Shown here one piece after another: positions 1-64,000 of a DNA stretch of 64,000 nucleotides. The notes under the pieces are model-generated. The model did not search any database and had not been told where the DNA came from. It worked only from the letters and a program-made list of their open reading frames with translations. Numbering within the stretch: the stretch's first letter is position 1; each line of letters begins with the position of its first letter. This DNA is from Pseudomonas sp. S35 (GTDB lineage Bacteria; Pseudomonadota; Gammaproteobacteria; Pseudomonadales; Pseudomonadaceae). Position numbers and translations under genes: made by a program. The stretch is taken from contig NZ_CP019431.1 of assembly GCF_009866765.1 (NCBI RefSeq), positions 186,001 to 250,000 on the forward strand, given 5' to 3'.

Positions 1-297
1 CACGGTATCCATAACCCGTTGCACGACAGCTACGACGAGCAACTGCACGCCCAACTCGACGACAGCGCCGGCCCCGAGCAACAACTGAGCCTGAGCCGCG
101 ACCAGGCGCGCCTCGACACCGCCCTGCAAGCCTTGCCCGAAGACCAGCGCGAAGTCTTCCTGCTGCGCCTGCACGGTGACCTTGAAGTGCCGCAAATCGC
201 CGCGCTCACCAACGCCCCGCTGGAAACCGTAAAAAGCCGCTTGCGCTACGCCCAGCAGAAACTGCGGCGCCTGCTGGCCGAGGAGGTACCTGTATGA
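1..297 (+). CDS. ECF-type sigma factor, C-terminal part
   Basis: The reading frame is open from the first base, so the gene starts upstream of the window. What remains is sigma region 4: 'LPEDQREVFLLRLHGD' followed by a helix-turn-helix ending 'ETVKSRLRYAQQKLRRLL', the part that binds the -35 promoter element. The preceding acidic, Gln-rich linker is typical of ECF factors. Its stop overlaps the start of the next gene (ATGA), as expected for a sigma factor and co-transcribed partner. The pair resembles the SbrI/SbrR arrangement of P. aeruginosa, but that is an inference from layout and general similarity. The family is clear; the specific function is not. Confidence 0.85.
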   Translation, partial: HGIHNPLHDSYDEQLHAQLDDSAGPEQQLSLSRDQARLDTALQALPEDQREVFLLRLHGDLEVPQIAALTNAPLETVKSRLRYAQQKLRRLLAEEVPV

Positions 298-905
298 CTG
301 ACTCCCGACACACCCCAGACCATGACGACGAGATGCTCCAGCATTTTCGTCAACACAGCACGGGCGAGCCGCCCGCGTCCCTCGACGCGTTCATCCTCAA
401 TGCCGCCCGCCGCGAAGCCCCGGCCCCGCAACCGAACCTGTGGCAACGCTGGCTGCAAGCCTGCCAACGCCCGCGCTGGCAAATGGCATTCGCCACCGTG
501 GCAGGCTTGGCGTTGATGATCGGCGTGGTGATGCGCGAGCCGGTGCCGCAACCCGAAATCTCCACCGCGACATTCTCCGCCTTGCACGAAGAAGCCGCCC
601 GCCCCGCCCCGCCCGCGCTTTCCGCCCCTGCGCCTGCACCCATGACGCGGATGGCTGCTGCGCCCAAGGCTGAGCGCGCGCCGGTGCAGGCCGAAATTGC
701 CAGCGCGATGGCGGATCAGTCCCCCGCGAAGCTGAGCAAACGTGCGCCGGTGGCGTTGCCTTCGTTGGAGGAGGAATTGCAGGCGATTGTGCGGTTGCGG
801 GAGGCGGGTGAGACAAAAGCGGCGGACGAAAAGCTGCTGGCGTTGCACGCACGCTTTCCCGAAGAGGATTTGCCAGCGCGGTTGCAGAGGTTGAGGGAGC
901 ATTAA
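294..905 (+). CDS. putative anti-sigma factor-like membrane protein
   Basis: A 203-residue protein overlapping the sigma gene by 4 bases. It has a soluble N-terminus of about 60 residues, one hydrophobic segment near residues 62-80 ('MAFATVAGLALMIGVVM'), a Pro/Ala-rich stretch, and a charged C-terminal helix ('LEEELQAIVRLREAGETKAA'). This single-pass topology and its position just behind an ECF sigma gene suggest a membrane anti-sigma factor. No zinc-binding anti-sigma HxxxCxxC motif is visible, so it would be an atypical one. A strong hairpin terminator follows the stop. The role is inferred from context. Confidence 0.65.
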   Translation: MTDSRHTPDHDDEMLQHFRQHSTGEPPASLDAFILNAARREAPAPQPNLWQRWLQACQRPRWQMAFATVAGLALMIGVVMREPVPQPEISTATFSALHEEAARPAPPALSAPAPAPMTRMAAAPKAERAPVQAEIASAMADQSPAKLSKRAPVALPSLEEELQAIVRLREAGETKAADEKLLALHARFPEEDLPARLQRLREH

Positions 906-917
906 ACCGACGCCCAC

Positions 918-952
918 AAAAAAGCCCCAGGCCGTTCGACCTGGGGCTTTTT
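918..952. terminator. bidirectional Rho-independent terminator
   Basis: A perfect 9-bp stem (AGCCCCAGG / CCTGGGGCT) encloses an 8-base loop. It is flanked by an A-run on the left and a T-run on the right, so it can end transcription from either side. It lies just after the sigma/anti-sigma pair and just before the island boundary. Confidence 0.9.
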
Positions 953-962
953 CGTCTGTATC

Positions 963-1007
963 TGGTGCACCCGGCGGGATTCGAACCCACGACCCCTGCC
1001 TTCGGAG
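963..1007. repeat. island att site (copy of tRNA-Arg 3' end)
   Basis: This 45-bp segment is identical to the 3' part of the tRNA-Arg(CCG) gene at 10669-10713, in the same orientation, including the CCA-encoding end and the TψC arm. After base 1007 the match stops and the rest of the tRNA is absent. It is the duplicated attachment core left by integrase-mediated insertion. The island lies between this copy and the intact tRNA. Confidence 0.93.
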
Positions 1008-1113
1008 TCCTAAAAGTCGACGTTTAGAATCAATACGTTAGCGGGGATTAGCTGGGGAATCAATGGGTTGTGTTAGCAGGGATTAGCGGGTTTTCGCCCC
1101 TGATAGCAGGGCG

Positions 1114-1137
1114 AGTGTGGCAAATTTGTGGCAAAAA
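1114..1137. repeat. 24-bp repeat inside left island end (arm-type site?)
   Basis: The sequence contains two tandem 'GTGGCAAA' boxes whose starts are 11 bp apart (one helical turn). The same 24 bases recur in the same orientation at 10578-10601, just inside the other island end and upstream of the integrase gene. A repeat at both ends of an integrase element, phased on one helical turn, fits arm-type integrase binding sites. That role is an inference. Confidence 0.6.
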
Positions 1138-1293
1138 GCGTTGGAGAAGTAACATGAACTCTTCAGGTATGCGGATAAAAAAATCTACGCGAGCGTTTCG
1201 AGTGTGTTTGACGATCTTGGTAGGCTCGTCGCCTCCCAGCTACCTAACCAAACGGCCTGCGACTAATTGTGTCACTTCATCAGCCCTAATTAC

Positions 1294-2433
1294 TCATAAG
1301 GCAGCTTTTCTATAGTTTAACTCGTTTTTTACGCAGCGGAATATAGCTTCTATTTGCCCATGTAAAGTTTTTGGGTACCAGATGGCTGTAATGCCAAGTC
1401 TTGCTAGCTCGCTATTGCGAGCAATCAAACTTTTAATGTCATCTGGGGTTTGCTCGATGCAGAAGTGTTGTGGGAAAGAAAAGTCCCCAGCCTCCGCCTT
1501 TACTTGCCGAAACACCTGAATAGTTCGATCATTATTTAAGCTGCAACCAATAAACAGCAAGCTATTATTTGTGAAGTAGTAACGTAGCATTTTTGGAATG
1601 GCCCGGTCTAGATCTAGCTGGTCCTCTCCATATGCTAGATCATACTGCGCCTTCCCGAGAATACAGTTTGTGGGGGTCTTAATATCTCCATGCATTTTGA
1701 TTATGGTTGTCTTAGTTGGATCTGGCGGCTCCATGGAGGTAACGCCATTAACTACCTGAATTTCTGAGCCTGCTCCGGTATCAAAGGACTGTTCGAGTAG
1801 CTGATCATAATTGGTAGTGATCAGAGTATCTTTGAAAATGCTAGAAATGAGTAACGTAATGGCCTGGATACTGCCCCGCCTCCCAAAGACATCACGGATT
1901 TCCTGGGCGAATGCATCGCGCCCATGCATTTTCTCTATATGTGAGATGATCTGCTCAAAGTCGCCGCTCGCTAGCCAGTCTTCTATCTGACATTCGCTAA
2001 TTCCTGCCGTACGCCCCTGTTGGCGTAAGTGATTCGCCCAAGTAGGGAAGCCTCCGCCTACTGAAAGGCCGGCGCCGATAACGGGTACTACCATCTCATC
2101 GGCAAGACGTTCAATGAGTTGGTTTAAGCGTTGTTCATTACGTTCATACCAATGGAGACCGTCAACGGACCCGAACTCATCAGTGAGATATTGCAGACTA
2201 AGAGCTTCATGCCTCCTGACCACACGAAATGCCTTTAGCGCCTGTTCGTAAGCTTCCTTATCGCCCGCGTAGAAAGCCTTGCTCGGGCTCGATAACCCTA
2301 CCGTGCTAAGCTTTTCAAGGAGTGGTAAAGAAACGTCGACCTCTCCTTGATCTATCCATTCATTGAACTCATCAAACAGATCATAGTTGACGTGCGCGTC
2401 TTGCTGGCACCAGCTTGCCTTATAGTGCGCCAT
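1294..2433 (-). CDS. SIR2-domain protein linked to type I RM operon
   Basis: A 379-residue protein with about 110 N-terminal residues of unrecognised, mostly charged sequence, then a SIR2-like NAD-binding fold. Visible motifs are 'GAGLS' (residues 120-124), 'TTNYD' (206-210), 'KMHGD' with the candidate catalytic His248, and 'GCSLNNDRT' (296-304). This pattern matches the SIR2-like family found in prokaryotic immunity, whose studied members deplete NAD+. Its start lies 14 bp inside hsdS, so it is translated from the hsdRMS transcript and is the last gene of the operon. It is more AT-rich than core genes. No second effector or sensor domain is recognisable. NADase activity and dependence on the RM complex are inferences. 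Confidence 0.85.
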   Translation of the reverse strand: MAHYKASWCQQDAHVNYDLFDEFNEWIDQGEVDVSLPLLEKLSTVGLSSPSKAFYAGDKEAYEQALKAFRVVRRHEALSLQYLTDEFGSVDGLHWYERNEQRLNQLIERLADEMVVPVIGAGLSVGGGFPTWANHLRQQGRTAGISECQIEDWLASGDFEQIISHIEKMHGRDAFAQEIRDVFGRRGSIQAITLLISSIFKDTLITTNYDQLLEQSFDTGAGSEIQVVNGVTSMEPPDPTKTTIIKMHGDIKTPTNCILGKAQYDLAYGEDQLDLDRAIPKMLRYYFTNNSLLFIGCSLNNDRTIQVFRQVKAEAGDFSFPQHFCIEQTPDDIKSLIARNSELARLGITAIWYPKTLHGQIEAIFRCVKNELNYRKAAL

Positions 2434-4138
2434 TGTTTTTCTCTAGCGCTTTATCCGCGATCGCGTCAGCTAGTTGCAGTTGAATTGTATGCAGATCGCA
2501 CAGGCTAGCTTTCAGACATTCACACATACTCATCAACTCATCTACTTTGGCGACTATACGCCGCTGCTCGGCCAATGGTGGTATAGGGATTAGCGTGTTT
2601 GCAAGCTTTCCGATGTTTAGATTCGGCTGTGCTCCTCCCTCAGCAAGCGACCTAAGCTCCTCATATGATTTTTGAATGAAGAGTTTTATATATGCGCGGT
2701 GTTCGGGGCTTGGTTCAAACAGCTGGATTGCAGCACATGCTTGGTTGGTTGCAGCTGGAATGAGTAACTCAGTGATTTGACCGCGTGTTTTACCCTGGCC
2801 ATACATCGCAACTATTAGAGTGCCGGCTGGGTATACCGTAGCATTGGTTTCCCTGATTGCTTTTTCCGAAATCTTCTCTTTTGTTTCGTGAATAAAAGGC
2901 AGCGCCGTTTCCCCACTAGTTACCCAGTTGTGTATTGCTGGGAAGTAGTAGTCGTTTTGATCGCGCGAAGGTGTTGCACCAGTGCCAATTGTTGAGATTG
3001 CTTTAAGTCTTGTTACCGTCCAATTAGCCGGGATTGGTGAAAGTTCTTTATCGAACTCGGGTTGCTGCGAGATTTTTTCTTTCTTAATTCTTCCTGTTTT
3101 TACCAGTCGCGATTTTTCAGTTTCAATATTTCTAAGGAAGTCGATAGCGGGTAAATCGCTAGAGATTTGCGGGACAAGTCTTCCAGTGACCGCTAGTTGT
3201 AGTATCGTCTGCTTCAATTGCTCAACGCTGCGCTCAGTCGTAAACAATGTATTAAAATTCTTCGCAATGCAGCTCCAAGCTTTATTCACCGTAGAATTGT
3301 CGGCTGCATTAATCAGTGTGTTTAGTAAGGAATGCACTAGCGTCTTATGGTTAGTTATATTTGCTTCCGAGTTTTCTTCTAGGCTGTCACATATTTTCAT
3401 CAGCGCGTCGACTTTTGCAACAATGCGATGCTGTTCAGTCAGTGGGGGTAGCGGGAAGAAATTATCAATCAATCTGCTATAATGTCGGCCGTAGCCTCTA
3501 CTCTCGATCGGAAGCGTTTTACACACTAAAAAGAAATATTTTTCATTCATGCATAGTGGTCGTAATATCTTTACGCCATCAGCGCCTGCTACGAAGTCGA
3601 AGTCAATGTATTTTAAAGCGGATGTATGATCGCCAAAAACTATGACAGGGCCCGGTAAAGTGTTCAATAAGTCCCCGTCATTCACATATCCTGCAATGAA
3701 GGTCTGACCTTGATCAACAACCGGATACGCTCCTTCCGAAGAGAGCTCACTAGTTTTAACTTTGTTCTTACTAACTGATATTGGGTAAAATACATCCGTT
3801 ATGCGCTGCCAAATCCAGCCGTTAGGCAGCTCGAAGGGAGTGTCTTTTTTATCAGTTTCAACGGCCGGCTTTTCCTTCTTTATTCTGCCTTCTTTAATAA
3901 GCTTCGCTTTTTCAGCTTTAATATTTTCCACCAGGCCGCTAGCCGATTCGGCTTCTGGATCCTGTTTCACCAGTAATCCGCGTACCGCTAGCTCCATAAT
4001 GAGGTGGCGTAATTTTTTTATTCCATAAAGCTCGATTCTTTTTGAGTTGCCTCGGCCAGCGGATGATTTGCGCTTGACCGCAGAGGACCATATATCCAGA
4101 TAGTCTGTGATTAAACGGTTGGCAGAGGCCATTATCAT
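2420..4138 (-). CDS. hsdS: type I restriction enzyme specificity subunit HsdS
   Basis: The DNA-recognition subunit, which sets the methylation and cleavage target. At 572 residues it is longer than the common 400-450. It shows clear two-fold internal symmetry: each half has a helix 'LAVRGLLVKQ' / 'LAVTGRLVPQ', an 'EGRIKKEKP' / 'TGRIKKEK' segment, a target-recognition domain starting 'LPNGWIWQRI' / 'IPANWTVTRL', and a coiled-coil dimer end 'LPPLTEQHRIVAKVDAL' / 'IPPLAEQRRIVAKVDEL'. The start ATG overlaps the hsdM stop (ATGA); a second ATG two codons in is an alternative. The downstream SIR2 gene begins before its stop. The subunit call is secure; the recognised sequence cannot be read from the gene. 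Confidence 0.95.
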   Translation of the reverse strand: MIMASANRLITDYLDIWSSAVKRKSSAGRGNSKRIELYGIKKLRHLIMELAVRGLLVKQDPEAESASGLVENIKAEKAKLIKEGRIKKEKPAVETDKKDTPFELPNGWIWQRITDVFYPISVSKNKVKTSELSSEGAYPVVDQGQTFIAGYVNDGDLLNTLPGPVIVFGDHTSALKYIDFDFVAGADGVKILRPLCMNEKYFFLVCKTLPIESRGYGRHYSRLIDNFFPLPPLTEQHRIVAKVDALMKICDSLEENSEANITNHKTLVHSLLNTLINAADNSTVNKAWSCIAKNFNTLFTTERSVEQLKQTILQLAVTGRLVPQISSDLPAIDFLRNIETEKSRLVKTGRIKKEKISQQPEFDKELSPIPANWTVTRLKAISTIGTGATPSRDQNDYYFPAIHNWVTSGETALPFIHETKEKISEKAIRETNATVYPAGTLIVAMYGQGKTRGQITELLIPAATNQACAAIQLFEPSPEHRAYIKLFIQKSYEELRSLAEGGAQPNLNIGKLANTLIPIPPLAEQRRIVAKVDELMSMCECLKASLCDLHTIQLQLADAIADKALEKNNGAL

Positions 4139-5628
4139 CTTCCTCCGTTGAGTGCGTCGGCCAGAACGGCTTTAAGCTGATCGCGTAAGTTCTGGACGAT
4201 ATTTTGATGAGACTGGTACTGTTCCAGTAACTCCTCTGGATCATGGTTTACTTGTTCGCCAACGTGCGGGTTTTTAATGTCTAGGTTATAATTTCGAGCG
4301 ATAATGCTGTCGATGCTTACCTTCCATGCCTGGGGCGTCTCCACCCGAGTTTGGAAGTTATCTTTCTCGTCGCCCCACCATGCTAGTTCGGTCGCAAACT
4401 CTTCGAATTGCATTGGGCGGGTTTTATTATAGCTGCTCACACCGTCCGGGTATGGATGTTCATAGAACCAAATATTTTTAGTTGCCGGCCAATCACTTTC
4501 TGGTTTTTTGGTAAAGAACAAAATGTTGGTCTTGATTCCCGTATAAGGATTGAATACCCCGTTTGGAAGTCGAATGATCGTGTGTAGATGACACTGATCA
4601 AGCAACATTTCCTTAAGACGGGTTTTCATTCCTTCGCCAAAAAGAAAACCGTCAGGTAACACCACTGCGGCCCGGCCATTGTTTTTTAAAAGTTTGACCA
4701 CCAGCGCCATGAATAAGTCAGCAGTTTCTCGAGTGCGCAGGGTTGCGGGGAACTGATTTTCTACGCCATCTTCCTCCATACCACCGAATGGAGGGTTGGT
4801 GACGATGACATTTACTCGGTCTGCTTCACCGTAGTCTTTGTAGGCGCGACGGCTGAGCATGTTGTCGTGTTCAATCTGGGTGGGCGTGTCGATGCCATGT
4901 AATATCATATTCGTCGTACAAAGCATGTGGGGTAACGCTTTTTTTTCTACGCCCCGAATACTTGCGACAAGTGTTGCCTCGTCCGAACTATTTTTAACGT
5001 AGTTAACCCGCTTGTGATCTATAGTACAGGCCAGAAATCCTCCGGTACCACACGCTGGGTCCAATACGCTATCACTTAATTGTGGGTCAACCCTATCCAC
5101 AATGAACTTGGTTACGGCTCGGGGAGTGTAGAACTCTCCAGCATTGCCTGCGCTTTGTAAGTCTTTTAGAATCTGCTCGTAAATGCTACCGAAAGTGTGA
5201 CGATCTTGTGTGTTATTGAAATTTATTTCGCAGATTTTATTAATCACCTGCCGCATCAGGGTGCCCGATTTCATGTAGTTGTAGGCATCTTCGAAAACAT
5301 TGCGTATTACCAATGCACGGGCGCTAGTCTCACCAACAAGTTTGAGTTTGGTTTTCAAGGTGGGGAATAGTTGCAAGTTCACAAAGTCGTTGAGCTCCTC
5401 ACCCGTAATGCCTTCAGGGTTTGCTGCCCAATTACGCCAGCGTAATGACTCTGGTATCGGCGATTGGTAGTGGTCTTCTAGCAGTTCTATCTCACCTTCG
5501 CGGTCATCATAAATTTTTAAGAAAAACATCCAAACCAGCTGACTAATACGCTGGGCGTCCCCATCGACGCCCACATCCTTGCGCATGATGTCCTGGATGG
5601 ATTTGATGATACTGCTCACGTTACTCAT
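4135..5628 (-). CDS. hsdM: type I restriction enzyme methylase subunit HsdM
   Basis: A 497-residue N6-adenine DNA methyltransferase. An N-terminal helical HsdM_N region (about residues 1-130) precedes the catalytic domain, which has the SAM-binding motif I 'DPACGTGGF' (190-198) and catalytic motif IV 'NPPF' (278-281). With HsdS it forms the modification enzyme, and with HsdR the restriction complex. It starts 35 bp downstream of hsdR and overlaps hsdS by 4 bp, so the three genes and the SIR2 gene form one operon. No key residue appears lost, so the methylase looks functional. Confidence 0.96.
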   Translation of the reverse strand: MSNVSSIIKSIQDIMRKDVGVDGDAQRISQLVWMFFLKIYDDREGEIELLEDHYQSPIPESLRWRNWAANPEGITGEELNDFVNLQLFPTLKTKLKLVGETSARALVIRNVFEDAYNYMKSGTLMRQVINKICEINFNNTQDRHTFGSIYEQILKDLQSAGNAGEFYTPRAVTKFIVDRVDPQLSDSVLDPACGTGGFLACTIDHKRVNYVKNSSDEATLVASIRGVEKKALPHMLCTTNMILHGIDTPTQIEHDNMLSRRAYKDYGEADRVNVIVTNPPFGGMEEDGVENQFPATLRTRETADLFMALVVKLLKNNGRAAVVLPDGFLFGEGMKTRLKEMLLDQCHLHTIIRLPNGVFNPYTGIKTNILFFTKKPESDWPATKNIWFYEHPYPDGVSSYNKTRPMQFEEFATELAWWGDEKDNFQTRVETPQAWKVSIDSIIARNYNLDIKNPHVGEQVNHDPEELLEQYQSHQNIVQNLRDQLKAVLADALNGGR

Positions 5629-5663
5629 TAAAATTCCTGAGGCCTATTAGGGGGCTATCTGAG

Positions 5664-8006
5664 TCAGTTGGCTTGCGTAAACAGTTCGCTTTCCAGCGCC
5701 TGCACGGCTTGCTCGTAATTGGCCTTGCCGCCAAATATCCCGTTTATGATTTCCACGGGCGTGCCCATCCTGTTGAAAGGGGCTAGCTTGAGTACACTGT
5801 TATTCTCAATGCTGGCGACGCCTTCGTCGGCATATTTGTCCAGAAGGGCTTCTAGCACAGCGCGGGCCTGATCGCCATAATGGGTGAAGTAATTTCGTTT
5901 TTTTACATTGTTGGCCCGTTCATGACGGGTTAGAGCTGGCTGGTCAAAGGCAATGTGACAGATCAAGTCGAAATCGCCGTAATCCTTACCTACATCCTGC
6001 GCCAACTTTGGCAGCTCGATGCCGTATTCAGCTAGCGCCTCGATAATGGCGGTTTTCTTTTTGGCGCTGCTCCATTTCTGCAGAAAGTCATCCAGTGAAG
6101 TGAACTCTTTCAGGATGTTTTTGCGGCTATAGTCGCGGTAGCTTTCCATTACCATCTTGCCGTCTTCGCCGAGGTATTCGACGCGCTCGGAGAGAATGCA
6201 TACTTCCACACCGCTGACGTAGACTTTCTTAATTCCATCATCGTCATCGCCATCACCACCTTCGCCATCCTCGTCCGGATTGGGATCAGGTGGCACCGGA
6301 TCGTCGTCCTCATCAGGTTCGTAGATCACCACGGGTTCACCATCAAATTCCGGATCTTTGAAAAGTTCCGTAGCCCGTTTAAAGTCCATGATGGTGAAAA
6401 AGTACTTGTTCTGCGATTCCTCGATGCGCGTGCCACGGCCCACAATCTGCTTGAAGGTGGTCATTGAGTTCACGGACTTGTCGAGAACAATCAACTTGCA
6501 GGTCTTGGTGTCTACGCCCGTGGTGAGCAATTCAGAGGTGGTGGCGATAACCGGGTATCTGCTTTCGGGGTCGATAAAGTTGTCCAGCTCGGCTTTGCCT
6601 TCAAGGCTATCGCCTGTAATGCGCATTACGTATTTGCTATTTTCTTTAGCCAGCGAACCAGCTGCATTGACGATGGCCATGCGCATGCGCTCGGCATGGT
6701 CGATGTCTTCGCAGAATATGATGGTTTTCTGGTAGGGGTCGGTGGCGGTCATTAGTTTCATCACCCGTTGGGCCACCAGCTTGGTTCGCTTGTTTAGTAC
6801 CAGTATCCGGTCCATGTCCGCCTGGCTGTATTCGCGATGCTCGATTTCATTACCTAGGTCATCTTTCATGCCGGGTGGCGGGGTCCAGCCGTGAATATCC
6901 TTGTCAATATCAATTCGAACCACCTTGTAGGGGGCCAGAAACCCGTCCTGAATGCCCTGCTTCAGCGAGTAGGTGTAAATAGGTTCGCCAAAATAGTTGA
7001 TGTTGGAGGCGTACTTAGTTTCCTTTGGCGTGGCGGTTAGCCCAAGCTGGATAGCACCATTAAAGTACTCAAGGATTTCCTTCCATGCGGAATCATCGTT
7101 GGCACTGCCACGGTGACATTCGTCAATCACGATGAGGTCAAAGAAGTCACGCGAGACGGTTTTAAAAATCTTGTCTTCTTCATCCGGGCCAGTAAGCGCT
7201 TGATACAAACCTAAATAAACCTCGTAGGAAGGATCTATCTTGCGGTTCTTTATTTTGGTCATCACCGAGCCGAAAGGCTTGAAGTCGTTGACTAGGGTTT
7301 GGTCGACCAGGATGTTGCGGTCTACCAGGAAGAGGATGCGTCGAACTTTTTTCGCTTTCCACAGGCGCCAGATAATCTGGAAGGTCGTGTAAGTCTTGCC
7401 GGTGCCAGTGGCCATGACGAGCAGCAGCCGCTTCTGTCCCTGAGCCACTTTTTCAACCACACGGTTGATGGCCTCGGCTTGATAGTAGCGGGGCTCTTTG
7501 TTGGAGCCATCGTCGTAATAGGGTTCAGTAACTAGCGCTTCCTGTTCGTCCAGGATGCCCCTGAAGTGCTTGTAGCGTCGCCAGAGCTCATCCGGGGAGG
7601 GGAAGGCCTCCAGCGCAAATTCTGTTTCAATATCTTCACCAGGATGTGCGGTCTTATCGTGGCTGGCAAAGCCGTCGCCATTGGAGCTAAAGGCGCAGGG
7701 CACCTCGAGGATGCCGGCATAGCCTAGAGCCTGCTGAAGACCATGGCTGACGGTATAGTTGTTTTGTTTGGCTTCGACCACCGCTACTGGCACGCCCTTT
7801 TCCTTTTGTAGGACGTAATCGGCAAACTTTTTTTTCTTCTTGTTGCGGGAAGACAGGTTACCGCGTACCACCACAGGGCCGGGAGTAAGGGTGACTTCAC
7901 GGCGGATCTGAGTCATTTCATCCCATCCAGCGTTTACCAATGCCGGGGTGATGAATTTAGCCTTGATGTCGGCCTCGCTTAGCTCTTTCTTTTCCTTGCT
8001 AATCAT
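5664..8006 (-). CDS. hsdR: type I restriction enzyme endonuclease/translocase HsdR
   Basis: A protein of about 780 residues with an N-terminal PD-(D/E)xK nuclease (Asp near residue 63, 'EAK' at 78-80, then a QxxxY motif 'QQALGY'). A superfamily 2 helicase motor follows, with Walker A 'ATGTGKT' near 199, 'DECH' box and 'LTATP'. The C-terminal domain lies beyond a very acidic linker of Asp/Glu/Gly/Pro around residues 596-622. I chose the ATG at 8006 because 'GAGGA' lies 4 bases upstream. In-frame starts at 8036 and 8108 would add 10 or 34 poorly conserved-looking residues. It is the first gene of the RM-SIR2 operon. All catalytic motifs are intact. Confidence 0.94.
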   Translation of the reverse strand: MISKEKKELSEADIKAKFITPALVNAGWDEMTQIRREVTLTPGPVVVRGNLSSRNKKKKKFADYVLQKEKGVPVAVVEAKQNNYTVSHGLQQALGYAGILEVPCAFSSNGDGFASHDKTAHPGEDIETEFALEAFPSPDELWRRYKHFRGILDEQEALVTEPYYDDGSNKEPRYYQAEAINRVVEKVAQGQKRLLLVMATGTGKTYTTFQIIWRLWKAKKVRRILFLVDRNILVDQTLVNDFKPFGSVMTKIKNRKIDPSYEVYLGLYQALTGPDEEDKIFKTVSRDFFDLIVIDECHRGSANDDSAWKEILEYFNGAIQLGLTATPKETKYASNINYFGEPIYTYSLKQGIQDGFLAPYKVVRIDIDKDIHGWTPPPGMKDDLGNEIEHREYSQADMDRILVLNKRTKLVAQRVMKLMTATDPYQKTIIFCEDIDHAERMRMAIVNAAGSLAKENSKYVMRITGDSLEGKAELDNFIDPESRYPVIATTSELLTTGVDTKTCKLIVLDKSVNSMTTFKQIVGRGTRIEESQNKYFFTIMDFKRATELFKDPEFDGEPVVIYEPDEDDDPVPPDPNPDEDGEGGDGDDDDGIKKVYVSGVEVCILSERVEYLGEDGKMVMESYRDYSRKNILKEFTSLDDFLQKWSSAKKKTAIIEALAEYGIELPKLAQDVGKDYGDFDLICHIAFDQPALTRHERANNVKKRNYFTHYGDQARAVLEALLDKYADEGVASIENNSVLKLAPFNRMGTPVEIINGIFGGKANYEQAVQALESELFTQAN

Positions 8007-8231
8007 TGCGTCCTCGCTGCGATTAGCAGCACTCATGCGCTTAAATACGACAATTTTTCCAACGGTAGGAAATTTTAACCAGTTGTGTTCGTCAACCACC
8101 AGCGGCAATTGCCTTGATTAAGGGCTTTAACCTCTTTGGCAGCCTAGGTGGTGGATATCTGCTTGGTTTTGAATCGTTCTGCGCTTAGTAGACAAGTCAT
8201 TGCCTTAAACTGAGGCCAATTAGGAGGTGCC

Positions 8232-8454
8232 ACGAGCAACCCGCGTTAGCCCGGAGAGTGGTCAATCTAGGTGACCGAAAAGAAGGTGCCTGTCGCTGAC
8301 GTAGCGGCACGTCTTGGTGTGTCGACGCAGGAAGTGAGACGGCAAAGGGACGCCTATCCAATTCAGCCGCTTTTGGGGCGGGAGCGTGAATTGGAGCGAG
8401 AATATCGGCCAATGCTAATAATTAATTTTTGGTAGTTGATGAGATCAGTCGCGT
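8232..8454 (+). pseudogene. relic of IS3-family transposase OrfA
   Basis: Reading with small frame shifts gives 'SNPR(Y)SPE' and then, from 8271, 'VTEKKVPVADVAARLGVSTQ'. This is the N-terminal helix-turn-helix of an IS3-group OrfA. An 'AGGAGG' ribosome site survives at 8222-8227, but the expected ATG at 8232 has become ACG, and one or more bases are lost near 8246-8270. After about 8330 the match fades and the frame ends at 8454. No OrfB is visible. It is a decayed insertion-sequence fragment between hsdR and the island's right-hand genes. Confidence 0.5.
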
Positions 8455-8605
8455 CCTCAAAATGACCTTGGCCAAGCTATTGGACCGCCAGGTAGGGTTG
8501 TCCCGTTCGATTAGGCTTATGAGGTCACGATACGCCTTCATGCAACATGCGCTGTAAAATGGCTTATCTGGCAAAGAGATAATGTGGCCTTGGATGCAAG
8601 GCCAA

Positions 8606-8804
8606 CTAGATCTGGCCATTTTTGCTCTTCAACTGCTCATGCATCCACTGACCATCCCGCCGCATTTCCTCCCGCAAGCTCTCTATGTCCTCAGAAGAAA
8701 GCGAAAACAACGACCTTACGGGCGGCTCATACCTCCGCGACACCAATGAGAACGTCATCTCCAAGCTTCTGGATTTTCAGGATGGTTTCGTAATCTACTG
8801 TCAT
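8606..8804 (-). pseudogene. two overlapping small ORFs, possibly one frameshifted gene
   Basis: On the minus strand an ATG at 8804 opens 25 codons ('MTVDYETILKIQKLGDDVLIGVAEV', stop at 8727). A second frame from an ATG at 8758 runs 50 codons to 8606 and ends 'ESLREEMRRDGQWMHEQLKS'. Both look protein-like (charged, amphipathic), and joining them near 8730-8745 would give a single protein of about 67 residues. This suggests one small gene broken by a frameshift, or two overlapping genes. I recognise no family. It lies in the decayed zone between hsdR and the 193-aa gene. Confidence 0.3.
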
Positions 8805-8898
8805 CTTGGTTCCGCTCGATTGCTCTGGAGTGACTCCAGTTTTCGCTAACCAAGCGTTTTACTTCTAGGACAGCTTTTTGGCAGAGGGATATCACTTT

Positions 8899-9480
8899 AT
8901 GAGCGTAAGCACTCAACCCCAACTACTCTTACCCGACGTGCCGCCTGATGAAGCCCTGGATTTTATGGCGCTTGAAATCACGAATCATAGCGAGTCGGGA
9001 CGTAAAAATTTCTTGGTTCGGGTGCCTGCGGACAGGATTCAACACTTGGTCGGGCTCGTATTACGTACGTCGAAAATGTCAAAAATTTCGCTAGAAGATC
9101 AACTGATAAGCATCATAGGCACGGAAAACGGAAGGACTGTGCGGCGATACGTTAGCGGTCAAACACATATGGCTTGGCCGACGTATCAAAGGATATTGAT
9201 TTGGGCTCTTTCCGAAGGGTGGATCCAGGATTACGTTTTTGCGTTTTTGATCATGGAATCATTCCACAGAGAGGCTGCGCAGGTTGCAGTACGCGGTTTG
9301 AAGGAAAAGACCCGGAGGCAAATTACAGATTTTACGTTCACGAAAGCAGATTTGATCAGTGCCTTTAATGCGGCTTACAGAACCAAAGAACTTGAGCGGG
9401 GTGCTGCTACCGTTAATCGAGCTCAAACCAATAGCCAGTTCAAAGAAATGGCCATTGAGTTCGGTTTTGAGTTCGACTAA
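8899..9480 (+). CDS. unrecognised 193-aa island protein
   Basis: I do not recognise this protein. It is acidic and soluble, with no signal peptide or membrane segment. A central stretch 'ENGRTVRRYVSGQTHMAWPTYQ' (about residues 79-100) looks like a small helix-turn-helix of the kind that reads 'xRTVRRYLSGE', hinting at DNA binding. The ATG at 8899 is preceded by 'GAGGG'; a TTG seven codons upstream is less likely. It faces away from hsdR and ends directly against the integrase stop codon with no gap. That position between cargo and integrase suggests a regulator of RM expression or of island excision. This is inference only. Confidence 0.7.
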   Translation: MSVSTQPQLLLPDVPPDEALDFMALEITNHSESGRKNFLVRVPADRIQHLVGLVLRTSKMSKISLEDQLISIIGTENGRTVRRYVSGQTHMAWPTYQRILIWALSEGWIQDYVFAFLIMESFHREAAQVAVRGLKEKTRRQITDFTFTKADLISAFNAAYRTKELERGAATVNRAQTNSQFKEMAIEFGFEFD

Positions 9481-10554
9481 TCAAGCCAACTTGGCAGCCA
9501 GCTCTTCGGCCGTGATGTTGTAATACCGTTTCAGCATGTTCACTTCCCGATGCCCCGTCACGCTCGCAAGCTCGATCAGATTCGGTAGCTTGGTCGCAAG
9601 CCGACAGGTCGCCTCATGCCGCAGATCGTGAAAGCGCAGATTGACTAGGAAGTCTTCCTGAGGTGTTACCTGCGCCATCCCACAATCTCCCAAGTATTTC
9701 AGTCTGGCTCGCTCCAGACCTCGTACAAAGGCCTTCTTGAGCGCATCAGCGGTGGTGGGGAAGACTCGCCCGCACAGCGAACGCGGCAAGTCCTTCAGCA
9801 ACTGAATAGCCTTCGGCGAAAGCGGGACGGTTCTGGGCAGGCCGTTTTTGGTTGCGGGCAGATGCGCGGTTCTACGATCCAGATTCACATGCTTCCAGCG
9901 CAGCTCGAAAATCTCACCACGGCGCATCGCTGTCTCAATGGCCAATTGGACGATGGGCCGTATCCAAGGGTTGTGTGAGGCATCAGCATAGGTGCCGTCA
10001 GCACGGCGCTCACAAAGCTCCAAAGCGTCGAACATGTATTGCTCTTCAATTGGGTCAAGGCGTCGCGAGCGCTCGTCGTTGTAGCTGGGACGGCTGACCA
10101 TCCTGACTGGATTCTCTGCCATATGAATTCCCCACTCACGTCGAGCGACCTCGATCACGCATTGAAACAAAGCCAGCTCACGCTTCACCGTATTACCCTT
10201 GCGGATTTTCAAGCGCTCGTCACGGTAGCGGGCAAAGTCTGAAGAGGTGAGGGTGGCAACGATACGTGTTGCCAATGGATGACGCTTGAGCGCTTCCAGA
10301 CGTTTGATTTCCGAATACGCGCCTTTGTGCTTCGGAGCAATCTCAGAGATATAGCGATCAATAAGTTGATGAAAGGCGGTGCGTTCAGCCTCGACCCGAG
10401 AAACAAATATACCCCGGTCGATTTCGCTTTCGATCATGCGCGCCCAGGCTTGGGCATCGGATTTGGTTTCGAAGGTTTTGCGCTGGGCTGGGTAGCCCTT
10501 ACGGCGAATTTGCGCTTCCCACTGATACTCGCCACGATTCCTGATTGTTGCCAT
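9481..10554 (-). CDS. tyrosine site-specific integrase of the island
   Basis: A phage-type tyrosine recombinase of about 357 residues that inserts and excises the island at tRNA-Arg(CCG). It has an N-terminal arm-binding region starting 'MATIRNRGEYQWEAQIRR', a core-binding SAM-like domain, and a catalytic domain with Arg in 'AMRRGEIFELRW', 'HDLRH' (His-x-x-Arg), 'TGHRE' and the nucleophile Tyr in 'MLKRYYN'. I chose the ATG at 10554 because 'MATIR' is the usual start of the family; a TTG at 10587 would add 11 residues and overlap the repeat. It sits beside the tRNA and is transcribed away from it. All catalytic residues are present. Confidence 0.94.
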   Translation of the reverse strand: MATIRNRGEYQWEAQIRRKGYPAQRKTFETKSDAQAWARMIESEIDRGIFVSRVEAERTAFHQLIDRYISEIAPKHKGAYSEIKRLEALKRHPLATRIVATLTSSDFARYRDERLKIRKGNTVKRELALFQCVIEVARREWGIHMAENPVRMVSRPSYNDERSRRLDPIEEQYMFDALELCERRADGTYADASHNPWIRPIVQLAIETAMRRGEIFELRWKHVNLDRRTAHLPATKNGLPRTVPLSPKAIQLLKDLPRSLCGRVFPTTADALKKAFVRGLERARLKYLGDCGMAQVTPQEDFLVNLRFHDLRHEATCRLATKLPNLIELASVTGHREVNMLKRYYNITAEELAAKLA

Positions 10555-10577
10555 TTCGACCATTCCCGCCACGTTTA

Positions 10578-10601
10578 AGTGTGGCAAATTTGTGGCAAAA
10601 A
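10578..10601. repeat. 24-bp repeat inside right island end (arm-type site?)
   Basis: Identical to 1114-1137 and in the same orientation, with two 'GTGGCAAA' boxes one helical turn apart. It lies between the integrase start and the tRNA, overlapping the likely integrase promoter. Integrase binding here could therefore also regulate its own gene. The identity is seen directly; the function is inferred. Confidence 0.6.
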
Positions 10602-10668
10602 CGACTTTCAGGACTAGGACAGGTTTCTGTCAGGAGCGCTATCCCCTTGTAATACAAGAGAAAGAAGA

Positions 10669-10713
10669 TGGTGCACCCGGCGGGATTCGAACCCACGACC
10701 CCTGCCTTCGGAG
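10669..10713. repeat. island att site within tRNA-Arg
   Basis: The 45-bp copy that matches 963-1007 exactly. It covers the 3' part of the tRNA gene from the anticodon loop to CCA. Together the two copies bound an element of about 9.7 kb. Confidence 0.93.
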
Positions 10714-10745
10714 GGCAGTACTCTATCCAGCTGAGCTACGGATGC
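10669..10745 (-). tRNA. tRNA-Arg (anticodon CCG)
   Basis: The 77-nt minus-strand sequence folds into a cloverleaf. The acceptor GCATCCG pairs with CGGGTGC, with one wobble, and is followed by A-CCA. The D-arm has 'AGCTCAGCTGGATAGAG', the anticodon stem CTGCC/GGCAG holds the loop CTCCGAA (anticodon CCG), and the TψC arm has 'GGTTCGAATCC'. It reads CGG codons. Its 3' 45 bp are the island attachment core, and insertion has regenerated an intact gene. Confidence 0.97.
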
Positions 10746-10957
10746 TTGTGCGGGCGACATCATACCCATGTCGACCTTGGGCGTCCATGCTGGTCTTTGG
10801 CCCGTTAAAGGTAGGAATTTTCCTGACGAAGGCCCTGCGCCGCGCAACAGGGATCGATGTGCGCAAACCTGTCTGCGCTACGCTGATCCGAAAGATTCGG
10901 CAAATGCGCCGTTTTCGTTCTTTTTTTCGAACAGACTATTGCCCTGTACCCCCATTG

Positions 10958-10986
10958 ATCCTAGGATTCGTTTGAGATTTCAAACG
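10958..10986. promoter_or_regulatory. two adjacent palindromes upstream of gabD
   Basis: The 369-bp gap between the tRNA and gabD has no convincing gene. It contains ATCCTAGGAT (perfect, 10958-10967) directly followed by CGTTTGA-gatt-TCAAACG (10969-10986). Such dyads are typical of operator sites, and the position about 130 bp upstream of gabD fits a gab regulator. No regulator gene lies next to it, so the assignment is tentative. Confidence 0.35.
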
Positions 10987-11114
10987 CTCTGTCTCCCGTG
11001 CGCATTCAACTTCCTCGCGTGCTGGGGCTGATTTCCCTGACGGCAGCCCACAAGGCGCCTTTCAACAACTCTAATTCGCTCCGCGTGCGCGCGGTGCTGT
11101 TAAGGAAAGCCGAC

Positions 11115-12557
11115 ATGCAGCTCAAAGATACCCAGTTGTTCCGCCAGCAAGCCTTTATCGATGGCGCTTGGGTCGATGCGGACAATGGTCAAACCATCAA
11201 GGTCAACAACCCTGCCACGGGCGAGATTCTCGGTACCGTGCCAAAGATGGGCGCCGCGGAAACCCGCCGTGCCATCGAAGCCGCTGACAAGGCCCTGCCG
11301 GCCTGGCGTGCACTGACCGCCAAGGAGCGCGCCAACAAGCTGCGCCGTTGGTTCGAACTGCTGATCGAAAACCAGGACGACCTTGGTCGCCTGATGACCC
11401 TCGAACAAGGCAAGCCGCTGGCTGAAGCCAAGGGCGAGATCGTCTATGCCGCTTCCTTTATCGAGTGGTTCGCTGAGGAAGCCAAGCGCATCTACGGTGA
11501 CGTGATTCCCGGCCACCAGCCTGACAAGCGCCTGATCGTGATCAAGCAGCCAATCGGCGTGACCGCTGCCATCACCCCGTGGAACTTCCCTGCGGCGATG
11601 ATCACCCGTAAAGCCGGCCCGGCCCTGGCCGCCGGTTGCACCATGGTGATCAAGCCTGCGTCGCAAACCCCGTTCTCGGCCCTGGCCCTGGTTGAGCTGG
11701 CGCACCGTGCCGGTATTCCGAAAGGCGTGCTGAGCGTGGTTACCGGCAGCGCCGGCGACATCGGCGGCGAGCTGACCAGCAACCCGATCGTGCGTAAATT
11801 GTCCTTTACGGGTTCGACCGAAATCGGTCGTCAGCTGATGGCCGAATGCGCCAAGGACATCAAGAAAGTGTCCCTGGAGCTGGGCGGCAACGCGCCGTTC
11901 ATCGTGTTCGACGACGCGGACCTGGATAAGGCCGTCGAAGGCGCGATCATTTCCAAGTACCGCAACAACGGCCAGACCTGCGTCTGCGCCAACCGCCTGT
12001 ACATCCAGGATTCGGTGTACGACGCGTTCGCCGAAAAACTCAAAGTGGCCGTGGCCAAACTCAAGATCGGCAACGGTCTGGAAGACGGCACCACCACCGG
12101 CCCGCTGATCGACGAAAAAGCCGTGGCCAAGGTTCAGGAACACATCGCTGATGCCCTGAGCAAAGGCGCCAAGCTGTTGGCCGGTGGCAAGGTGATGGAA
12201 GGCAACTTCTTCGAGCCAACCATCCTGGTCGACGTGCCGAAAAACGCCGCTGTCGCCAAGGAAGAAACCTTCGGTCCGCTGGCGCCGCTGTTCCGTTTCA
12301 AAGACGAAGCCGAAGTGATCGCGATGTCCAACGACACCGAGTTCGGCCTGGCCTCGTACTTCTACGCCCGCGACCTGGGCCGTGTGTTCCGTGTGGCCGA
12401 AGCCCTGGAATACGGCATGGTCGGCGTCAACACCGGGTTGATCTCCAACGAAGTGGCGCCGTTCGGCGGCATCAAGGCCTCGGGCCTGGGCCGTGAAGGC
12501 TCCAAGTACGGGATCGAGGATTACCTGGAAATCAAATACCTCTGCCTGGGCATCTAA
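11115..12557 (+). CDS. gabD: succinate/glutarate semialdehyde dehydrogenase GabD
   Basis: A 480-residue NAD(P)+-dependent aldehyde dehydrogenase that oxidises succinate semialdehyde to succinate. In Pseudomonas it also oxidises glutarate semialdehyde from lysine/5-aminovalerate breakdown (DavD). It has the 'ITPWNFP' substrate loop, 'FTGSTEIG' cofactor motif, 'LELGGNAPF' with the general-base Glu, and the catalytic Cys at about residue 289 in 'NGQTCVCANR'. The start ATG has 'AAGGAAAG' upstream, and the length equals known Pseudomonas GabD. It precedes gabT, whose product makes its substrate. Confidence 0.96.
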   Translation: MQLKDTQLFRQQAFIDGAWVDADNGQTIKVNNPATGEILGTVPKMGAAETRRAIEAADKALPAWRALTAKERANKLRRWFELLIENQDDLGRLMTLEQGKPLAEAKGEIVYAASFIEWFAEEAKRIYGDVIPGHQPDKRLIVIKQPIGVTAAITPWNFPAAMITRKAGPALAAGCTMVIKPASQTPFSALALVELAHRAGIPKGVLSVVTGSAGDIGGELTSNPIVRKLSFTGSTEIGRQLMAECAKDIKKVSLELGGNAPFIVFDDADLDKAVEGAIISKYRNNGQTCVCANRLYIQDSVYDAFAEKLKVAVAKLKIGNGLEDGTTTGPLIDEKAVAKVQEHIADALSKGAKLLAGGKVMEGNFFEPTILVDVPKNAAVAKEETFGPLAPLFRFKDEAEVIAMSNDTEFGLASYFYARDLGRVFRVAEALEYGMVGVNTGLISNEVAPFGGIKASGLGREGSKYGIEDYLEIKYLCLGI

Positions 12558-12580
12558 GCCCCGGTTTGGCATTGCAGTAA

Positions 12581-12614
12581 ACGCAAAGGGCACGAGAGCG
12601 CTGACCCTTTGCGT
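12581..12614. terminator. hairpin between gabD and gabT
   Basis: A perfect 10-bp inverted repeat (ACGCAAAGGG / CCCTTTGCGT) with a 14-base loop, followed by 'GTTTTA'. The T-run is short. It could be a weak terminator or an mRNA-stabilising hairpin that lowers gabT relative to gabD. Confidence 0.5.
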
Positions 12615-12740
12615 GTTTTACACCGTTATTCGTAGTGACCGGGAACGCTGCGGCAGTCGATCATCGCATGCTGTTGCAGGTGCCTCCCCGCCACGTATTC
12701 CTTGAACCACGCCACCCGATGAGTGGCGAATGAGGACTTT

Positions 12741-14018
12741 ATGAGCAAGACCAACGCATCCCTGATGAAACGCCGCGAAGCCGCTGTACCGCGCGGTGTT
12801 GGCCAGATTCACCCGATCTTCGCCGAGTCGGCGAAGAACGCCACCGTGACCGACGTTGAAGGTCGCGAGTTCATCGACTTCGCCGGCGGTATCGCCGTGC
12901 TGAACACCGGCCACGTGCACCCGAAGATCATCGCCGCCGTGACCGAGCAGCTGAACAAGCTGACCCACACCTGCTTCCAGGTACTGGCCTACGAGCCTTA
13001 CGTAGAAGTGTGCGAAAAGATCAACGCCAAGGTGCCAGGTGATTTCGTCAAGAAAACCCTGCTGGTCACCACCGGTTCCGAAGCTGTCGAAAACGCCGTG
13101 AAAATCGCCCGCGCCGCCACTGGCCGTGCTGGCGTGATCGCCTTCACCGGCGCTTACCACGGCCGCACCATGATGACCCTGGGTCTGACCGGTAAAGTCG
13201 TGCCTTACTCGGCCGGCATGGGGCTGATGCCAGGCGGCGTGTTCCGCGCGCTGTACCCGAACGAGCTGCACGGCGTGAGCGACGACGATTCCATCGCCAG
13301 CATCGAACGCATCTTCAAGAACGACGCCGAGCCGCGTGACATCGCGGCCATCATCATCGAGCCGGTGCAGGGTGAAGGCGGTTTTTACGTCGCGCCTAAG
13401 TCGTTCATGAAGCGCCTGCGCGAACTGTGCGACAAGCACGGCATCCTGCTGATCGCTGATGAAGTGCAAACCGGTGCCGGCCGTACCGGTACCTTCTTCG
13501 CCATGGAACAGATGGGCGTTGCCGCCGACCTGACCACCTTCGCCAAGTCCATCGCTGGCGGCTTCCCGCTGGCCGGTGTGTGCGGCAAGGCCGAATACAT
13601 GGACGCCATCGCGCCAGGCGGCCTGGGCGGCACCTACGCCGGTAGCCCGATCGCGTGCGCCGCTGCGCTGGCGGTGATGGAAGTGTTTGAAGAAGAGCAC
13701 CTGCTGGACCGCTGCAAGGCAGTGGGCGAGCGCCTGGTGACTGGCCTCAAGGCTATCCAGGCCAAGTACCCGGTGATCGGCGAAGTCCGTGCCCTGGGCG
13801 CGATGATCGCTGTGGAGCTGTTCGAAGACGGCGACAGCCACAAGCCGAACGCCGCCGCCGTTGCCGCTGTGGTGGCCAAGGCGCGTGACAAGGGCTTGAT
13901 CCTGCTGTCCTGCGGTACCTACGGCAACGTGTTGCGTGTACTGGTGCCGCTGACCTCGCCAGACGAGCAGTTGGACAAAGGCTTGGCGATCATCGAAGAG
14001 TGCTTCTCCGAGCTGTAA
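12741..14018 (+). CDS. gabT: 4-aminobutyrate aminotransferase GabT
   Basis: A 425-residue class III PLP-dependent aminotransferase. It transfers the amino group of GABA (and 5-aminovalerate, as DavT) to 2-oxoglutarate, giving the semialdehyde oxidised by GabD. It has 'GSEAVENAVKIAR' (cofactor phosphate binding), 'GAYHGRT', 'EPVQGEGG', 'IADEVQTGAGRTG' with the PLP-ring Asp, and the Schiff-base Lys at about residue 269 in 'TTFAKSIAGG'. The ATG at 12741 follows 'GAGGA'. The 183-bp gap from gabD holds a hairpin. The gene pair and order match other pseudomonads. Confidence 0.96.
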   Translation: MSKTNASLMKRREAAVPRGVGQIHPIFAESAKNATVTDVEGREFIDFAGGIAVLNTGHVHPKIIAAVTEQLNKLTHTCFQVLAYEPYVEVCEKINAKVPGDFVKKTLLVTTGSEAVENAVKIARAATGRAGVIAFTGAYHGRTMMTLGLTGKVVPYSAGMGLMPGGVFRALYPNELHGVSDDDSIASIERIFKNDAEPRDIAAIIIEPVQGEGGFYVAPKSFMKRLRELCDKHGILLIADEVQTGAGRTGTFFAMEQMGVAADLTTFAKSIAGGFPLAGVCGKAEYMDAIAPGGLGGTYAGSPIACAAALAVMEVFEEEHLLDRCKAVGERLVTGLKAIQAKYPVIGEVRALGAMIAVELFEDGDSHKPNAAAVAAVVAKARDKGLILLSCGTYGNVLRVLVPLTSPDEQLDKGLAIIEECFSEL

Positions 14019-14028
14019 CGCAGCCCCT

Positions 14029-14054
14029 GTAGGAGCGAGCAAGCTTGCTCCTAC
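14029..14054. repeat. REP-like palindrome after gabT
   Basis: Inverted repeat GTAGGAGCGAGC / AAGCTTGCTCCTAC, a known kind of short interspersed palindrome in Pseudomonas intergenic regions. It is distinct from the GGGAGGGGGCTTGC type elsewhere in the window. Confidence 0.7.
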
Positions 14055-14061
14055 AAATAAC

Positions 14062-14085
14062 AAAAAACCGCTTCGGCGGTTTTTT
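14062..14085. terminator. terminator of the gab genes
   Basis: CCGC-ttcg-GCGG stem with a stable UUCG-type tetraloop, flanked by A6 and T6. It is a compact bidirectional Rho-independent terminator. Confidence 0.9.
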
Positions 14086-14154
14086 GTGCCCCGACATTTT
14101 ACGCAGTCGGCGTCATTGGCTAAGGTTGCAAGCATTGCCGATGGAGCGTGCTGG

Positions 14155-15372
14155 ATGACTGCAGTTGATTTACCGGCTGTACCCCGAGTGTTGATTGCCG
14201 AGGCAGACCCTTGGTCGCGGGATCTGCTCAAGCAAGTGCTGTTGAACGTGCGCTGCGATGCGCGGCTGGATGTGTGTGCCGATGGCCAGCACGCAGCGAC
14301 GTTGCTGCGAGAAAAGGCCTACGACCTGATCCTGGCAGATTGGGAGCTACCGGGCATCGACGGCCTGAGCCTGCTGCGCAACGTGCGCCAGCAGCGGCGC
14401 TCGCCCGTGTTGCCGTTCATTCTGCTGAGCAGCCGCAACGACAGCGCCAGCGTGCGTGAAGCACTGCCCCTGGCGCCGACGGCGTACCTCACCAAACCCC
14501 TGAACATGGAAAGCCTGACCCAGCGCCTGCAAGACCTGCTGCTCAACGAAGGCGAAACCGTTTACTGCGAAATCCCCGCCCTGGCACCGGGCATGACCTT
14601 GCCGGTGTTCCTGGAGCGCCGTCGCGAAGCGTCCGATGGCGCGCCGTTGCGAGTCGACGTCAAAGCAGCCGTACAGGCCAGCCTCGGGCCCGATGGGCTG
14701 GACCTCAAGCGCCTGGAGGACCAGGTGCGCATGGACCCGCAAATCACCGCCGTGCTGGTCGCCGCCGCCAACAGCGCCGGTCATCACGGCACGCCGGTGC
14801 AGACCTTGCCGGCGGCACTGCACGCACTCGGCGCCGGTCAAAGCATGAACCTGATCCTCGGCCTGGCCCTCAAGCACAACGTGGTGCTGGGCGACCCCGG
14901 CCTGGTGGCCTACGCCGAGCGCCATTGGCAGGTGTCCCAGGACACCGCCGACTACGCCCGTCACCTGGCGCGCATGCTGGAGTTGGACCACGAACGCTGC
15001 TACAGCGCCGGCATCCTGCATCGGTTGGGCGACCTGGCATTGCTGCGCTGCCTGGAAGACTGGCGCCAGGGCGGTGGGGCGTTGGATGACGAGACGGTTG
15101 GCGAGTCCCTCTACACCTTCGGGGCCGCCTATGGTTCGGCGTTGCGGGCGCGCTGGCGCTTGCCGCTGGAGTTGCGCCAGCTGATTGCGGCGGTTTATTC
15201 GCTGGAAGGCGGGGTGTATGGCCGCGATGCGCTGGTGGTGAACCTGGCGGCGCAGATGGCACGGTTGACTGAGCGTGAAGGCCTGGAAGAACTGGCCCGT
15301 GGCAAGACCGCACGTTTGCTCAAGATCGGGTTGTCGGAGCTGATGCGGGTGCGCAAACCTAGAGAACAATGA
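14155..15372 (+). CDS. response regulator with HDOD output domain
   Basis: A 405-residue cytoplasmic protein. Residues about 10-125 form a receiver domain: acidic pocket 'EADPW', phospho-acceptor Asp in 'LILADWELPG', and Lys in 'YLTKPL'. The second half resembles an HDOD domain ('MDPQITAVLVAAANSAG...' and 'YSAGILHRLGDLALLRCLED'), a non-catalytic HD-like fold used in signalling and motility. The ATG at 14155 has 'GGAGCG' upstream. No kinase is adjacent, so the input is unknown. It occupies the same place after gabT as a homologous gene in other pseudomonads. Confidence 0.85.
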   Translation: MTAVDLPAVPRVLIAEADPWSRDLLKQVLLNVRCDARLDVCADGQHAATLLREKAYDLILADWELPGIDGLSLLRNVRQQRRSPVLPFILLSSRNDSASVREALPLAPTAYLTKPLNMESLTQRLQDLLLNEGETVYCEIPALAPGMTLPVFLERRREASDGAPLRVDVKAAVQASLGPDGLDLKRLEDQVRMDPQITAVLVAAANSAGHHGTPVQTLPAALHALGAGQSMNLILGLALKHNVVLGDPGLVAYAERHWQVSQDTADYARHLARMLELDHERCYSAGILHRLGDLALLRCLEDWRQGGGALDDETVGESLYTFGAAYGSALRARWRLPLELRQLIAAVYSLEGGVYGRDALVVNLAAQMARLTEREGLEELARGKTARLLKIGLSELMRVRKPREQ

Positions 15373-15377
15373 AACTC

Positions 15378-15411
15378 AACTGTGGGAGGGGGCTTGCCCC
15401 CTCCCACAGTT
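15378..15411. repeat. perfect REP palindrome between convergent genes
   Basis: AACTGTGGGAGGGGGC and its exact complement are separated by TT. It lies in the 55-bp gap between two converging genes, where it could also end transcription from both sides, although there is no T-run. Confidence 0.9.
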
Positions 15412-15427
15412 GATCTGTGTTGATCTT

Positions 15428-16429
15428 CTAGCCCGCAACCACGCGGTTTTTGCCCAGGCGCTTGGCCTCATACATCGCCGCATCGGCGCGGGCGAACAGG
15501 CTGTCCAGGGTCGAGTCTTCTTCGGTGAGGCTGGCCAGGCCCTGGCTGATGGTCACGCCGAACGCCTGGCCTTCATAGCTGAAACGCAGTTCCTGGATTT
15601 CCTTGCCCAGGCGCTCGGCCACTTGCAACGCCATTTCTGGCGCGCAGCCCGGCAGTACGGCGGCAAACTCTTCGCCGCCAATACGCCCGAACAGGTCGCC
15701 ACGGCGCAATACACCGCGACCGCTCTCGGCGATACGCCGCAGTACCTGATCGCCTTCAAGGTGGCCGTAGGTGTCGTTGACGTCCTTGAAATCATCGATG
15801 TCCAGCAGCAGGAAGGCCAGCGGTGCGCCTTGGGCGCAGGCGGTGTCGAAGGCCTGGTTGGCGCATTCGAAGAAGTGCCGGCGGTTGCTGCTCTGGGTCA
15901 GCACGTCAGTGGTGGCGAGGCGGTGCAGTTCCAGTTCCAGCTGCTTCTTTTCGGTGACGTCTTCGGCCATGCCGACGACGATCACCGGCTCGCCCGGTTC
16001 GACCTGCTGGTTGATGTAGCACTTGTCGCTCAGCCAGCGGATCTGGCCGTCGGCGGTGATGATGCGGTACTCGCGATCTTCTACGGCGCCCTGTTCCAGC
16101 ACGCGGGCCAGGCTGTGTTCGGCGTAGTCGAGGTCTTCGGGGTGAATGCTGTTGCGCCATTCCCGATGGTCGGCAAGCAACAGGCCGGCGGAACGGCCGA
16201 ATATCCGCTCGTAGGCCGGGCTCACATACAGCACGCGGCGAGTCTCCCAATCGATGGCCCACAGCACAGCATTCACACTGACCAGCAGCGAGCTCAGCAA
16301 TTGTTCGCGTTCACTCAGTCGCTCGACTTCACCCTGGGCATGCACCAGCGCCAGCAGGGTCGCCGCCGCAGCCGGACGTGGAGGTTCAGTGGTTGGGATG
16401 TCGGTAGGGACAGGCTTTTCGTGAACCAT
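15428..16429 (-). CDS. PAS-GGDEF diguanylate cyclase
   Basis: A cytoplasmic protein of about 333 residues. A short N-terminal helix is followed by a PAS domain (about residues 45-165, ending 'GMAEDVTEKKQLELEL') and a GGDEF domain with signature 'IGGEEF'. This should make the second messenger c-di-GMP from two GTP. Substrate-binding residues ('DIDDFKDVNDTYGH') are intact, so it looks active. No membrane segment or EAL domain is present. The ATG at 16429 follows 'AGAGAG'; a GTG two codons upstream is possible. The PAS ligand is unknown. Confidence 0.92.
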   Translation of the reverse strand: MVHEKPVPTDIPTTEPPRPAAAATLLALVHAQGEVERLSEREQLLSSLLVSVNAVLWAIDWETRRVLYVSPAYERIFGRSAGLLLADHREWRNSIHPEDLDYAEHSLARVLEQGAVEDREYRIITADGQIRWLSDKCYINQQVEPGEPVIVVGMAEDVTEKKQLELELHRLATTDVLTQSSNRRHFFECANQAFDTACAQGAPLAFLLLDIDDFKDVNDTYGHLEGDQVLRRIAESGRGVLRRGDLFGRIGGEEFAAVLPGCAPEMALQVAERLGKEIQELRFSYEGQAFGVTISQGLASLTEEDSTLDSLFARADAAMYEAKRLGKNRVVAG

Positions 16430-16588
16430 CGGCACAACTCTCTCTGGGCGCGCCGCAGGATGGAGCAGCGGTCACAACAAGGGGCCACCATGATGGCGAA
16501 GTGTTCATTGAGAGAAGGTAAATGCGATGAAGTTCCGTGAACGGTGCCGATTGGCGGTGCCCGGAAAATGACGCCAAAAAGAGGGTGC

Positions 16589-16610
16589 GTGGGAGGGCGC
16601 ACCCTCCCAC
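16589..16610. repeat. short REP palindrome downstream of desA
   Basis: GTGGGAGGG-cgca-CCCTCCCAC, a shortened member of the local REP family. It sits immediately after the desA stop and may act as its transcription end. Confidence 0.75.
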
Positions 16611-16617
16611 AGCACGG

Positions 16618-17802
16618 TCAGACCGCCGCAGGACGCAGCGAATAGGTCTTCAATTGGTGGGCAAAATCCCGCAGGGACTGGATGCCGCTGGCCTCGGCTT
16701 CGTGCACCCATTCCTTGATCGCGGCGAGCATATCGTGGCCGTTGGTGCTGGTCTTGAGCCAGATTTGCTGCAGCGCCAGGCGTTTTTCGTAGATCACTTT
16801 CAGAGCCTGGCTGTGTTCCAGCAGGCTCTGGATGCGGACGTGGTGGCGGTCATCCAGCAGGCTGGTTTCCCGCGACAGCAAGCGCTTGGCGCGGTGGAAC
16901 TGGTGGCGCACCGAGTGATCGACCTTCTCCAGCTCCTGCTTGACCAGCGGGCCGATCACCAACTTGCGGTACTGGGCCATGATCTGGAAGCGGTTGTTGA
17001 GGATCGCCATCGCGGTGTCCATGTCCAGGTGGCCTTTGCCCTCGACGCGATGGGCAATCGGTGCCACGCGCTGGACCTTGGCCAGGCGCAGGAAGCTGAA
17101 CAACTTGATCCACGCCCAACCCAGGTCGAACTCCCATTTCTTCACCGACAGCTTGGCCGAGTTGGGGTAGGTGTGGTGGTTGTTGTGCAGTTCTTCGCCG
17201 CCGACGATGATGCCCCACGGCACCAAGTTGGTCGCCGCATCACGGCATTCGAAGTTGCGATAGCCCACGGCATGGCCCAGGCCGTTGATCACGCCGGCCG
17301 CCCAGAACGGGATCCACATCATCTGGATCGCCCAGATGGTGATGCCGATGGTGCCGAACAGCAGCAGGTCGATCACGCCCATGATCGCCACGCCCAGCAG
17401 TGGGTAGGGCGTGTAGAGCTTGCGCTCGATCCAGTCATCCGGGCAGTTCTTGCCGTAGATGCGCAGGGTCTCGGGGTTTTCGGCCTCGGCGCGGTACAGC
17501 TCGGCGCCTTTGCGCAATACGGTGGACAAACCCTTGATGACCGGGCTGTGCGGGTCATCGACGGTTTCGCACTTGGCGTGGTGCTTGCGGTGGATGGCCG
17601 TCCACTCGCGGGTGTTCTGCGCCGTGGTCAGCCACAGCCAGAAGCGGAAGAAGTGTTTCAGGCCGGCATTGAGCTCCAGGGAGCGATGGGCTGAATAACG
17701 GTGCAGATAAACCGTGACGCCAACAATGGTCACGTGGGTCATCAACAGCGTGACTGCCACCAGTTGCCAGGCTGACAGGTCAAGAAAACCGTTGTACCAC
17801 AT
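16618..17802 (-). CDS. desA: acyl-lipid delta-9 fatty acid desaturase DesA
   Basis: A 394-residue membrane diiron enzyme that introduces a cis-9 double bond into acyl chains of existing phospholipids, adjusting membrane fluidity. The three histidine boxes are present: 'HRYSAHR', 'HRKHHAKC' and 'HNNHH'. Hydrophobic pairs around residues 10-35 and about 140-185 form the membrane helices, and a long charged C-terminal tail follows. The start 'MWYNGFLDLS' matches the P. aeruginosa homologue; an upstream in-frame ATG gives an unlikely 13-residue extension. Its divergent neighbour is the same PAS-GGDEF-EAL gene as in P. aeruginosa. Confidence 0.93.
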   Translation of the reverse strand: MWYNGFLDLSAWQLVAVTLLMTHVTIVGVTVYLHRYSAHRSLELNAGLKHFFRFWLWLTTAQNTREWTAIHRKHHAKCETVDDPHSPVIKGLSTVLRKGAELYRAEAENPETLRIYGKNCPDDWIERKLYTPYPLLGVAIMGVIDLLLFGTIGITIWAIQMMWIPFWAAGVINGLGHAVGYRNFECRDAATNLVPWGIIVGGEELHNNHHTYPNSAKLSVKKWEFDLGWAWIKLFSFLRLAKVQRVAPIAHRVEGKGHLDMDTAMAILNNRFQIMAQYRKLVIGPLVKQELEKVDHSVRHQFHRAKRLLSRETSLLDDRHHVRIQSLLEHSQALKVIYEKRLALQQIWLKTSTNGHDMLAAIKEWVHEAEASGIQSLRDFAHQLKTYSLRPAAV

Positions 17803-17968
17803 AGGCTGTATGGCCCTCAGATAAAGAAAAAAGCAGCTCACGCATTATCACTAAGCCAACAGAGAAAACCAGCCGCCCTTTCAGATAGGAGTGACGGGAT
17901 GTTTCTTATTCTATAATCCGCAGCCTTTGTAGGGCGATGCTGTTTTTTTGGTAAGGATTACTGAACAT

Positions 17969-19882
17969 ATGCTGTTTTCATACCGAGGGGCCCGGCGTGC
18001 GGGGCTGGTATACCTGTTGGTTTCGATTGCTTGGATCGGGCTCACAAGTCGCATATTGATCGAGTTTCTCGATAACCCGAGGGACCTTACCCTGTGGCTG
18101 CAGGTGCGTGGCTACGTGTGGGTGACGCTCAGTGCCGGGGTGATTTATCTGATCTGTGCCCGTTTTGCGCGGGCGAACCAACTGCAGCAACCCTTGAAAG
18201 AGAACCGCGAGCGCCTGCGCCAGGCAGCGGCAGTGTTCGACTGCACGCGCGAAGGGGTGTTGGTCACCGATGCGCAAGGCCTGATCGTGCATGTGAACCG
18301 GGCGTTCATGGAAATCACCGGCTACCAGCGCGAAGACGTCATGGGCCAGCAGCCGAGCCTGTTCAAGTCCGGGCGCCATTCGTCGAGTTTTTATCAACAG
18401 ATGTTCCAAACCCTTGAGCGCTGCGGTGAGTGGAGCGGTGAAATCTGGAACCGGCGCAAAAGCGGCGAGATTTATCCACAATGGCAAACCATCCGGGTGA
18501 TTCATGACGACCTTGGCAAGGCCAGCCATTACGTCGCGGTGTTTTCCGACATCAGCGCGATCAAAGATTCCGAACACGAACTGGCCCACCTGGCGCACCA
18601 CGACCCCCTGACCGACCTGCCCAACCGCCTGCTGTTCACCGACCGCGCCGAGCAGGCATTGGCCTCGGCGCAGTTGCACAAACGCGGCTGCGCCTTGCTG
18701 TTGCTGGACCTGGACCACTTCAAGATCATCAACGACAGCCTCGGCCACAACGTCGGCGACCAGTTGCTCAAGCTGGTGGGCGAGCGGCTCAAGACGCTGT
18801 TCGGCCCTGGCGTGACCCTGGCGCGCCTGGGCGGGGACGAGTTCGCGGTGCTCGCCGAGAGTTGTTCACAGGTGGTGCAGGCCGCGGCGTTGGCGCAGCG
18901 CATGCTGGATGTGATGAAGCAGCCGTTCATCTTTGACGGCCATCAACTGTTCATCAGCGCCAGCATCGGTATCAGCCTGTTCCCCAGCGATGCGCTGAGC
19001 GCCGAACAACTGCTGCGCAACGCCGACTCCGCGCTGTTCAAGGCCAAAAGCGTGGGCCGCGAAGGCTACGCCTTGTACACCGAAGAACTCACCGCCCACG
19101 CGCAGAACCGCGTGGAGATCGCCAGTGAGCTGCGCCGCGCCCTCGACCAGCAGGAACTGCGCGTGTACTACCAACCCGTGCACGACCTGCACGGCAGCCG
19201 CCTGATCGGCGTCGAAGCATTGGTGCGCTGGCAGCACCCGGAGCGCGGCCTGGTGCCGCCTGGTGAATTCATCCCTATCGCCGAGCGCACCGGTTTGATT
19301 GCCGATATCGACGCCTGGGTGATGGAACAGGCCTGCCGCCAGATGTGCCAATGGCTGGCCGACGGCGTGCCGCTGAGTTTTATCGCGATCAACGTGTCCA
19401 GTCGCCTGTTCGCCCGGCGTGAACTGTACGAGCAAGTCGCCCAGGTACTGCACGACACTGGCCTGGACCCGGCGTTTCTTGAGCTGGAAGTCACCGAAAG
19501 CGCCGTCATGGATGACCCCGAGGAAGCCCTTGAGCAATTGCACCGCCTGCGCGAGCTGGGCCTGCGCCTGGCCATCGATGACTTTGGCACCGGCTATTCG
19601 TCGCTGCTGCGCCTTAAGCGCCTGCCGGTGCAGAAACTCAAGATCGACCAGGGGTTTGTCGCTGGCTTGCCGTGGGACGAAGACGACGCCGCGATTGTGC
19701 GCGTGGTGATCGCGCTGGCCAAAAGCATGGGCATGCAGGTTCACGCCGAAGGGATCGAGCAGGTGGAACAGGCGCGGTTTTTGTTGGAGCAGGGCTGTGA
19801 TCTGGGCCAAGGCTATTGGTTTGGACGGCCGGTGCCAGCGAATGAAATTGACTGGGACCGCGCGCCCACTCTCCAGCCTTGA
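17969..19882 (+). CDS. membrane PAS-GGDEF-EAL protein (c-di-GMP turnover)
   Basis: A protein of about 637 residues. Two N-terminal membrane helices flank a short periplasmic loop (about residues 8-60). A PAS domain follows ('GVLVTDAQGLIVHVNRAF'), then GGDEF ('RLGGDEFAVL') and EAL ('GVEALVRWQHPERG', with 'IDDFGTGYSSL' and 'LKIDQGF'). Both catalytic signatures are intact, so it could make or degrade c-di-GMP; EAL phosphodiesterase activity is the usual outcome in such hybrids. It corresponds by position to P. aeruginosa PA0285, beside desA. The ATG at 17969 is preferred over a TTG seven codons upstream. Confidence 0.9.
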   Translation: MLFSYRGARRAGLVYLLVSIAWIGLTSRILIEFLDNPRDLTLWLQVRGYVWVTLSAGVIYLICARFARANQLQQPLKENRERLRQAAAVFDCTREGVLVTDAQGLIVHVNRAFMEITGYQREDVMGQQPSLFKSGRHSSSFYQQMFQTLERCGEWSGEIWNRRKSGEIYPQWQTIRVIHDDLGKASHYVAVFSDISAIKDSEHELAHLAHHDPLTDLPNRLLFTDRAEQALASAQLHKRGCALLLLDLDHFKIINDSLGHNVGDQLLKLVGERLKTLFGPGVTLARLGGDEFAVLAESCSQVVQAAALAQRMLDVMKQPFIFDGHQLFISASIGISLFPSDALSAEQLLRNADSALFKAKSVGREGYALYTEELTAHAQNRVEIASELRRALDQQELRVYYQPVHDLHGSRLIGVEALVRWQHPERGLVPPGEFIPIAERTGLIADIDAWVMEQACRQMCQWLADGVPLSFIAINVSSRLFARRELYEQVAQVLHDTGLDPAFLELEVTESAVMDDPEEALEQLHRLRELGLRLAIDDFGTGYSSLLRLKRLPVQKLKIDQGFVAGLPWDEDDAAIVRVVIALAKSMGMQVHAEGIEQVEQARFLLEQGCDLGQGYWFGRPVPANEIDWDRAPTLQP

Positions 19883-19894
19883 AACACATTCAAG

Positions 19895-19981
19895 TGTGGG
19901 AGGGGGCTTGCCCGATAGCGGTGCGCCAATCACAGCGTTGTTGTCTGACAGACCGCCATCGGCGGCAAGCCCCCTCCCACA
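19895..19981. repeat. BIME: two inverted REP units
   Basis: Two facing copies of TGTGGGAGGGGGCTTGCC are separated by about 50 bp that contain an imperfect 'CCGATAGCGG ... CCGCCATCGG' dyad. It is located after the GGDEF-EAL gene and before the oscA promoter. Confidence 0.88.
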
Positions 19982-20054
19982 TTTGGATATTCGCAAGGTG
20001 CATTCCTCTCGCAACCCCGCGCCCTGTCAGAAAATTCTTTTTGGTTATATAAAC

Positions 20055-20079
20055 ATTCTTAAATAGTATTTTTAAGAAT
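20055..20079. promoter_or_regulatory. AT-rich palindrome in the oscA promoter
   Basis: ATTCTTAAA-tagtatt-TTTAAGAAT is a perfect 9-bp dyad about 80 bp upstream of oscA, inside a strongly AT-rich stretch. The position fits binding of a LysR-type sulfur regulator such as CysB, which is known to control these genes in pseudomonads. Binding here is inferred. Confidence 0.55.
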
Positions 20080-20158
20080 ATCCGCGCTTATCTACTATCG
20101 CCCTACGCCGCAAGCAGTGCCGCCACTGCGAGGCACTATTCATTTCAGGAGCGAGACC

Positions 20159-20341
20159 ATGAGCGCATCTCTACGTAGCGTCGACGGCCAGGACGAAGCA
20201 GCCATTTTGCGTGAGATCCAGAGCGCCTTGCGCGATCTGCGGTTTGGCGCGGTGGAAATCACTGTGCATAACGCCCAAGTGGTCCAGATTGAACGCAAGG
20301 AAAAATTCCGTCTGCAGAACCCGGGTAACAAACCGAGCTAA
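20159..20341 (+). CDS. oscA: small sulfur-metabolism protein OscA (DUF2292)
   Basis: A 60-residue soluble protein with the DUF2292/YezD pattern '[37 protein letters not shown]'-like core (residues about 16-52): a helix followed by a beta hairpin. OscA is needed for growth on organosulfur sources in Pseudomonas, and its biochemical role is not established. The start has 'CAGGAG' upstream. It lies 65 bp before sbp, as in other pseudomonads, and probably shares its promoter. Confidence 0.9.
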
Positions 20342-20406
20342 GCCACCACGGCGATAGACCCGTCACTATAAGAAAAAGCCAACACCCCAGAATTTCAGGA
20401 GCTTCT

Positions 20407-21417
20407 ATGTCGTCGATTCGCCGTTATGCCCTGGCCGCATTGGCCAGCGCCGTGTTTGCCGGTTCCGCAGTTGCCAAGGACTACGAGTTGCTCAACGTCT
20501 CGTACGACCCGACCCGTGAGCTGTACCAGGATTACAACGCGGAGTTCACCAACTTCTGGAAGCAGTCCCACCCTGGCGACACCGTCAAGATCCAGCAGTC
20601 CCACGGTGGTTCGGGCAAACAGGGCCGGGCGGTGATCGACGGCCTGCGCGCCGACGTAGTGACCCTGGCCCTGGCCGGTGACATCGACGAAATCGCAAAA
20701 CTGGGCAAGACCCTGCCGGAAAACTGGCAAACCCGCCTGCCGCAAGCGAGCACCCCGTACACCTCGACCATCGTGTTCCTGGTGCGCAAGGGCAACCCTA
20801 AAGGCATCAAGGACTGGGGCGACCTGATCAAGAAAGACGTGTCGGTGATCACGCCTAACCCGAAAACCTCCGGCGGTGCGCGCTGGAACTTCCTCGCCGC
20901 CTGGGCCTACGGCCTCAAAGCCGGCGGCAGCGAAGCCAAGGCCCAGGAATACGTGAAAGAACTGTTCAAGCACGTGCCGATCCTCGACACCGGTGCACGC
21001 GGTTCGACCATCACCTTCGTCAACAACGGTCAGGGTGACGTGTTGCTGGCCTGGGAAAACGAAGCCTTCCTGGCGCTCAAAGAAGACGGCGGCGCCGACA
21101 AGTTCGATATCGTCGTGCCGTCCCTGTCGATCCTCGCGGAGCCGCCAGTGGCCGTGGTCGACAAGAACGCCGAGAAAAAGGGCAACACCGAGATCGCTAC
21201 CGAATACCTGAAACACCTGTACAGCCCGGCTGGCCAGGAGATTGCGGCCAAGAACTTCTACCGCCCACGCGATGCAACAGTGGCCGCCAAATACGCCCAG
21301 CAGTTCCCGAAACTGGACCTGGTGACTATCGACAAAGACTTCGGCGGCTGGAAGACTGCGCAACCGAAATTCTTCAATGACGGTGGCGTGTTCGACCAGA
21401 TCTACACGGCGCAGTAA
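20407..21417 (+). CDS. sbp: periplasmic sulfate-binding protein
   Basis: A 336-residue solute-binding protein delivering sulfate or thiosulfate to CysTWA. The signal peptide ends near residue 23 ('[13 protein letters not shown]'). The mature protein carries family motifs 'YDPTRELY', 'QSHGGSGKQ' and '[16 protein letters not shown]', which form the sulfate pocket. 'CAGGAG' precedes the ATG. A strong hairpin separates it from cysT, which may raise binding-protein mRNA relative to the membrane subunits. Confidence 0.95.
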
Positions 21418-21429
21418 GCCGAATGAATA

Positions 21430-21461
21430 GGAACGCGCGCTCCCATAGGAGCGTGCGTTCC
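21430..21461. terminator. intra-operon hairpin between sbp and cysT
   Basis: GGAACGCGCGCTCC-cata-GGAGCGTGCGTTCC forms a 14-bp stem with one G-U pair and a 4-base loop. It has no T-run, so it is more likely an mRNA-stabilising or processing element, or a REP variant, than a full terminator. Confidence 0.55.
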
Positions 21462-21494
21462 TGCAGTGGTACTACCCGCTAACCAAGGACTCTT

Positions 21495-22313
21495 ATGTCG
21501 CGTCGTATTTCCCCCGTCATACCCGGCTTCGGGCTGACGCTGGGCTACACCGTGGTGTACCTCAGCCTGATCGTACTCATCCCCCTCGCGGCGATGTTCG
21601 TACACGCCGCTCAACTCACCTGGGATCAGTTCTGGGCCATTATCTCCGCACCGCGGGTGTTGGCGGCGTTGAAGCTGAGCTTCAGCACCGCGCTCTACGC
21701 CGCGTTGATCAACGGCGTGATCGGCACGCTGCTGGCATGGGTGCTGGTGCGCTACACCTTCCCCGGCCGCAAGATCATCGATGCGATGATCGACCTGCCG
21801 TTCGCCCTACCCACCGCCGTGGCCGGTATCGCGCTGACGGCGCTGTACACGCCGACCGGCCTGGTCGGCCAGTTCGCCGCTGACCTGGGCTTCAAAATCG
21901 CCTACTCGCCGCTGGGTATCACCCTGGCGCTGACGTTTGTGACCCTGCCGTTCGTGGTGCGCACGGTGCAGCCGGTACTCGCCGACATCCCCCGGGAAAT
22001 CGAAGAAGCCGCTGCCTGCCTGGGCGCCAAGCCGTTGCAGGTGTTCCGCTACATCCTCGTCCCCGCGCTGCTGCCCGCCTGGCTGACCGGCTTCGCCCTG
22101 GCGTTCGCCCGTGGCGTCGGTGAGTACGGTTCGGTGATCTTCATCGCCGGCAACATGCCGATGAAAACCGAGATCCTGCCGCTGCTGATCATGGTCAAGC
22201 TTGACCAGTACGACTACCGCGGCGCCACCTCCATTGGCGTGCTGATGCTGGTGGTTTCCTTTGTCCTGCTGCTGCTGATCAACTTGTTGCAGCGGCGCAT
22301 CGAACGTCCATAA
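21495..22313 (+). CDS. cysT: sulfate ABC transporter permease CysT
   Basis: A 272-residue inner-membrane permease with six predicted hydrophobic segments. The EAA loop that docks the ATPase is present ('[23 protein letters not shown]'-type region, residues about 168-190). It pairs with CysW to form the sulfate channel. The family motif '[15 protein letters not shown]' is visible. It starts 77 bp after sbp and lies 13 bp before cysW. Confidence 0.95.
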
Positions 22314-22326
22314 GGAGGCGCGGAGC

Positions 22327-23199
22327 ATGTCCCAATCGTCTATTTCCGCTGCGTCCTCGGCCAACGCTGCCCGGCGTGGCAGTGCGGTGTCGCGACGCAT
22401 CCTGATCAGCCTTGGCTGGCTGGTGTTTTTCCTGTTCCTGTTGCTGCCGCTGTTCATCGTGGTGTCCCAGGGCCTGAAGAACGGCCTGGGTACGTTCTTT
22501 AGCGCAATCCTGGAGCCAGACGCGTTGTCCGCGTTGAAACTCACGGTGATCGCCGTATTGATTTCGGTGCCGCTCAACGTGGTGTTCGGCGTCAGCGCCG
22601 CCTGGTGCGTGAGCAAGTATTCGTTCCGTGGCAAAAGCATCCTGGTGACGCTGATCGACCTGCCGTTCTCGGTCTCGCCGGTGATCGCGGGCCTGGTGTA
22701 TGTGCTGATGTTCGGCGCCCAAGGGTTCTTCGGCCCGTGGTTGCAGGAGCACGACATCCAGATCGTGTTCGCTTTGCCGGGCATCGTGCTGGCGACCATC
22801 TTCGTCACCGTGCCGTTCGTGGCCCGTGAGTTGATCCCGCTGATGCAGGAGCAGGGCACCCAGGAAGAAGAGGCCGCGCGCCTGCTCGGCGCCAATGGCT
22901 GGCAGATGTTCTGGCACGTGACCGTGCCGAACATCAAATGGGGCCTGATCTACGGCGTGGTGCTGTGTACGGCGCGGGCCATGGGGGAGTTCGGTGCGGT
23001 GTCGGTGGTGTCCGGCCACATTCGCGGCGTGACCAACACCCTGCCGCTGCACGTCGAGATCCTCTACAACGAATACAACCACGTTGCCGCGTTTGCGGTG
23101 GCCAGCCTGCTGCTGATCCTGGCGCTCTTCATCCTGCTGCTCAAGCAGTGGAGCGAGAACCGTATCAACCGCCTGCGCAAAAGCGCCGGTGAGGAATAA
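22327..23199 (+). CDS. cysW: sulfate ABC transporter permease CysW
   Basis: A 290-residue partner permease of CysT. A basic cytoplasmic N-terminus of about 30 residues is followed by six hydrophobic segments. The EAA motif is '[19 protein letters not shown]' and the family sequence '[17 protein letters not shown]' is present. A strong 'AGGAGG' ribosome site overlaps the cysT stop region, and cysA begins 3 bp after its stop, so the three are tightly coupled. Confidence 0.95.
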
Positions 23200-23202
23200 G
23201 TC

Positions 23203-24183
23203 ATGTCGATCGAAGTCCGTAATGTCAGCAAGAACTTCAACGCCTTCAAGGCCCTGAACAGCATCAACCTGGACATCCAGAGTGGCGAGCTGGTGGCGTT
23301 GCTCGGCCCGTCCGGCTGCGGCAAGACCACGTTGCTGCGCATCATCGCCGGCCTGGAAACCCCGGATGACGGCAGCATCGTGTTCCACGGTGAAGACGTC
23401 TCCGGCCACGATGTGCGTGATCGCAACGTCGGGTTTGTGTTCCAGCACTACGCGCTGTTTCGCCACATGACGGTGTTCGACAACGTCGCGTTCGGCCTGC
23501 GCATGAAGCCCAAGAACCAGCGCCCGAATGAAACCCAGATCGCGGCCAAGGTTCACGAACTGCTGAACATGGTGCAGCTCGATTGGCTGTCTGATCGTTA
23601 CCCGGAACAGCTCTCTGGTGGCCAGCGCCAACGTATCGCCCTGGCCCGTGCCCTGGCGGTCGAACCCAAGGTGTTGCTGCTCGATGAGCCTTTCGGTGCC
23701 CTCGACGCCAAGGTCCGTAAAGAACTGCGTCGCTGGCTGGCGCGCCTGCACGAAGACATCAACCTGACCTCGGTATTCGTGACCCACGACCAGGAAGAGG
23801 CCATGGAAGTCGCCGACCGTATCGTGGTGATGAACAAGGGCGTGATCGAGCAGATCGGTTCACCGGGCGACGTCTACGAAAACCCGGCCAGCGATTTTGT
23901 GTACCACTTCCTGGGCGACTCCAACCGCCTGCACCTGGGGGAAGACAAGCACGTGCTGTTCCGCCCCCACGAAGTGTCGCTGTCGCGCCATGAACTGGAA
24001 GACCACCATGCAGCCGAAGTGCGTGATATTCGTCCGTTGGGCGCGACCACGCGTGTGACGTTGAAGGTGGAAGGCCAGAGCGAGCTGATTGAAGCCGAAG
24101 TGGTCAAGGACCACGACAGCCTGACGGGCTTGGCCCGTGGCGAGACCTTGTTCTTCAAGCCCAAGGTCTGGCAAAAGGCTTAA
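23203..24183 (+). CDS. cysA: sulfate ABC transporter ATPase CysA
   Basis: A 326-residue ATP-binding subunit. Walker A 'GPSGCGKTT' (about 34-42), Q-loop '[12 protein letters not shown]', signature '[15 protein letters not shown]', Walker B '[12 protein letters not shown]' and switch '[10 protein letters not shown]' are all intact. A C-terminal TOBE-like domain follows. It energises sulfate/thiosulfate import by CysT/CysW/Sbp. It is the last gene of the operon, and a BIME pair follows. Confidence 0.95.
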
Positions 24184-24219
24184 CAACCCACCACATCACT
24201 CAATGTGAAATGTGGCCAA

Positions 24220-24308
24220 TGTGGGAGGGGGCTTGCCCCCGATAGCGGTCTATCAGTGGCAGCTGTACTGACTGATCCACTGCTATCGGGAGCAAGCCCC
24301 CTCCCACA
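24220..24308. repeat. BIME: two inverted REP units after cysA
   Basis: TGTGGGAGGGGGCTTGCCCCCGATAG faces CTATCGGGAGCAAGCCCC...CCCACA across a spacer of about 40 bp, containing a second dyad 'CAGTGG ... CCACTG'. It separates the convergent cysA and DUF962 genes. Confidence 0.9.
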
Positions 24309-24309
24309 T

Positions 24310-24837
24310 TCAGACCTCACTAGGCTTTAGATCGCGGCGTGCCACAGGCCCCGACCGATCTTCAATCTGCTGCTTGAGCTCATGCCGCAGCCCCAGCAAA
24401 AACGCCACCTCCGCCACCACAAACAACGGCCCCACAATCAACCCCGACACATCATCCACAAACGCGGGCTTCCTGCCTTCGTAGTAGTGCCCGACAAACT
24501 GAATCACCCAGCCCACCACAAACATCCCGATGCCGCTGCCCAACCACACCAGCGTGCTCTGCGCTGCCAACACATGCCCGGCCCACACCGACAGGCCCAT
24601 CAACAGCGTCATCAGTGCGCCCAGTCCCAGTTCAAGGCGCAGGTAGAACCACGCCGAAAACAGCGCCAGCAGCACTGCGGGAGATATCCACAATCCACCC
24701 ACCGCCCATTCGGGGCGCGACAGCAGCACCGCCACCGCGACGACAATCAACGGGATGCCAATAAAGTGGCTGACGATATTACGCGGGTCGCGGTGGTAGG
24801 CAGCATATTGGCTAAGGTGGTCGACGAGGCTTTTCAT
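24310..24837 (-). CDS. DUF962/Mpo1-like membrane protein
   Basis: A 175-residue protein with four or more hydrophobic segments and the family start 'LVDHLSQYAAYHRDPRNIVSHFIGIPLI', whose conserved 'YxxxHRxxxNxxxHxxGIP' residues are visible. 'FVGHYYEGRKPAF' is a second conserved stretch. Yeast Mpo1 of this family is an Fe2+-dependent dioxygenase in 2-hydroxy fatty acid oxidation; the bacterial role is not established. The ATG at 24837 has 'GGAGGA' upstream. It is divergent from the Crp/Fnr regulator. Confidence 0.85.
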   Translation of the reverse strand: MKSLVDHLSQYAAYHRDPRNIVSHFIGIPLIVVAVAVLLSRPEWAVGGLWISPAVLLALFSAWFYLRLELGLGALMTLLMGLSVWAGHVLAAQSTLVWLGSGIGMFVVGWVIQFVGHYYEGRKPAFVDDVSGLIVGPLFVVAEVAFLLGLRHELKQQIEDRSGPVARRDLKPSEV

Positions 24838-24920
24838 TGTTATTCCTCCTGTAGGATGTTTGATCATGCCCTGTCAGCCTTCGACTAACTGTCAACTGGG
24901 CGACACTCTTTGGAGTTCTC

Positions 24921-25613
24921 ATGATCGCGTCGAAATGGCACGCCCGGTTGGTCGCCGGCCACTGGTTCAGCCACTTGCCCATTGAGCTACAGCGTAGTCT
25001 GTTGGCGGCGGCGCGGTTGCGCTCGCTGACGGCTGGAGAGTACCTGTTCAAGCGCGGCGACCCGCCTTGCGGCCTGTATGCCGTGCTGGACGGTGCGGTG
25101 CGGGTCAGCGCGGTGAACGCCCAGGGCAAGGAAGCGGTATTGAGCCTGGTCGAAGCACCCTATTGGTTCGGTGAAATCTGCCTGTTCGACAGCCTGCCGC
25201 GCACCCACGACGCGCTGGCGATGGGGCCTTGCACGCTATTGCAGGTGCCGCAGGCGCAGATGCTTGAAATCCTGGCTGAGCACCCAGTGTATTGGCGGGA
25301 CATGGCACTGTTGATGAGCCACAAGCTGCGCTTGTCGTTGATCAATATCGAGCAGATCAGCCTGATGAGCACGTCGCAGCGCCTGGCCCACCGGCTGCTG
25401 ATGATCGCTGAAGGCTACGGCGAAATTGCCCAGGCGCGCCGCGTCCTGCAGTTGCCGCAGGAAGACCTGGCGGCGATGTTGGGTCTGTCGCGCCAGACCA
25501 CCAACAGTCTGCTCAAGGCACTGGAACAGCAGGGCATCATCGGCTTGAGTTACGCCGCGATTGAGGTGCTGGACCTGCAACGCCTGCGGCAGGCCGCAGG
25601 CGTCGGCGGTTGA
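24921..25613 (+). CDS. Crp/Fnr-family transcriptional regulator
   Basis: A 230-residue regulator with a cyclic-nucleotide-binding-like sensor (about residues 15-130, 'GEYLFKRGDPPCGLYAVLDGAVRV'), a dimer helix, and a C-terminal winged helix ('LPQEDLAAMLGLSRQTTNSLLKALEQQGII'). No Fnr-type cysteine cluster is present, so it is not an oxygen-sensing Fnr; the ligand is unknown. It starts 83 bp from the divergent DUF962 gene and may control it. Confidence 0.9.
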   Translation: MIASKWHARLVAGHWFSHLPIELQRSLLAAARLRSLTAGEYLFKRGDPPCGLYAVLDGAVRVSAVNAQGKEAVLSLVEAPYWFGEICLFDSLPRTHDALAMGPCTLLQVPQAQMLEILAEHPVYWRDMALLMSHKLRLSLINIEQISLMSTSQRLAHRLLMIAEGYGEIAQARRVLQLPQEDLAAMLGLSRQTTNSLLKALEQQGIIGLSYAAIEVLDLQRLRQAAGVGG

Positions 25614-25614
25614 A

Positions 25615-26025
25615 CTATGAACCGCGATAGGTAGAAAACCCATAAGGGCTGAGCAACAGTGGGATGTGGTAATGCTGGTCGGCCTGCTTGACCTGGAAAA
25701 TCACCGGCACTTCTGGGAAGAACGTCTCGCGGCCCGCTTTTTTGTAGTAATCGCCGGTCTTGAACACCACGCGATACTCACCCGGCTGCATGCTGCGGTT
25801 GGCCGGGAACAGCTCGGCGATGCGCCCTTGCTGATTGGTAACGCCTTTAGACAGCGATTGCCATTGATCGCCCACCTGCTGTTCGAGCGTGACACTCACA
25901 CCGGCAGACGGCAGGCCGTTCTCCAGATTGAGCACGTGGACGCTCAGGGGGTTACCGTCTGCCAGTGCCAGGTTGCACAGGCCGCTCAGGCTGAGGGCGG
26001 CAAGGGTCATGCTTAAGGTTTTCAT
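25615..26025 (-). CDS. periplasmic 5-hydroxyisourate hydrolase
   Basis: A 136-residue transthyretin-like protein that hydrolyses 5-hydroxyisourate to OHCU in urate breakdown. The signal peptide ends near residue 23 ('NLALADGNPLSVHVLN'), so it is exported like E. coli HiuH. Family features are present: the N-terminal 'LSVHVLNLENGLPSAGV', 'HYHIPLLLSPYGFSTYRGS' and the C-terminal tetrapeptide YRGS that forms the active site. It lies 23 bp downstream of a second periplasmic protein gene on the same strand, probably one operon. In E. coli the equivalent gene sits next to the hprRS two-component genes; compare the receiver remnant at 26623. Confidence 0.92.
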   Translation of the reverse strand: MKTLSMTLAALSLSGLCNLALADGNPLSVHVLNLENGLPSAGVSVTLEQQVGDQWQSLSKGVTNQQGRIAELFPANRSMQPGEYRVVFKTGDYYKKAGRETFFPEVPVIFQVKQADQHYHIPLLLSPYGFSTYRGS

Positions 26026-26048
26026 TCAGAGGTCCTTTCGAGGAGGGA

Positions 26049-26522
26049 TCAGCGGGTTGTTTTCAAGCCCAATTGCTCGGCTGCCTGCACGGCACAGGCT
26101 TCATCCTGCGCAGCGCCGCCGGCACCGGCGATGCCCAGTGCACCGACCAATTCGTCATCGGCAAACAGCGGCACGCCGCCGCCGAGCAACAGCAACTCGG
26201 GCAAGCTGTTAAGGTTGGCCGCTTCGGGGTTGTTGCGGGCGCGCTCGGCAAACAAGCGGGTCGGGGTTTTGGTCGACAGCGCGGTGTACGCCTTGCGTTG
26301 GCTGGCGACACTGTTGTGCGGGCCGACGCCATCGGCCCGCAGGCCCAGCAACAGGTTGCCGCCGCGGTCGAGCACGGTCAGTGCTGCGGTGCAGTGGGCC
26401 AGGCTGGCATCGGCCAGTTGGCGCGCGGTGCGCAGATCAAGCTCGGCATGGCGCGGCAGTTGTGGCGTAGCCTGAGCGGCGGTGCAGACGGCAAGGCTCA
26501 AAAACAGGGCAGTGCGATACAT
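26049..26522 (-). CDS. exported GlcG/HbpS-like protein
   Basis: A 157-residue protein with a signal peptide ('LFLSLAVCTAAQATPQ') and one GlcG/HbpS domain (formerly DUF336). The typical sequences are 'ALTVLDRGGNLLLGLRADG', 'KAYTALSTKTPT' and the Gly-rich 'GVPLFADDELVGALGIAGA'. Family members bind haem or small ligands; the role here is not known. It is the first gene of a pair with the HIU hydrolase and is divergent from the receiver-domain gene. Confidence 0.85.
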   Translation of the reverse strand: MYRTALFLSLAVCTAAQATPQLPRHAELDLRTARQLADASLAHCTAALTVLDRGGNLLLGLRADGVGPHNSVASQRKAYTALSTKTPTRLFAERARNNPEAANLNSLPELLLLGGGVPLFADDELVGALGIAGAGGAAQDEACAVQAAEQLGLKTTR

Positions 26523-26622
26523 GGTGAAGGCTCCATAAAGCAGGCCGTCACGTTAGTCAGCGGGCATGGTCAGAAGCCGCACAATTTGATGACAAAGTTG
26601 TAATCAAACCACGAGGTAAGGC

Positions 26623-26982
26623 ATGCAGGTGTTGTTAGTGGAAGACCAGCCCCAACTGGCGCAGCGCATGGCCCAGGGCCTGAGTGAGGCCGGCTTCACG
26701 GTAGAACTCGCCGCCAATGGCATGGCGGCGTTGCGCTTTGTTGAAAGCGCTGATTACGACCTGGTGATCCTTGATGTGATGTTGCCTGGCTTGAACGCCT
26801 GGAAATTGCAGCAGGCGATTCGGCAAAAGGGCGACACGCCGGTGTTGTTTTTAACCACGCAGGATGGGATTGAAGACCGGCTACGTGGGTTGGAGCTGCA
26901 CGAGGACGACTATTTGCTCAAGCCGTTTGAGGACAAGGCGTTGGTGGCGCGGGTGAGGAAACTGCTGCGGCGTGGGCGGTGA
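26623..26982 (+). CDS. receiver-only remnant of an OmpR-family response regulator
   Basis: A 119-residue receiver domain with acidic 'VEDQPQ', phospho-acceptor Asp near residue 51 ('DLVILDVMLPG'), Thr in 'LFLTTQD' and Lys in 'LLKPFEDKAL'. It stops right after 'VARVRKLLRRGR', where an OmpR-type protein would continue into its DNA-binding domain. No such domain and no sensor kinase follow; instead a REP element begins about 10 bp downstream. Its place, divergent from the HIU hydrolase operon, matches hprR/yedW of E. coli, so it is probably a decayed HprRS-like system. It may still act as a single-domain regulator. Confidence 0.8.
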   Translation: MQVLLVEDQPQLAQRMAQGLSEAGFTVELAANGMAALRFVESADYDLVILDVMLPGLNAWKLQQAIRQKGDTPVLFLTTQDGIEDRLRGLELHEDDYLLKPFEDKALVARVRKLLRRGR

Positions 26983-26993
26983 CCGCTCTGACG

Positions 26994-27080
26994 CTATCGC
27001 AGGCAAGCCAGCTCCCACAGGTAACCGAGTTCCAACCTTGAACTGCAGTCAAATGTGGGAGCGGGCTTGCCCGCGATGAG
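26994..27080. repeat. REP pair after the receiver gene
   Basis: A 'GGCAAGCCAGCTCCCAC' unit faces 'GTGGGAGCGGGCTTGCCCGCGATGAG' across about 40 bp. These are variant REP halves lying directly at the truncation point of the response regulator gene. Confidence 0.75.
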
Positions 27081-27105
27081 GCCCTCAAAAACACCACAAG
27101 CCCAC

Positions 27106-28110
27106 CTACCGCAACCCCTCCCGAAACTGCCCCGGCGTCATCCCCGTCCACCGCTTGAACGCGCGGTTGAAACTGCTGGTATCGGCAAACCCCAATAAAT
27201 GACTGATCTCGGCCAATGAGCACTGCGGGTCGCGCAAATGCAGCAGCGCCAAATTCTCGCGGCATTCATTGAGCAACGCATCAAACCGGCAACCCTCATC
27301 CGCCAAATGCCGCTGCAAACTGCGCAGGCTCAAATGCAGCGCCTGCGCCACGCGTTCGGCACTGGGCTCACCATCGGGCAGTTGCGCCTCGATCACCCGG
27401 CGCACCTTGCGCTCCCACGTCAGCGGCTGCAGCTGGGCCAAGGTGCGTTTGAGCACGGTCTCGTTGTGTTCGGCCAGCTCCGGGTTGGCGTCGTCCAGGT
27501 GGCTGTCGAAGTCCTGGGCGGCGAACTCCAGGCGGTCTTCCTCGGCGCCAAAAAACACCGGCGCGCGAAACACCGTGTGCCAGGGCTTGGGGTCGGCGGG
27601 CTCGGGCCTGCGCAGGTACACCGCCAACGGCGCGTACTCACGGCCCAGGCGATTGCGGCAAGTGCGCACATAAATCGCCGCAAAGGCATCAATGGCTTCG
27701 AACGCCGGTGCCGGGCTACCGCTGGGTTGCAGCAGGCGAAAGCGGTAGCGTTCGCTATCGCCGCTGAGCTCAAGCGTCAGGGCATCGCTGACCACCTGGT
27801 GATAGCGCACGATGCGTTCGAACACCTCCCGCAGGCTGCCACTGGCCACCAGCGCATACCCCAACGCGTGGAAGGTGGTGGGGCTGACAAAGCGCGACAC
27901 CCGCAAGCCAATCGCCGGGTCGCCGCTGGCCTGTACTGCCAGCTCCCACAAACGGGTGGTGGCCGACAGCGGGTAGCGCGCGTTGGGATCGTCCATCTGC
28001 TGCGGGTCGAGCCCGGCGGCCACACACAGCGCGGCGCTGTCGAGGCCCAGGGCATCGAGCTGCTTGCGCAGGGCGCGGGTCCAGCTGGCGAGGGAGGTGG
28101 GTTCGGTCAT
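27106..28110 (-). CDS. AraC-family regulator (Arabinose_bd type)
   Basis: A 334-residue regulator. The N-terminal ligand-binding domain of the OruR/VirS kind ends with 'FGAEEDRLEF', and two helix-turn-helices follow, the first around 'SAERVAQALHLSLRSLQRHLADEG' and the second 'SLAEISHLLGFADTSSFNRAFKRWTGMTPGQFR'. Such regulators often sense fatty or hydrophobic compounds. It is divergent from a fatty acid desaturase gene 101 bp away and is likely its regulator. The inducer is unknown. Confidence 0.9.
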   Translation of the reverse strand: MTEPTSLASWTRALRKQLDALGLDSAALCVAAGLDPQQMDDPNARYPLSATTRLWELAVQASGDPAIGLRVSRFVSPTTFHALGYALVASGSLREVFERIVRYHQVVSDALTLELSGDSERYRFRLLQPSGSPAPAFEAIDAFAAIYVRTCRNRLGREYAPLAVYLRRPEPADPKPWHTVFRAPVFFGAEEDRLEFAAQDFDSHLDDANPELAEHNETVLKRTLAQLQPLTWERKVRRVIEAQLPDGEPSAERVAQALHLSLRSLQRHLADEGCRFDALLNECRENLALLHLRDPQCSLAEISHLLGFADTSSFNRAFKRWTGMTPGQFREGLR

Positions 28111-28211
28111 GACGATTGGCGCTTGCGGTCAACAGGTTGGCGTCCGGGGCTAGCGTCCTGCCAGATCGCTTGGGGCAGGATGGGCGCATCAATACACAAG
28201 AGGATGGGAGC

Positions 28212-30888
<2,677 letters not shown>

Positions 30889-31704
30889 TCAGCAGGCAAT
30901 AAAGGCCAGGGGCAGGTCGCGGATCTGTTCGCGCAGCGGCGGCTGGTAGTGGTCATCGTTGGTCAATTCGTGCAGCAGCTCTTCGCGCAGTTGATGGAAC
31001 TCGAAACTGCTGCGCTGGCGCGGATGGGGCAGGGCGACATCGACCACCTGCTTGATCCGCCCCGGCCTTGGCTCCATGACCACCACGCGGTCGGCGAGGA
31101 AAATCGCCTCTTCCACATCATGGGTCACCAGCACCGTGGTGATCTTGGCGCGGGCACGAATCGCCAACAGTTCGTCCTGCATTTGCTGGCGGGTCAGGGC
31201 ATCGAGGGCGCCGAAGGGTTCGTCCAACAACAGGATGCGCGGGCTGGCCACCAGGCCACGGGCAATCGCCACCCGTTGCGCCATGCCTCCGGACAGTTGG
31301 TGCGGATAGGCACGGGTGAAGTCCCCAAGGCCAACCAGTTCAATGAAGTCATGGATACGCCGGTTGCGCTCGGTCTCGCTCAACGGCTCGTTGACCAGGC
31401 CCAGGCCGATGTTTTCGGCCACGGTCAGCCAGGGGAACAAGCGGTGTTCTTGGAACACAATGCCGCGCTCGCTGCCGATGCCGCTCACGGCCTTGCCGTC
31501 TACCTGGATCTCGCCGCGAAACTGGGTGTCCAGCCCGATCAGCAAGCGCAACAGCGTGGATTTACCGCAGCCGCTGGAGCCGACAATCGCGACGAATTCA
31601 CCTTCGGCAATGTCCAGGTTGAATTCGCGGATGGCTTCCAGTTCGAAGCCGTCCACATCGAAGCTCTTGCCCACATGGTTGAAGCTGACGAGGGGTGCGT
31701 TCAT
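30889..31704 (-). CDS. atsC: sulfate ester ABC transporter ATPase AtsC
   Basis: An ATPase of about 271 residues, of the nitrate/sulfonate/taurine importer class. Walker A 'GSSGCGKST', Q-loop 'IVFQEHRLFPWL', signature 'LSGGMAQRVAIARGL', Walker B '[12 protein letters not shown]' and 'VTHDVEEA' are intact. The ATG at 31704 has 'GGAGA' upstream and overlaps the atsB stop by 4 bp; atsA begins 15 bp after its stop. It powers import of sulfate esters or sulfonates through AtsB. Confidence 0.92.
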   Translation of the reverse strand: MNAPLVSFNHVGKSFDVDGFELEAIREFNLDIAEGEFVAIVGSSGCGKSTLLRLLIGLDTQFRGEIQVDGKAVSGIGSERGIVFQEHRLFPWLTVAENIGLGLVNEPLSETERNRRIHDFIELVGLGDFTRAYPHQLSGGMAQRVAIARGLVASPRILLLDEPFGALDALTRQQMQDELLAIRARAKITTVLVTHDVEEAIFLADRVVVMEPRPGRIKQVVDVALPHPRQRSSFEFHQLREELLHELTNDDHYQPPLREQIRDLPLAFIAC

Positions 31705-33299
31705 GCGTGTCTCCATAGGGTGGCGCGGGTTTCGATGCGCTGGCCGATAAGGTTGAGGGCCGCGCCGGTGAGGCCGACCAGGAGCATGCCGCTCATGATC
31801 AGGTCCATGCGCAGCAGCTGTTGGGCGCCGATCATCAGGCTGCCGATGCCGCCGTTGGACGGCATGAAATATTCCGCGCCGATGGTGCCCAGCCAGGCGT
31901 AGATCAGGCTCAGGCGCAGGCCGGCGAAAATCCCCGCCGCTGCACCGGGCAAGACCAGGCGGCGCAGGCGTTGGAACAGGCTAAGGCGCAGCACTTGTGC
32001 CGCCTCGCGCAACTGGGGCGACAAGTTCAGCACGCTGCGTTGGGTGGCGATAAACAACGGGAAGAATGCGGCGAGCCCGATAAAGACCCACTTGGCCAAC
32101 TCACCCAGGCCAAACCAGGCGGTGAGCAGCGGCACCCAGGCGAAGATTGCGATCTGGCGCAGCGCCGACAACGTCGGGCCGAACACCCGCTCACTGCGGT
32201 GAGACAAGCCCAGCCACAGGCCCATGGCAAACCCCAGGCTGCCACCCAGGAGCAAGCCGCCCAAGGTGCGTCCCAAGCTCTTACCCAAGGCGCCGGACAG
32301 ACTGCCGTCGAGCACGCCTGCCACGGTGGTCTGCAACACCTCCCATGGGCTTATCAGAATGTTGGCATCCACCCAGGCCTGTTGCGTCGCTACTTGCCAC
32401 AGCGCCAGCAACAGCAATGGCAGCAGCCAGGGTTGCAGGCGTTGCCAGCCTTCATAACGCGGGCCGCGACGAATCTGCGCGGTCGCCGGGTGCGGCCAGT
32501 GCACCCACTTGCGGTCCAGCCAACCGATGCCGCGATCCATCACCACGCCCAGCACACCAATGACCACGATGCACACAAAGACAATATCGAGCATGAACAA
32601 CTGGCGCGCCCACACCATCAGGTAGCCGATGCCCTCGCTGGATGCCAACAGTTCAACGGCGAGCAACGATGTCCAACCCGCCGCCAGGGCCAGGCGTACG
32701 CCAGCCATGAATGCGGGGAGTGTTGCGGGCAGGATCAAGCGTTGAACCAGCAGGTGAGTGGGCAGGCGCAGCACACGGGCGGCCTCGCGCAGGTTGGGCT
32801 GGGCGTCACGTACACCCACCAGGGTATGCAGGGTGACGGGCACCACGATGGCCTTGACCAGCACCACCAGTTTCAGGGTTTCGCCAATGCCGAAAAACAC
32901 CATGAACAGCGGGATCCACGCCAGGGTTGGCACTTGCGACAGCGCGCTGAACGTGGGGAATACCAGGCGCTCGGCCCGGGTGCTGAAGCCCAGCAGCGCG
33001 CCCAACAACGCCCCGGCGCTGATACCCGCCAGCAAACCCCAGAACAGGCGCTGCAAGCTGATCGCCAGGTGGCTCCACAATTCGCCGCCGGCCAATTCCA
33101 CGGCGCTGCTCCACACCAGCGAAGGCGGCGGCAGAATTTGCTCGCTCATCCAGTGATTGCGGCTGGCCAGCCACCACAGCGCGAACAACCCCAACGGCAA
33201 CAGCCACGGCAGCAGGCGCTCGCCCAGGTGAGGCCAACGGCGCGTGCCGCCTTGACTGGGAGCGGCGAGAGGCAGGCTCAACAGTGAGATTCGGGCCAT
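31701..33299 (-). CDS. atsB: fused sulfate ester ABC transporter permease AtsB
   Basis: A 532-residue permease made of two complete transmembrane domains in tandem (about residues 30-265 and 285-525). Each has an EAA loop: 'LREAARVLRLPTHLLVQRLILPA' in the first half and the related 'LREAAQVLRLSLFQRLRRLVLPG' in the second. Most importers of this class use two copies of a single-domain permease; the double-length form is the arrangement known for AtsB. It is the first gene of the ats operon, divergent from atsR across 288 bp. Confidence 0.92.
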   Translation of the reverse strand: MARISLLSLPLAAPSQGGTRRWPHLGERLLPWLLPLGLFALWWLASRNHWMSEQILPPPSLVWSSAVELAGGELWSHLAISLQRLFWGLLAGISAGALLGALLGFSTRAERLVFPTFSALSQVPTLAWIPLFMVFFGIGETLKLVVLVKAIVVPVTLHTLVGVRDAQPNLREAARVLRLPTHLLVQRLILPATLPAFMAGVRLALAAGWTSLLAVELLASSEGIGYLMVWARQLFMLDIVFVCIVVIGVLGVVMDRGIGWLDRKWVHWPHPATAQIRRGPRYEGWQRLQPWLLPLLLLALWQVATQQAWVDANILISPWEVLQTTVAGVLDGSLSGALGKSLGRTLGGLLLGGSLGFAMGLWLGLSHRSERVFGPTLSALRQIAIFAWVPLLTAWFGLGELAKWVFIGLAAFFPLFIATQRSVLNLSPQLREAAQVLRLSLFQRLRRLVLPGAAAGIFAGLRLSLIYAWLGTIGAEYFMPSNGGIGSLMIGAQQLLRMDLIMSGMLLVGLTGAALNLIGQRIETRATLWRHA

Positions 33300-33587
33300 G
33301 GTGGACCTCCGTTGTCGCCGATGGCGTTATGTGATTTTGATCTTACAAAAACGCAATCAAGATGATTGAGGGATAAGAAAATTCATTTAAAGCCTCTGCC
33401 CGACACGCATCCAATGCATTCGGAGAATATTTTCGATGCTGTTTATGCATAGCCCTCTGGAGCCTGCGTTTTAACCCGCATAGATCTAAAAGCTATTAAA
33501 TTGTGAATTTATAGTATTTAAAGTTTTGATCGGGTTGTGCGTACTTTCTGCCTCCCAGGCGACCCTCGCCCACAAGGAGCTGCGCTT
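33300..33587. promoter_or_regulatory. divergent atsB/atsR promoter region
   Basis: A strongly AT-rich 288-bp gap with no gene. On the plus strand it contains TATAGTATTTAAAG (33510-33523), 65 bp before atsR. Near-identical motifs precede tonB (44188) and the amino-acid transporter (51817). LysR-type (SftR/CysB) control is expected from the known biology of sulfate-ester genes, but no binding site can be named with certainty. Confidence 0.5.
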
Positions 33588-34589
33588 ATGAAACTGCCCT
33601 TCAAACGTCTGATCACACTGCTGGCGAGTACCGCGCTGGCCGGGTTGGTGCACGCTGGCGATCTCAAGGAAATCCGCATTGCCGTGCCTGACCTCAGTGC
33701 GGGCAGCCAGCACAGTGGTGGGGGCATCACTGATGTATTGCGCACCCAGCAGATCTACGAGAAGGCCTTTGCCGACCAGGGCATCAAGATCCAGTGGAAT
33801 TACTTCAAGGGCGCCGGCCCCGTCATCAACGAAGCCTTCGCCAACGGCCAGGTCGACCTGGCTTACCTGGGCGATCTGGCGGCGATCATCGGTCGCTCCA
33901 ATGGCCTGGACACGCGCTTGCTCAGCGCCTCCGCACGGGGTGTGAAGCAGTACCTGGGCGTGGTGCCGGGGTCTGGCATCAAGACCTTGCAGGACCTTAA
34001 AGGCAAACGCATCGCGGTGTTCCGTGGCACTGCCAGCCAGCTTTCGTTTGACAGCGCTTTGGCCAGCCAGGGCTTGAGTGAAAAAGACTTCAAAGTCATC
34101 AACCTCGACTACAGCGCTGCGAGTGCCGCCCTGGCCGCCAAGCAGATTGATGCCACCTGGGGCAGCTCCAGCCTCAGTGCCTTGCAGGCCAAGGGGTTGG
34201 CGGACTTGCCCTTGACCACCAAGGACCTCGGCGGTGCAGGCAGCATCCAGGCGGTGTTGGTGGGCAGTGGCAAGTTCGTTGATGCGCACCCCGAAGTCAT
34301 CACCCAATTGCTCAAGGCCCAGCAGCAAGCGGTGCAGTGGTTGACCGATGACAACAACAAGCAGGCCTACGTCGACCTGGTGTCGGGGCTGGCCAGTTAC
34401 CCGCCGGTGATACTCGGCAACGACCTGAAAAACGAGAAGCTCAGCGAACTGTTCCCTTCGACCCTCGACCCGGTGTTTCTCGGCAAATTGCAGGACTCGG
34501 TGGACCTGGCCGCCAAGGAAAGGCTGATTCGCAAGCCGTTCAAGGTCAGTGAGTGGGTGGCGCCGAATCTGCAGGCGGCGGGGCTTTAA
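33588..34589 (+). CDS. atsR: sulfate ester ABC transporter binding protein AtsR
   Basis: A 333-residue periplasmic binding protein of the sulfonate/nitrate type. The signal peptide ends near residue 23 ('LAGLVHAGDLKEIRIA'). The mature protein has 'FKGAGPVINEAFANGQVDLAYLGD' and 'LKGKRIAVFRGT'-like family stretches. The ATG at 33588 follows 'AAGGAG'. It captures sulfate esters or sulfonates for AtsB/AtsC, which are encoded divergently. The exact ligand is not readable from sequence. Confidence 0.9.
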   Translation: MKLPFKRLITLLASTALAGLVHAGDLKEIRIAVPDLSAGSQHSGGGITDVLRTQQIYEKAFADQGIKIQWNYFKGAGPVINEAFANGQVDLAYLGDLAAIIGRSNGLDTRLLSASARGVKQYLGVVPGSGIKTLQDLKGKRIAVFRGTASQLSFDSALASQGLSEKDFKVINLDYSAASAALAAKQIDATWGSSSLSALQAKGLADLPLTTKDLGGAGSIQAVLVGSGKFVDAHPEVITQLLKAQQQAVQWLTDDNNKQAYVDLVSGLASYPPVILGNDLKNEKLSELFPSTLDPVFLGKLQDSVDLAAKERLIRKPFKVSEWVAPNLQAAGL

Positions 34590-34609
34590 ATTCTTCGGTG
34601 TCTGGGCTG

Positions 34610-34640
34610 GCATCTTCGCGGGCAAGCCAGCTCCCACATT
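34610..34640. repeat. single REP unit
   Basis: 'CGCGGGCAAGCCAGCTCCCACA', a variant REP half in the 88-bp gap between the convergent atsR and LysR genes. Confidence 0.6.
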
Positions 34641-34677
34641 TGACGGTGTTTACAACTCAACATGTAGGAGGGGCCTT

Positions 34678-35598
34678 TCAGACCGCCACACTCACCTCCT
34701 GCCTGTCCACCTCCACCAACGTCTCGATCATCGCCTTCGCCGCCGGCGACAGGCGCGAGCCGGTGCGGCTGACCACCCCGCACCGCGCGCTCATGGTCTC
34801 CATGTTCTGCGGCAGGTTGCGCCAGTGCAGCAGCACCAGGGTGCCTTGGGCGATGTCATCAGCAAACGCTTCCTCGGTGCCTACGCCGATGGCGTTGGAC
34901 TGCAACACGATCTTCACCAGCGCCGGAAAGTGTTCGGTCTGGATGCTCGGTGAAAAGTCCATGCGCCCACTGAGGTTCGCCAACAGCTTGCGAATGCCCT
35001 GTGAGATCAGCGGCGACGCCAGCGGGTAGTCGAACATGTCGTTGGTCGACAGGCTGTCCTTGGCCAGCAGCGGGTGCCCTGGGCGGCAGAAAAACACGCC
35101 GCGCTTGGGGCTCAGTGCGCGGGTCTGGAAGTTCGGGTCGTTTTCGAACTGGCGGATGTCGGCGATAAAAAATTCGATCTCTTCGCGGCTCAGCGCACGG
35201 CTGAGTTTTTCCCAGTTATCCACCTGGAAACTGGTGCGGATTTTCGCGTGGGCAGTGATAAAGCGCGCCACCGCATCGGGCACCAGTTTCACCGCTGGTG
35301 CAGGGCCGGTGCCGAAGCGCAGGTCACCGGCGTCGAGCTTGGTCATGCGCGTGACTTCACTGCTCAACAAGGCGGCGCCATGCACCAGGCTCAGGGCATG
35401 TTGCAACACCACCTGGCCCTCGGGCGTGGGGCGCAGATCTTTGTTGCCACGGTCCACCAACACGCAGCCGAACTCCTGTTCGAGCCCCTGGATACTGCGG
35501 CTGAACGCCGGTTGGGTGATGCCCATGGCGTCCGCTGCGCGCACAAAACTGCGGTGTTCGTTGAGGGCGATGAAGTAGCGCAATTGGCGAAGATCCAT
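34678..35598 (-). CDS. LysR-type regulator, SftR-like
   Basis: A 306-residue LysR regulator with winged helix at residues about 3-62 ('LRQLRYFIALNEHRSFVRAA', 'ITQPAFSRSIQGLE') and an effector-binding domain from about 90. It sits between atsR and the atsK dioxygenase gene and is divergent from atsK, which fits SftR, the P. putida regulator of sulfate-ester genes. A paralogue lies at 38493. The ATG at 35598 is used; five codons upstream is an alternative. Which of the two is the true SftR cannot be decided from sequence alone. Confidence 0.85.
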   Translation of the reverse strand: MDLRQLRYFIALNEHRSFVRAADAMGITQPAFSRSIQGLEQEFGCVLVDRGNKDLRPTPEGQVVLQHALSLVHGAALLSSEVTRMTKLDAGDLRFGTGPAPAVKLVPDAVARFITAHAKIRTSFQVDNWEKLSRALSREEIEFFIADIRQFENDPNFQTRALSPKRGVFFCRPGHPLLAKDSLSTNDMFDYPLASPLISQGIRKLLANLSGRMDFSPSIQTEHFPALVKIVLQSNAIGVGTEEAFADDIAQGTLVLLHWRNLPQNMETMSARCGVVSRTGSRLSPAAKAMIETLVEVDRQEVSVAV

Positions 35599-35777
35599 AT
35601 GCTTTCCCGGCATCTTAAAAATAGGTCGAAGGCATTTGCGACCGAGGGAGCTGAGGTTTTAAATGCAAGCTCTTATTCCGTCAACGAAGCATTGGTCCAT
35701 TTGCTAGACCTAAATAGCATATGGATAGAGCGTTGCTGGAAAGCGTCCCCACCATCAGGCACATGAGGGTCATCACA

Positions 35778-36683
35778 ATGAGCAATGCCGCGTTAGCTGT
35801 TCAACCCATCGCCCAGGCGCTGGACATCCACCCGATCGGCGGGCGCATCGGCGCCGAGATCCGTGGCATCCAATTGTCCGGTGAACTGGATGCCGCCACC
35901 GTCGAGGCCATCCAACAGGCGCTGGTGCAGTACAAGGTGATCTTCTTTCGCGAGCAAACCCACCTCGACGACCAGAGCCAGGAAGCCTTCGCCCACCTGC
36001 TCGGCGAACCGATTGCCCACCCCACCGTACCGGTGCGCGACGGCACGCGCTTTTTGATGGAGCTGGACGGCGGCCGTGGCCAGCGCGCCAATTCGTGGCA
36101 CACCGATGTGACCTTCGTGGATGCCTACCCCAAAGCCTCGGTCCTGCGCTCGGTGCTGGCGCCCAAGTCCGGTGGTGACACCGTGTGGGCCAACACTTCC
36201 AGCGCCTACAACGACCTCAGCGTTGAACTGCGGGCATTGGCGGATAGCCTGTGGGCCGTGCACAGCAACGAATACGACTACGCCGCCATCAAGCCCGACG
36301 TGTCGGCAGAGAAGCTGGAGGCGTACCGCAAGGTGTTCACCTCCACCGTCTACGAAACCGAGCACCCGGTGGTGCGCGTGCACCCGGTCAGCGGCGAGAA
36401 AACCTTGTTGCTGGGGCATTTCGTCAAGCGCCTCAAGGGCTACTCTCAGGCCGACTCGACGCAGCTGTTCAACCTGCTGCAAAGCTACGTCACCCGCCTG
36501 GAAAACACCGTGCGCTGGCGCTGGAACACCGGCGACGTGGCAATCTGGGACAACCGCGCCACCCAGCATTACGCGGTGGACGACTACGGCACCCAGGAGC
36601 GCATCGTGCGCCGGGTGACCCTCAAGGGCGACGTGCCGGTGGGTGTGCAAGGACAGCGTAGCCATACCACCAAGGGCCTCTAA
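35778..36683 (+). CDS. atsK: alkylsulfatase AtsK (Fe/2-oxoglutarate dioxygenase)
   Basis: A 301-residue TauD-family enzyme that oxidatively cleaves alkyl sulfate esters, using 2-oxoglutarate and O2, to give aldehyde and sulfate. The facial triad is present: His108 and Asp110 in 'SWHTDVTF', and His264 in 'ATQHYAVDDY'. Arg275 and Arg279 in 'ERIVRRV' bind 2-oxoglutarate and the sulfate group. These positions coincide with those I recall for P. putida AtsK, so AtsK is preferred over TauD. The ATG at 35778 follows 'GAGGG'. Divergent from the SftR-like gene, which probably activates it. Confidence 0.92.
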   Translation: MSNAALAVQPIAQALDIHPIGGRIGAEIRGIQLSGELDAATVEAIQQALVQYKVIFFREQTHLDDQSQEAFAHLLGEPIAHPTVPVRDGTRFLMELDGGRGQRANSWHTDVTFVDAYPKASVLRSVLAPKSGGDTVWANTSSAYNDLSVELRALADSLWAVHSNEYDYAAIKPDVSAEKLEAYRKVFTSTVYETEHPVVRVHPVSGEKTLLLGHFVKRLKGYSQADSTQLFNLLQSYVTRLENTVRWRWNTGDVAIWDNRATQHYAVDDYGTQERIVRRVTLKGDVPVGVQGQRSHTTKGL

Positions 36684-36699
36684 GCCAATACACATCCAA

Positions 36700-36729
36700 A
36701 TGTGGGAGAGGGCTTGCCCCCTCCCACAT
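36700..36729. repeat. near-perfect REP palindrome
   Basis: ATGTGGGAGAGGGC-tt-GCCCCCTCCCACAT, with one mismatch. It fills most of the 60-bp gap between convergent atsK and the second sulfatase gene. Confidence 0.88.
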
Positions 36730-36743
36730 GGATTTGTGGTGTT

Positions 36744-38351
36744 TTACCAGACGCCGATCTGCACCACTTTTTCCGCCTCTGGCTCACCGTAGCGAAACCG
36801 TTGACCACGCAGATCGATCTCGGTGTGGCTGATGGTGGTGCGCCGCTTCAAGCCTCGCAGCCATTCGAACAAATACCCCAGATGAGTTTCGCGCACGGTG
36901 GCGTATGCCGGGTCTTCCCCCAGATCGTGCAGTTCCTGCGGGTCGTTTTCCAAGTCAAACAACTGCGGCCGAAAGCCGTCATACGCCAAATACTTCCAGC
37001 GTTCACTGCGCACCATGGTCATGCGGCAACGGTCGATGGGCTGGGCCAGGCGCTCGCGGGCCGGGGCCTGGAAGGCGTAGTCGTATTCGGCGATGGCGTA
37101 GTCGCGCCAAGCGGTGTCCTGGCCCTGCAGCAGCGGGATCAGCGAACGGCCTTCCAGGCGATGGTCGGCGGCGGGCAGGCCGAGGGCGTCGAGAAAGGTC
37201 GGCAGCGCATCGATGGTTTCCGCCAGGCGTTCATCCACCGAACCACGCGTGGCATCGGCGCTGGCACGCGGGTCACGCACGATCAACGGCACGCCGACTG
37301 CCGGCTCCAGCAAAAACTCTTTTTCGCCGAGAAAGTGGTCGCCAAGGAAGTCACCGTGGTCACTGGTAAACACAATCAGCGTGTCATCCCAGCGCCCGTT
37401 GCTTTGCAGGAAATCGAACAGCCGCCCCAACTGGTCATCGACCTGTTTGATCAGGCCCATGTAAGTGGGAATCACCGTAAGCCGCACCTCATCCCGGGAA
37501 AAATTCAGGCTCTCCTGGTGTTGGCGAAACGCCTGATACACCGGGTGATCACTGGTGTTGCCGGGCTGGATCGGGGCCTGGATGTGCTCGGCGCCATACA
37601 GTGCGTGGTACGGCGCAGGCGCGATATAGGGCCAGTGCGGCTTGATATAGGACAAGTGCAGGCACCACGGTTGCTCGCCTTGCGCGTGGATAAAATCGAT
37701 GGCGCGGTCGGTGGTGTAGACGGTTTCTGAATGTTCCTCGGCCACTCGTGCGGGCAGCCCGGCGTTGCGCATGTGCCAGCCGCTGAGGATCTCGCCGTTT
37801 TCGCCTTCGGCTGCGTTGGCCCACTCGTGCCAGGGGTTGGTGCCGTTGTAGCCCAAGCCCCGAAGGTAATGGGTGTAGGGCGCTGACTCGCGTTTATCGT
37901 CGAACACCGGGCTGTCGGGGTAGATGCCGTCGTGGCGGAAAAACGCGTCGAAGCCAACCTCGTTCAACGGCTCGGCCTGGTCGCTGTCTGGGTCGATATT
38001 CAGGCGCTGCAACGCATCCAGGTTGGGCGTGGCGTGGGTCTTGCCCACCAGCGCGGTGCGGATGCCGTGGGGGCGCAGGTAGTCGCCGATCGTCAGTTCT
38101 TCGAGGGGCAGCGGTACGCCGTTCCAGGCCACCTGATGGCTGCTGACATAGCGCCCGGTATAGGCCGACATCCGCGACGGCCCGCAAATGGTGCCTTGGG
38201 TGTAGGCACGGCTGAAACGCACGCCAGCGGCGGCGAGCCGGTCGATATTCGGCGTGTGCAAATGGGCGTGGCCGTAGCACGACAGGTAATCGCGGCGCAG
38301 TTGGTCGCACATGATGTAGAGCACATTGCGCACGGGTTGGGGCTGGGACAT
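36744..38351 (-). CDS. type I sulfatase, phosphonate monoester hydrolase-like
   Basis: A 535-residue alkaline-phosphatase-superfamily hydrolase. The formylglycine signature 'CGPSR' has Cys56; the metal ligands are in 'YIMCDQLRRD' (Asp16) and 'VFTSDHGDFLGDH'. The 'GTICGPSRMSAYTGRY' context and the domain order resemble Rhizobium/Burkholderia phosphonate monoester hydrolases, which also cleave sulfate monoesters, more than AtsA. There is no signal peptide. Its location amid sulfate-ester genes favours a sulfatase role, with phosphonate or phosphate ester activity possible. It belongs to a different branch from AtsA at 29263. Confidence 0.9.
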   Translation of the reverse strand: MSQPQPVRNVLYIMCDQLRRDYLSCYGHAHLHTPNIDRLAAAGVRFSRAYTQGTICGPSRMSAYTGRYVSSHQVAWNGVPLPLEELTIGDYLRPHGIRTALVGKTHATPNLDALQRLNIDPDSDQAEPLNEVGFDAFFRHDGIYPDSPVFDDKRESAPYTHYLRGLGYNGTNPWHEWANAAEGENGEILSGWHMRNAGLPARVAEEHSETVYTTDRAIDFIHAQGEQPWCLHLSYIKPHWPYIAPAPYHALYGAEHIQAPIQPGNTSDHPVYQAFRQHQESLNFSRDEVRLTVIPTYMGLIKQVDDQLGRLFDFLQSNGRWDDTLIVFTSDHGDFLGDHFLGEKEFLLEPAVGVPLIVRDPRASADATRGSVDERLAETIDALPTFLDALGLPAADHRLEGRSLIPLLQGQDTAWRDYAIAEYDYAFQAPARERLAQPIDRCRMTMVRSERWKYLAYDGFRPQLFDLENDPQELHDLGEDPAYATVRETHLGYLFEWLRGLKRRTTISHTEIDLRGQRFRYGEPEAEKVVQIGVW

Positions 38352-38456
38352 GGGCTTTTACCGAACGGAGGACAGGCAGGTTTTTTCGCCGTTTGGACGG
38401 GGTGCTGGCAAGTGCATTTGGGGACTGGGTTTGATGCAGTGAATGCATGGACATGC

Positions 38457-38488
38457 CCCTGTGGGAGGGGGCTTGCCCCCGATAGCGT
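38457..38488. repeat. single REP unit
   Basis: 'CTGTGGGAGGGGGCTTGCCC' followed by 'CCGATAG' in the gap upstream of the second sulfatase gene and downstream of the LysR gene. Only one half of the usual pair is present. Confidence 0.8.
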
Positions 38489-38492
38489 CAGT

Positions 38493-39437
38493 TCAGACGG
38501 CGATATTTTCCAACCCACACACCTCCTCATCCACCTCATCGATCTGCTTGATCTGCTCAATCATCGCCTCTGCCAACGGTGACAACCGATACCCCGCCCG
38601 GCTGACGATCCCATAACGGGTATACCGCTCCTCCAAATCCTCGGCCAAGCCGTCGATCTTCAAACACACCAACTCACCCCGTGCCATGTGCAGCACATCG
38701 CTGTTGGCGCTGACGATGCCGATGGCGTCCGAGCGCAGTACCACGCCCATCAGGCTGTAGCCGTTCTCGCATTCCACATTGGGCAGGTAGTCCGGGCGGC
38801 CGCTGAGGTCGACGATGACCTTGCGCAGGTTGGGCGGGCGGATGGTCACGGCCAATGGGTAACTCATCAACTCGGCGGCGCTCACGCTGTCGCGGCTGGC
38901 CAGGGGGTGGCCGGCGCGGCAGCAGAAGTCCCAGCGACGTGGGCGCAAGCGGTGGGTGTGGTAGTCGGGGTTGGCCTCGAAGTGGCGGGTGTCGGCGACG
39001 AAAAACTCGAACTCTTCGCTGAGCAGGCGCTTGCTCAGGCTTTGCCAGTCATCCACCTGAAACTGCACCCGCGCCTTGGGGTAGCGCCCGATAAAACTGC
39101 CGATAGCCCGTGGCACCAACCCGGCCGCCGGTGCCGGGCCGCAGCCAAAGCGCAACTCGCCAGCCTCCAGCCCGTTGAACTGGCTGATCTCATTGGCCAG
39201 TTGCTGGGCGCCGCTGACCAGACGCCGGGCGTGTTCAAGCAACACCTGGCCTTGCTTGGTCGGCGCCAGGTCCTTGCGGCCCCGGTCTACCAACTGGCAA
39301 CCGGCGGCGTGTTCCAGCGCCTGGATGCTGCGGCTGAACGCCGATTGCGACAGGTTCACGGCCAACGCTGCCGCGACAAAACTGCGTTGTTCGGCGAGGG
39401 CAATGAAGTGGCGAAGCTGGCGCAAATCGATATGCAT
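38493..39437 (-). CDS. second SftR-like LysR regulator
   Basis: A 314-residue LysR protein closely resembling the one at 34678: same start 'DLRQLRxFIAL', 'SQSAFSRSIQALE', 'GxCQLVDRGRKDLxPT', and shared effector-domain wording such as 'LRFGCGPAPA' versus 'LRFGTGPAPA'. The two are evident paralogues within 4 kb. This copy is divergent from the TonB-dependent receptor gene (155-bp gap) and lies upstream of the second sulfatase on the same strand, so these are its likely targets. Confidence 0.88.
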   Translation of the reverse strand: MHIDLRQLRHFIALAEQRSFVAAALAVNLSQSAFSRSIQALEHAAGCQLVDRGRKDLAPTKQGQVLLEHARRLVSGAQQLANEISQFNGLEAGELRFGCGPAPAAGLVPRAIGSFIGRYPKARVQFQVDDWQSLSKRLLSEEFEFFVADTRHFEANPDYHTHRLRPRRWDFCCRAGHPLASRDSVSAAELMSYPLAVTIRPPNLRKVIVDLSGRPDYLPNVECENGYSLMGVVLRSDAIGIVSANSDVLHMARGELVCLKIDGLAEDLEERYTRYGIVSRAGYRLSPLAEAMIEQIKQIDEVDEEVCGLENIAV

Positions 39438-39592
39438 TTTTCACATCAAAAATATCGGGGAAATGCATTGGCTATGCATTAGGTCGACTCCTTATAAAGG
39501 CTATCTCTTATGCAGTAAATGTTCGTAAAAACATAAATAAATAACCTAAGGGAATATGGGTTGGTGGATATTTCCTGGTTCCGGAGCCGCTT

Positions 39593-41941
39593 ATGAGTCT
39601 GTTGAAGCCCGCTGTACCTTGCTCTCCCTGGAGGCTCAAACGCCTGCCCCTGGCCCTGCTGCTGGCCGGCAGCGCCAGTTGGTCGCCCAGCTACGCGGCC
39701 GAGACGACGGCGCCCAAACCAGAAGGCGAGAGCGCCAGCGGCCAACTGGAAACCGTCACGGTGACCGCGCGCCGCCGTACCGAAAGTGCCCAGGACGTGC
39801 CCACGCCCATGAGCGTGATCGGCGGCCAGGCGCTGGAAAGCCAGCGGATCTACCGAATTCAGGATTTGCAGCAATTGGTGCCCAGCGTCAACGTCGCCTA
39901 CATGCATGCGCGCCAGTCCAGCGTGTCGATTCGCGGCCTGGGCAACAACCCGGCCAGCGACGGCCTGGAAGGCAGCGTAGGGCTGTATATCGACAACGTT
40001 TATCTGGGGCGACCGGGGATGGCGGTGTTCGACCTGATGGACATCGAGCAGCTTGAGGTATTGCGTGGCCCCCAAGGCACCTTGTTCGGCAAGAACACCA
40101 CGGCCGGGGTGATCAATATCAGCACCCGTGCGCCGAGTTTCACCCCGGAGCGCAGCATCGAAACCTCCCTGGGCGAGGACGGTTACTTCCAGACCAAGGG
40201 CACGATTTCCGGCCCGCTCACCGATGACCTGGCGGGGCGCTTCTCGGCGTACCGCACGCGCAGCGACGGTGACATCAAGAACGAATACAACGGCCATGAC
40301 CTCAACGGCGGCTCGCGCCAGGGCTTTCGCGGGCAATTGCTGTACAAGCCGAGCGACAGCTTCAACCTGCGCTGGATCGGCGACTACAACGAAGAAGATT
40401 CCAGCGCCGGCACCCGCGTGCTGTACAGCACCGGCCCGACCATCAATGGCACCAACCTCTACGAGTCCCGTGCCGCTGCGGCCGGGGCGACGCTGGTGGA
40501 TGGCACCCATCGCAAGGTCAACCTGGACAACGACCAGCACGTCACCGTGTTCCAGGGCGGCACGTCCCTGGAGGCCAACTGGACCTTGCCGAGCGACTTC
40601 ACCCTGACCTCGGTCAGCTCCTACCGTTTCTGGAACTTCACCCCGCGCAACGACGATGGCCTCAACGTGCCGGCGTCCTATAACGCCGGTGTGTCGGTGG
40701 AAGATAAGCAGTGGTCCCAGGAATTCCGCCTGGCTTCGCCCACTGGCGGGTTCTTTGATTACGTGCTCGGCGCCTATTACTTCGGCAACTCCCTGGACAA
40801 CAAATCGTTCTCCTATTACGGGCCTCAGGCCGATATTTGGAACGGTACGGCCACCGGTGCGTTGGCCAACGTCACCAGCATCGGCAACGGGCATATTCGC
40901 ACCGACAGTTTTGCATTGTTCGCCCAAGGCACCTGGCACCTCACCGAGCGCCTGGACTTCACCGCCGGCCTGCGCGGCACCTACGAAGAGAAAAGCGCTT
41001 GGGTGACCCGCAACGCGCCATTGGGTGGCGCGGCAGTTACCGGTGCCGCCGCCACAGCCCGGCGTGGTCGTGCCGGGGCCTATGACTCTGGTGATCTCAA
41101 CCAATACAGCACCAGCCCCTCGGGCCTGCTGAACCTCAGCTACCGCTTCAACGACAACCTGCTGGGCTACGCCACGGTGTCCCACGGCGAGAAGTCCGGC
41201 GGGGTCAACCTGGCGGTGGGTTCCGCACCGACAGCCGGGGCGGACTCGTTGTTGGTGGGCACCGAGCGCGCCAACAACGCCGAGCTGGGCTTCAAGAGCA
41301 CGCTGTGGGACCGCCGCCTTCAACTCAATGCCAACCTGTTCTGGACCCAGGTCAACGGTTACCAGACCAACGCCTACGACCAGAACAACCGTGTGCAATA
41401 CCTGACCAACGCCGGCTCCGTGCGCTCACGGGGCGTGGAAGTGGAAAGCACCCTGGTGCCGATCAAGGGCCTCACGCTGAACGTGAACGGCTCGTTCAAC
41501 GACGTGAGTTATCTGTCTTACAAGGATGCGCCGTGCCCGCCGGAAGTCAGCTTGCGTCCCGGCGCACCGGCCTCCTGCGACCTGACCGGGCACCAGGTGG
41601 TGGGCGCCTCGAAATGGATCGCCAACGCCAACGGCGAGTACAAGTGGAACCTGGATAACGGCTTTGAGCCCTATGTCACCGCCAGCTATGCGTTCCGCTC
41701 CAAGGCGGTGGGTACGGTGGAAGACTCCGACTACGGGCAGATTCCGGCGTACGCGGTGGTCAACTTGTCTACCGGCCTGCGTGGCAACTACCAGCAAGGG
41801 CAGTGGGACGTGTCGCTGTGGCTTAAAAACGCCTTCGACAAAACCTACTACACCACCCTGTGGACCGGCGGTAACGGCGGCTACGAAGGCCTGCTGGGCA
41901 CGCCGCGCACTTTGGGCGTGACCGGGCGCTACGACTTCTAA
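39593..41941 (+). CDS. TonB-dependent outer membrane receptor (sulfate-ester locus)
   Basis: A 782-residue gated porin. The signal peptide ends near residue 36 ('WSPSYAAETT'). A TonB-box-like 'LETVTVTA' (about 52-59) follows, then the plug domain ('PMSVIGGQALESQRI', 'LRGPQGTLFGKNTTAGVINI') and a 22-strand barrel ending in Phe ('VTGRYDF'). Its setting between sulfatase and tonB-exbBD genes suggests uptake of bulky sulfated organics, as proposed for SftP of P. putida, rather than siderophores. The stop overlaps the convergent MFS gene by 4 bp. The substrate is inferred. Confidence 0.92.
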   Translation: MSLLKPAVPCSPWRLKRLPLALLLAGSASWSPSYAAETTAPKPEGESASGQLETVTVTARRRTESAQDVPTPMSVIGGQALESQRIYRIQDLQQLVPSVNVAYMHARQSSVSIRGLGNNPASDGLEGSVGLYIDNVYLGRPGMAVFDLMDIEQLEVLRGPQGTLFGKNTTAGVINISTRAPSFTPERSIETSLGEDGYFQTKGTISGPLTDDLAGRFSAYRTRSDGDIKNEYNGHDLNGGSRQGFRGQLLYKPSDSFNLRWIGDYNEEDSSAGTRVLYSTGPTINGTNLYESRAAAAGATLVDGTHRKVNLDNDQHVTVFQGGTSLEANWTLPSDFTLTSVSSYRFWNFTPRNDDGLNVPASYNAGVSVEDKQWSQEFRLASPTGGFFDYVLGAYYFGNSLDNKSFSYYGPQADIWNGTATGALANVTSIGNGHIRTDSFALFAQGTWHLTERLDFTAGLRGTYEEKSAWVTRNAPLGGAAVTGAAATARRGRAGAYDSGDLNQYSTSPSGLLNLSYRFNDNLLGYATVSHGEKSGGVNLAVGSAPTAGADSLLVGTERANNAELGFKSTLWDRRLQLNANLFWTQVNGYQTNAYDQNNRVQYLTNAGSVRSRGVEVESTLVPIKGLTLNVNGSFNDVSYLSYKDAPCPPEVSLRPGAPASCDLTGHQVVGASKWIANANGEYKWNLDNGFEPYVTASYAFRSKAVGTVEDSDYGQIPAYAVVNLSTGLRGNYQQGQWDVSLWLKNAFDKTYYTTLWTGGNGGYEGLLGTPRTLGVTGRYDF

Positions 41942-43110
41942 GCAGGTACCGCAACAGTGCGATAGGTGGCCGGGCTGAACACCCGCGTCACCACCAGCAT
42001 CGCCACGGCTGTCACGGTCAGCACCACCCAGGCACTGACAAAACTGCCCGTGAGTTCGCGCAGCCAGCCGGTCATCCACGGCGAAACCGCATTGATCAAA
42101 AAACCCACGCCCTGCACAAAGGCCGCCAGTTGCCCGGCTTGCCGCGGGTCGCGGTGGTGGTCGAGGGTCAGCAGCAGGCTCAGGGCGAAACACGCACCCA
42201 GGCCGAAGCCACACAACGCTACCCACACATGGGGAAATTGCAGCGGCGCCAGCAGCAGCCCGAGGTAACCCACTGTTTGTGCCAACAGGCTGATCCAGAG
42301 CAAGGGGCGGCGGTCGATGCCGCGTTGGGCCAGCACCGGCATCAACAGCGCGGCGAGCACCTGGAAGATGGTCATGAACGCCAGCAACGAACCACTGGGC
42401 AGCACGCCCCAGCCCAGTTGCTGATAGTAGGCCGGCAGCCACGCCACCAGGCTCATGTAGCCGCAGTTCACGAGGCCGAAATACAACGCCAGCAACCAGG
42501 CGCGACGATTGCGCAGGCCTTTGAACGCCGGCACCACCTGCGGGTTTTTCGCCGCACCCAACGGCAGCCACGCCCACAGCAACAAGGCGCCCAGCGCCGG
42601 CAGCAACCACACGCCCAGCCCCGCCTGCCATTGCTGGAAATGCGCGGCCACCAGCGGGCTGAGCAGCGCCGCCAAGCCGCCACCGGCCATCAGCGAGGCC
42701 GAATACACGCCCATCGCCACCGGCACACGGTGACGGAATTCACGTTTGATCATCGCCGGCACCAACGCCTGGATCAACGCCACCCCGGCACCGCCGAGCA
42801 ACGCGGTGACCAGCAGCGCCGACGCCTGGCCCATCAGCCAGCGCGCCAGGCACGCCAGCAGAATCATCACCAAGCCCAGGGCGATGCCGCGCCGTTCACC
42901 CAGTTGCGCTTCGACGCGCACGCCCACCAGCGCCACCAGGCCCATGCACACCACCGGCAGGCTGGTAAGCAGGGCGCTGCTCTGGAAGCTCAGGCCGGTG
43001 GCCTGGCGGATTTCGCCGAGCAGCGGGCTGATGGAACTGAGGATCGGCCGCAGGTTCAGGCCCAGCACCACCAGCAGGCCCCAGCCGGCGAGGGATTTGT
43101 TGCGCGTCAT
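41938..43110 (-). CDS. MFS transporter, CynX/NimT type
   Basis: A 390-residue permease with about twelve hydrophobic segments. It starts 'GWGLLVVLGLNLRPILSSISPLL', where the 'LRP' in helix 1 is characteristic of the cyanate/nitroimidazole transporter (CynX/NimT) group. The ATG at 43110 has 'AAGGA' upstream. It is divergent from a LysR regulator 102 bp away. Whether it exports or imports, and what, cannot be told; a role in handling products of sulfate-ester breakdown is possible but unsupported. Confidence 0.87.
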   Translation of the reverse strand: MTRNKSLAGWGLLVVLGLNLRPILSSISPLLGEIRQATGLSFQSSALLTSLPVVCMGLVALVGVRVEAQLGERRGIALGLVMILLACLARWLMGQASALLVTALLGGAGVALIQALVPAMIKREFRHRVPVAMGVYSASLMAGGGLAALLSPLVAAHFQQWQAGLGVWLLPALGALLLWAWLPLGAAKNPQVVPAFKGLRNRRAWLLALYFGLVNCGYMSLVAWLPAYYQQLGWGVLPSGSLLAFMTIFQVLAALLMPVLAQRGIDRRPLLWISLLAQTVGYLGLLLAPLQFPHVWVALCGFGLGACFALSLLLTLDHHRDPRQAGQLAAFVQGVGFLINAVSPWMTGWLRELTGSFVSAWVVLTVTAVAMLVVTRVFSPATYRTVAVPA

Positions 43111-43212
43111 GCAGCGTCCTTGCGGTCGGTAAATGAGGCGTGAGTATGGCCAGCGCCACGGGTATTCTGAAATTAAATATAACCATGCCAACCAGTGGTA
43201 AAGGTAATGATC

Positions 43213-44064
43213 ATGTTCGATCCCGTGTTGCTCAGAAGCTTTGTCGCTGTGGTGGACTGTGCCAACTTCACCCGCGCCGCCGAGCGCCTGCACTTGACCC
43301 AATCCACCGTCAGCCAGCAGATTCGTCGCCTGGAAGACGCGGCGGGGTGCCAGTTGTTGGACCGCGACCAGCGCCAGGTAGTGGCCACCGCCGAGGGCGA
43401 ACGTTTGCTGGCCTATGCGCGGCGCATCCTCGCGCTGCATGAAGAGGCCGCGGACGTGTTGATCAACCAGCAGAGCGACGGCGTGCTGCGCCTCGGCGTG
43501 CCGGAAGATTTTGCCGCCGAGCGCCTGATGCCGTTGCTCTCAGCCTTTGTGCTGGCCTATCCACGGGTACGCCTGGAAGTCACCAGCGGCCTGGGCCCCG
43601 AGTTGCAACGGCAATACCGCAACGGCGAGTTCGATGTGCTGCTGGTCAAGCAAATGGGCGACAGCGACGACTGCCTGGCCTCATGGCCGGAGCCGCTGTG
43701 CTGGGTCGACAGCCGCAGCACGCCGGCCCTGGGCCGCGATCCGTTGCCGCTGGTGGCGTTCCCGGTGGGCGGGCTGTATCGCAATGAAATGCTGCACCAC
43801 CTGGAAGTGGGCGGCTGGCGCTGGCGCATCGGCTATTCCAGCGCCAGCCTGGCCAGCGTGTGTTCGGCGGTGGCGGCGGGGCTGGGCGTGAGTTTGTTGC
43901 CGCGCCGGGTGCTGCAACCCGGGCATCAGGAACTGGGGCCGGACAGCGGTTTGCCGGCGGTGCAAGGCGTGCGTTTGGCGTTGTATGCGCGCAGTGGCCT
44001 GAATGGGGCGGGGCAATGCTTGCAAGCTGAGTTGCTCGATTTATGCGCAAACAGCCCGGTTTAG
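43213..44064 (+). CDS. LysR-type transcriptional regulator
   Basis: A regulator of about 283 residues. Winged helix 'LLRSFVAVVDCANFTRAAERLHLTQSTVSQQIRRLE'-type domain at residues 5-60, and a compact effector domain. Candidate starts are ATG at 43207 and 43213 and GTG at 43195; 43213 has 'AAAGG' at the best distance. Being divergent from the MFS gene, it is the probable regulator of that transporter. It is not close to the SftR-like pair. Confidence 0.87.
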   Translation: MFDPVLLRSFVAVVDCANFTRAAERLHLTQSTVSQQIRRLEDAAGCQLLDRDQRQVVATAEGERLLAYARRILALHEEAADVLINQQSDGVLRLGVPEDFAAERLMPLLSAFVLAYPRVRLEVTSGLGPELQRQYRNGEFDVLLVKQMGDSDDCLASWPEPLCWVDSRSTPALGRDPLPLVAFPVGGLYRNEMLHHLEVGGWRWRIGYSSASLASVCSAVAAGLGVSLLPRRVLQPGHQELGPDSGLPAVQGVRLALYARSGLNGAGQCLQAELLDLCANSPV

Positions 44065-44187
44065 ACATGCTTTTGATGAATATTTTTTATGCCTGAAAAG
44101 CATTGAAAAAACACACCTCGACGCCAGCCCTTGCAGGCCGTGGCCTGGGCATGTTCCGCGACTGCGTTTATTCAATTTAGATCTATG

Positions 44188-44200
44188 TATAACTTTAAAG
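44188..44200 (+). promoter_or_regulatory. AT-rich motif upstream of tonB
   Basis: TATAACTTTAAAG, 104 bp before the tonB start, within a 239-bp gap that otherwise shows no gene. It differs by one base from TATACCTTTAAAG at 51817. No Fur-box-like palindrome is visible here, so iron control is not supported. Confidence 0.4.
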
Positions 44201-44303
44201 ATTACTTTAAGAGATAAGCGTCTGGCCCCGATGATTCAGCCCTCGACGGCCTTCGATGCAGGCCTGTCGGTTTTTTGTTTCAAAAACCGTAGGGAGTGAA
44301 TCA

Positions 44304-45113
44304 ATGGGCAATGTCCAGACCGCCGCCAGTGCACACGAGGCGCCGTGGCGCCAGGCACCGGGTGGTGAGTTGGTCGACCTTGGCCGGCCGCACCGTGCGC
44401 CGTTGGGGCAACTGCGAACGCAGAAGACGCCAAAGCGCTTTTCGAGTCGCCGCGAAGGGATTCTGCTGGGGCTGCTGGTGCTGGCCCTGCACGGTGCGGT
44501 GATCTATTGGGTGAGCCAGAAGGCCACGCCGGTGCTGCCGATTGTGCCGCCGGAAATCCCACCGATGACCATCGAATTTTCCCAGCCGGCGCCGCCGGTG
44601 GTTGAACCGCCGCCGCCCGTGCCGCCACCGCCGCCACCCCCGGTGGTCGAACCCCCGCCTCCGGTGGTGGATGAGTTGGCTGCCAAACCGGCCCCGAAAA
44701 AGATTCCGCAACCCAAGCCGGTTCCAAAGCCTGTGCCCAAACCTGTGGCTAAACCGGTTGAGCAGCCGCCTGCACCTCCCGTCCCTGCGCCACCCGCGCC
44801 GGCACCGGTCGCTGCGCCGGCGCCCGCCCCGGTTACACCGGCTTCGGCCAACGCCGCGTACCTGAAGAACCCGGCGCCGGAGTATCCGTCACTGGCGCAG
44901 CGTCGCGGTTGGGAAGGCACGGTGTTGTTTCGGGTGCATGTGTTGGCCAGCGGCAAGCCGGGTGAGATCCAGATCCAGAAAAGCAGCGGTCGCCAGCAAC
45001 TCGATGACGCCGCACTCACCGCCGTGAAGCGCTGGAGCTTTGTGCCAGCCAAGCAGGGCGAGGTGGCTCAGGACGGCTGGGTCAGCGTGCCGATCGATTT
45101 CAAGATTCACTAA
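44304..45113 (+). CDS. tonB: TonB energy transducer
   Basis: A 269-residue protein. An unusually long cytoplasmic N-terminus of about 50 residues precedes the single membrane anchor (about 53-73, 'ILLGLLVLALHGAVIYWVS', which holds the His of the ExbBD contact). A periplasmic Pro-rich spacer with 'PPPPVPPPPPPP' and repeated 'KPVPKPV' follows, then the C-terminal TonB domain ('YPSLAQRRGWEGTVLFRVHV', 'SSGRQQLDDAAL'). It conveys proton-motive force to TonB-dependent receptors. First gene of tonB-exbB-exbD. It likely serves the receptor at 39593, though one TonB can serve many. Confidence 0.93.
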   Translation: MGNVQTAASAHEAPWRQAPGGELVDLGRPHRAPLGQLRTQKTPKRFSSRREGILLGLLVLALHGAVIYWVSQKATPVLPIVPPEIPPMTIEFSQPAPPVVEPPPPVPPPPPPPVVEPPPPVVDELAAKPAPKKIPQPKPVPKPVPKPVAKPVEQPPAPPVPAPPAPAPVAAPAPAPVTPASANAAYLKNPAPEYPSLAQRRGWEGTVLFRVHVLASGKPGEIQIQKSSGRQQLDDAALTAVKRWSFVPAKQGEVAQDGWVSVPIDFKIH

Positions 45114-45167
45114 CTATTGCGCTGCGGTGTGTTGCACACGCCGCGACTTGTACAGAGGGAACACATC

Positions 45168-45887
45168 ATGGCATTAGCATCTCCACTTGAATCCATCGAA
45201 AGCGCGGTGATCTGGCTGCTGGTGGTCTTTTCGGTCGCCACCTGGGGCCTGGCCCTGCTCAAGGGCGTGCAGTTCGGTCGCCTCAAGGCCCAGGATCGCA
45301 AGTTCCACAAACAGTTCTGGGCGGCGTCGAGCCTTGATTCGGCCGCTGAATTGGCTGAGACCCAGCCCGGCGCTGCAGCTCGCGTGGCCCAGGCCGGTTA
45401 TGCCGCGATCCAGGTGGGCGAAACGCCTCACGCGGCGGACCTGAGCCAGGCCATCAACCACCAGGACCGCCTCGAACGCGCCCTGCGCCAACAGATCGTG
45501 CGCGAGCGCCGCTCGCTGGAAACCGGCCTGGCCGTGGTCGCCAGTATCGGCAGTACCTCGCCGTTTATCGGCCTGTTCGGCACGGTGTGGGGGATCATGG
45601 AAGCGCTCAAGGGCATCAGCGCCGCCGGCTCCGCCAGCCTGGAAACCGTGGCCGGGCCGATTGGCGCGGCGTTGGTGGCCACCGGCGTCGGTATCGCCGT
45701 CGCGGTGCCGGCGGTGCTGGTCTACAACTATTTCCTGCGTCGCCTGAAGCTGACGGCTGCGGACCTTGATGACTTTGCCCACGACTTCTACAGCCTCGCG
45801 CAGAAAAACTCCTTCCGCGTCCTGCTGCACCCGGCGCTGAACAAAGCCAATGCCGGCAACCCGCAGAAAGTGAAGGAGGCGTCCTGA
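45168..45887 (+). CDS. exbB: ExbB proton-channel subunit
   Basis: A 239-residue MotA/TolQ/ExbB protein with three membrane helices (about residues 14-32, 128-150, 165-190). The conserved 'GLFGTVWGIMEALKGI' and 'ATGVGIAVAVPAVLVYN' segments surround the proton path. A cytoplasmic helical region lies between the first two helices. 'AGAGGGA' precedes the ATG. It is followed by exbD with a 1-bp gap. Confidence 0.94.
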   Translation: MALASPLESIESAVIWLLVVFSVATWGLALLKGVQFGRLKAQDRKFHKQFWAASSLDSAAELAETQPGAAARVAQAGYAAIQVGETPHAADLSQAINHQDRLERALRQQIVRERRSLETGLAVVASIGSTSPFIGLFGTVWGIMEALKGISAAGSASLETVAGPIGAALVATGVGIAVAVPAVLVYNYFLRRLKLTAADLDDFAHDFYSLAQKNSFRVLLHPALNKANAGNPQKVKEAS

Positions 45888-45888
45888 A

Positions 45889-46290
45889 ATGGCCTTCTCC
45901 ACACAAGACAGTGATGAGGTGCTGAGCGAGATCAACGTTACGCCGCTGGTGGACGTGATGCTGGTGCTGCTGGTGGTGTTTATCGTCACCGCGCCGCTGC
46001 TGACCAACGCGATTCCGATCAACTTGCCCAAGACCGAAGCTGTGGCCCCGGTCGAGCAAAAAGACCCGCTGGTGGTGAGCATCGACGGCGCCGGCAAAGT
46101 GTTTATCAACAAGGACGAAATCCAGCCGAACCTGCTGGAATTCAACCTGCAGGCGGCCAAGGCCAAGGACCCCGATGTGCGGGTGCAACTGCAGGCAGAT
46201 GACGGCGTGAACTACGGCGAAGTGGCGCGAGCCATGGCGTCTATCGAACGCGCGGGGATTACCAAGCTGTCGGTGATTACCGCTCGTTAA
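45889..46290 (+). CDS. exbD: ExbD proton-channel subunit
   Basis: A 133-residue protein with one N-terminal membrane helix (about 20-40). The essential Asp is in 'LVDVMLVLLVVFIVTAP', and the periplasmic domain has the typical 'VRVQLQADDGVNYGEVARAMASIERAGI'-like fold. With ExbB it drives TonB. Last gene of the operon, followed by a terminator-like hairpin. Confidence 0.95.
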   Translation: MAFSTQDSDEVLSEINVTPLVDVMLVLLVVFIVTAPLLTNAIPINLPKTEAVAPVEQKDPLVVSIDGAGKVFINKDEIQPNLLEFNLQAAKAKDPDVRVQLQADDGVNYGEVARAMASIERAGITKLSVITAR

Positions 46291-46314
46291 TTGCAAAAGC
46301 CTCGACAATTTTTT

Positions 46315-46348
46315 GGCCGTCTCCTTGGCAGGGTGCGGCCTTTTTTTT
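46315..46348 (+). terminator. terminator after exbD
   Basis: GGCCG / CGGCC stem with a 16-base loop that can fold further, followed by eight T. It is a moderately strong Rho-independent terminator for the tonB operon. Confidence 0.65.
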
Positions 46349-46374
46349 GCCTGCGTTTCAGCAATGCCAGAGGT

Positions 46375-47322
46375 TCAAAGTGCGCCAACCCCAGCGATTT
46401 GCGGATACCGGATTTCAACTTCTCGCTGAAACTTTCCAGCGCTTTCTTTAAGCCAGCCAATCAACCGAGCGATATCAGGTTCCGATTGCCGTCCATTGCG
46501 ACAAATAACGTAGTACGCCGCCGGCGACATCATCACCGGCCCGCCGAGTGTGACCAACGCGCCATCTTCCAATTGGTCATACACCAACGCTGTCCTGGCC
46601 AGTGCAATTCCGCCACCCTTCACCGCCAGGCTGATTGCCAGGCTGGAGTCCGGAAAGCGCGGCCCATGGTGATAAGGCGCAGCCGCCAGGCCCTGAAACG
46701 CAAACCAGCTTTCCCACCCCGGACACACCTGATCGTCCGCACGGTGAATGAGTGGATACTGCGCGATATTCGTCAGCGGAATATCGCCATTGACGCGTTG
46801 AAACTCTGGCGAGCACACCGGGAACACGGCATCGCGCATCAGCAGTTCGGCATGATGATCCGGGTAGTCGCCGTACCCCATCACAATCGCTACATCGAAC
46901 TGATGAGCGCCGAGATTGGCGCTGTTCATGTCCGCACTGGTTAATACCAGGTCGAGGTTGAATGAAGCATCGGTGTGGGAACCATGCATTCTGGGGATTA
47001 GCCAGGTGGAACACAGAGAAGACGTGCACGAGAGGTAAAGCGGCTGGGTCTTGCTCGGGTTAAGGGTGTGCAACGCTGCTTCAAGTTCTTTGAAAAAGCC
47101 ATCAGCAACCGGCAACAAAACGTGCCCCGCGGCCGTGAGATTCACGCCCCGGGAGTGGCGTTCAAACAACTGCACGCCCCACCACTCTTCCAGCCCCGCA
47201 ATTTGATGGCTTATCGCACTGGCGGTCAGGTTCAACCGGGAGGCGGCGCGCGCGAAACTCCCTGTTTGCGCAGCGCTGACAAAGGCTTGCAGCATGGGGG
47301 TGGGTGGCGGACGTTGGCCCAT
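46375..47322 (-). CDS. LysR-type regulator (GcvA-like)
   Basis: A 315-residue LysR protein starting 'MGQRPPPTPMLQAFVSAAQTG'. The winged helix is 'LNLTASAISHQIAGLEEWWG', in the GcvA/AmpR subgroup style. Its ATG overlaps the stop of the upstream EamA transporter gene (TGATG), so the two are translationally coupled. That coupling suggests it regulates the transporter or a shared function. The effector is unknown. Confidence 0.88.
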   Translation of the reverse strand: MGQRPPPTPMLQAFVSAAQTGSFARAASRLNLTASAISHQIAGLEEWWGVQLFERHSRGVNLTAAGHVLLPVADGFFKELEAALHTLNPSKTQPLYLSCTSSLCSTWLIPRMHGSHTDASFNLDLVLTSADMNSANLGAHQFDVAIVMGYGDYPDHHAELLMRDAVFPVCSPEFQRVNGDIPLTNIAQYPLIHRADDQVCPGWESWFAFQGLAAAPYHHGPRFPDSSLAISLAVKGGGIALARTALVYDQLEDGALVTLGGPVMMSPAAYYVICRNGRQSEPDIARLIGWLKESAGKFQREVEIRYPQIAGVGAL

Positions 47323-48170
47323 CAGGTGCTCACTTTGATCAGGATGATCCCGCAAACAATGACGAACGCCGAAAGCATCCGCCGCCAGCCGAACTGCTCG
47401 TGAAAAAACAGCGCGGCAATAATGGCGCCGATAATAACACTGGTTTCCCGCAGCGCTGAGACCTTGGCCACCGCGTCCAGCGACAGCGCAAACAGCACCA
47501 GGCCGTAGGAAGTGAGGTAAAAAACGCCGCCCATGACGCCGACCTTCCAATGGTTGCGAATGGCCTCTGCGAATGCCAAACGCTTTTTGATAATCGCCAG
47601 CGCCGGAATTGGAATGCTCTGGAATAGCGTCAAATAGAGGATGTATTGCAGCACCGTCTCACTGGCTCTTACACCCTTGGCATCCACCACCGTGTAGGAC
47701 GCGATGAACGCCCCCGCACACACCGCCATCAGGATCGGCTTGAACATACGCGCGGTCATCCTGCGTACGAACGTCAGGCTGATAATGCCGGCACAGATCA
47801 GTAGCACCCCTGCCATGGCGTAGGGCGATAGCTGCTCATGCAGCAGAAAGTAGGAAAACAGCGCGACTAAAACCGGTGGCACCCCGCGCATCACGGGGTA
47901 GACCTGCCCAAAATCGCCGGTCTCATACGCCTTGATCAGAAACAACCGATAGGCCGTGTTGAGCACCACGGAAACCAGCACATAGCCCCACACCTGTGGG
48001 CTTGGCGCATTGACCAGCGGCAGCGCCGCCAGGCAGATCAGCAGCGCCGTACCATCGACCATCGCCAAAGTCATGAAGCGACTGCTCCCCGCCCGGACGA
48101 CCGCGTTCCAGGTGGCGTGCATGAAGGCGGAGATCAAAACGAGGGTGATGGCGATGTTGGAGTTGTCCAT
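47322..48170 (-). CDS. EamA/DMT-family membrane transporter
   Basis: A 282-residue protein with ten hydrophobic segments in two repeated EamA halves ('LISAFMHATWNAVVRAG' at the start, 'LFALSLDAVAKVSALRETSVIIGAIIAALFFHE' in the second). The drug/metabolite transporter family usually exports small metabolites or amino acids. The ATG at 48170 has only a weak ribosome site ('CGAGCCCC'). Coupled to the downstream LysR gene. The substrate is unknown. Confidence 0.88.
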   Translation of the reverse strand: MDNSNIAITLVLISAFMHATWNAVVRAGSSRFMTLAMVDGTALLICLAALPLVNAPSPQVWGYVLVSVVLNTAYRLFLIKAYETGDFGQVYPVMRGVPPVLVALFSYFLLHEQLSPYAMAGVLLICAGIISLTFVRRMTARMFKPILMAVCAGAFIASYTVVDAKGVRASETVLQYILYLTLFQSIPIPALAIIKKRLAFAEAIRNHWKVGVMGGVFYLTSYGLVLFALSLDAVAKVSALRETSVIIGAIIAALFFHEQFGWRRMLSAFVIVCGIILIKVST

Positions 48171-48356
48171 GGGGCTCGGGCCGGGGAGGAGATAAAGGCG
48201 GCTATTTAACGCGGTCTTGCACAATGGTCAGAAGCGAAAGCTCGTCAGTGAAGCCATCAAAAACCGTCATGGTTTGTAAAGGGCCAGCAAGCCACGTCCC
48301 TTTAAATTGCAGGACGTTTCCGAGACAATCCCCGCCGCCTTGTGCCTGTTGGAATC

Positions 48357-48580
48357 GGTGGCTAGTCTGCGATCCGTCACTGCCTTTTCAGTGATCGGGT
48401 TTAGTCGCCCGGACTCTTAATCAGGCGCAAAGTCCTCCATGACGTTTATGGTGGCTGTGCGCAGGGCGCCTTCGGGTGCGCCGGGTTTTCCTGATTAGCC
48501 GGTCGACTAACCTGCGTACAGCCGCCACCCACCGTTTAGTCGCGAATGGGCCGGCTTCTGAATTAATCAGGAGTTACACC
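48357..48580 (+). promoter_or_regulatory. structured mRNA leader, candidate cis-regulatory RNA
   Basis: This 224-bp leader is full of complementary blocks. TCACTG-ccttttc-style hairpin: TCACTG (48377-48382) with CAGTGA (48389-48394). A long stem GGTGGCTGTGCGCAGG (48450-48465) pairs with CCTGCGTACAGCCGCCACC (48511-48529). Block B, CCTGATTA...CCGG.CGACTAA (48490-48510), is complementary both to block A (TTAGTCG...CCGG...TAATCAGG, 48401-48425) and to block C (TTAGTCG...GCCGG...TAATCAGG, 48536-48571). Block C runs into the ribosome site CAGGAG. A/B and B/C pairing exclude each other, as in riboswitches or attenuators. The function is inferred. Confidence 0.6.
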
Positions 48581-48829
48581 ATGACCAAAGCACTTCCCGA
48601 TCCACCCCTCGATTGCCTTGTCGCCAACGAAAACCTCAGTTTCGAAGATGCCCAACTTTATATCGCTCACCTGATCCACAGCGCCTCGGCCACGGTGTGG
48701 GACTGCTGCGAGCACCTGCAACCCCGCGACCGCGCGAAAATTCATGCGGTGTGGCATTTGCTGGAAATGGCTAAGACGGTGGTGGATCGCACCATTGACT
48801 GCATGCAGCAGCCCAATCACACGACCTGA
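48581..48829 (+). CDS. small Pseudomonas protein, DUF3077-like
   Basis: An 82-residue soluble protein. The start is set by 'CAGGAG' 6 bases before ATG. The sequence 'SFEDAQLYIAHLIHSASATVWDCCEHL' followed by 'HAVWHLLEMAKTVVDRTID' resembles the small helical DUF3077-type proteins found in many copies in Pseudomonas genomes; I am not certain of the family number. It stands alone behind an elaborate leader and is followed by a BIME. The function is unknown. Confidence 0.75.
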   Translation: MTKALPDPPLDCLVANENLSFEDAQLYIAHLIHSASATVWDCCEHLQPRDRAKIHAVWHLLEMAKTVVDRTIDCMQQPNHTT

Positions 48830-48862
48830 CAAACGCTGCGATTCCAATGTGAAATCCGATCA

Positions 48863-48953
48863 ATGTGGGAGGGGGCTTGCCCCCGATGGCGGTGGTTCAG
48901 TTATAGATGGGCTGGCTGATACACCGCTATCGGGAGCAAGCCCCCTCCCACAT
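48863..48953. repeat. BIME: two inverted REP units
   Basis: ATGTGGGAGGGGGCTTGCCC faces its complement across about 45 bp containing 'CCGATGGCGG' and 'CCGCTATCGG'. This is the most complete pair in the window after the one at 24220. The remaining bases to 49072 are AT-rich with no gene. Confidence 0.9.
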
Positions 48954-49072
48954 TTTGATCTTCATTGGCTTTGAGTTTTTGGTTATTAATAAATAGCTTC
49001 TTATTCCTTAACGAATATAACCCTCGTCCCTATACTGTTCAGCATCGTTAAAGGTTGCAGGAGGGCACACCC

Positions 49073-49654
49073 ATGCACAGCGAGTCGATTCGTTATCTGA
49101 TCGTGCCGGGCTGGCAAGGATCGCCAGAAGATCATTGGCAAACCCATTGGCAGAACAGCCTGCCTAACAGCGCTCGCGTGGAGCAGGCCGATTGGCTGAC
49201 GCCGCGTCGGGAGGATTGGGTGGCGGCGTTGGCCGAGGCTATCGCGGCCGACAGCACGCCGGTGATTTTGATCGCCCACAGCCTGGGTTGCATCACGGTG
49301 GCCCATTGGGCCGCCACCGCGCCGGTGCAGTTCCTGCGTCAGGTGCGTGGCGCCTTGTTGGTGGCTCCGGCCGATGTGGAACGACCTGCGTGCTCGCCTG
49401 CCCTGCGCAATTTCGCGCCGATTCCTACGACCTTGTTGCCGTTTCCCAGCCAAGTGGTCAGCTCCGACAACGACGCCGCCGTCAGCGCCCCACGGGCCTT
49501 GGAACTGGCGCGCAACTGGGGCGCCGAAGCCGGCATTTTGTCGGGCGCTGGCCATATCAATGTGAAGTCCGGCCACCAGCGCTGGGAGCAGGGTTTCGCC
49601 TACCTCTATCGCCTGCAAAGCCGCCTTGAGCATCACGCCCGGCGCACTGCCTGA
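49073..49654 (+). CDS. RBBP9/YdeN-type serine hydrolase
   Basis: A 193-residue alpha/beta hydrolase of the small RBBP9/YdeN family. It starts 'YLIVPGWQGSPEDHWQTHWQ', has the nucleophile elbow 'AHSLGC' with Ser near residue 70, the acid in 'SSDNDAAVS', and the catalytic His in 'GAGHINVKSG'. All three catalytic residues are present. The substrate is unknown. 'GGAGGG' precedes the ATG. It lies 50 bp before the SfnR-like gene on the same strand and may be co-transcribed. Confidence 0.88.
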   Translation: MHSESIRYLIVPGWQGSPEDHWQTHWQNSLPNSARVEQADWLTPRREDWVAALAEAIAADSTPVILIAHSLGCITVAHWAATAPVQFLRQVRGALLVAPADVERPACSPALRNFAPIPTTLLPFPSQVVSSDNDAAVSAPRALELARNWGAEAGILSGAGHINVKSGHQRWEQGFAYLYRLQSRLEHHARRTA

Positions 49655-49704
49655 ACATTTTTCAACGCCCCGTCCCTTGAGTGGATTTGGGGCGGGAGCC
49701 TGCC

Positions 49705-50631
49705 ATGAGTCTGCATGAAACCTACGGCCAGCCGCTGCTGACCTTCCCCGACGCCGATAAAAGCCCGCTGAGCATTCGTGCCAAGGCATTGGTGTTTGTC
49801 GACCCGCGTTCGCGGCAACTGCGCGAAGACCTGGAAAGCCTCGCACCGCGTGCCTTGCCAGTGTTGATTCGCGGCGAGACCGGCAGCGGTAAAGAGCTGC
49901 TGGCGCGGCATATTCACCGTGGCAGTGACCGCACCGGGCTGTTTGTCTCGGTCAACTGCGGCGCGATCAGCCCGACGTACGCCGATGCCGAGTTGTTCGG
50001 TTATGCCGCCGGTGCCCACAGTGGCGCGGCCAGTAGCCGCGCCGGGTGGTTTGGTTCGGCCAATGGCGGCACCTTGTACCTGGATGAAATCGGCGACTTG
50101 CCGCTGCCGATCCAGGTCAAATTGCTCGCGGCCCTGGAAAACCACGAAGTCACCCGCGTCGGCGCCCATCAGCCAAGCCCGGTGGACGTGCGCCTGGTGG
50201 CTGCCACCAGCATCGACCTGGCCCAGGCCGTGGCGGCGGGCAAGTTTCATGAGCGCCTGTTCCATTACTTGAGCGAAGGCCAGTTGGATTTGCCGGCGCT
50301 GCGCGAGCGGGTCGGTGACATTCTGTCCCTGGCTGAGTATTTCCTCGGCATCTACAGCCAGCGCCTGGACCTGCCGGTACCGCTGATCAGTGATGCGGCC
50401 CAGCAGGTACTGGAACATCACAGCTGGCCGGGTAATACCCGTGAGCTGGAAAACGTTATTCACTTTGCCCTGCTAGTCAGCAGCGGCGATGAGATTTTGC
50501 CCGAGCATTTGAACCTGCCAGCGGCGGGTTCACCGTTGGAGCAAGTGCAGCGCATCTTCAATCGGGCCAGTCCCGCCGAGCAGGAATCACTGCGAAAATT
50601 CCTACATGAGCAAAATGGAATATCAACGTGA
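49705..50631 (+). CDS. SfnR-like sigma-54 activator lacking a DNA-binding domain
   Basis: A 308-residue AAA+ protein without receiver domain. It has Walker A 'GETGSGKE' (57-64), Walker B 'GGTLYLDEIGDL', R-finger region 'FHERLFHYLSEGQ' and 'WPGNTRELENVIHFAL'. The sigma-54 contact loop reads 'GAHSGA' (103-108) instead of GAFTGA. After the AAA+ core only about 40 residues remain, with no Fis-type helix-turn-helix. Full-length SfnR regulators activate sulfone/dimethylsulfide genes under sulfur limitation. This one sits beside a MetQ-like gene, but its altered loop and missing DNA-binding domain question normal activator function. Confidence 0.8.
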   Translation: MSLHETYGQPLLTFPDADKSPLSIRAKALVFVDPRSRQLREDLESLAPRALPVLIRGETGSGKELLARHIHRGSDRTGLFVSVNCGAISPTYADAELFGYAAGAHSGAASSRAGWFGSANGGTLYLDEIGDLPLPIQVKLLAALENHEVTRVGAHQPSPVDVRLVAATSIDLAQAVAAGKFHERLFHYLSEGQLDLPALRERVGDILSLAEYFLGIYSQRLDLPVPLISDAAQQVLEHHSWPGNTRELENVIHFALLVSSGDEILPEHLNLPAAGSPLEQVQRIFNRASPAEQESLRKFLHEQNGIST

Positions 50632-50759
50632 ATAAAAGATATTGTTCGGGAATAAAAAATCTAGGTATTGTCCGTTTCACGCCGCGATAGCACTTCGCTG
50701 GCACACCACATAACACGCGGCCGTCACAGACGACCCGGACTTTCGATTAAGGACACTGC

Positions 50760-51542
50760 ATGAAAAAGGTTCTGTTGTTTACCGCACTGGCGGCTGCCCT
50801 GACTGCCGGCTTCGCCCAGGCCAACGAGAAACTGGTGGTGGCTGCCACCCCGATCCCGCACGCCGAGATCCTTGAGCTGATCAAGCCGACCCTGAAGAAG
50901 GAAGGCGTGGACCTGGAAATCAAAGTGTTCACCGACTATGTACAGCCAAACGTGCAAGTCGCTGAGAAGCGCCTGGACGCCAACTACTTCCAAACCCTGC
51001 CGTACCTGAAAAACTTCAACCAAGGCAAGGGCACCAACCTGGTCACCGTGGTCGGCGTGCACGTTGAACCCTTCGGCGGTTACTCGAAAAAGATCAAGAA
51101 GATCGAAGACCTCAAAGATGGCGCCACCGTTGCCATCCCGAACGAAGGCTCCAACAGTGGCCGCGCCTTGTTGCTGCTGCAAAAGAACGGCGTGATCACC
51201 CTGAAAGACCCGACCAACGCCCTGGCTACGCCAAAAGACATCGCCAACAACCCGAAACACCTGAAATTCAAAGAACTGGAATCGGCCCTGCTGCCACGCG
51301 TACTGGACCAGGTTGACCTGGCCCTGATCAACACCAACTACGCCCTGGAAGCCAAGCTGAACCCGGCCAAGGACGCACTGATCCTGGAAAGTTCTGACTC
51401 GCCTTACGTGAACTACCTGGTGGCCCGCCCGGACAACAAGGACAGCGACGCCATCCAGAAGCTGGCCAAGGCCCTGACCAGCCCGGAAGTCAAAGCCTTC
51501 ATCGAGAAGAAATACAGCGGCGCGGTCGTGCCGGCGTTCTGA
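50760..51542 (+). CDS. MetQ/NlpA-family substrate-binding protein (orphan)
   Basis: A 260-residue periplasmic protein of the methionine-binding family. 'AATPIPHAEILELIKP', 'VQPNVQVAEKRLDANYFQTLPYL' and 'AIPNEGSNSGRALLLLQ' are family sequences. The signal peptide ends 'GFAQANEKL' with no lipobox Cys, so it is soluble rather than a lipoprotein. No permease or ATPase is next to it; it may feed the MetN/MetI pair encoded at 61657-63406. A terminator follows. Methionine or a related sulfur compound is the likely ligand. Confidence 0.9.
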   Translation: MKKVLLFTALAAALTAGFAQANEKLVVAATPIPHAEILELIKPTLKKEGVDLEIKVFTDYVQPNVQVAEKRLDANYFQTLPYLKNFNQGKGTNLVTVVGVHVEPFGGYSKKIKKIEDLKDGATVAIPNEGSNSGRALLLLQKNGVITLKDPTNALATPKDIANNPKHLKFKELESALLPRVLDQVDLALINTNYALEAKLNPAKDALILESSDSPYVNYLVARPDNKDSDAIQKLAKALTSPEVKAFIEKKYSGAVVPAF

Positions 51543-51570
51543 TGTAAGTTAAAACCCCCTTCAAGGTTTC

Positions 51571-51606
51571 AACGCCGATGGCTTGTAGAGCGTCGGCGTT
51601 TTTTTA
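51571..51606 (+). terminator. terminator of the orphan MetQ gene
   Basis: AACGCCGA / TCGGCGTT stem (8 bp, perfect) with a 14-base loop, followed by a run of T. Confidence 0.88.
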
Positions 51607-51633
51607 TGCCTGAAACCTGGAATGCAATCCAAC

Positions 51634-51746
51634 GATGGGAGGGGGCTTGCCCAGCGCGGGGCAAGCCCGCTCACCATAGGGTTTTGTGCCTGCCTCTAAA
51701 CGTTGTGTAGATACCTATGGCCATCGGGGTGTAGCCCCCTCCCACA
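51634..51746. repeat. composite REP repeat with inserted block
   Basis: Outer REP halves 'ATGGGAGGGGGCTTGCCC' and 'GCCCCCTCCCACA' enclose a block from 'GCCCAGCGCGGGGCAAGCC' to 'GTTGTGTAGATACCTATG' (51650-51720). The same block recurs at 60832-60901 inside another REP pair. It appears to be a larger interspersed repeat built on the BIME framework. Confidence 0.75.
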
Positions 51747-51816
51747 ACCGCGAATCCGGGAGGTTAGGTTTTTGCGTGATATCAATATGCTATTTGGGTA
51801 TTTAAATTTTTGTTTT

Positions 51817-51829
51817 TATACCTTTAAAG
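51817..51829 (+). promoter_or_regulatory. AT-rich motif upstream of amino-acid transporter
   Basis: TATACCTTTAAAG in a very AT-rich stretch (51780-51835), 77 bp before the first transporter gene. It is nearly identical to the tonB-upstream motif at 44188 and similar to that before atsR. It may be a shared promoter or activator element. Confidence 0.4.
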
Positions 51830-51905
51830 TTCGCGCTACCCGACGTTACCCACGTTGGAACGGACTGCGCTCGCGGCATTACCCATGCAGCGATATGGAC
51901 TCAAG

Positions 51906-52571
51906 ATGACCTTCGATTTTGCATTTATCCTCAGCACCTTGCCGGCGTTTTTGAAAGCCGTGGGGGTCACGCTGCAAGTCGGTTTGATCGCCATCGCCAC
52001 CTCGCTGCTGGTGGCGCTGATCAACGCTGCGCTGCTGGTGTTTCGCACGCCCTACCTGTCGCGCCTGGTGGCGCTGTACGTGGAGCTGGCACGTAACACG
52101 CCGCTGCTGATCCAACTGTTTTTCGTGTACTTCGCGCTGCCGGCCCTGGGCTTCAATATCTCCGGGTTCTGGGCGGCAATCATCACCATGACCTTCCTCG
52201 GCGGCGCCTACCTTACCGAAGTGCTGCGCGCCGGTGTGGAAGCCGTACCGTTGGCGCAGATCGAGTCGGGCAAGTCCATCGGCCTGTCGGACTGGCAACT
52301 GCTGCGCCATGTGATCCTGCCTCAAGCGGGCATCCTCAGCCTGCCGGCGTTGTTCGCCAATTTCATCTTCCTGCTCAAGGAGACCACCGTGGTCTCTGCC
52401 GTGGCGGTGCCGGAGATTCTCTACACCACCAAGAGCTACATCGCGCTCTACTACAAGACCTACGAAATGCTCGCCGTACTCACGCTGATTTGCGTGCTGT
52501 TGTTCTTGCCGCTGTCGCTGCTGCTCAGCCGCCTGGAAAGGAGGCTCCAGCATGGCCAGTTCGGGTCTTGA
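51906..52571 (+). CDS. polar amino acid ABC transporter permease 1
   Basis: A 221-residue permease of the HisM/GlnP type: five hydrophobic segments, 'YVELARNTPLLIQLFFVYFALP' in the middle and EAA loop 'QIESGKSIGLSDWQLLRHVILPQA'. ATGs at 51885 and 51855 are alternative starts; 51906 gives the usual family N-terminus 'MTFDFAFIL'. First gene of a four-gene importer (two permeases, ATPase, binding protein), each overlapping the next. Confidence 0.9.
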   Translation: MTFDFAFILSTLPAFLKAVGVTLQVGLIAIATSLLVALINAALLVFRTPYLSRLVALYVELARNTPLLIQLFFVYFALPALGFNISGFWAAIITMTFLGGAYLTEVLRAGVEAVPLAQIESGKSIGLSDWQLLRHVILPQAGILSLPALFANFIFLLKETTVVSAVAVPEILYTTKSYIALYYKTYEMLAVLTLICVLLFLPLSLLLSRLERRLQHGQFGS

Positions 52572-53211
52572 GTTGTTGTGGGTGTCGTTGCCGCAATTGG
52601 GCAAGGGCGCGGCGCAAACCCTGTCGATTTCCTTTCTGAGCATCGCCTTCAGCACCGTCGGTGGCGTGCTGTATGGCGTGCTGCGCACGTTGAACAACAA
52701 GGTGATCAACGCAGTGCTGCGGGTGTATCTGGAGTTGTTCCGCGCGATCCCGGTGCTGGTGTGGCTGTACCTGCTGTTCTTCGGCCTGCCGATTTTCTTC
52801 GGCTTGAGTATTCCGAGCTTCTGGTGCGCGGTGCTGGTGCTGTCGCTGTGGGGCGCCAGCGAGGTGGGCGAGGTGGTGCGCGGCGCGCTGCATTCGCTGC
52901 CCCGTGGCCAGCGTGAAGCGGGCTTGTCGATTGGTTTGTCCGACCCGCAGTTGTACGGCTATGTGCTGCTGCCCCAGGCTCTCAAGCGCATGACCCCGCC
53001 GACCATCAACGTCTACACGCGCATCATCAAGACCAGTTCCCTGGCGGTGCTGATCGGCGTGGTGGACGTGATCAAGGTCGGCCAGCAAATCATCGAACGC
53101 ACCTACGAGTCGGTCTTGATCTACGGCGTGCTGTTCCTGTTTTTCTTCTTTATCTGCTACCCGTTGTCGGCCGCCTCCAAGGTGCTGGAACGGCGCTGGG
53201 CCCAAGCATGA
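52552..53211 (+). CDS. polar amino acid ABC transporter permease 2
   Basis: A 219-residue partner permease with the same architecture: 'YLELFRAIPVLVWLYLLFFGLP' and EAA loop 'QREAGLSIGLSDPQLYGYVLLPQALK'. Its start lies 20 bp inside the preceding gene and its stop overlaps the ATPase gene by 4 bp. The two permeases form the heterodimeric channel. Confidence 0.92.
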   Translation: MASSGLELLWVSLPQLGKGAAQTLSISFLSIAFSTVGGVLYGVLRTLNNKVINAVLRVYLELFRAIPVLVWLYLLFFGLPIFFGLSIPSFWCAVLVLSLWGASEVGEVVRGALHSLPRGQREAGLSIGLSDPQLYGYVLLPQALKRMTPPTINVYTRIIKTSSLAVLIGVVDVIKVGQQIIERTYESVLIYGVLFLFFFFICYPLSAASKVLERRWAQA

Positions 53212-53984
53212 GCGCATTGATCGAGTTTCAGGGTTTCAACAAATTCTTCGGCGAACAGCAGGTGCTCAAGGGCATCGACCTGAGTGTGCAGAGCGGCGAA
53301 GTGGTGGTGATCCTCGGCCCCAGCGGCTGCGGCAAAAGCACCTTGCTGCGTTGCCTCAACGGGCTGGAAGTGGCCCACAGCGGCAGCCTGCGGTTTGCAG
53401 GTCGTGAACTGCTGGGAAAAAACACCGACTGGCGCCAGGTGCGCCAGGACATCGGCATGGTGTTCCAGAGCTACCACCTGTTCCCGCACATGAGCGTGCT
53501 CGACAACATCCTGCTTGGCCCGCTCAAAGTGCAAAAGCGCGAGCCCCGCGAAGCCCGCGAGCAGGCCGAAAAACTGCTGGCGCGCGTGGGCCTGGCCGAC
53601 AAGCGCGACGCCTTCCCGCGCCAGCTCTCCGGTGGCCAGCAGCAACGCATCGCCATCGTCCGTTCGTTGTGCATGAACCCGCAGGTCATGCTGTTTGACG
53701 AAGTCACCGCCGCCCTCGACCCCGAGATGGTCAAGGAAGTGCTGGAGGTGATCCAGGGTCTGGCACGCGATGGCATGACCCTGCTGATCGTCACCCACGA
53801 AATGGCCTTCGCCCGCGCCGTCGCCGACCGCGTGGTGTTTATGGAGGCCGGTCGCATCCTCGAACACAACACCCCCGAGGCATTCTTTACGAACCCGCAG
53901 ACCGCACGCGCGCAGCAGTTCCTGGAGAAGTTCTCCTTTGTTTCAACACTGCCCAAGAAACCTAAGGAACTGGAACTGATATGA
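53208..53984 (+). CDS. polar amino acid ABC transporter ATPase
   Basis: A 258-residue GlnQ/HisP-like ATPase with Walker A 'GPSGCGKST', 'MVFQSYHLFPHM', signature 'LSGGQQQRIAIVRSL', Walker B 'VMLFDEVTAALD' and 'VTHEMAFA'. All motifs are intact. In the Walker B region Val replaces the more usual Pro/Ala of 'DEPTSALD', which occurs in the family. It overlaps both neighbours by 4 bp. Confidence 0.93.
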   Translation: MSALIEFQGFNKFFGEQQVLKGIDLSVQSGEVVVILGPSGCGKSTLLRCLNGLEVAHSGSLRFAGRELLGKNTDWRQVRQDIGMVFQSYHLFPHMSVLDNILLGPLKVQKREPREAREQAEKLLARVGLADKRDAFPRQLSGGQQQRIAIVRSLCMNPQVMLFDEVTAALDPEMVKEVLEVIQGLARDGMTLLIVTHEMAFARAVADRVVFMEAGRILEHNTPEAFFTNPQTARAQQFLEKFSFVSTLPKKPKELELI

Positions 53985-54829
53985 AAAAGTTACTGCTGCC
54001 CCTGTTGGCCGTCGCCCTGCTGGCCGGCTGCGATAAAAAGGCCGAAGAGCCGGTAAAACCTGCCGCCGTCAGCTACCTCGACAAAATCAAAGCGCGGGAC
54101 AAGCTGATCGTCGGCGTCTTTACCGACAAGCCACCGTTCGGTTTTGTCAACGAAGCCGGCCGCTATGTGGGCTTCGATACGGACATCGGCCGCCAATTCG
54201 CCAAGGACCTGCTGGGCGATGAGAACAAAGTCGAATTCGTCGCCGTGGAGCCGGCCAGCCGCATCCCGTTCCTGCAAAGCGACAAGGTCGACCTGATCCT
54301 CGCCAACATGACCGTGACCCCGGAACGCAAGGAAGCGGTGGACTTCACCAACCCCAACCTGAAAGTCGCGGTACAGGCCCTGGTGCCGAACGACAGCTCG
54401 GTCAAAAGCCTGGATGACCTGGCCAGCCGCACCACCATCGTCACCACCGGCACCACCGCGGATATCTGGCTGACCAAAAACCACCCGGACTGGAAGCTGC
54501 TCAAGTTCGAGAAAAACTCCGAATCGCTACAAGCGCTGTCGGCCGGCCGTGGCGATGCCTACGCGCAAGACAACCTGGTGCTATTCAGCTGGGCTAAGCA
54601 GAACCCCGGCTACCGCGTGCTGGAAGAGAAACTCGGCGACGAAGCACCGATTGCACCAGCCGTGAAGAAGGGCAACGTCGAACTGCGTGACTGGGTGAAT
54701 GCCGAGTTGGCGAAGTTGGGTGAAGAGAAGTTCTTGCTCAAGCTGTACGACCAATACGTGCGTAAAGAACTGAGCGATGACACCAAGCCTGAGAGTGTGA
54801 TTGTTGAAGGTGGGAAGTGGCAGGGCTAG
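53981..54829 (+). CDS. amino acid ABC transporter binding lipoprotein
   Basis: A 282-residue solute-binding protein. The signal sequence has lipobox 'LLAGC' (Cys near residue 18), so it is membrane-anchored. The family motifs are 'LIVGVFTDKPPFGFVNEAGRYVGFDTDIG'-type lobe 1 and 'VDLILANMTVTPERKEAVDFTNP'. This is the amino-acid/cystine-type binding-protein family 3; the exact ligand is unclear. The last gene of the transporter operon, followed by a REP half. Confidence 0.9.
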   Translation: MKKLLLPLLAVALLAGCDKKAEEPVKPAAVSYLDKIKARDKLIVGVFTDKPPFGFVNEAGRYVGFDTDIGRQFAKDLLGDENKVEFVAVEPASRIPFLQSDKVDLILANMTVTPERKEAVDFTNPNLKVAVQALVPNDSSVKSLDDLASRTTIVTTGTTADIWLTKNHPDWKLLKFEKNSESLQALSAGRGDAYAQDNLVLFSWAKQNPGYRVLEEKLGDEAPIAPAVKKGNVELRDWVNAELAKLGEEKFLLKLYDQYVRKELSDDTKPESVIVEGGKWQG

Positions 54830-54848
54830 TTCTGCACTGACTGTTACA

Positions 54849-54880
54849 TCGCTATCGGGAGCTTGCCCCCGATGGCGTCG
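54849..54880. repeat. short REP-like palindrome
   Basis: 'CGCTATCGGGAGC' and 'TTGCCCCCGATGGCG' form a dyad without the usual GTGGGAGGG end, a truncated REP core in the gap between convergent genes. Confidence 0.55.
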
Positions 54881-54932
54881 TTTGAGGTGATGCCTATTGC
54901 GGCCAACGATCCTCAATAATCCAGGCCTCTGT

Positions 54933-55289
54933 TCAATGGGTGATCTGAAATTTTGCAGATTCGCCCATCTCGCCATTTCCCTGGCCGATTCGGATCATGT
55001 AGTGGATTGTCTGCACGCCAAGGTTGCGCAGCAATACATCCCTGGGAATGCGTGCCCGAATTTCCTGCGGCGGATTATTGTTGAACTCCACATCCACTAC
55101 CACTTTGCCGCCGATGTAAATCTGGAGGCGGTCCTTGCTTGTGCCTATTTTGGTAGGCTGAATGATGACGGTTGCTCCCTCGCCGGGCACGTCCTTTAAA
55201 GACAGTAACCAGTCGTCCGAAGGGGGAATCGGCGGTTTGGCTTCCTCGATCCGCAGAGGTGGAAGCTGTGTTGTATTTTTGCTGTTCAT
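54933..55289 (-). CDS. hypothetical 118-aa Pseudomonas protein
   Basis: I do not recognise a family. The ATG at 55289 has 'GAGGTAG' upstream. A Pro-rich N-terminus ('LPPLRIEEAKPPIPPSDDW') precedes a likely beta-sandwich ('GATVIIQPTKIGTSKDRLQIYIGGKVVVDVE', 'IHYMIRIGQGNGEMGES'), similar in style to small Ig-like surface or insecticidal-toxin-linked proteins of Pseudomonas. No signal peptide or membrane helix. It stands alone between the transporter and triABC. Confidence 0.65.
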   Translation of the reverse strand: MNSKNTTQLPPLRIEEAKPPIPPSDDWLLSLKDVPGEGATVIIQPTKIGTSKDRLQIYIGGKVVVDVEFNNNPPQEIRARIPRDVLLRNLGVQTIHYMIRIGQGNGEMGESAKFQITH

Positions 55290-55398
55290 TGGGTCTACCT
55301 CAGTACAGGGTGAGTGAGGTGCTTGCACAGCAGCACGTGTGAATGCCCGCGCAGCAAGACCGGCATTAGTTTTTACGAGGGTTGGCGACGGCCGTCTA

Positions 55399-55414
55399 CT
55401 GTTAGAACTAACAG
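55399..55414. promoter_or_regulatory. perfect palindrome upstream of triA (operator?)
   Basis: CTGTTAG-aa-CTAACAG, 116 bp before the triA start, in a 240-bp gap without genes. A compact perfect dyad of this kind is typical of TetR-type repressor operators, which commonly control RND pumps. No TetR gene is adjacent, so any regulator would be encoded elsewhere. Confidence 0.45.
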
Positions 55415-55529
55415 GTCAGCTGGCGTGGGAACACTTGCGTACGCAAAGCCTCCATGCAGATAAGGAACCCTGAACTAAGCTCACAGTCGCATACACACTG
55501 GCACATCGCATCGCGCACAAGGAGTCTGC

Positions 55530-56612
55530 ATGGGCGGTCGTATTTCCACTTGTATTGTCGGCCTGGGTTTAGTGGTGTTGCTGAGCGCTTGTGGCCAGGA
55601 AAAAGCTGAGCCCAAGCAGCATTCCCGGGTTTTTGTGCAGACGGTGCAGCCGGCGGATTTTGCCGCGGCGGTCACGCTGACGGGCGATATCCAGGCCCGT
55701 GTGCAAACCGACCTGTCGTTTCGCGTCGGCGGCAAGATCATCCAGCGCATGGTGGACGTGGGCGACCGCGTGACCGCCAAGCAAGTGCTGGCCAAGCTCG
55801 ATCCCAAGGATTTGCAGACCAACGTCGATTCGGCCCAGGCCCAGGTCGTGGCCGAGCAGGCGCGGGTCAAGCAGACGGCCGCGGCCTTTGTGCGTCAGGA
55901 AAAGCTGCTGCCCAAGGGCTACACCAGCCGCAGTGAATACGATGCCGCCCAGGCCGCGCTGCGCAGCAGCCAAAGCGCCTTGGCCGCTGCCCAGGCTCAA
56001 CTGGCCAACGCCCGTGAACAACTCGGCTATACCGCGCTGGTTGCGGATGCGCCGGGAGTGATCACGGCGCGCCAGGCCGAAGTCGGCCAGGTGGTGCAGG
56101 CCACGGTGCCGATTTTCAGCCTGGCCAGCGATGGCGAGCGCGACGCGGTGTTCAATGTCTATGAGTCGCTGCTGGTGGAGCCGCCGCCCGACGCGCCGAT
56201 CACCGTCAGCCTGTTGGACAACCCGAGCATCAAGGCCCAGGGCAAAGTGCGCGAAGTCACCCCTGCGGTGGCCGCCAATACCGGCACGGTGCAGGTGAAG
56301 ATTGCGCTGCAATCTCTGCCTAAAGGCATGCAGCTCGGTTCGGTGGTCAGTGCCACCGCCAATGGCCCTGCCAAGCCCAGCATCGAGTTGCCCTGGTCGG
56401 CACTCACCAAAGACCTGAGCGAGCCCGCCGTGTGGCTGGTCGATGGCGACGGCAAGGCGCAGTTGCACAAGGTCACGGTGGCGCGTTACCTCACCGGCAA
56501 GGTCATCATCAGTGATGGCCTTAAAGGCGGCGAAAACGTCGTGGTGGCCGGTGGGCAATTGCTGCACCCCGGCATGCTGGTCGAGATTGCGCAGCAGGGA
56601 GCCCAGCCATGA
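55530..56612 (+). CDS. triA: RND efflux periplasmic adaptor TriA
   Basis: A 360-residue membrane-fusion lipoprotein (lipobox 'LLSAC'). It has the split biotinyl-lipoyl motif 'SFRVGGKIIQRMVDVGDRVTAKQVLAKLD', a coiled-coil hairpin (about residues 105-165), a beta-barrel, and a membrane-proximal domain. It is one of two adaptors bridging the TriC pump to an outer-membrane channel. 'AAGGAG' precedes the ATG and its stop overlaps triB. Two consecutive adaptor genes before one RND gene is the distinctive TriABC layout. Confidence 0.9.
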   Translation: MGGRISTCIVGLGLVVLLSACGQEKAEPKQHSRVFVQTVQPADFAAAVTLTGDIQARVQTDLSFRVGGKIIQRMVDVGDRVTAKQVLAKLDPKDLQTNVDSAQAQVVAEQARVKQTAAAFVRQEKLLPKGYTSRSEYDAAQAALRSSQSALAAAQAQLANAREQLGYTALVADAPGVITARQAEVGQVVQATVPIFSLASDGERDAVFNVYESLLVEPPPDAPITVSLLDNPSIKAQGKVREVTPAVAANTGTVQVKIALQSLPKGMQLGSVVSATANGPAKPSIELPWSALTKDLSEPAVWLVDGDGKAQLHKVTVARYLTGKVIISDGLKGGENVVVAGGQLLHPGMLVEIAQQGAQP

Positions 56613-57679
56613 AGCGCCTGATGCTCATACTCACCACCAGCGTTTTGCTGGCGGCCTGCTCCAAGGAAGAAACGCCGCCCGAGCCCGTGCGCCCGGTGCT
56701 GTCCATGCAAGTGAAGGCCGAAGACCAGGAAACGCTGGGCCGCTTCGCCGGCACCATCCAGGCGCGTTATGAAAGCAACCTGGGCTTTCGGGTGCCGGGG
56801 CGTATCGCCCGCCGCGCCGTGGATGTGGGCGCCGAAGTGCAGAAGGGCGCCTTGCTTGCGGTCCTTGACCCCACCGACCAGCAAAACCAATTGCGCGCCG
56901 CCCAAGGCGACTTGGCTCGCGTGCAGGCGCAGTTCATCAACGCCCAGGCCAACGCCCGGCGCCAGCAGCAATTGTTCAACCGTGGCGTTGGCGCCCAGGC
57001 GCAGTTGGATATCGCCCAGACCGACCTGAAAACCACCCAGGCTTCCCTCGACCAGGCCCGCGCTTCGGTCAACCAGGCCAAGGACCAGCTCAACTACGCC
57101 GAGCTGCGCACCGACCACGCCGGCATCGTCACCGCCTGGAATGCCGAGGCGGGCCAGGTGGTCAGTGCCGGCCAACAAGTGGTGACCCTGGCCCGCCCGG
57201 ACATCAAGGAAGCGGTGATTGACCTGCCCGCCGGCCTCGCTGAGCGGCTGCCCACGGACGTGGTGTTCCTGGTCGCCGGTCAGTTGGACCCCAGCGTCAA
57301 CACCACCGCCATCGTGCGCGAGATCGAGCCCCAGGCCCAAAGCGCCACCCGCACCCGTCGCGCCCGCCTGACCTTGGCCGACACGCCCGCCGCATTTCGC
57401 CTGGGGACCGCCATCAGCGTGACCTTGAGCACGGCCATCGCGCCGCGCCTGGAATTGCCGCTGAGCGCGCTGCAGGACGTCGACGGCAAGACCCGCCTCT
57501 GGATCCTCGACACCCAAAGCCAGACCGTGCAGCCGCGTGAGGTCACGGTCGTAAGCCGTGACAGCCACAGCGCCGTGCTTAACGGCGGCGTCAAACCCGG
57601 CGAGCGGGTAGTCACCGCTGGCGTGAACAGCCTGAAGCCCGGGCAGAAAGTCAAAATCGACGAGGACAGCCCGCGATGA
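56609..57679 (+). CDS. triB: RND efflux periplasmic adaptor TriB
   Basis: A 356-residue second adaptor, also a lipoprotein ('LLAAC'). Lipoyl halves 'NLGFRVPGRIARRAVDVGAEVQKGALLAVLD' and 'AGIVTAWNAEAGQVVSAGQQV', with an Ala/Gln-rich coiled coil between. It overlaps triA and triC by 4 bp each. In P. aeruginosa both TriA and TriB are required with TriC, and the outer-membrane partner OpmH is encoded elsewhere. Confidence 0.9.
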   Translation: MKRLMLILTTSVLLAACSKEETPPEPVRPVLSMQVKAEDQETLGRFAGTIQARYESNLGFRVPGRIARRAVDVGAEVQKGALLAVLDPTDQQNQLRAAQGDLARVQAQFINAQANARRQQQLFNRGVGAQAQLDIAQTDLKTTQASLDQARASVNQAKDQLNYAELRTDHAGIVTAWNAEAGQVVSAGQQVVTLARPDIKEAVIDLPAGLAERLPTDVVFLVAGQLDPSVNTTAIVREIEPQAQSATRTRRARLTLADTPAAFRLGTAISVTLSTAIAPRLELPLSALQDVDGKTRLWILDTQSQTVQPREVTVVSRDSHSAVLNGGVKPGERVVTAGVNSLKPGQKVKIDEDSPR

Positions 57680-60600
57680 AAGGGAGCTTCAACTTATCCG
57701 ACTGGGCCCTCAAGCATCAGTCCTTCGTGTGGTACCTGATGTTCGTCGCGCTGCTGATGGGCGTGTTCTCGTACATGAACCTGGGCCGCGAGGAAGACCC
57801 GTCGTTCACCATCAAGACCATGGTGATCCAGACCCGTTGGCCGGGTGCGACCCAGGAAGAAACCCTCAAGCAGGTCACCGACCGCATCGAGAAAAAGCTC
57901 GAAGAACTCGACTCCCTCGACTACGTGAAAAGCTACACCCGGCCGGGCGAATCCACGGTGTTTGTGTTCCTCAAGGACACCACCAGCGCCAAGGCCATCC
58001 CGGAGATCTGGTACCAGGTTCGCAAGAAGATCGACGATATTCGCGGCACTTTCCCCCAGGGTTTGCAGGGGCCGTCATTCAACGACGAGTTCGGCGATGT
58101 ATTCGGCTCGGTGTACGCATTTACCGGCGACGGCCTGTCGATGCGCCAACTGCGTGATTACGTGGAGCAGGTGCGCGCCGAGATCCGTTCGGTGCCGGGG
58201 CTGGGCAAGGTCGAGATGATCGGCCAGCAGGACGAAGTGATTTACCTGAACTTCTCCACGCGCAAATTGGCGGCCCTGGGCATTGACCAGCGCCAGGTGG
58301 TGCAGAGCCTGCAAGCGCAGAACGCCGTGACCCCGGCGGGTGTGATCGAGGCCGGGCCGGAGCGGATTTCGGTGCGCACGTCGGGGCAGTTCGCCTCGGA
58401 GAAGGACCTGGCCAACGTCAACCTGCGGCTCAATGACCGCTTCTATCGCCTGGCAGACATCGCCGAGATCAGCCGAGGCTATGTCGACCCGGCGCGGCCG
58501 ATGTTCCGGTTCAACGGCAAACCGGCGATTGGCCTGGCCATCGCCATGCAGAAGGGCGGCAATATCCAGTCCTTCGGTAAGGCGCTGCATGAGCGTATGG
58601 ATGAGCTGACCGCCGACCTGCCGGTGGGCGTCGGGGTGCATAAAGTTTCCGACCAGGCCGAAGTCGTGGAAGAGGCTGTCGGCGGCTTTACCAGTGCGCT
58701 GTTCGAAGCCGTGATCATCGTGCTGGTGGTGAGCTTTATCAGCCTCGGTATGCGCGCCGGCTTGGTGGTGGCGTGCTCGATTCCGCTGGTGCTGGCGCTG
58801 GTGTTTGTGTTCATGGAATACAGCGGCATCACCATGCAGCGCGTGTCGTTGGGCGCGTTGATCATCGCCCTCGGCCTGCTGGTGGACGACGCGATGATCA
58901 CCGTGGAGATGATGATCACGCGTCTGGAAAAGGGCGAGACCAAGGAGCAGGCGGCAACTTATGCCTACACCTCGACGGCGTTCCCGATGCTCACCGGTAC
59001 CTTGGTGACCGTCGCCGGTTTTGTGCCGATCGGCCTCAACGCCAGTTCGGCGGGCGAGTACACCTTCACCCTGTTCGCAGTGATTGCCGTGGCGATGCTG
59101 GTGTCGTGGGTGGTGGCGGTGCTGTTTGCGCCGGTGATCGGCGTGCATATCCTCAGCGCCAAGGTCAAACCCCACGACGCCGAGCCTGGCCGCATTGGCC
59201 GCGCCTTCAATGGCGGCATGCTCTGGGCCATGCGCAACCGCTGGTGGGCCATCGGCATTACCGTGGCGCTGTTTGTGGCGTCGGTGTTCTCTATGCAGTT
59301 TGTGCAGAACCAGTTTTTCCCGTCGTCGGACCGTCCGGAGATCCTCGTCGACCTGAACCTGCCGCAAAACGCCTCGATCAATGAGACGCGCAAGGCCGTC
59401 GACCGCCTGGAAGCGATCATCAAGGACGACCCGGACATCGCGCGCTGGAGCACGTACATCGGCCAGGGCGCGATCCGTTTCTACCTGCCCCTCGATCAGC
59501 AATTGGAAAACCCGTATTACGCGCAGTTGGTGATTGTCAGCAAAGGCCTGGAAGAACGCGGCGAGCTGATTGCGCGCCTGCAAAAACGCCTGCGTGACGA
59601 CTTTGTCGGCATCGGCAGTTTTGTGCAGCCGCTGGAAATGGGTCCGCCGGTGGGGCGTCCGATCCAGTATCGCGTGTCCGGCAAAGACACCGACCAGGTG
59701 CGCAAACACGCCATCGAACTGGCGACCCTGCTGGATAAAAACACCCACCTGGGCGAGATCATCTACGACTGGAACGAGCCCGGCAAAGTGCTGCGCATCG
59801 ACATCGCCCAAGACAAGGCGCGCCAGCTCGGGCTGTCGTCGGAAGACGTGGCGCAACTGATGAACAGCGTGGTCAGCGGCGCCTCGGTGACCCAGGTGCA
59901 CGACGATATCTACCTGATCAACGTGGTCGGCCGCGCCGAAGACGCCGAACGCGGCACGCCGGAAACCTTGCAGAACCTGCAGATTGTCACGCCCAACGGC
60001 ACCTCGATCCCGCTGCTGGCTTTCGCCACTGTGCGCTACGAGCTGGAGCAGCCGCTGGTGTGGCGCCGCGACCGCAAGCCGACCATCACCATCAAGGCCT
60101 CGGTGCGTGACGAGATGCAGCCGACCGATCTGGTCAAGCAGCTCAAGCCCGAGATCGATAAATTCAGCGCCGGTTTGCCGGTGGGTTACAAGGTCGCGAC
60201 GGGCGGTACTGTGGAAGAAAGCGGCAAGGCCCAGGGCCCGATTGCCAGCGTGGTGCCGTTGATGCTGTTCCTGATGGCAACCTTCCTGATGATCCAACTG
60301 CACAGCGTGCAGAAGATGTTCCTGGTAGCCAGCGTGGCGCCGCTGGGCCTGATCGGCGTGGTGCTGGCGCTGATCCCCACGGGCACGCCCCTGGGCTTTG
60401 TGGCGATCCTGGGGATCTTGGCGCTGATCGGCATCATCATTCGCAACTCGGTGATCCTGGTGACGCAGATCCACGAATATGAACTGGCCGGCTACACGCC
60501 GTGGGATGCGGTGGTGCAAGCCACCGAGCACCGGCGCCGGCCGATTTTGCTCACGGCCGCAGCGGCGAGCCTGGGCATGATCCCGATTGCGCGGGAAGTG

Positions 60601-60741
60601 TTCTGGGGGCCGATGGCGTACGCGATGATTGGCGGGATTATCATTGCCACGTTGCTGACGCTGTTGTTTTTGCCGGCGCTGTATGTGGCCTGGTACAAGA
60701 TCCGCGAGCCCAAGCAGGAACAACAGGAAAAACGCAGTTAA
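57676..60741 (+). CDS. triC: RND efflux pump TriC
   Basis: A 1021-residue inner-membrane proton antiporter with twelve membrane helices, two large periplasmic loops and the helix-4 motif 'GLLVDDAMITVEMM', which contains the paired Asp of the proton relay. Length and two-adaptor setting match P. aeruginosa TriC, which exports triclosan with TriA, TriB and OpmH. The natural substrate is unknown. Reading frame and motifs are intact. A composite repeat follows the stop. Confidence 0.92.
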   Translation: MKGSFNLSDWALKHQSFVWYLMFVALLMGVFSYMNLGREEDPSFTIKTMVIQTRWPGATQEETLKQVTDRIEKKLEELDSLDYVKSYTRPGESTVFVFLKDTTSAKAIPEIWYQVRKKIDDIRGTFPQGLQGPSFNDEFGDVFGSVYAFTGDGLSMRQLRDYVEQVRAEIRSVPGLGKVEMIGQQDEVIYLNFSTRKLAALGIDQRQVVQSLQAQNAVTPAGVIEAGPERISVRTSGQFASEKDLANVNLRLNDRFYRLADIAEISRGYVDPARPMFRFNGKPAIGLAIAMQKGGNIQSFGKALHERMDELTADLPVGVGVHKVSDQAEVVEEAVGGFTSALFEAVIIVLVVSFISLGMRAGLVVACSIPLVLALVFVFMEYSGITMQRVSLGALIIALGLLVDDAMITVEMMITRLEKGETKEQAATYAYTSTAFPMLTGTLVTVAGFVPIGLNASSAGEYTFTLFAVIAVAMLVSWVVAVLFAPVIGVHILSAKVKPHDAEPGRIGRAFNGGMLWAMRNRWWAIGITVALFVASVFSMQFVQNQFFPSSDRPEILVDLNLPQNASINETRKAVDRLEAIIKDDPDIARWSTYIGQGAIRFYLPLDQQLENPYYAQLVIVSKGLEERGELIARLQKRLRDDFVGIGSFVQPLEMGPPVGRPIQYRVSGKDTDQVRKHAIELATLLDKNTHLGEIIYDWNEPGKVLRIDIAQDKARQLGLSSEDVAQLMNSVVSGASVTQVHDDIYLINVVGRAEDAERGTPETLQNLQIVTPNGTSIPLLAFATVRYELEQPLVWRRDRKPTITIKASVRDEMQPTDLVKQLKPEIDKFSAGLPVGYKVATGGTVEESGKAQGPIASVVPLMLFLMATFLMIQLHSVQKMFLVASVAPLGLIGVVLALIPTGTPLGFVAILGILALIGIIIRNSVILVTQIHEYELAGYTPWDAVVQATEHRRRPILLTAAAASLGMIPIAREVFWGPMAYAMIGGIIIATLLTLLFLPALYVAWYKIREPKQEQQEKRS

Positions 60742-60742
60742 A

Positions 60743-60974
60743 AATGTGGGAGGGCGGTGCGAAGCGGCCCCAAAACCGGCCAATGGGTTATGACTGAAAA
60801 AGCGCGGTGCCTGGATTGGGGCCGCTTCGCAGCCCAGCGCGGGGCAAGCCCGCTCACCACAGGGTTCTGGGTCAACCTTTAAGAGTTGTGTAGATACCTA
60901 TGCCCGATGGCAGTGGGTCAGTCAAAGTTGTTCTAACTGACCCACTGCCATCGGGGGCAAGCCCCCTCCCACAT
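60743..60974. repeat. large composite REP region after triC
   Basis: About 230 bp without a gene. From left: a REP half, a perfect 15-bp inverted repeat TGCGAAGCGGCCCCA / TGGGGCCGCTTCGCA (60758-60772 and 60817-60831), the block shared with 51650-51720 (60832-60901), then a dyad CAGTGGGTCAGT / ACTGACCCACTG and the closing REP half. It is a nested set of interspersed repeats between convergent genes. Confidence 0.8.
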
Positions 60975-60990
60975 TTGGAATGTGTTGCTT

Positions 60991-61617
60991 CTATGGTTTA
61001 CGCCATACGCTGGCCAACCAGGGCTGCTGCTCCCGAGGCAAGCCGGCCGGTCGGTAGTAGTGCTCCAACTCCACAAACCCTGCCGTCGTCAGCAAACCTT
61101 GCCACGCCGCCAGGTCGTGATACGAGCCGTAGCGCGGCCCATTCCAGCCTTCCTGGTTGTCACCCCGTGGATTGGAGCTGAACAGCACACCGCCGGGCTT
61201 CAACGCGCCATGCAACTGCTTGAGCACACGCGGCAGTTCCTGCTTGGGGATATGAAACAGCACCGCATTGGCAAAGATCCCGTCGAAGCGTTCGGCGGGC
61301 AGGTCGAGCTTGAGGAAGTCTTGCTGCAACACCTCGCAGCCGCTGTCTTCACGCGCCATTTGCGCGAAGCGCTCCGAGCCGTCCAGCCCGACGGCGATGT
61401 GGCCCATGCGGGTTAAGGTCTGCAAATCCCGCCCCGGCCCGCAGCCGAAGTCCAGCACGGTAAACGGCGGCGTACCTTGGATATGCCGCAGCAATGCGTC
61501 GATGTTCTGGCTCACATCGTGGTCGCGGGTGCCTTCACGGAAATCCTCGGCCACCTTGTTGTAGTGGCCGAGGGTGGTGGAGGTGATCTGGTCGAGGTCG
61601 TCGGGCTGCAGAGGCAT
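60991..61617 (-). CDS. class I SAM-dependent methyltransferase
   Basis: A 208-residue enzyme with motif I 'VLDFGCGPGRDL' (about residues 54-65), 'VGLDGSERFAQMA' for the adenosyl acidic loop, and 'FDGIFANAVLFHIPKQELPRVLKQL' as post-I/motif II. It starts 39 bp downstream of metI on the same strand, so it may be read with the methionine transporter, which would link SAM use and methionine supply. The methyl acceptor is unknown. Confidence 0.88.
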   Translation of the reverse strand: MPLQPDDLDQITSTTLGHYNKVAEDFREGTRDHDVSQNIDALLRHIQGTPPFTVLDFGCGPGRDLQTLTRMGHIAVGLDGSERFAQMAREDSGCEVLQQDFLKLDLPAERFDGIFANAVLFHIPKQELPRVLKQLHGALKPGGVLFSSNPRGDNQEGWNGPRYGSYHDLAAWQGLLTTAGFVELEHYYRPAGLPREQQPWLASVWRKP

Positions 61618-61656
61618 GGGGCTGAATACCGGGCACTGAGATCGCCCGACTATACC

Positions 61657-62301
61657 TCACCTCTTGTTCAGCACCCGCGCCAGGCGATCGCCGCCCAGTT
61701 GAATCACCGCCACCAGCACCACCAGCAGCACAATCACCGTGAGCATGATCTGCGTATCAAAGCGCTGATAGCCGTAGCGGTAGGCAATGTCGCCCAAGCC
61801 GCCGGCACCAATCGCGCCGGCCATCGCCGACGAGTTGATCATGGTCACCAACGTAATCGTAAAACCGCCGACAATCCCCGGCAGCGCTTCGGGCAGCAGC
61901 ACATGCCAGATGATGTGCCAGCGGCGGCAGCCCATAGCCTGTGCGGCTTCGATCAAGCCGTGGTCGACCTCGCGCAGGCTCACTTCGGCGATGCGTGCGA
62001 AGAACGGCGTGGCCGCGATGGTCAGCGGTACAACCGCCGCCCACACGCCGTAGGTGGTGCCCACGATCAACCGGGTGAACGGGATCAAGGCCACCATCAA
62101 AATCAAAAACGGAATCGAGCGGAACAGATTGACGAAGGCCCCCAGCACCCGGTTCAACGCCGGTGCCTGGTAGATGCCGCCCTTGTCACTGGTCACCAGA
62201 AACACCGCCAGCGGAATCCCCACCAGCAACGCGATCAGCGACGACACGCCGACCATCAGCAAGGTGTCGATGGCGCCCTGCAATAAACGATCAAACCACA
62301 T
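61657..62301 (-). CDS. metI: methionine ABC transporter permease MetI
   Basis: A 214-residue permease with five hydrophobic segments; '[22 protein letters not shown]' and EAA loop '[26 protein letters not shown]' are typical MetI. It overlaps metN by 11 bp. It forms a homodimeric channel for D/L-methionine with MetN and MetQ. Confidence 0.94.
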
Positions 62302-63406
62302 AGCCCAGCACCTCCACGTGTTGTGCCCAATTCGCGGCGCGGTTGCGCAGTTCTTCGGCGCTGTGGGGCGAGCCATTCACCGCCAGCAGCAATTGCCCCA
62401 AGGCGTGGCCCTGGATGCGTTCCACGCCGCCTTGCAACAAGCGCACGCGCCCGCCGAGGGCGCTGAACAGTGCGGCCAGGTCGGGTTCATCGCTGGCGCC
62501 GCCAGTGAGCTGCAAGCGCAGCACCACAGCGGCATCCGCTGATGAGGGCGTGCTGTGCAGACGGCTTTGCAGTTCTTCCGGCAGCCCGTGTTGCAGCGGC
62601 GCCAGCAAGGTTTTGCTGACCTCATGCCGAGGGTTGCCAAACACTTCCCACACCGGGCCTTGTTCGACAATGCGCCCGTGCTCCAGCACCACCACGCGGT
62701 CGCAGATGTCGCGGATCACCGCCATCTCATGGGTGATCAGCACGATGGTCAGGCCCAGGCGCTGGTTGATCTCGCGCAGCAGGCCGAGGATCGATTGAGT
62801 GGTCTCCGGATCCAGCGCCGAGGTGGCTTCGTCGCATAGCAAAATCTGCGGGTCGTGCACCAGCGAGCGGGCGATGCCCACGCGCTGTTTCTGCCCACCG
62901 GACAGCTGCGCCGGGTAAGCCTTGTGCTTGTCCTGCAAGCCCACCAGCTCCAGTAACTCACGCACCTTTTGCTCGCGCTGGAGCTTGGGCACGCCGGCCA
63001 CCTTGAGCGGTAACTCGACGTTCTGCCACACGGTCTTGGCCGACATCAGGTTGAAGTGCTGGAAGATCATGCCGATGCGCCGACGCAGCGCCACCAGGTG
63101 GTCTTCGTCGAAATCGCCGATGTCTACCTGATCGATCAGCACGCGCCCGCTGCTCGGTTGCTCCAGGCGGTTGATGGTGCGGATCAACGAGGATTTACCG
63201 GCGCCGCTGCGGCCGATGATGCCGAATACTTCACCGCGCTGGATCGCCAGGTCGATGCCTTGCAGGGCATGCACCGTGCCGTCGTAGGTCTTGCCCAGGT
63301 TGATAAAGCGCACGTGGGCGCGGTTCAGGTCCGGGTGCAACTCGGTCTGCTCGGCGTCCCTGGGCGCTGTGCCCAGGTCGCGCAGTTGGGTGTTGGCGGC
63401 GGTCAT
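62291..63406 (-). CDS. metN: methionine ABC transporter ATPase MetN
   Basis: A 371-residue ATPase: Walker A 'GRSGAGKSS', '[15 protein letters not shown]', signature '[15 protein letters not shown]', Walker B '[12 protein letters not shown]' and 'ITHEMAVI'. The C-terminal NIL/ACT-like domain (about residues 280-371) binds methionine and shuts the transporter when the amino acid is plentiful. An N-terminal extension of about 30 residues precedes the ATPase core. The ATG overlaps the metQ stop (ATGA). Confidence 0.95.
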
Positions 63407-64000
63407 TTTTTAGCTTCCCAGCCGACTTGGTAGAGCTTGCCCAGGGATTTGTCCAAGGCGGCGCGCACCACCGGCGAGTGCTGGTAGATATCGACGAACT
63501 TGATCACACGCGGGTCGGTTTTACGCTTGGGTTGGATCACGAACTGGATCACGTATTCCGGGTGGTCGAGGCCGTCGAACAGCAGCGCCGACTCCGCATC
63601 GAAGGTCTTGGACAGACGGATATACGCCGGGTAGCCCTGCACCAGGTCGGCATCGTCATAGGCGCGCACCAACTGCACGGCCTCGACTTGCAGGATTTTG
63701 ATTTTCTTCGGGTTGGCGACGATGTCTTCTTCGGTGGCCTTGTAGCCCACGCCTGGCTTGAGGGTGATCAGCCCGGCCTTGGCCAGCAGTTGCAGGCCGC
63801 GCCCGCTGTTGATCGGGTCGTTGGCGATGGCCACGCTGGCGCCTTCGGGCAGTTCGTTGAAGCTTTTGTACTTTTTCGAATACAGCCCGACGTTGTTGAT
63901 GATGCCCGGCGCGTACGGCACCAGGTCAAACCCGGCGGCGGCCTTGGCGTTTTCCAGGAACGGGATGTGCTGGAAGTAGTTCACGTCGATATCGCCGGCC
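63403..64000 (-). CDS. metQ: methionine-binding protein MetQ, C-terminal part
   Basis: The gene enters from the right edge; its N-terminus and start lie outside the window. The visible 199 residues include '[15 protein letters not shown]', '[25 protein letters not shown]' and 'YIQ'-like family stretches, ending '[13 protein letters not shown]'. It is the first gene of a metQ-metN-metI order, rather than the metNIQ order of E. coli. It differs clearly from the orphan MetQ-like protein at 50760. Confidence 0.92.

Follow-up and report, generated by a model that had tools for sequence, protein, structure and literature searches.

A chromosomal C4-type antisense module is the probable leader of a DUF6124-like gene in Pseudomonas sp. 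S35

The leader of a small DUF6124-like gene in Pseudomonas sp. S35 is very probably a chromosomal C4-type antisense module, in which an RNase P-processed RNA would repress translation of the gene that follows. Judged by its sequence, the central part of the leader is C4, the antisense RNA of phages P1 and P7. While the C4 RNA class itself is already known, its occurrence as a multi-address chromosomal array tied to DUF6124 appears to be new. The observations behind this reading are the fold of the RNA, the complementarity of its loops to sites on either side, the coordinated change of loops and sites, the linkage of C4 to the gene family and a promoter-like motif ahead of the module. C4, mainly known as a phage immunity RNA, looks here as if it controlled a large family of small Pseudomonas genes.

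Architecture of the leader and its gene

The leader was read in the window, which is the whole 64,000-nucleotide stretch of DNA that was analysed, and its features are given below in window coordinates.

48340..48368, + strand: sigma-70-like promoter, with -35 TTGTGC at 48340-48345, a 17-base spacer and -10 TAGTCT at 48363-48368
48362..48415, + strand: c4-a1b1 target element (RF03163), sub-threshold at 39.9 bits (cut-off 46.7, E 7.3e-9)
48376..48395, + strand: 5' hairpin of the predicted transcript, the first stem of Rfam c4-a1b1 (RF03163 alignment, fold)
48401-48407, + strand: a1, TTAGTCG, 5' part of segment A, the complement of a' by direct reading
48418-48425, + strand: b1, TAATCAGG, 3' part of segment A, the complement of b' by direct reading
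48444..48532, + strand: C4 antisense RNA (RF01695), 78.1 bits (cut-off 45) over the whole model (positions 1-87)
about 48450-48526, + strand: predicted processed C4 core of 77 bases, beginning GG, with predicted ends
48490-48497, + strand: b', CCTGATTA, in segment B, forming the third-stem loop, with b1 and b2 as its complements
48504-48510, + strand: a', CGACTAA, in segment B, a single-stranded junction of 7 bases, with a1 and a2 as its complements
48536-48542, + strand: a2, TTAGTCG, in segment C, with a'-a2 covariation
48564-48572, + strand: b2, TAATCAGG(A), in segment C, overlapping the Shine-Dalgarno sequence
48569-48573, + strand: Shine-Dalgarno sequence AGGAG, ahead of the ATG at 48581
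48581..48829, + strand: small gene of 82 aa, DUF6124-like (DUF3077-related; PF19619 24.6 bits, cut-off 27)

The initial annotation had picked out three segments, A, B and C, and direct reading of the sequence found each of them where it had been placed. A nearly repeats C, and either one has its complement in B, as can be read from a1/b1, b'/a' and a2/b2; C ends in the ribosome-binding site, as that annotation had stated. Its proposal that A/B and B/C pairing exclude one another, with B-C occluding the ribosome-binding site, was supported from the complementarity, and the long stem and hairpins that it had seen around B are present, the stem measuring 17 bp in the Rfam model of C4 and the leader fold having a z of -3.3 versus dinucleotide shuffles. 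In the fold, the ribosome-binding site was also able to pair in a local hairpin without C4. The annotation erred in holding that no described RNA class has such a layout, which is that of phage P1/P7 C4, namely a1b1 - C4 - a2b2; segment A is the a1b1 target, segment B holds the a' and b' loops of C4, and segment C is the a2b2 target over the ribosome-binding site.

The C4 covariance model was matched above its cut-off and the c4-a1b1 model below its own, and isrK gave a weak match to this leader at a relaxed threshold (25.5 bits, cut-off 50). No Rfam cis-regulatory family and no riboswitch or aptamer family matched the leader in the Rfam scan, the relaxed threshold included. The three-stem C4 fold with a' and b' unpaired was borne out in an alignment of 43 sequences, where its 27 pairs were formed in 95.9% of cells, 126 cells were double-changed and 16 pairs had changes on both sides; the stem covariation lay above that of shuffles in five of five measures. 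In 129 of the 130 modules a GG stands at the predicted 5' end of C4, and the length counted from it has a median of 75 (72-82); the 130-module analyses leave out one partial C4 (E 1.1e-4) of the 36 in genome G010.

The leader is like P1/P7 C4 (RF01695) in its fold, its a' junction and b' loop, an a1b1-like element upstream and an a2b2 over the ribosome-binding site, and also in having a predicted core of about 77 bases that begins with GG. It is unlike P1/P7 C4 in that the module is chromosomal, the target is a stand-alone DUF6124-like ORF rather than icd/ant, and there are many modules per genome, nearly all with an address of their own. The C4 locus of P1/P7 is named immI, and icd/ant is the gene controlled by C4 in P1; instead of a phage antirepressor operon, the target found here is a DUF6124-like gene which, together with its leader, is flanked by genes for an EamA transporter and a serine hydrolase (Pfam).

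A strict sigma-70 consensus scan found no promoter at this leader. A promoter-like TTGnnn-N16-18-TAnnnT ends 29-34 bases 5' of a1 in 42 of 53 modules from two genomes, and the same motif in letter-shuffled DNA was found at a mean of 1.5 and a maximum of 6 per 53 modules.

The initial annotation had called the gene DUF3077-like, which holds in so far as DUF3077 is a related family; no match of the gene product to Pfam DUF3077 (PF11275) was obtained at E 0.001, and its Pfam family is DUF6124 (PF19619), although its score missed the gathering score of the latter (24.6 versus 27). Annotated DUF6124 proteins include relatives about 54% identical to the gene product. The two families are related, the protein of one relative (L050) matching both, and some DUF6124 proteins carry the UniRef name 'DUF3077 domain-containing'. 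A profile search gave 3737 related proteins (clustered at 90% identity), and among the best 120 of these, all those with an organism name were from Pseudomonas. A search of solved structures returned nothing resembling the gene product (best E 0.28). Directly 3' of the gene lies an inverted repeat (48862-48955), which in blastn against orthologs matches in reverse too, and which we take to resemble Pseudomonas REP elements. Elsewhere in the window, a gabT RNA motif (RF01738) was found at 12634-12695 on the + strand (55.8 bits, cut-off 45).

Matched addresses and their coordinated change

The 7-base a' had a perfect complement just downstream (a2) in 58 of 65 modules and upstream (a1) in 59 of 65, as against at most 0.1% of modules with a different code in the same set, and chance repeats were rejected on these counts. 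The 65 modules were drawn from 139 regex matches, which take in both strands of a near-palindrome, and at least four true modules (L057-L060) were lost from them; a second regex set comprised 69 rows, 65 with an ORF; L020 among them is spurious, and one or more true modules, L072 included, escaped it. Of the 130 modules of four genomes, 123 had an a' run of at least 6 at a2 and 127 had one at a1, against non-self values of 2-6% and 5-9% respectively; for b', with runs of at least 7, the counts were 87 at b2 and 55 at b1, against non-self values of 3-4% and 3-5%. No such b' run was found at b2 in 43 modules or at b1 in 75, the signal at b1 being the weakest. Both a' and b' are thus complementary to upstream and downstream targets, b1 least clearly, and the downstream target lies on the ribosome-binding site. 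A called ORF together with a run of at least 6 was available in 101 of the 130 modules, and in these a median of 9 bases separates the 3' end of b2 from the start codon.

Compensatory changes in the pairings, a check that the initial annotation had named, were found in orthologs and in the a'-a2 covariation. In the 43-sequence alignment, a'-a2 pairs were formed in 94.3% of cells, compared with 70.3% when shuffled and 15-47% when slid, 81 cells were changed on both sides versus 20.7 shuffled, and the covariation score was 0.725 versus 0.238. Two further measures did not separate a'-a2 from shuffles, namely the number of pairs with both-side change (6 versus 5.1, reached by 183 of 500 shuffles) and of further pair types (16 versus 14.4, reached by 113 of 500), and in an 11-sequence alignment both-side-change pairs and pair types were at or below their shuffled values. 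For the b helix, 63.9% and 58.0% of cells were paired, values affected by a one-column shift of the b' loop in the alignment; the evidence for b' therefore rests on the self/non-self counts and on the reading of orthologs.

Duplex energies were calculated for the genome with 42 modules, among which 42 different b' occur. The module's own downstream target ranked first for a' in 19 of 42 rows and for b' in 20 of 42, and when a' and b' were taken together the own downstream site was first in 33 of 42 and the own upstream site in 10 of 42. Including the CCGG stem in raw duplex energies gave only a weak distinction between self and non-self at the downstream site, and run lengths on a' and b' alone were used instead.

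A scan of named genomes gave 34 loci, 19 of which (L127-L145) encode relatives of the gene product at 75-96% identity; eight of the 19 (L127-L134) share at least one neighbour within 3 kb, and L135-L145 are at other sites. The C4 arm was read across 35 loci, comprising the locus and its 34 relatives, three of them without a C4 arm (one, L159, a stretch of N), and a1 was perfect in 28 of the 32 loci in which the C4 3' arm was found. A C4 arm was recognisable in the locus and 17 of the 19 relatives, with a1 perfect in 18 of 18 and a2 in 17 of 18, the sole a2 mismatch being in the syntenic ortholog of P. marginalis (L130, the same as L060 and on the same contig). Two a codes and four b codes were present among the locus gene and its close relatives. 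The syntenic site in other genomes has EamA before the module and a serine hydrolase and a sigma-54 activator after it; there, L134 carries the code of the S35 locus, and L127, L129, L130, L132 and L133 carry another, changed together in A, B and C. Three of these loci with the other code, recorded also as L058, L059 and L060, are 88-92% identical in DNA to the S35 locus over 2.1-3.5 kb. In L147, L150, L151 and L152, which have the b' TTCCATGTGA or a near variant, and in L155, the b2 runs are of only 4-5. As a separate observation, about 1.1 kb of other sequence, absent from the S35 locus, stands between EamA and the module in L057, L059 and L060.

Two relatives have no C4 match. Pseudomonas sp. 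MYb60 (L131, syntenic) has kept a1b1 and the first part of C4, and in P. kitaguniensis (L145, at a different site) neither a1b1 nor C4 was matched. The ORF is open in both (82 and 77 codons, respectively) behind a TGGAG, and the two are possible natural derepressed alleles.

Proteins were compared for those modules of the four genomes that have a called ORF, 125 of the 130. Among 84 within-genome pairs whose proteins are at least 75% identical, three share at least 9 contiguous b' bases and six share at least 7; two of those three share only the 5' side of the b' loop, and the third differs in a'. Between species, 67 of 118 pairs of relatives of the locus gene (at least 75% identity) share at least 9 b' bases, although such comparisons of code with protein are not independent and between-species relatives may be younger than paralogs. 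The 29 pairs at 90% or more protein identity have a mean identity of 0.90 in ORF DNA, 0.80 in the promoter region, 0.79 and 0.88 in the C4 arms, 0.71 in a' and 0.60 in b', the short pieces having no random baseline. At G019 1826090/1827201, the proteins are 99% alike and the compared C4 stem is identical, and b', b1 and b2 differ together. A fully identical a' and b' was found in exactly two pairs among the 130 modules, one in G005 (3628832/3629682; L184, L185) and one in G010 (741014/741736; L216, L224). Both are tandem neighbours, and one copy in each is without a start, the ribosome-binding site and start being missing in G005 and the start and N-terminus in G010. Homogenisation of the ORF by gene conversion is suggested in G005. 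On the sequences compared, the a/b stretches appear to form an address nearly always unique to one module, and the within-genome code pattern is what selection for distinct addresses would give.

The module family across genomes

The genome of Pseudomonas sp. S35 contains 11 C4 matches, 11 c4-a1b1 matches (five above the cut-off) and 11 DUF6124 matches; by coordinates, an a1b1 match lies just upstream of 10 of the 11 C4 and DUF6124 lies downstream of 9 of the 11. The 19 ORFs that flank the ten other modules, picked by length, include seven with a Pfam match, of which six are ordinary chromosomal genes (an alpha/beta hydrolase, isochorismatase twice, an aldolase, a copper chaperone and an exonuclease) and the seventh is an IS200-like transposase; the 12 without a Pfam match may be wrong ORF calls.

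C4 was found in 36 of 57 related genomes (32 of 36 congeneric, 4 of 21 from other genera) and reached 42 copies per genome, counts that may be low as at most 62-150 candidates were scored per genome. DUF6124 was found in 28 of the 57, all within the genus, with up to 43 copies, and the copy numbers of the two correlate (Spearman 0.82 over 36 congeneric genomes). In three genomes, DUF6124 lies within 450 bases 3' of C4 on the same strand in 87 of 120 cases and C4 precedes 87 of 104 DUF6124 matches, leaving 33 of 120 C4 with no DUF6124 within that distance. In four further genomes, C4 stands within 700 bases 5' of 29 of 37 DUF3077 matches, DUF3077 being found 3' of C4 in G003, G009, G024 and G025. 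That every Pseudomonas C4 precedes DUF6124 was rejected, as other small genes also stand 3' of C4, among them a 52-57 aa family, an 89-aa family and Bro-N proteins.

The 52-57 aa family was seen 3' of C4 in L022, L023, L024, L027, L029, L032 and L040; no Pfam match was obtained for the three members scanned (L022, L024, L032), and a search with the L024 protein gave one copy in five of six genomes. In L026 and L028, C4 is followed by a gene for a 175-aa Bro-N (phage antirepressor-like) protein, near to the phage arrangement, and the L026 protein matches phage anti-repressor families as well. Clusters of three C4 within 300-500 bases were also observed, in L239 (G025 contig 40, 15367-15852), where two of the three C4 look degenerate, and in G009 contig 21 (16214-16512).

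The leader matched ten phage and plasmid records. Among the four of these that were examined, the C4-DUF6124 pair is present in one phage record (DVM-2008, at the record end) and one plasmid, and the family is therefore not strictly chromosomal. Searches by tblastn, with one relative against phages and with the gene product against plasmids, returned nothing. In two small phage records (L082, phiAH14b; L083, vB_Pae_U10), C4 lies inside annotated ORFs; phiAH14b seems, according to its abstract, to parasitise a helper phage.

Proposed mechanism and alternative readings

Transcription, processing and repression at this locus are what we infer from the above and from known C4 systems. One promoter would give a transcript carrying a1b1, the C4 RNA, a2b2 over the ribosome-binding site and the DUF6124-like gene, within which C4, as covariation shows, folds as its own three-stem domain. 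RNase P would probably cut C4 at the GG at 48450, as phage and Acinetobacter C4 suggest. The freed C4 could then pair a' with a2 and b' with b2, hiding the Shine-Dalgarno sequence and rendering the gene silent. The C4 loops could also bind a1b1, which would act as a decoy and probably titrates C4 or tunes the response. Given distinct addresses, cross-talk need not arise among the dozens of modules of one cell, which might operate independently.

A broader proposal, which we hold as possible though doubtful, is that Pseudomonas chromosomes keep dozens of self-silencing genes whose addresses are held apart by selection as their proteins stay alike; such an address repertoire would be the chromosomal counterpart of phage heteroimmunity. 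In its boldest extension, each module might be a sentinel, an incoming element with the same address soaking up C4 and so releasing the DUF6124 protein. The matched addresses offer a handle on DUF6124-type genes and supply naturally occurring RNA regulators that may be orthogonal; they also raise the question of why tens of similar proteins should each be kept under a different RNA lock in a single cell.

The same RNA might act as in phage P4, C4 pairing with nascent a1b1/a2b2 and causing premature transcription termination, which we consider unlikely. The P4 layout, seqA - CI RNA - seqC, is identical, and P4-like CI RNA and Gifsy-1 IsrK are likewise antisense RNAs between two complementary targets; P4 CI RNA does act by termination, although on replication genes and in a phage context, unlike here (accessible text of PMC4825925). 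A terminator-like hairpin with a T-run was indeed found between a1b1 and C4 in 5 of 53 modules, but 48 of 53 showed no such intrinsic terminator in the same scan and none is listed between a1b1 and C4 at this locus, and an intrinsic terminator was thus rejected as a general part of the module. Moreover, b2 lies on the Shine-Dalgarno sequence, as a translation block would need.

That C4 serves mainly in trans, conferring immunity to phages, satellites or plasmids that share its address, and that the adjacent gene is secondary, seems to us improbable. Its presence in the two small Pseudomonas phage records named above and in one plasmid fits such a role, and targeting of incoming phages is offered as one possibility for Acinetobacter (accessible text of PMC5320573), but the addresses fit the linked gene's own leader, and C4 is strongly linked to DUF6124/DUF3077.

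A type I toxin-antitoxin pair, with a toxic small protein and C4 as antitoxin RNA, is very unlikely. While a small ORF apparently silenced by its own RNA and present in many copies per genome would suit it, the C4-less L131 and L145 keep an open ORF, which argues against a toxin that needs constant silencing and led us to reject the premise that the gene cannot persist without the antisense RNA; by reading of its sequence, the gene product is also unlike a short membrane peptide. Least probable of all is the reading of the initial annotation, in which the leader acts in cis and responds to a small ligand or other signal, since, although A, B and C can pair alternatively within one molecule and could hide or free the ribosome-binding site as in translational riboswitches, C4 folds as a separate domain, no aptamer or other cis-regulatory Rfam family was recognised, and the B loops, hypervariable to the point of 42 different b' in 42 modules, vary most and behave as addresses, not as a conserved pocket.

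The preferred reading, a C4-type module repressing translation, has its nearest chromosomal parallel in the Group 1 sRNAs of A. baumannii, a multi-copy C4 family of 21 members, 15 of full length, whose RNAs are expressed and apparently processed at GGW (accessible text of PMC5320573). That text calls the a' loop the sole variable region and mentions no linked target gene; in Pseudomonas, in contrast, a' and b' both vary and fit the module's own downstream site, and the modules lead into a defined gene family. C4 and c4-a1b1 were known in Proteobacteria and phages from Weinberg et al. 2010 (PMC2864571, accessible part), and a 2025 review treats c4, in its accessible part, as a P1/P7 phage RNA (PMC12197685). 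The accessible open-access literature, which leaves most subscription journals outside its scope, gave no account of a Pseudomonas C4 with matched addresses before DUF6124; it contained no mention of DUF6124, and DUF3077 is mentioned there in work on furfural tolerance.

Finally, isrK (RF01394) was matched above its cut-off just before C4 in L047 (1400-1588), and in L083 (2158-2360), where it overlaps c4-a1b1 before C4. These two matches raise the possibility that Salmonella IsrK corresponds to the a1b1 part in a C4 system.
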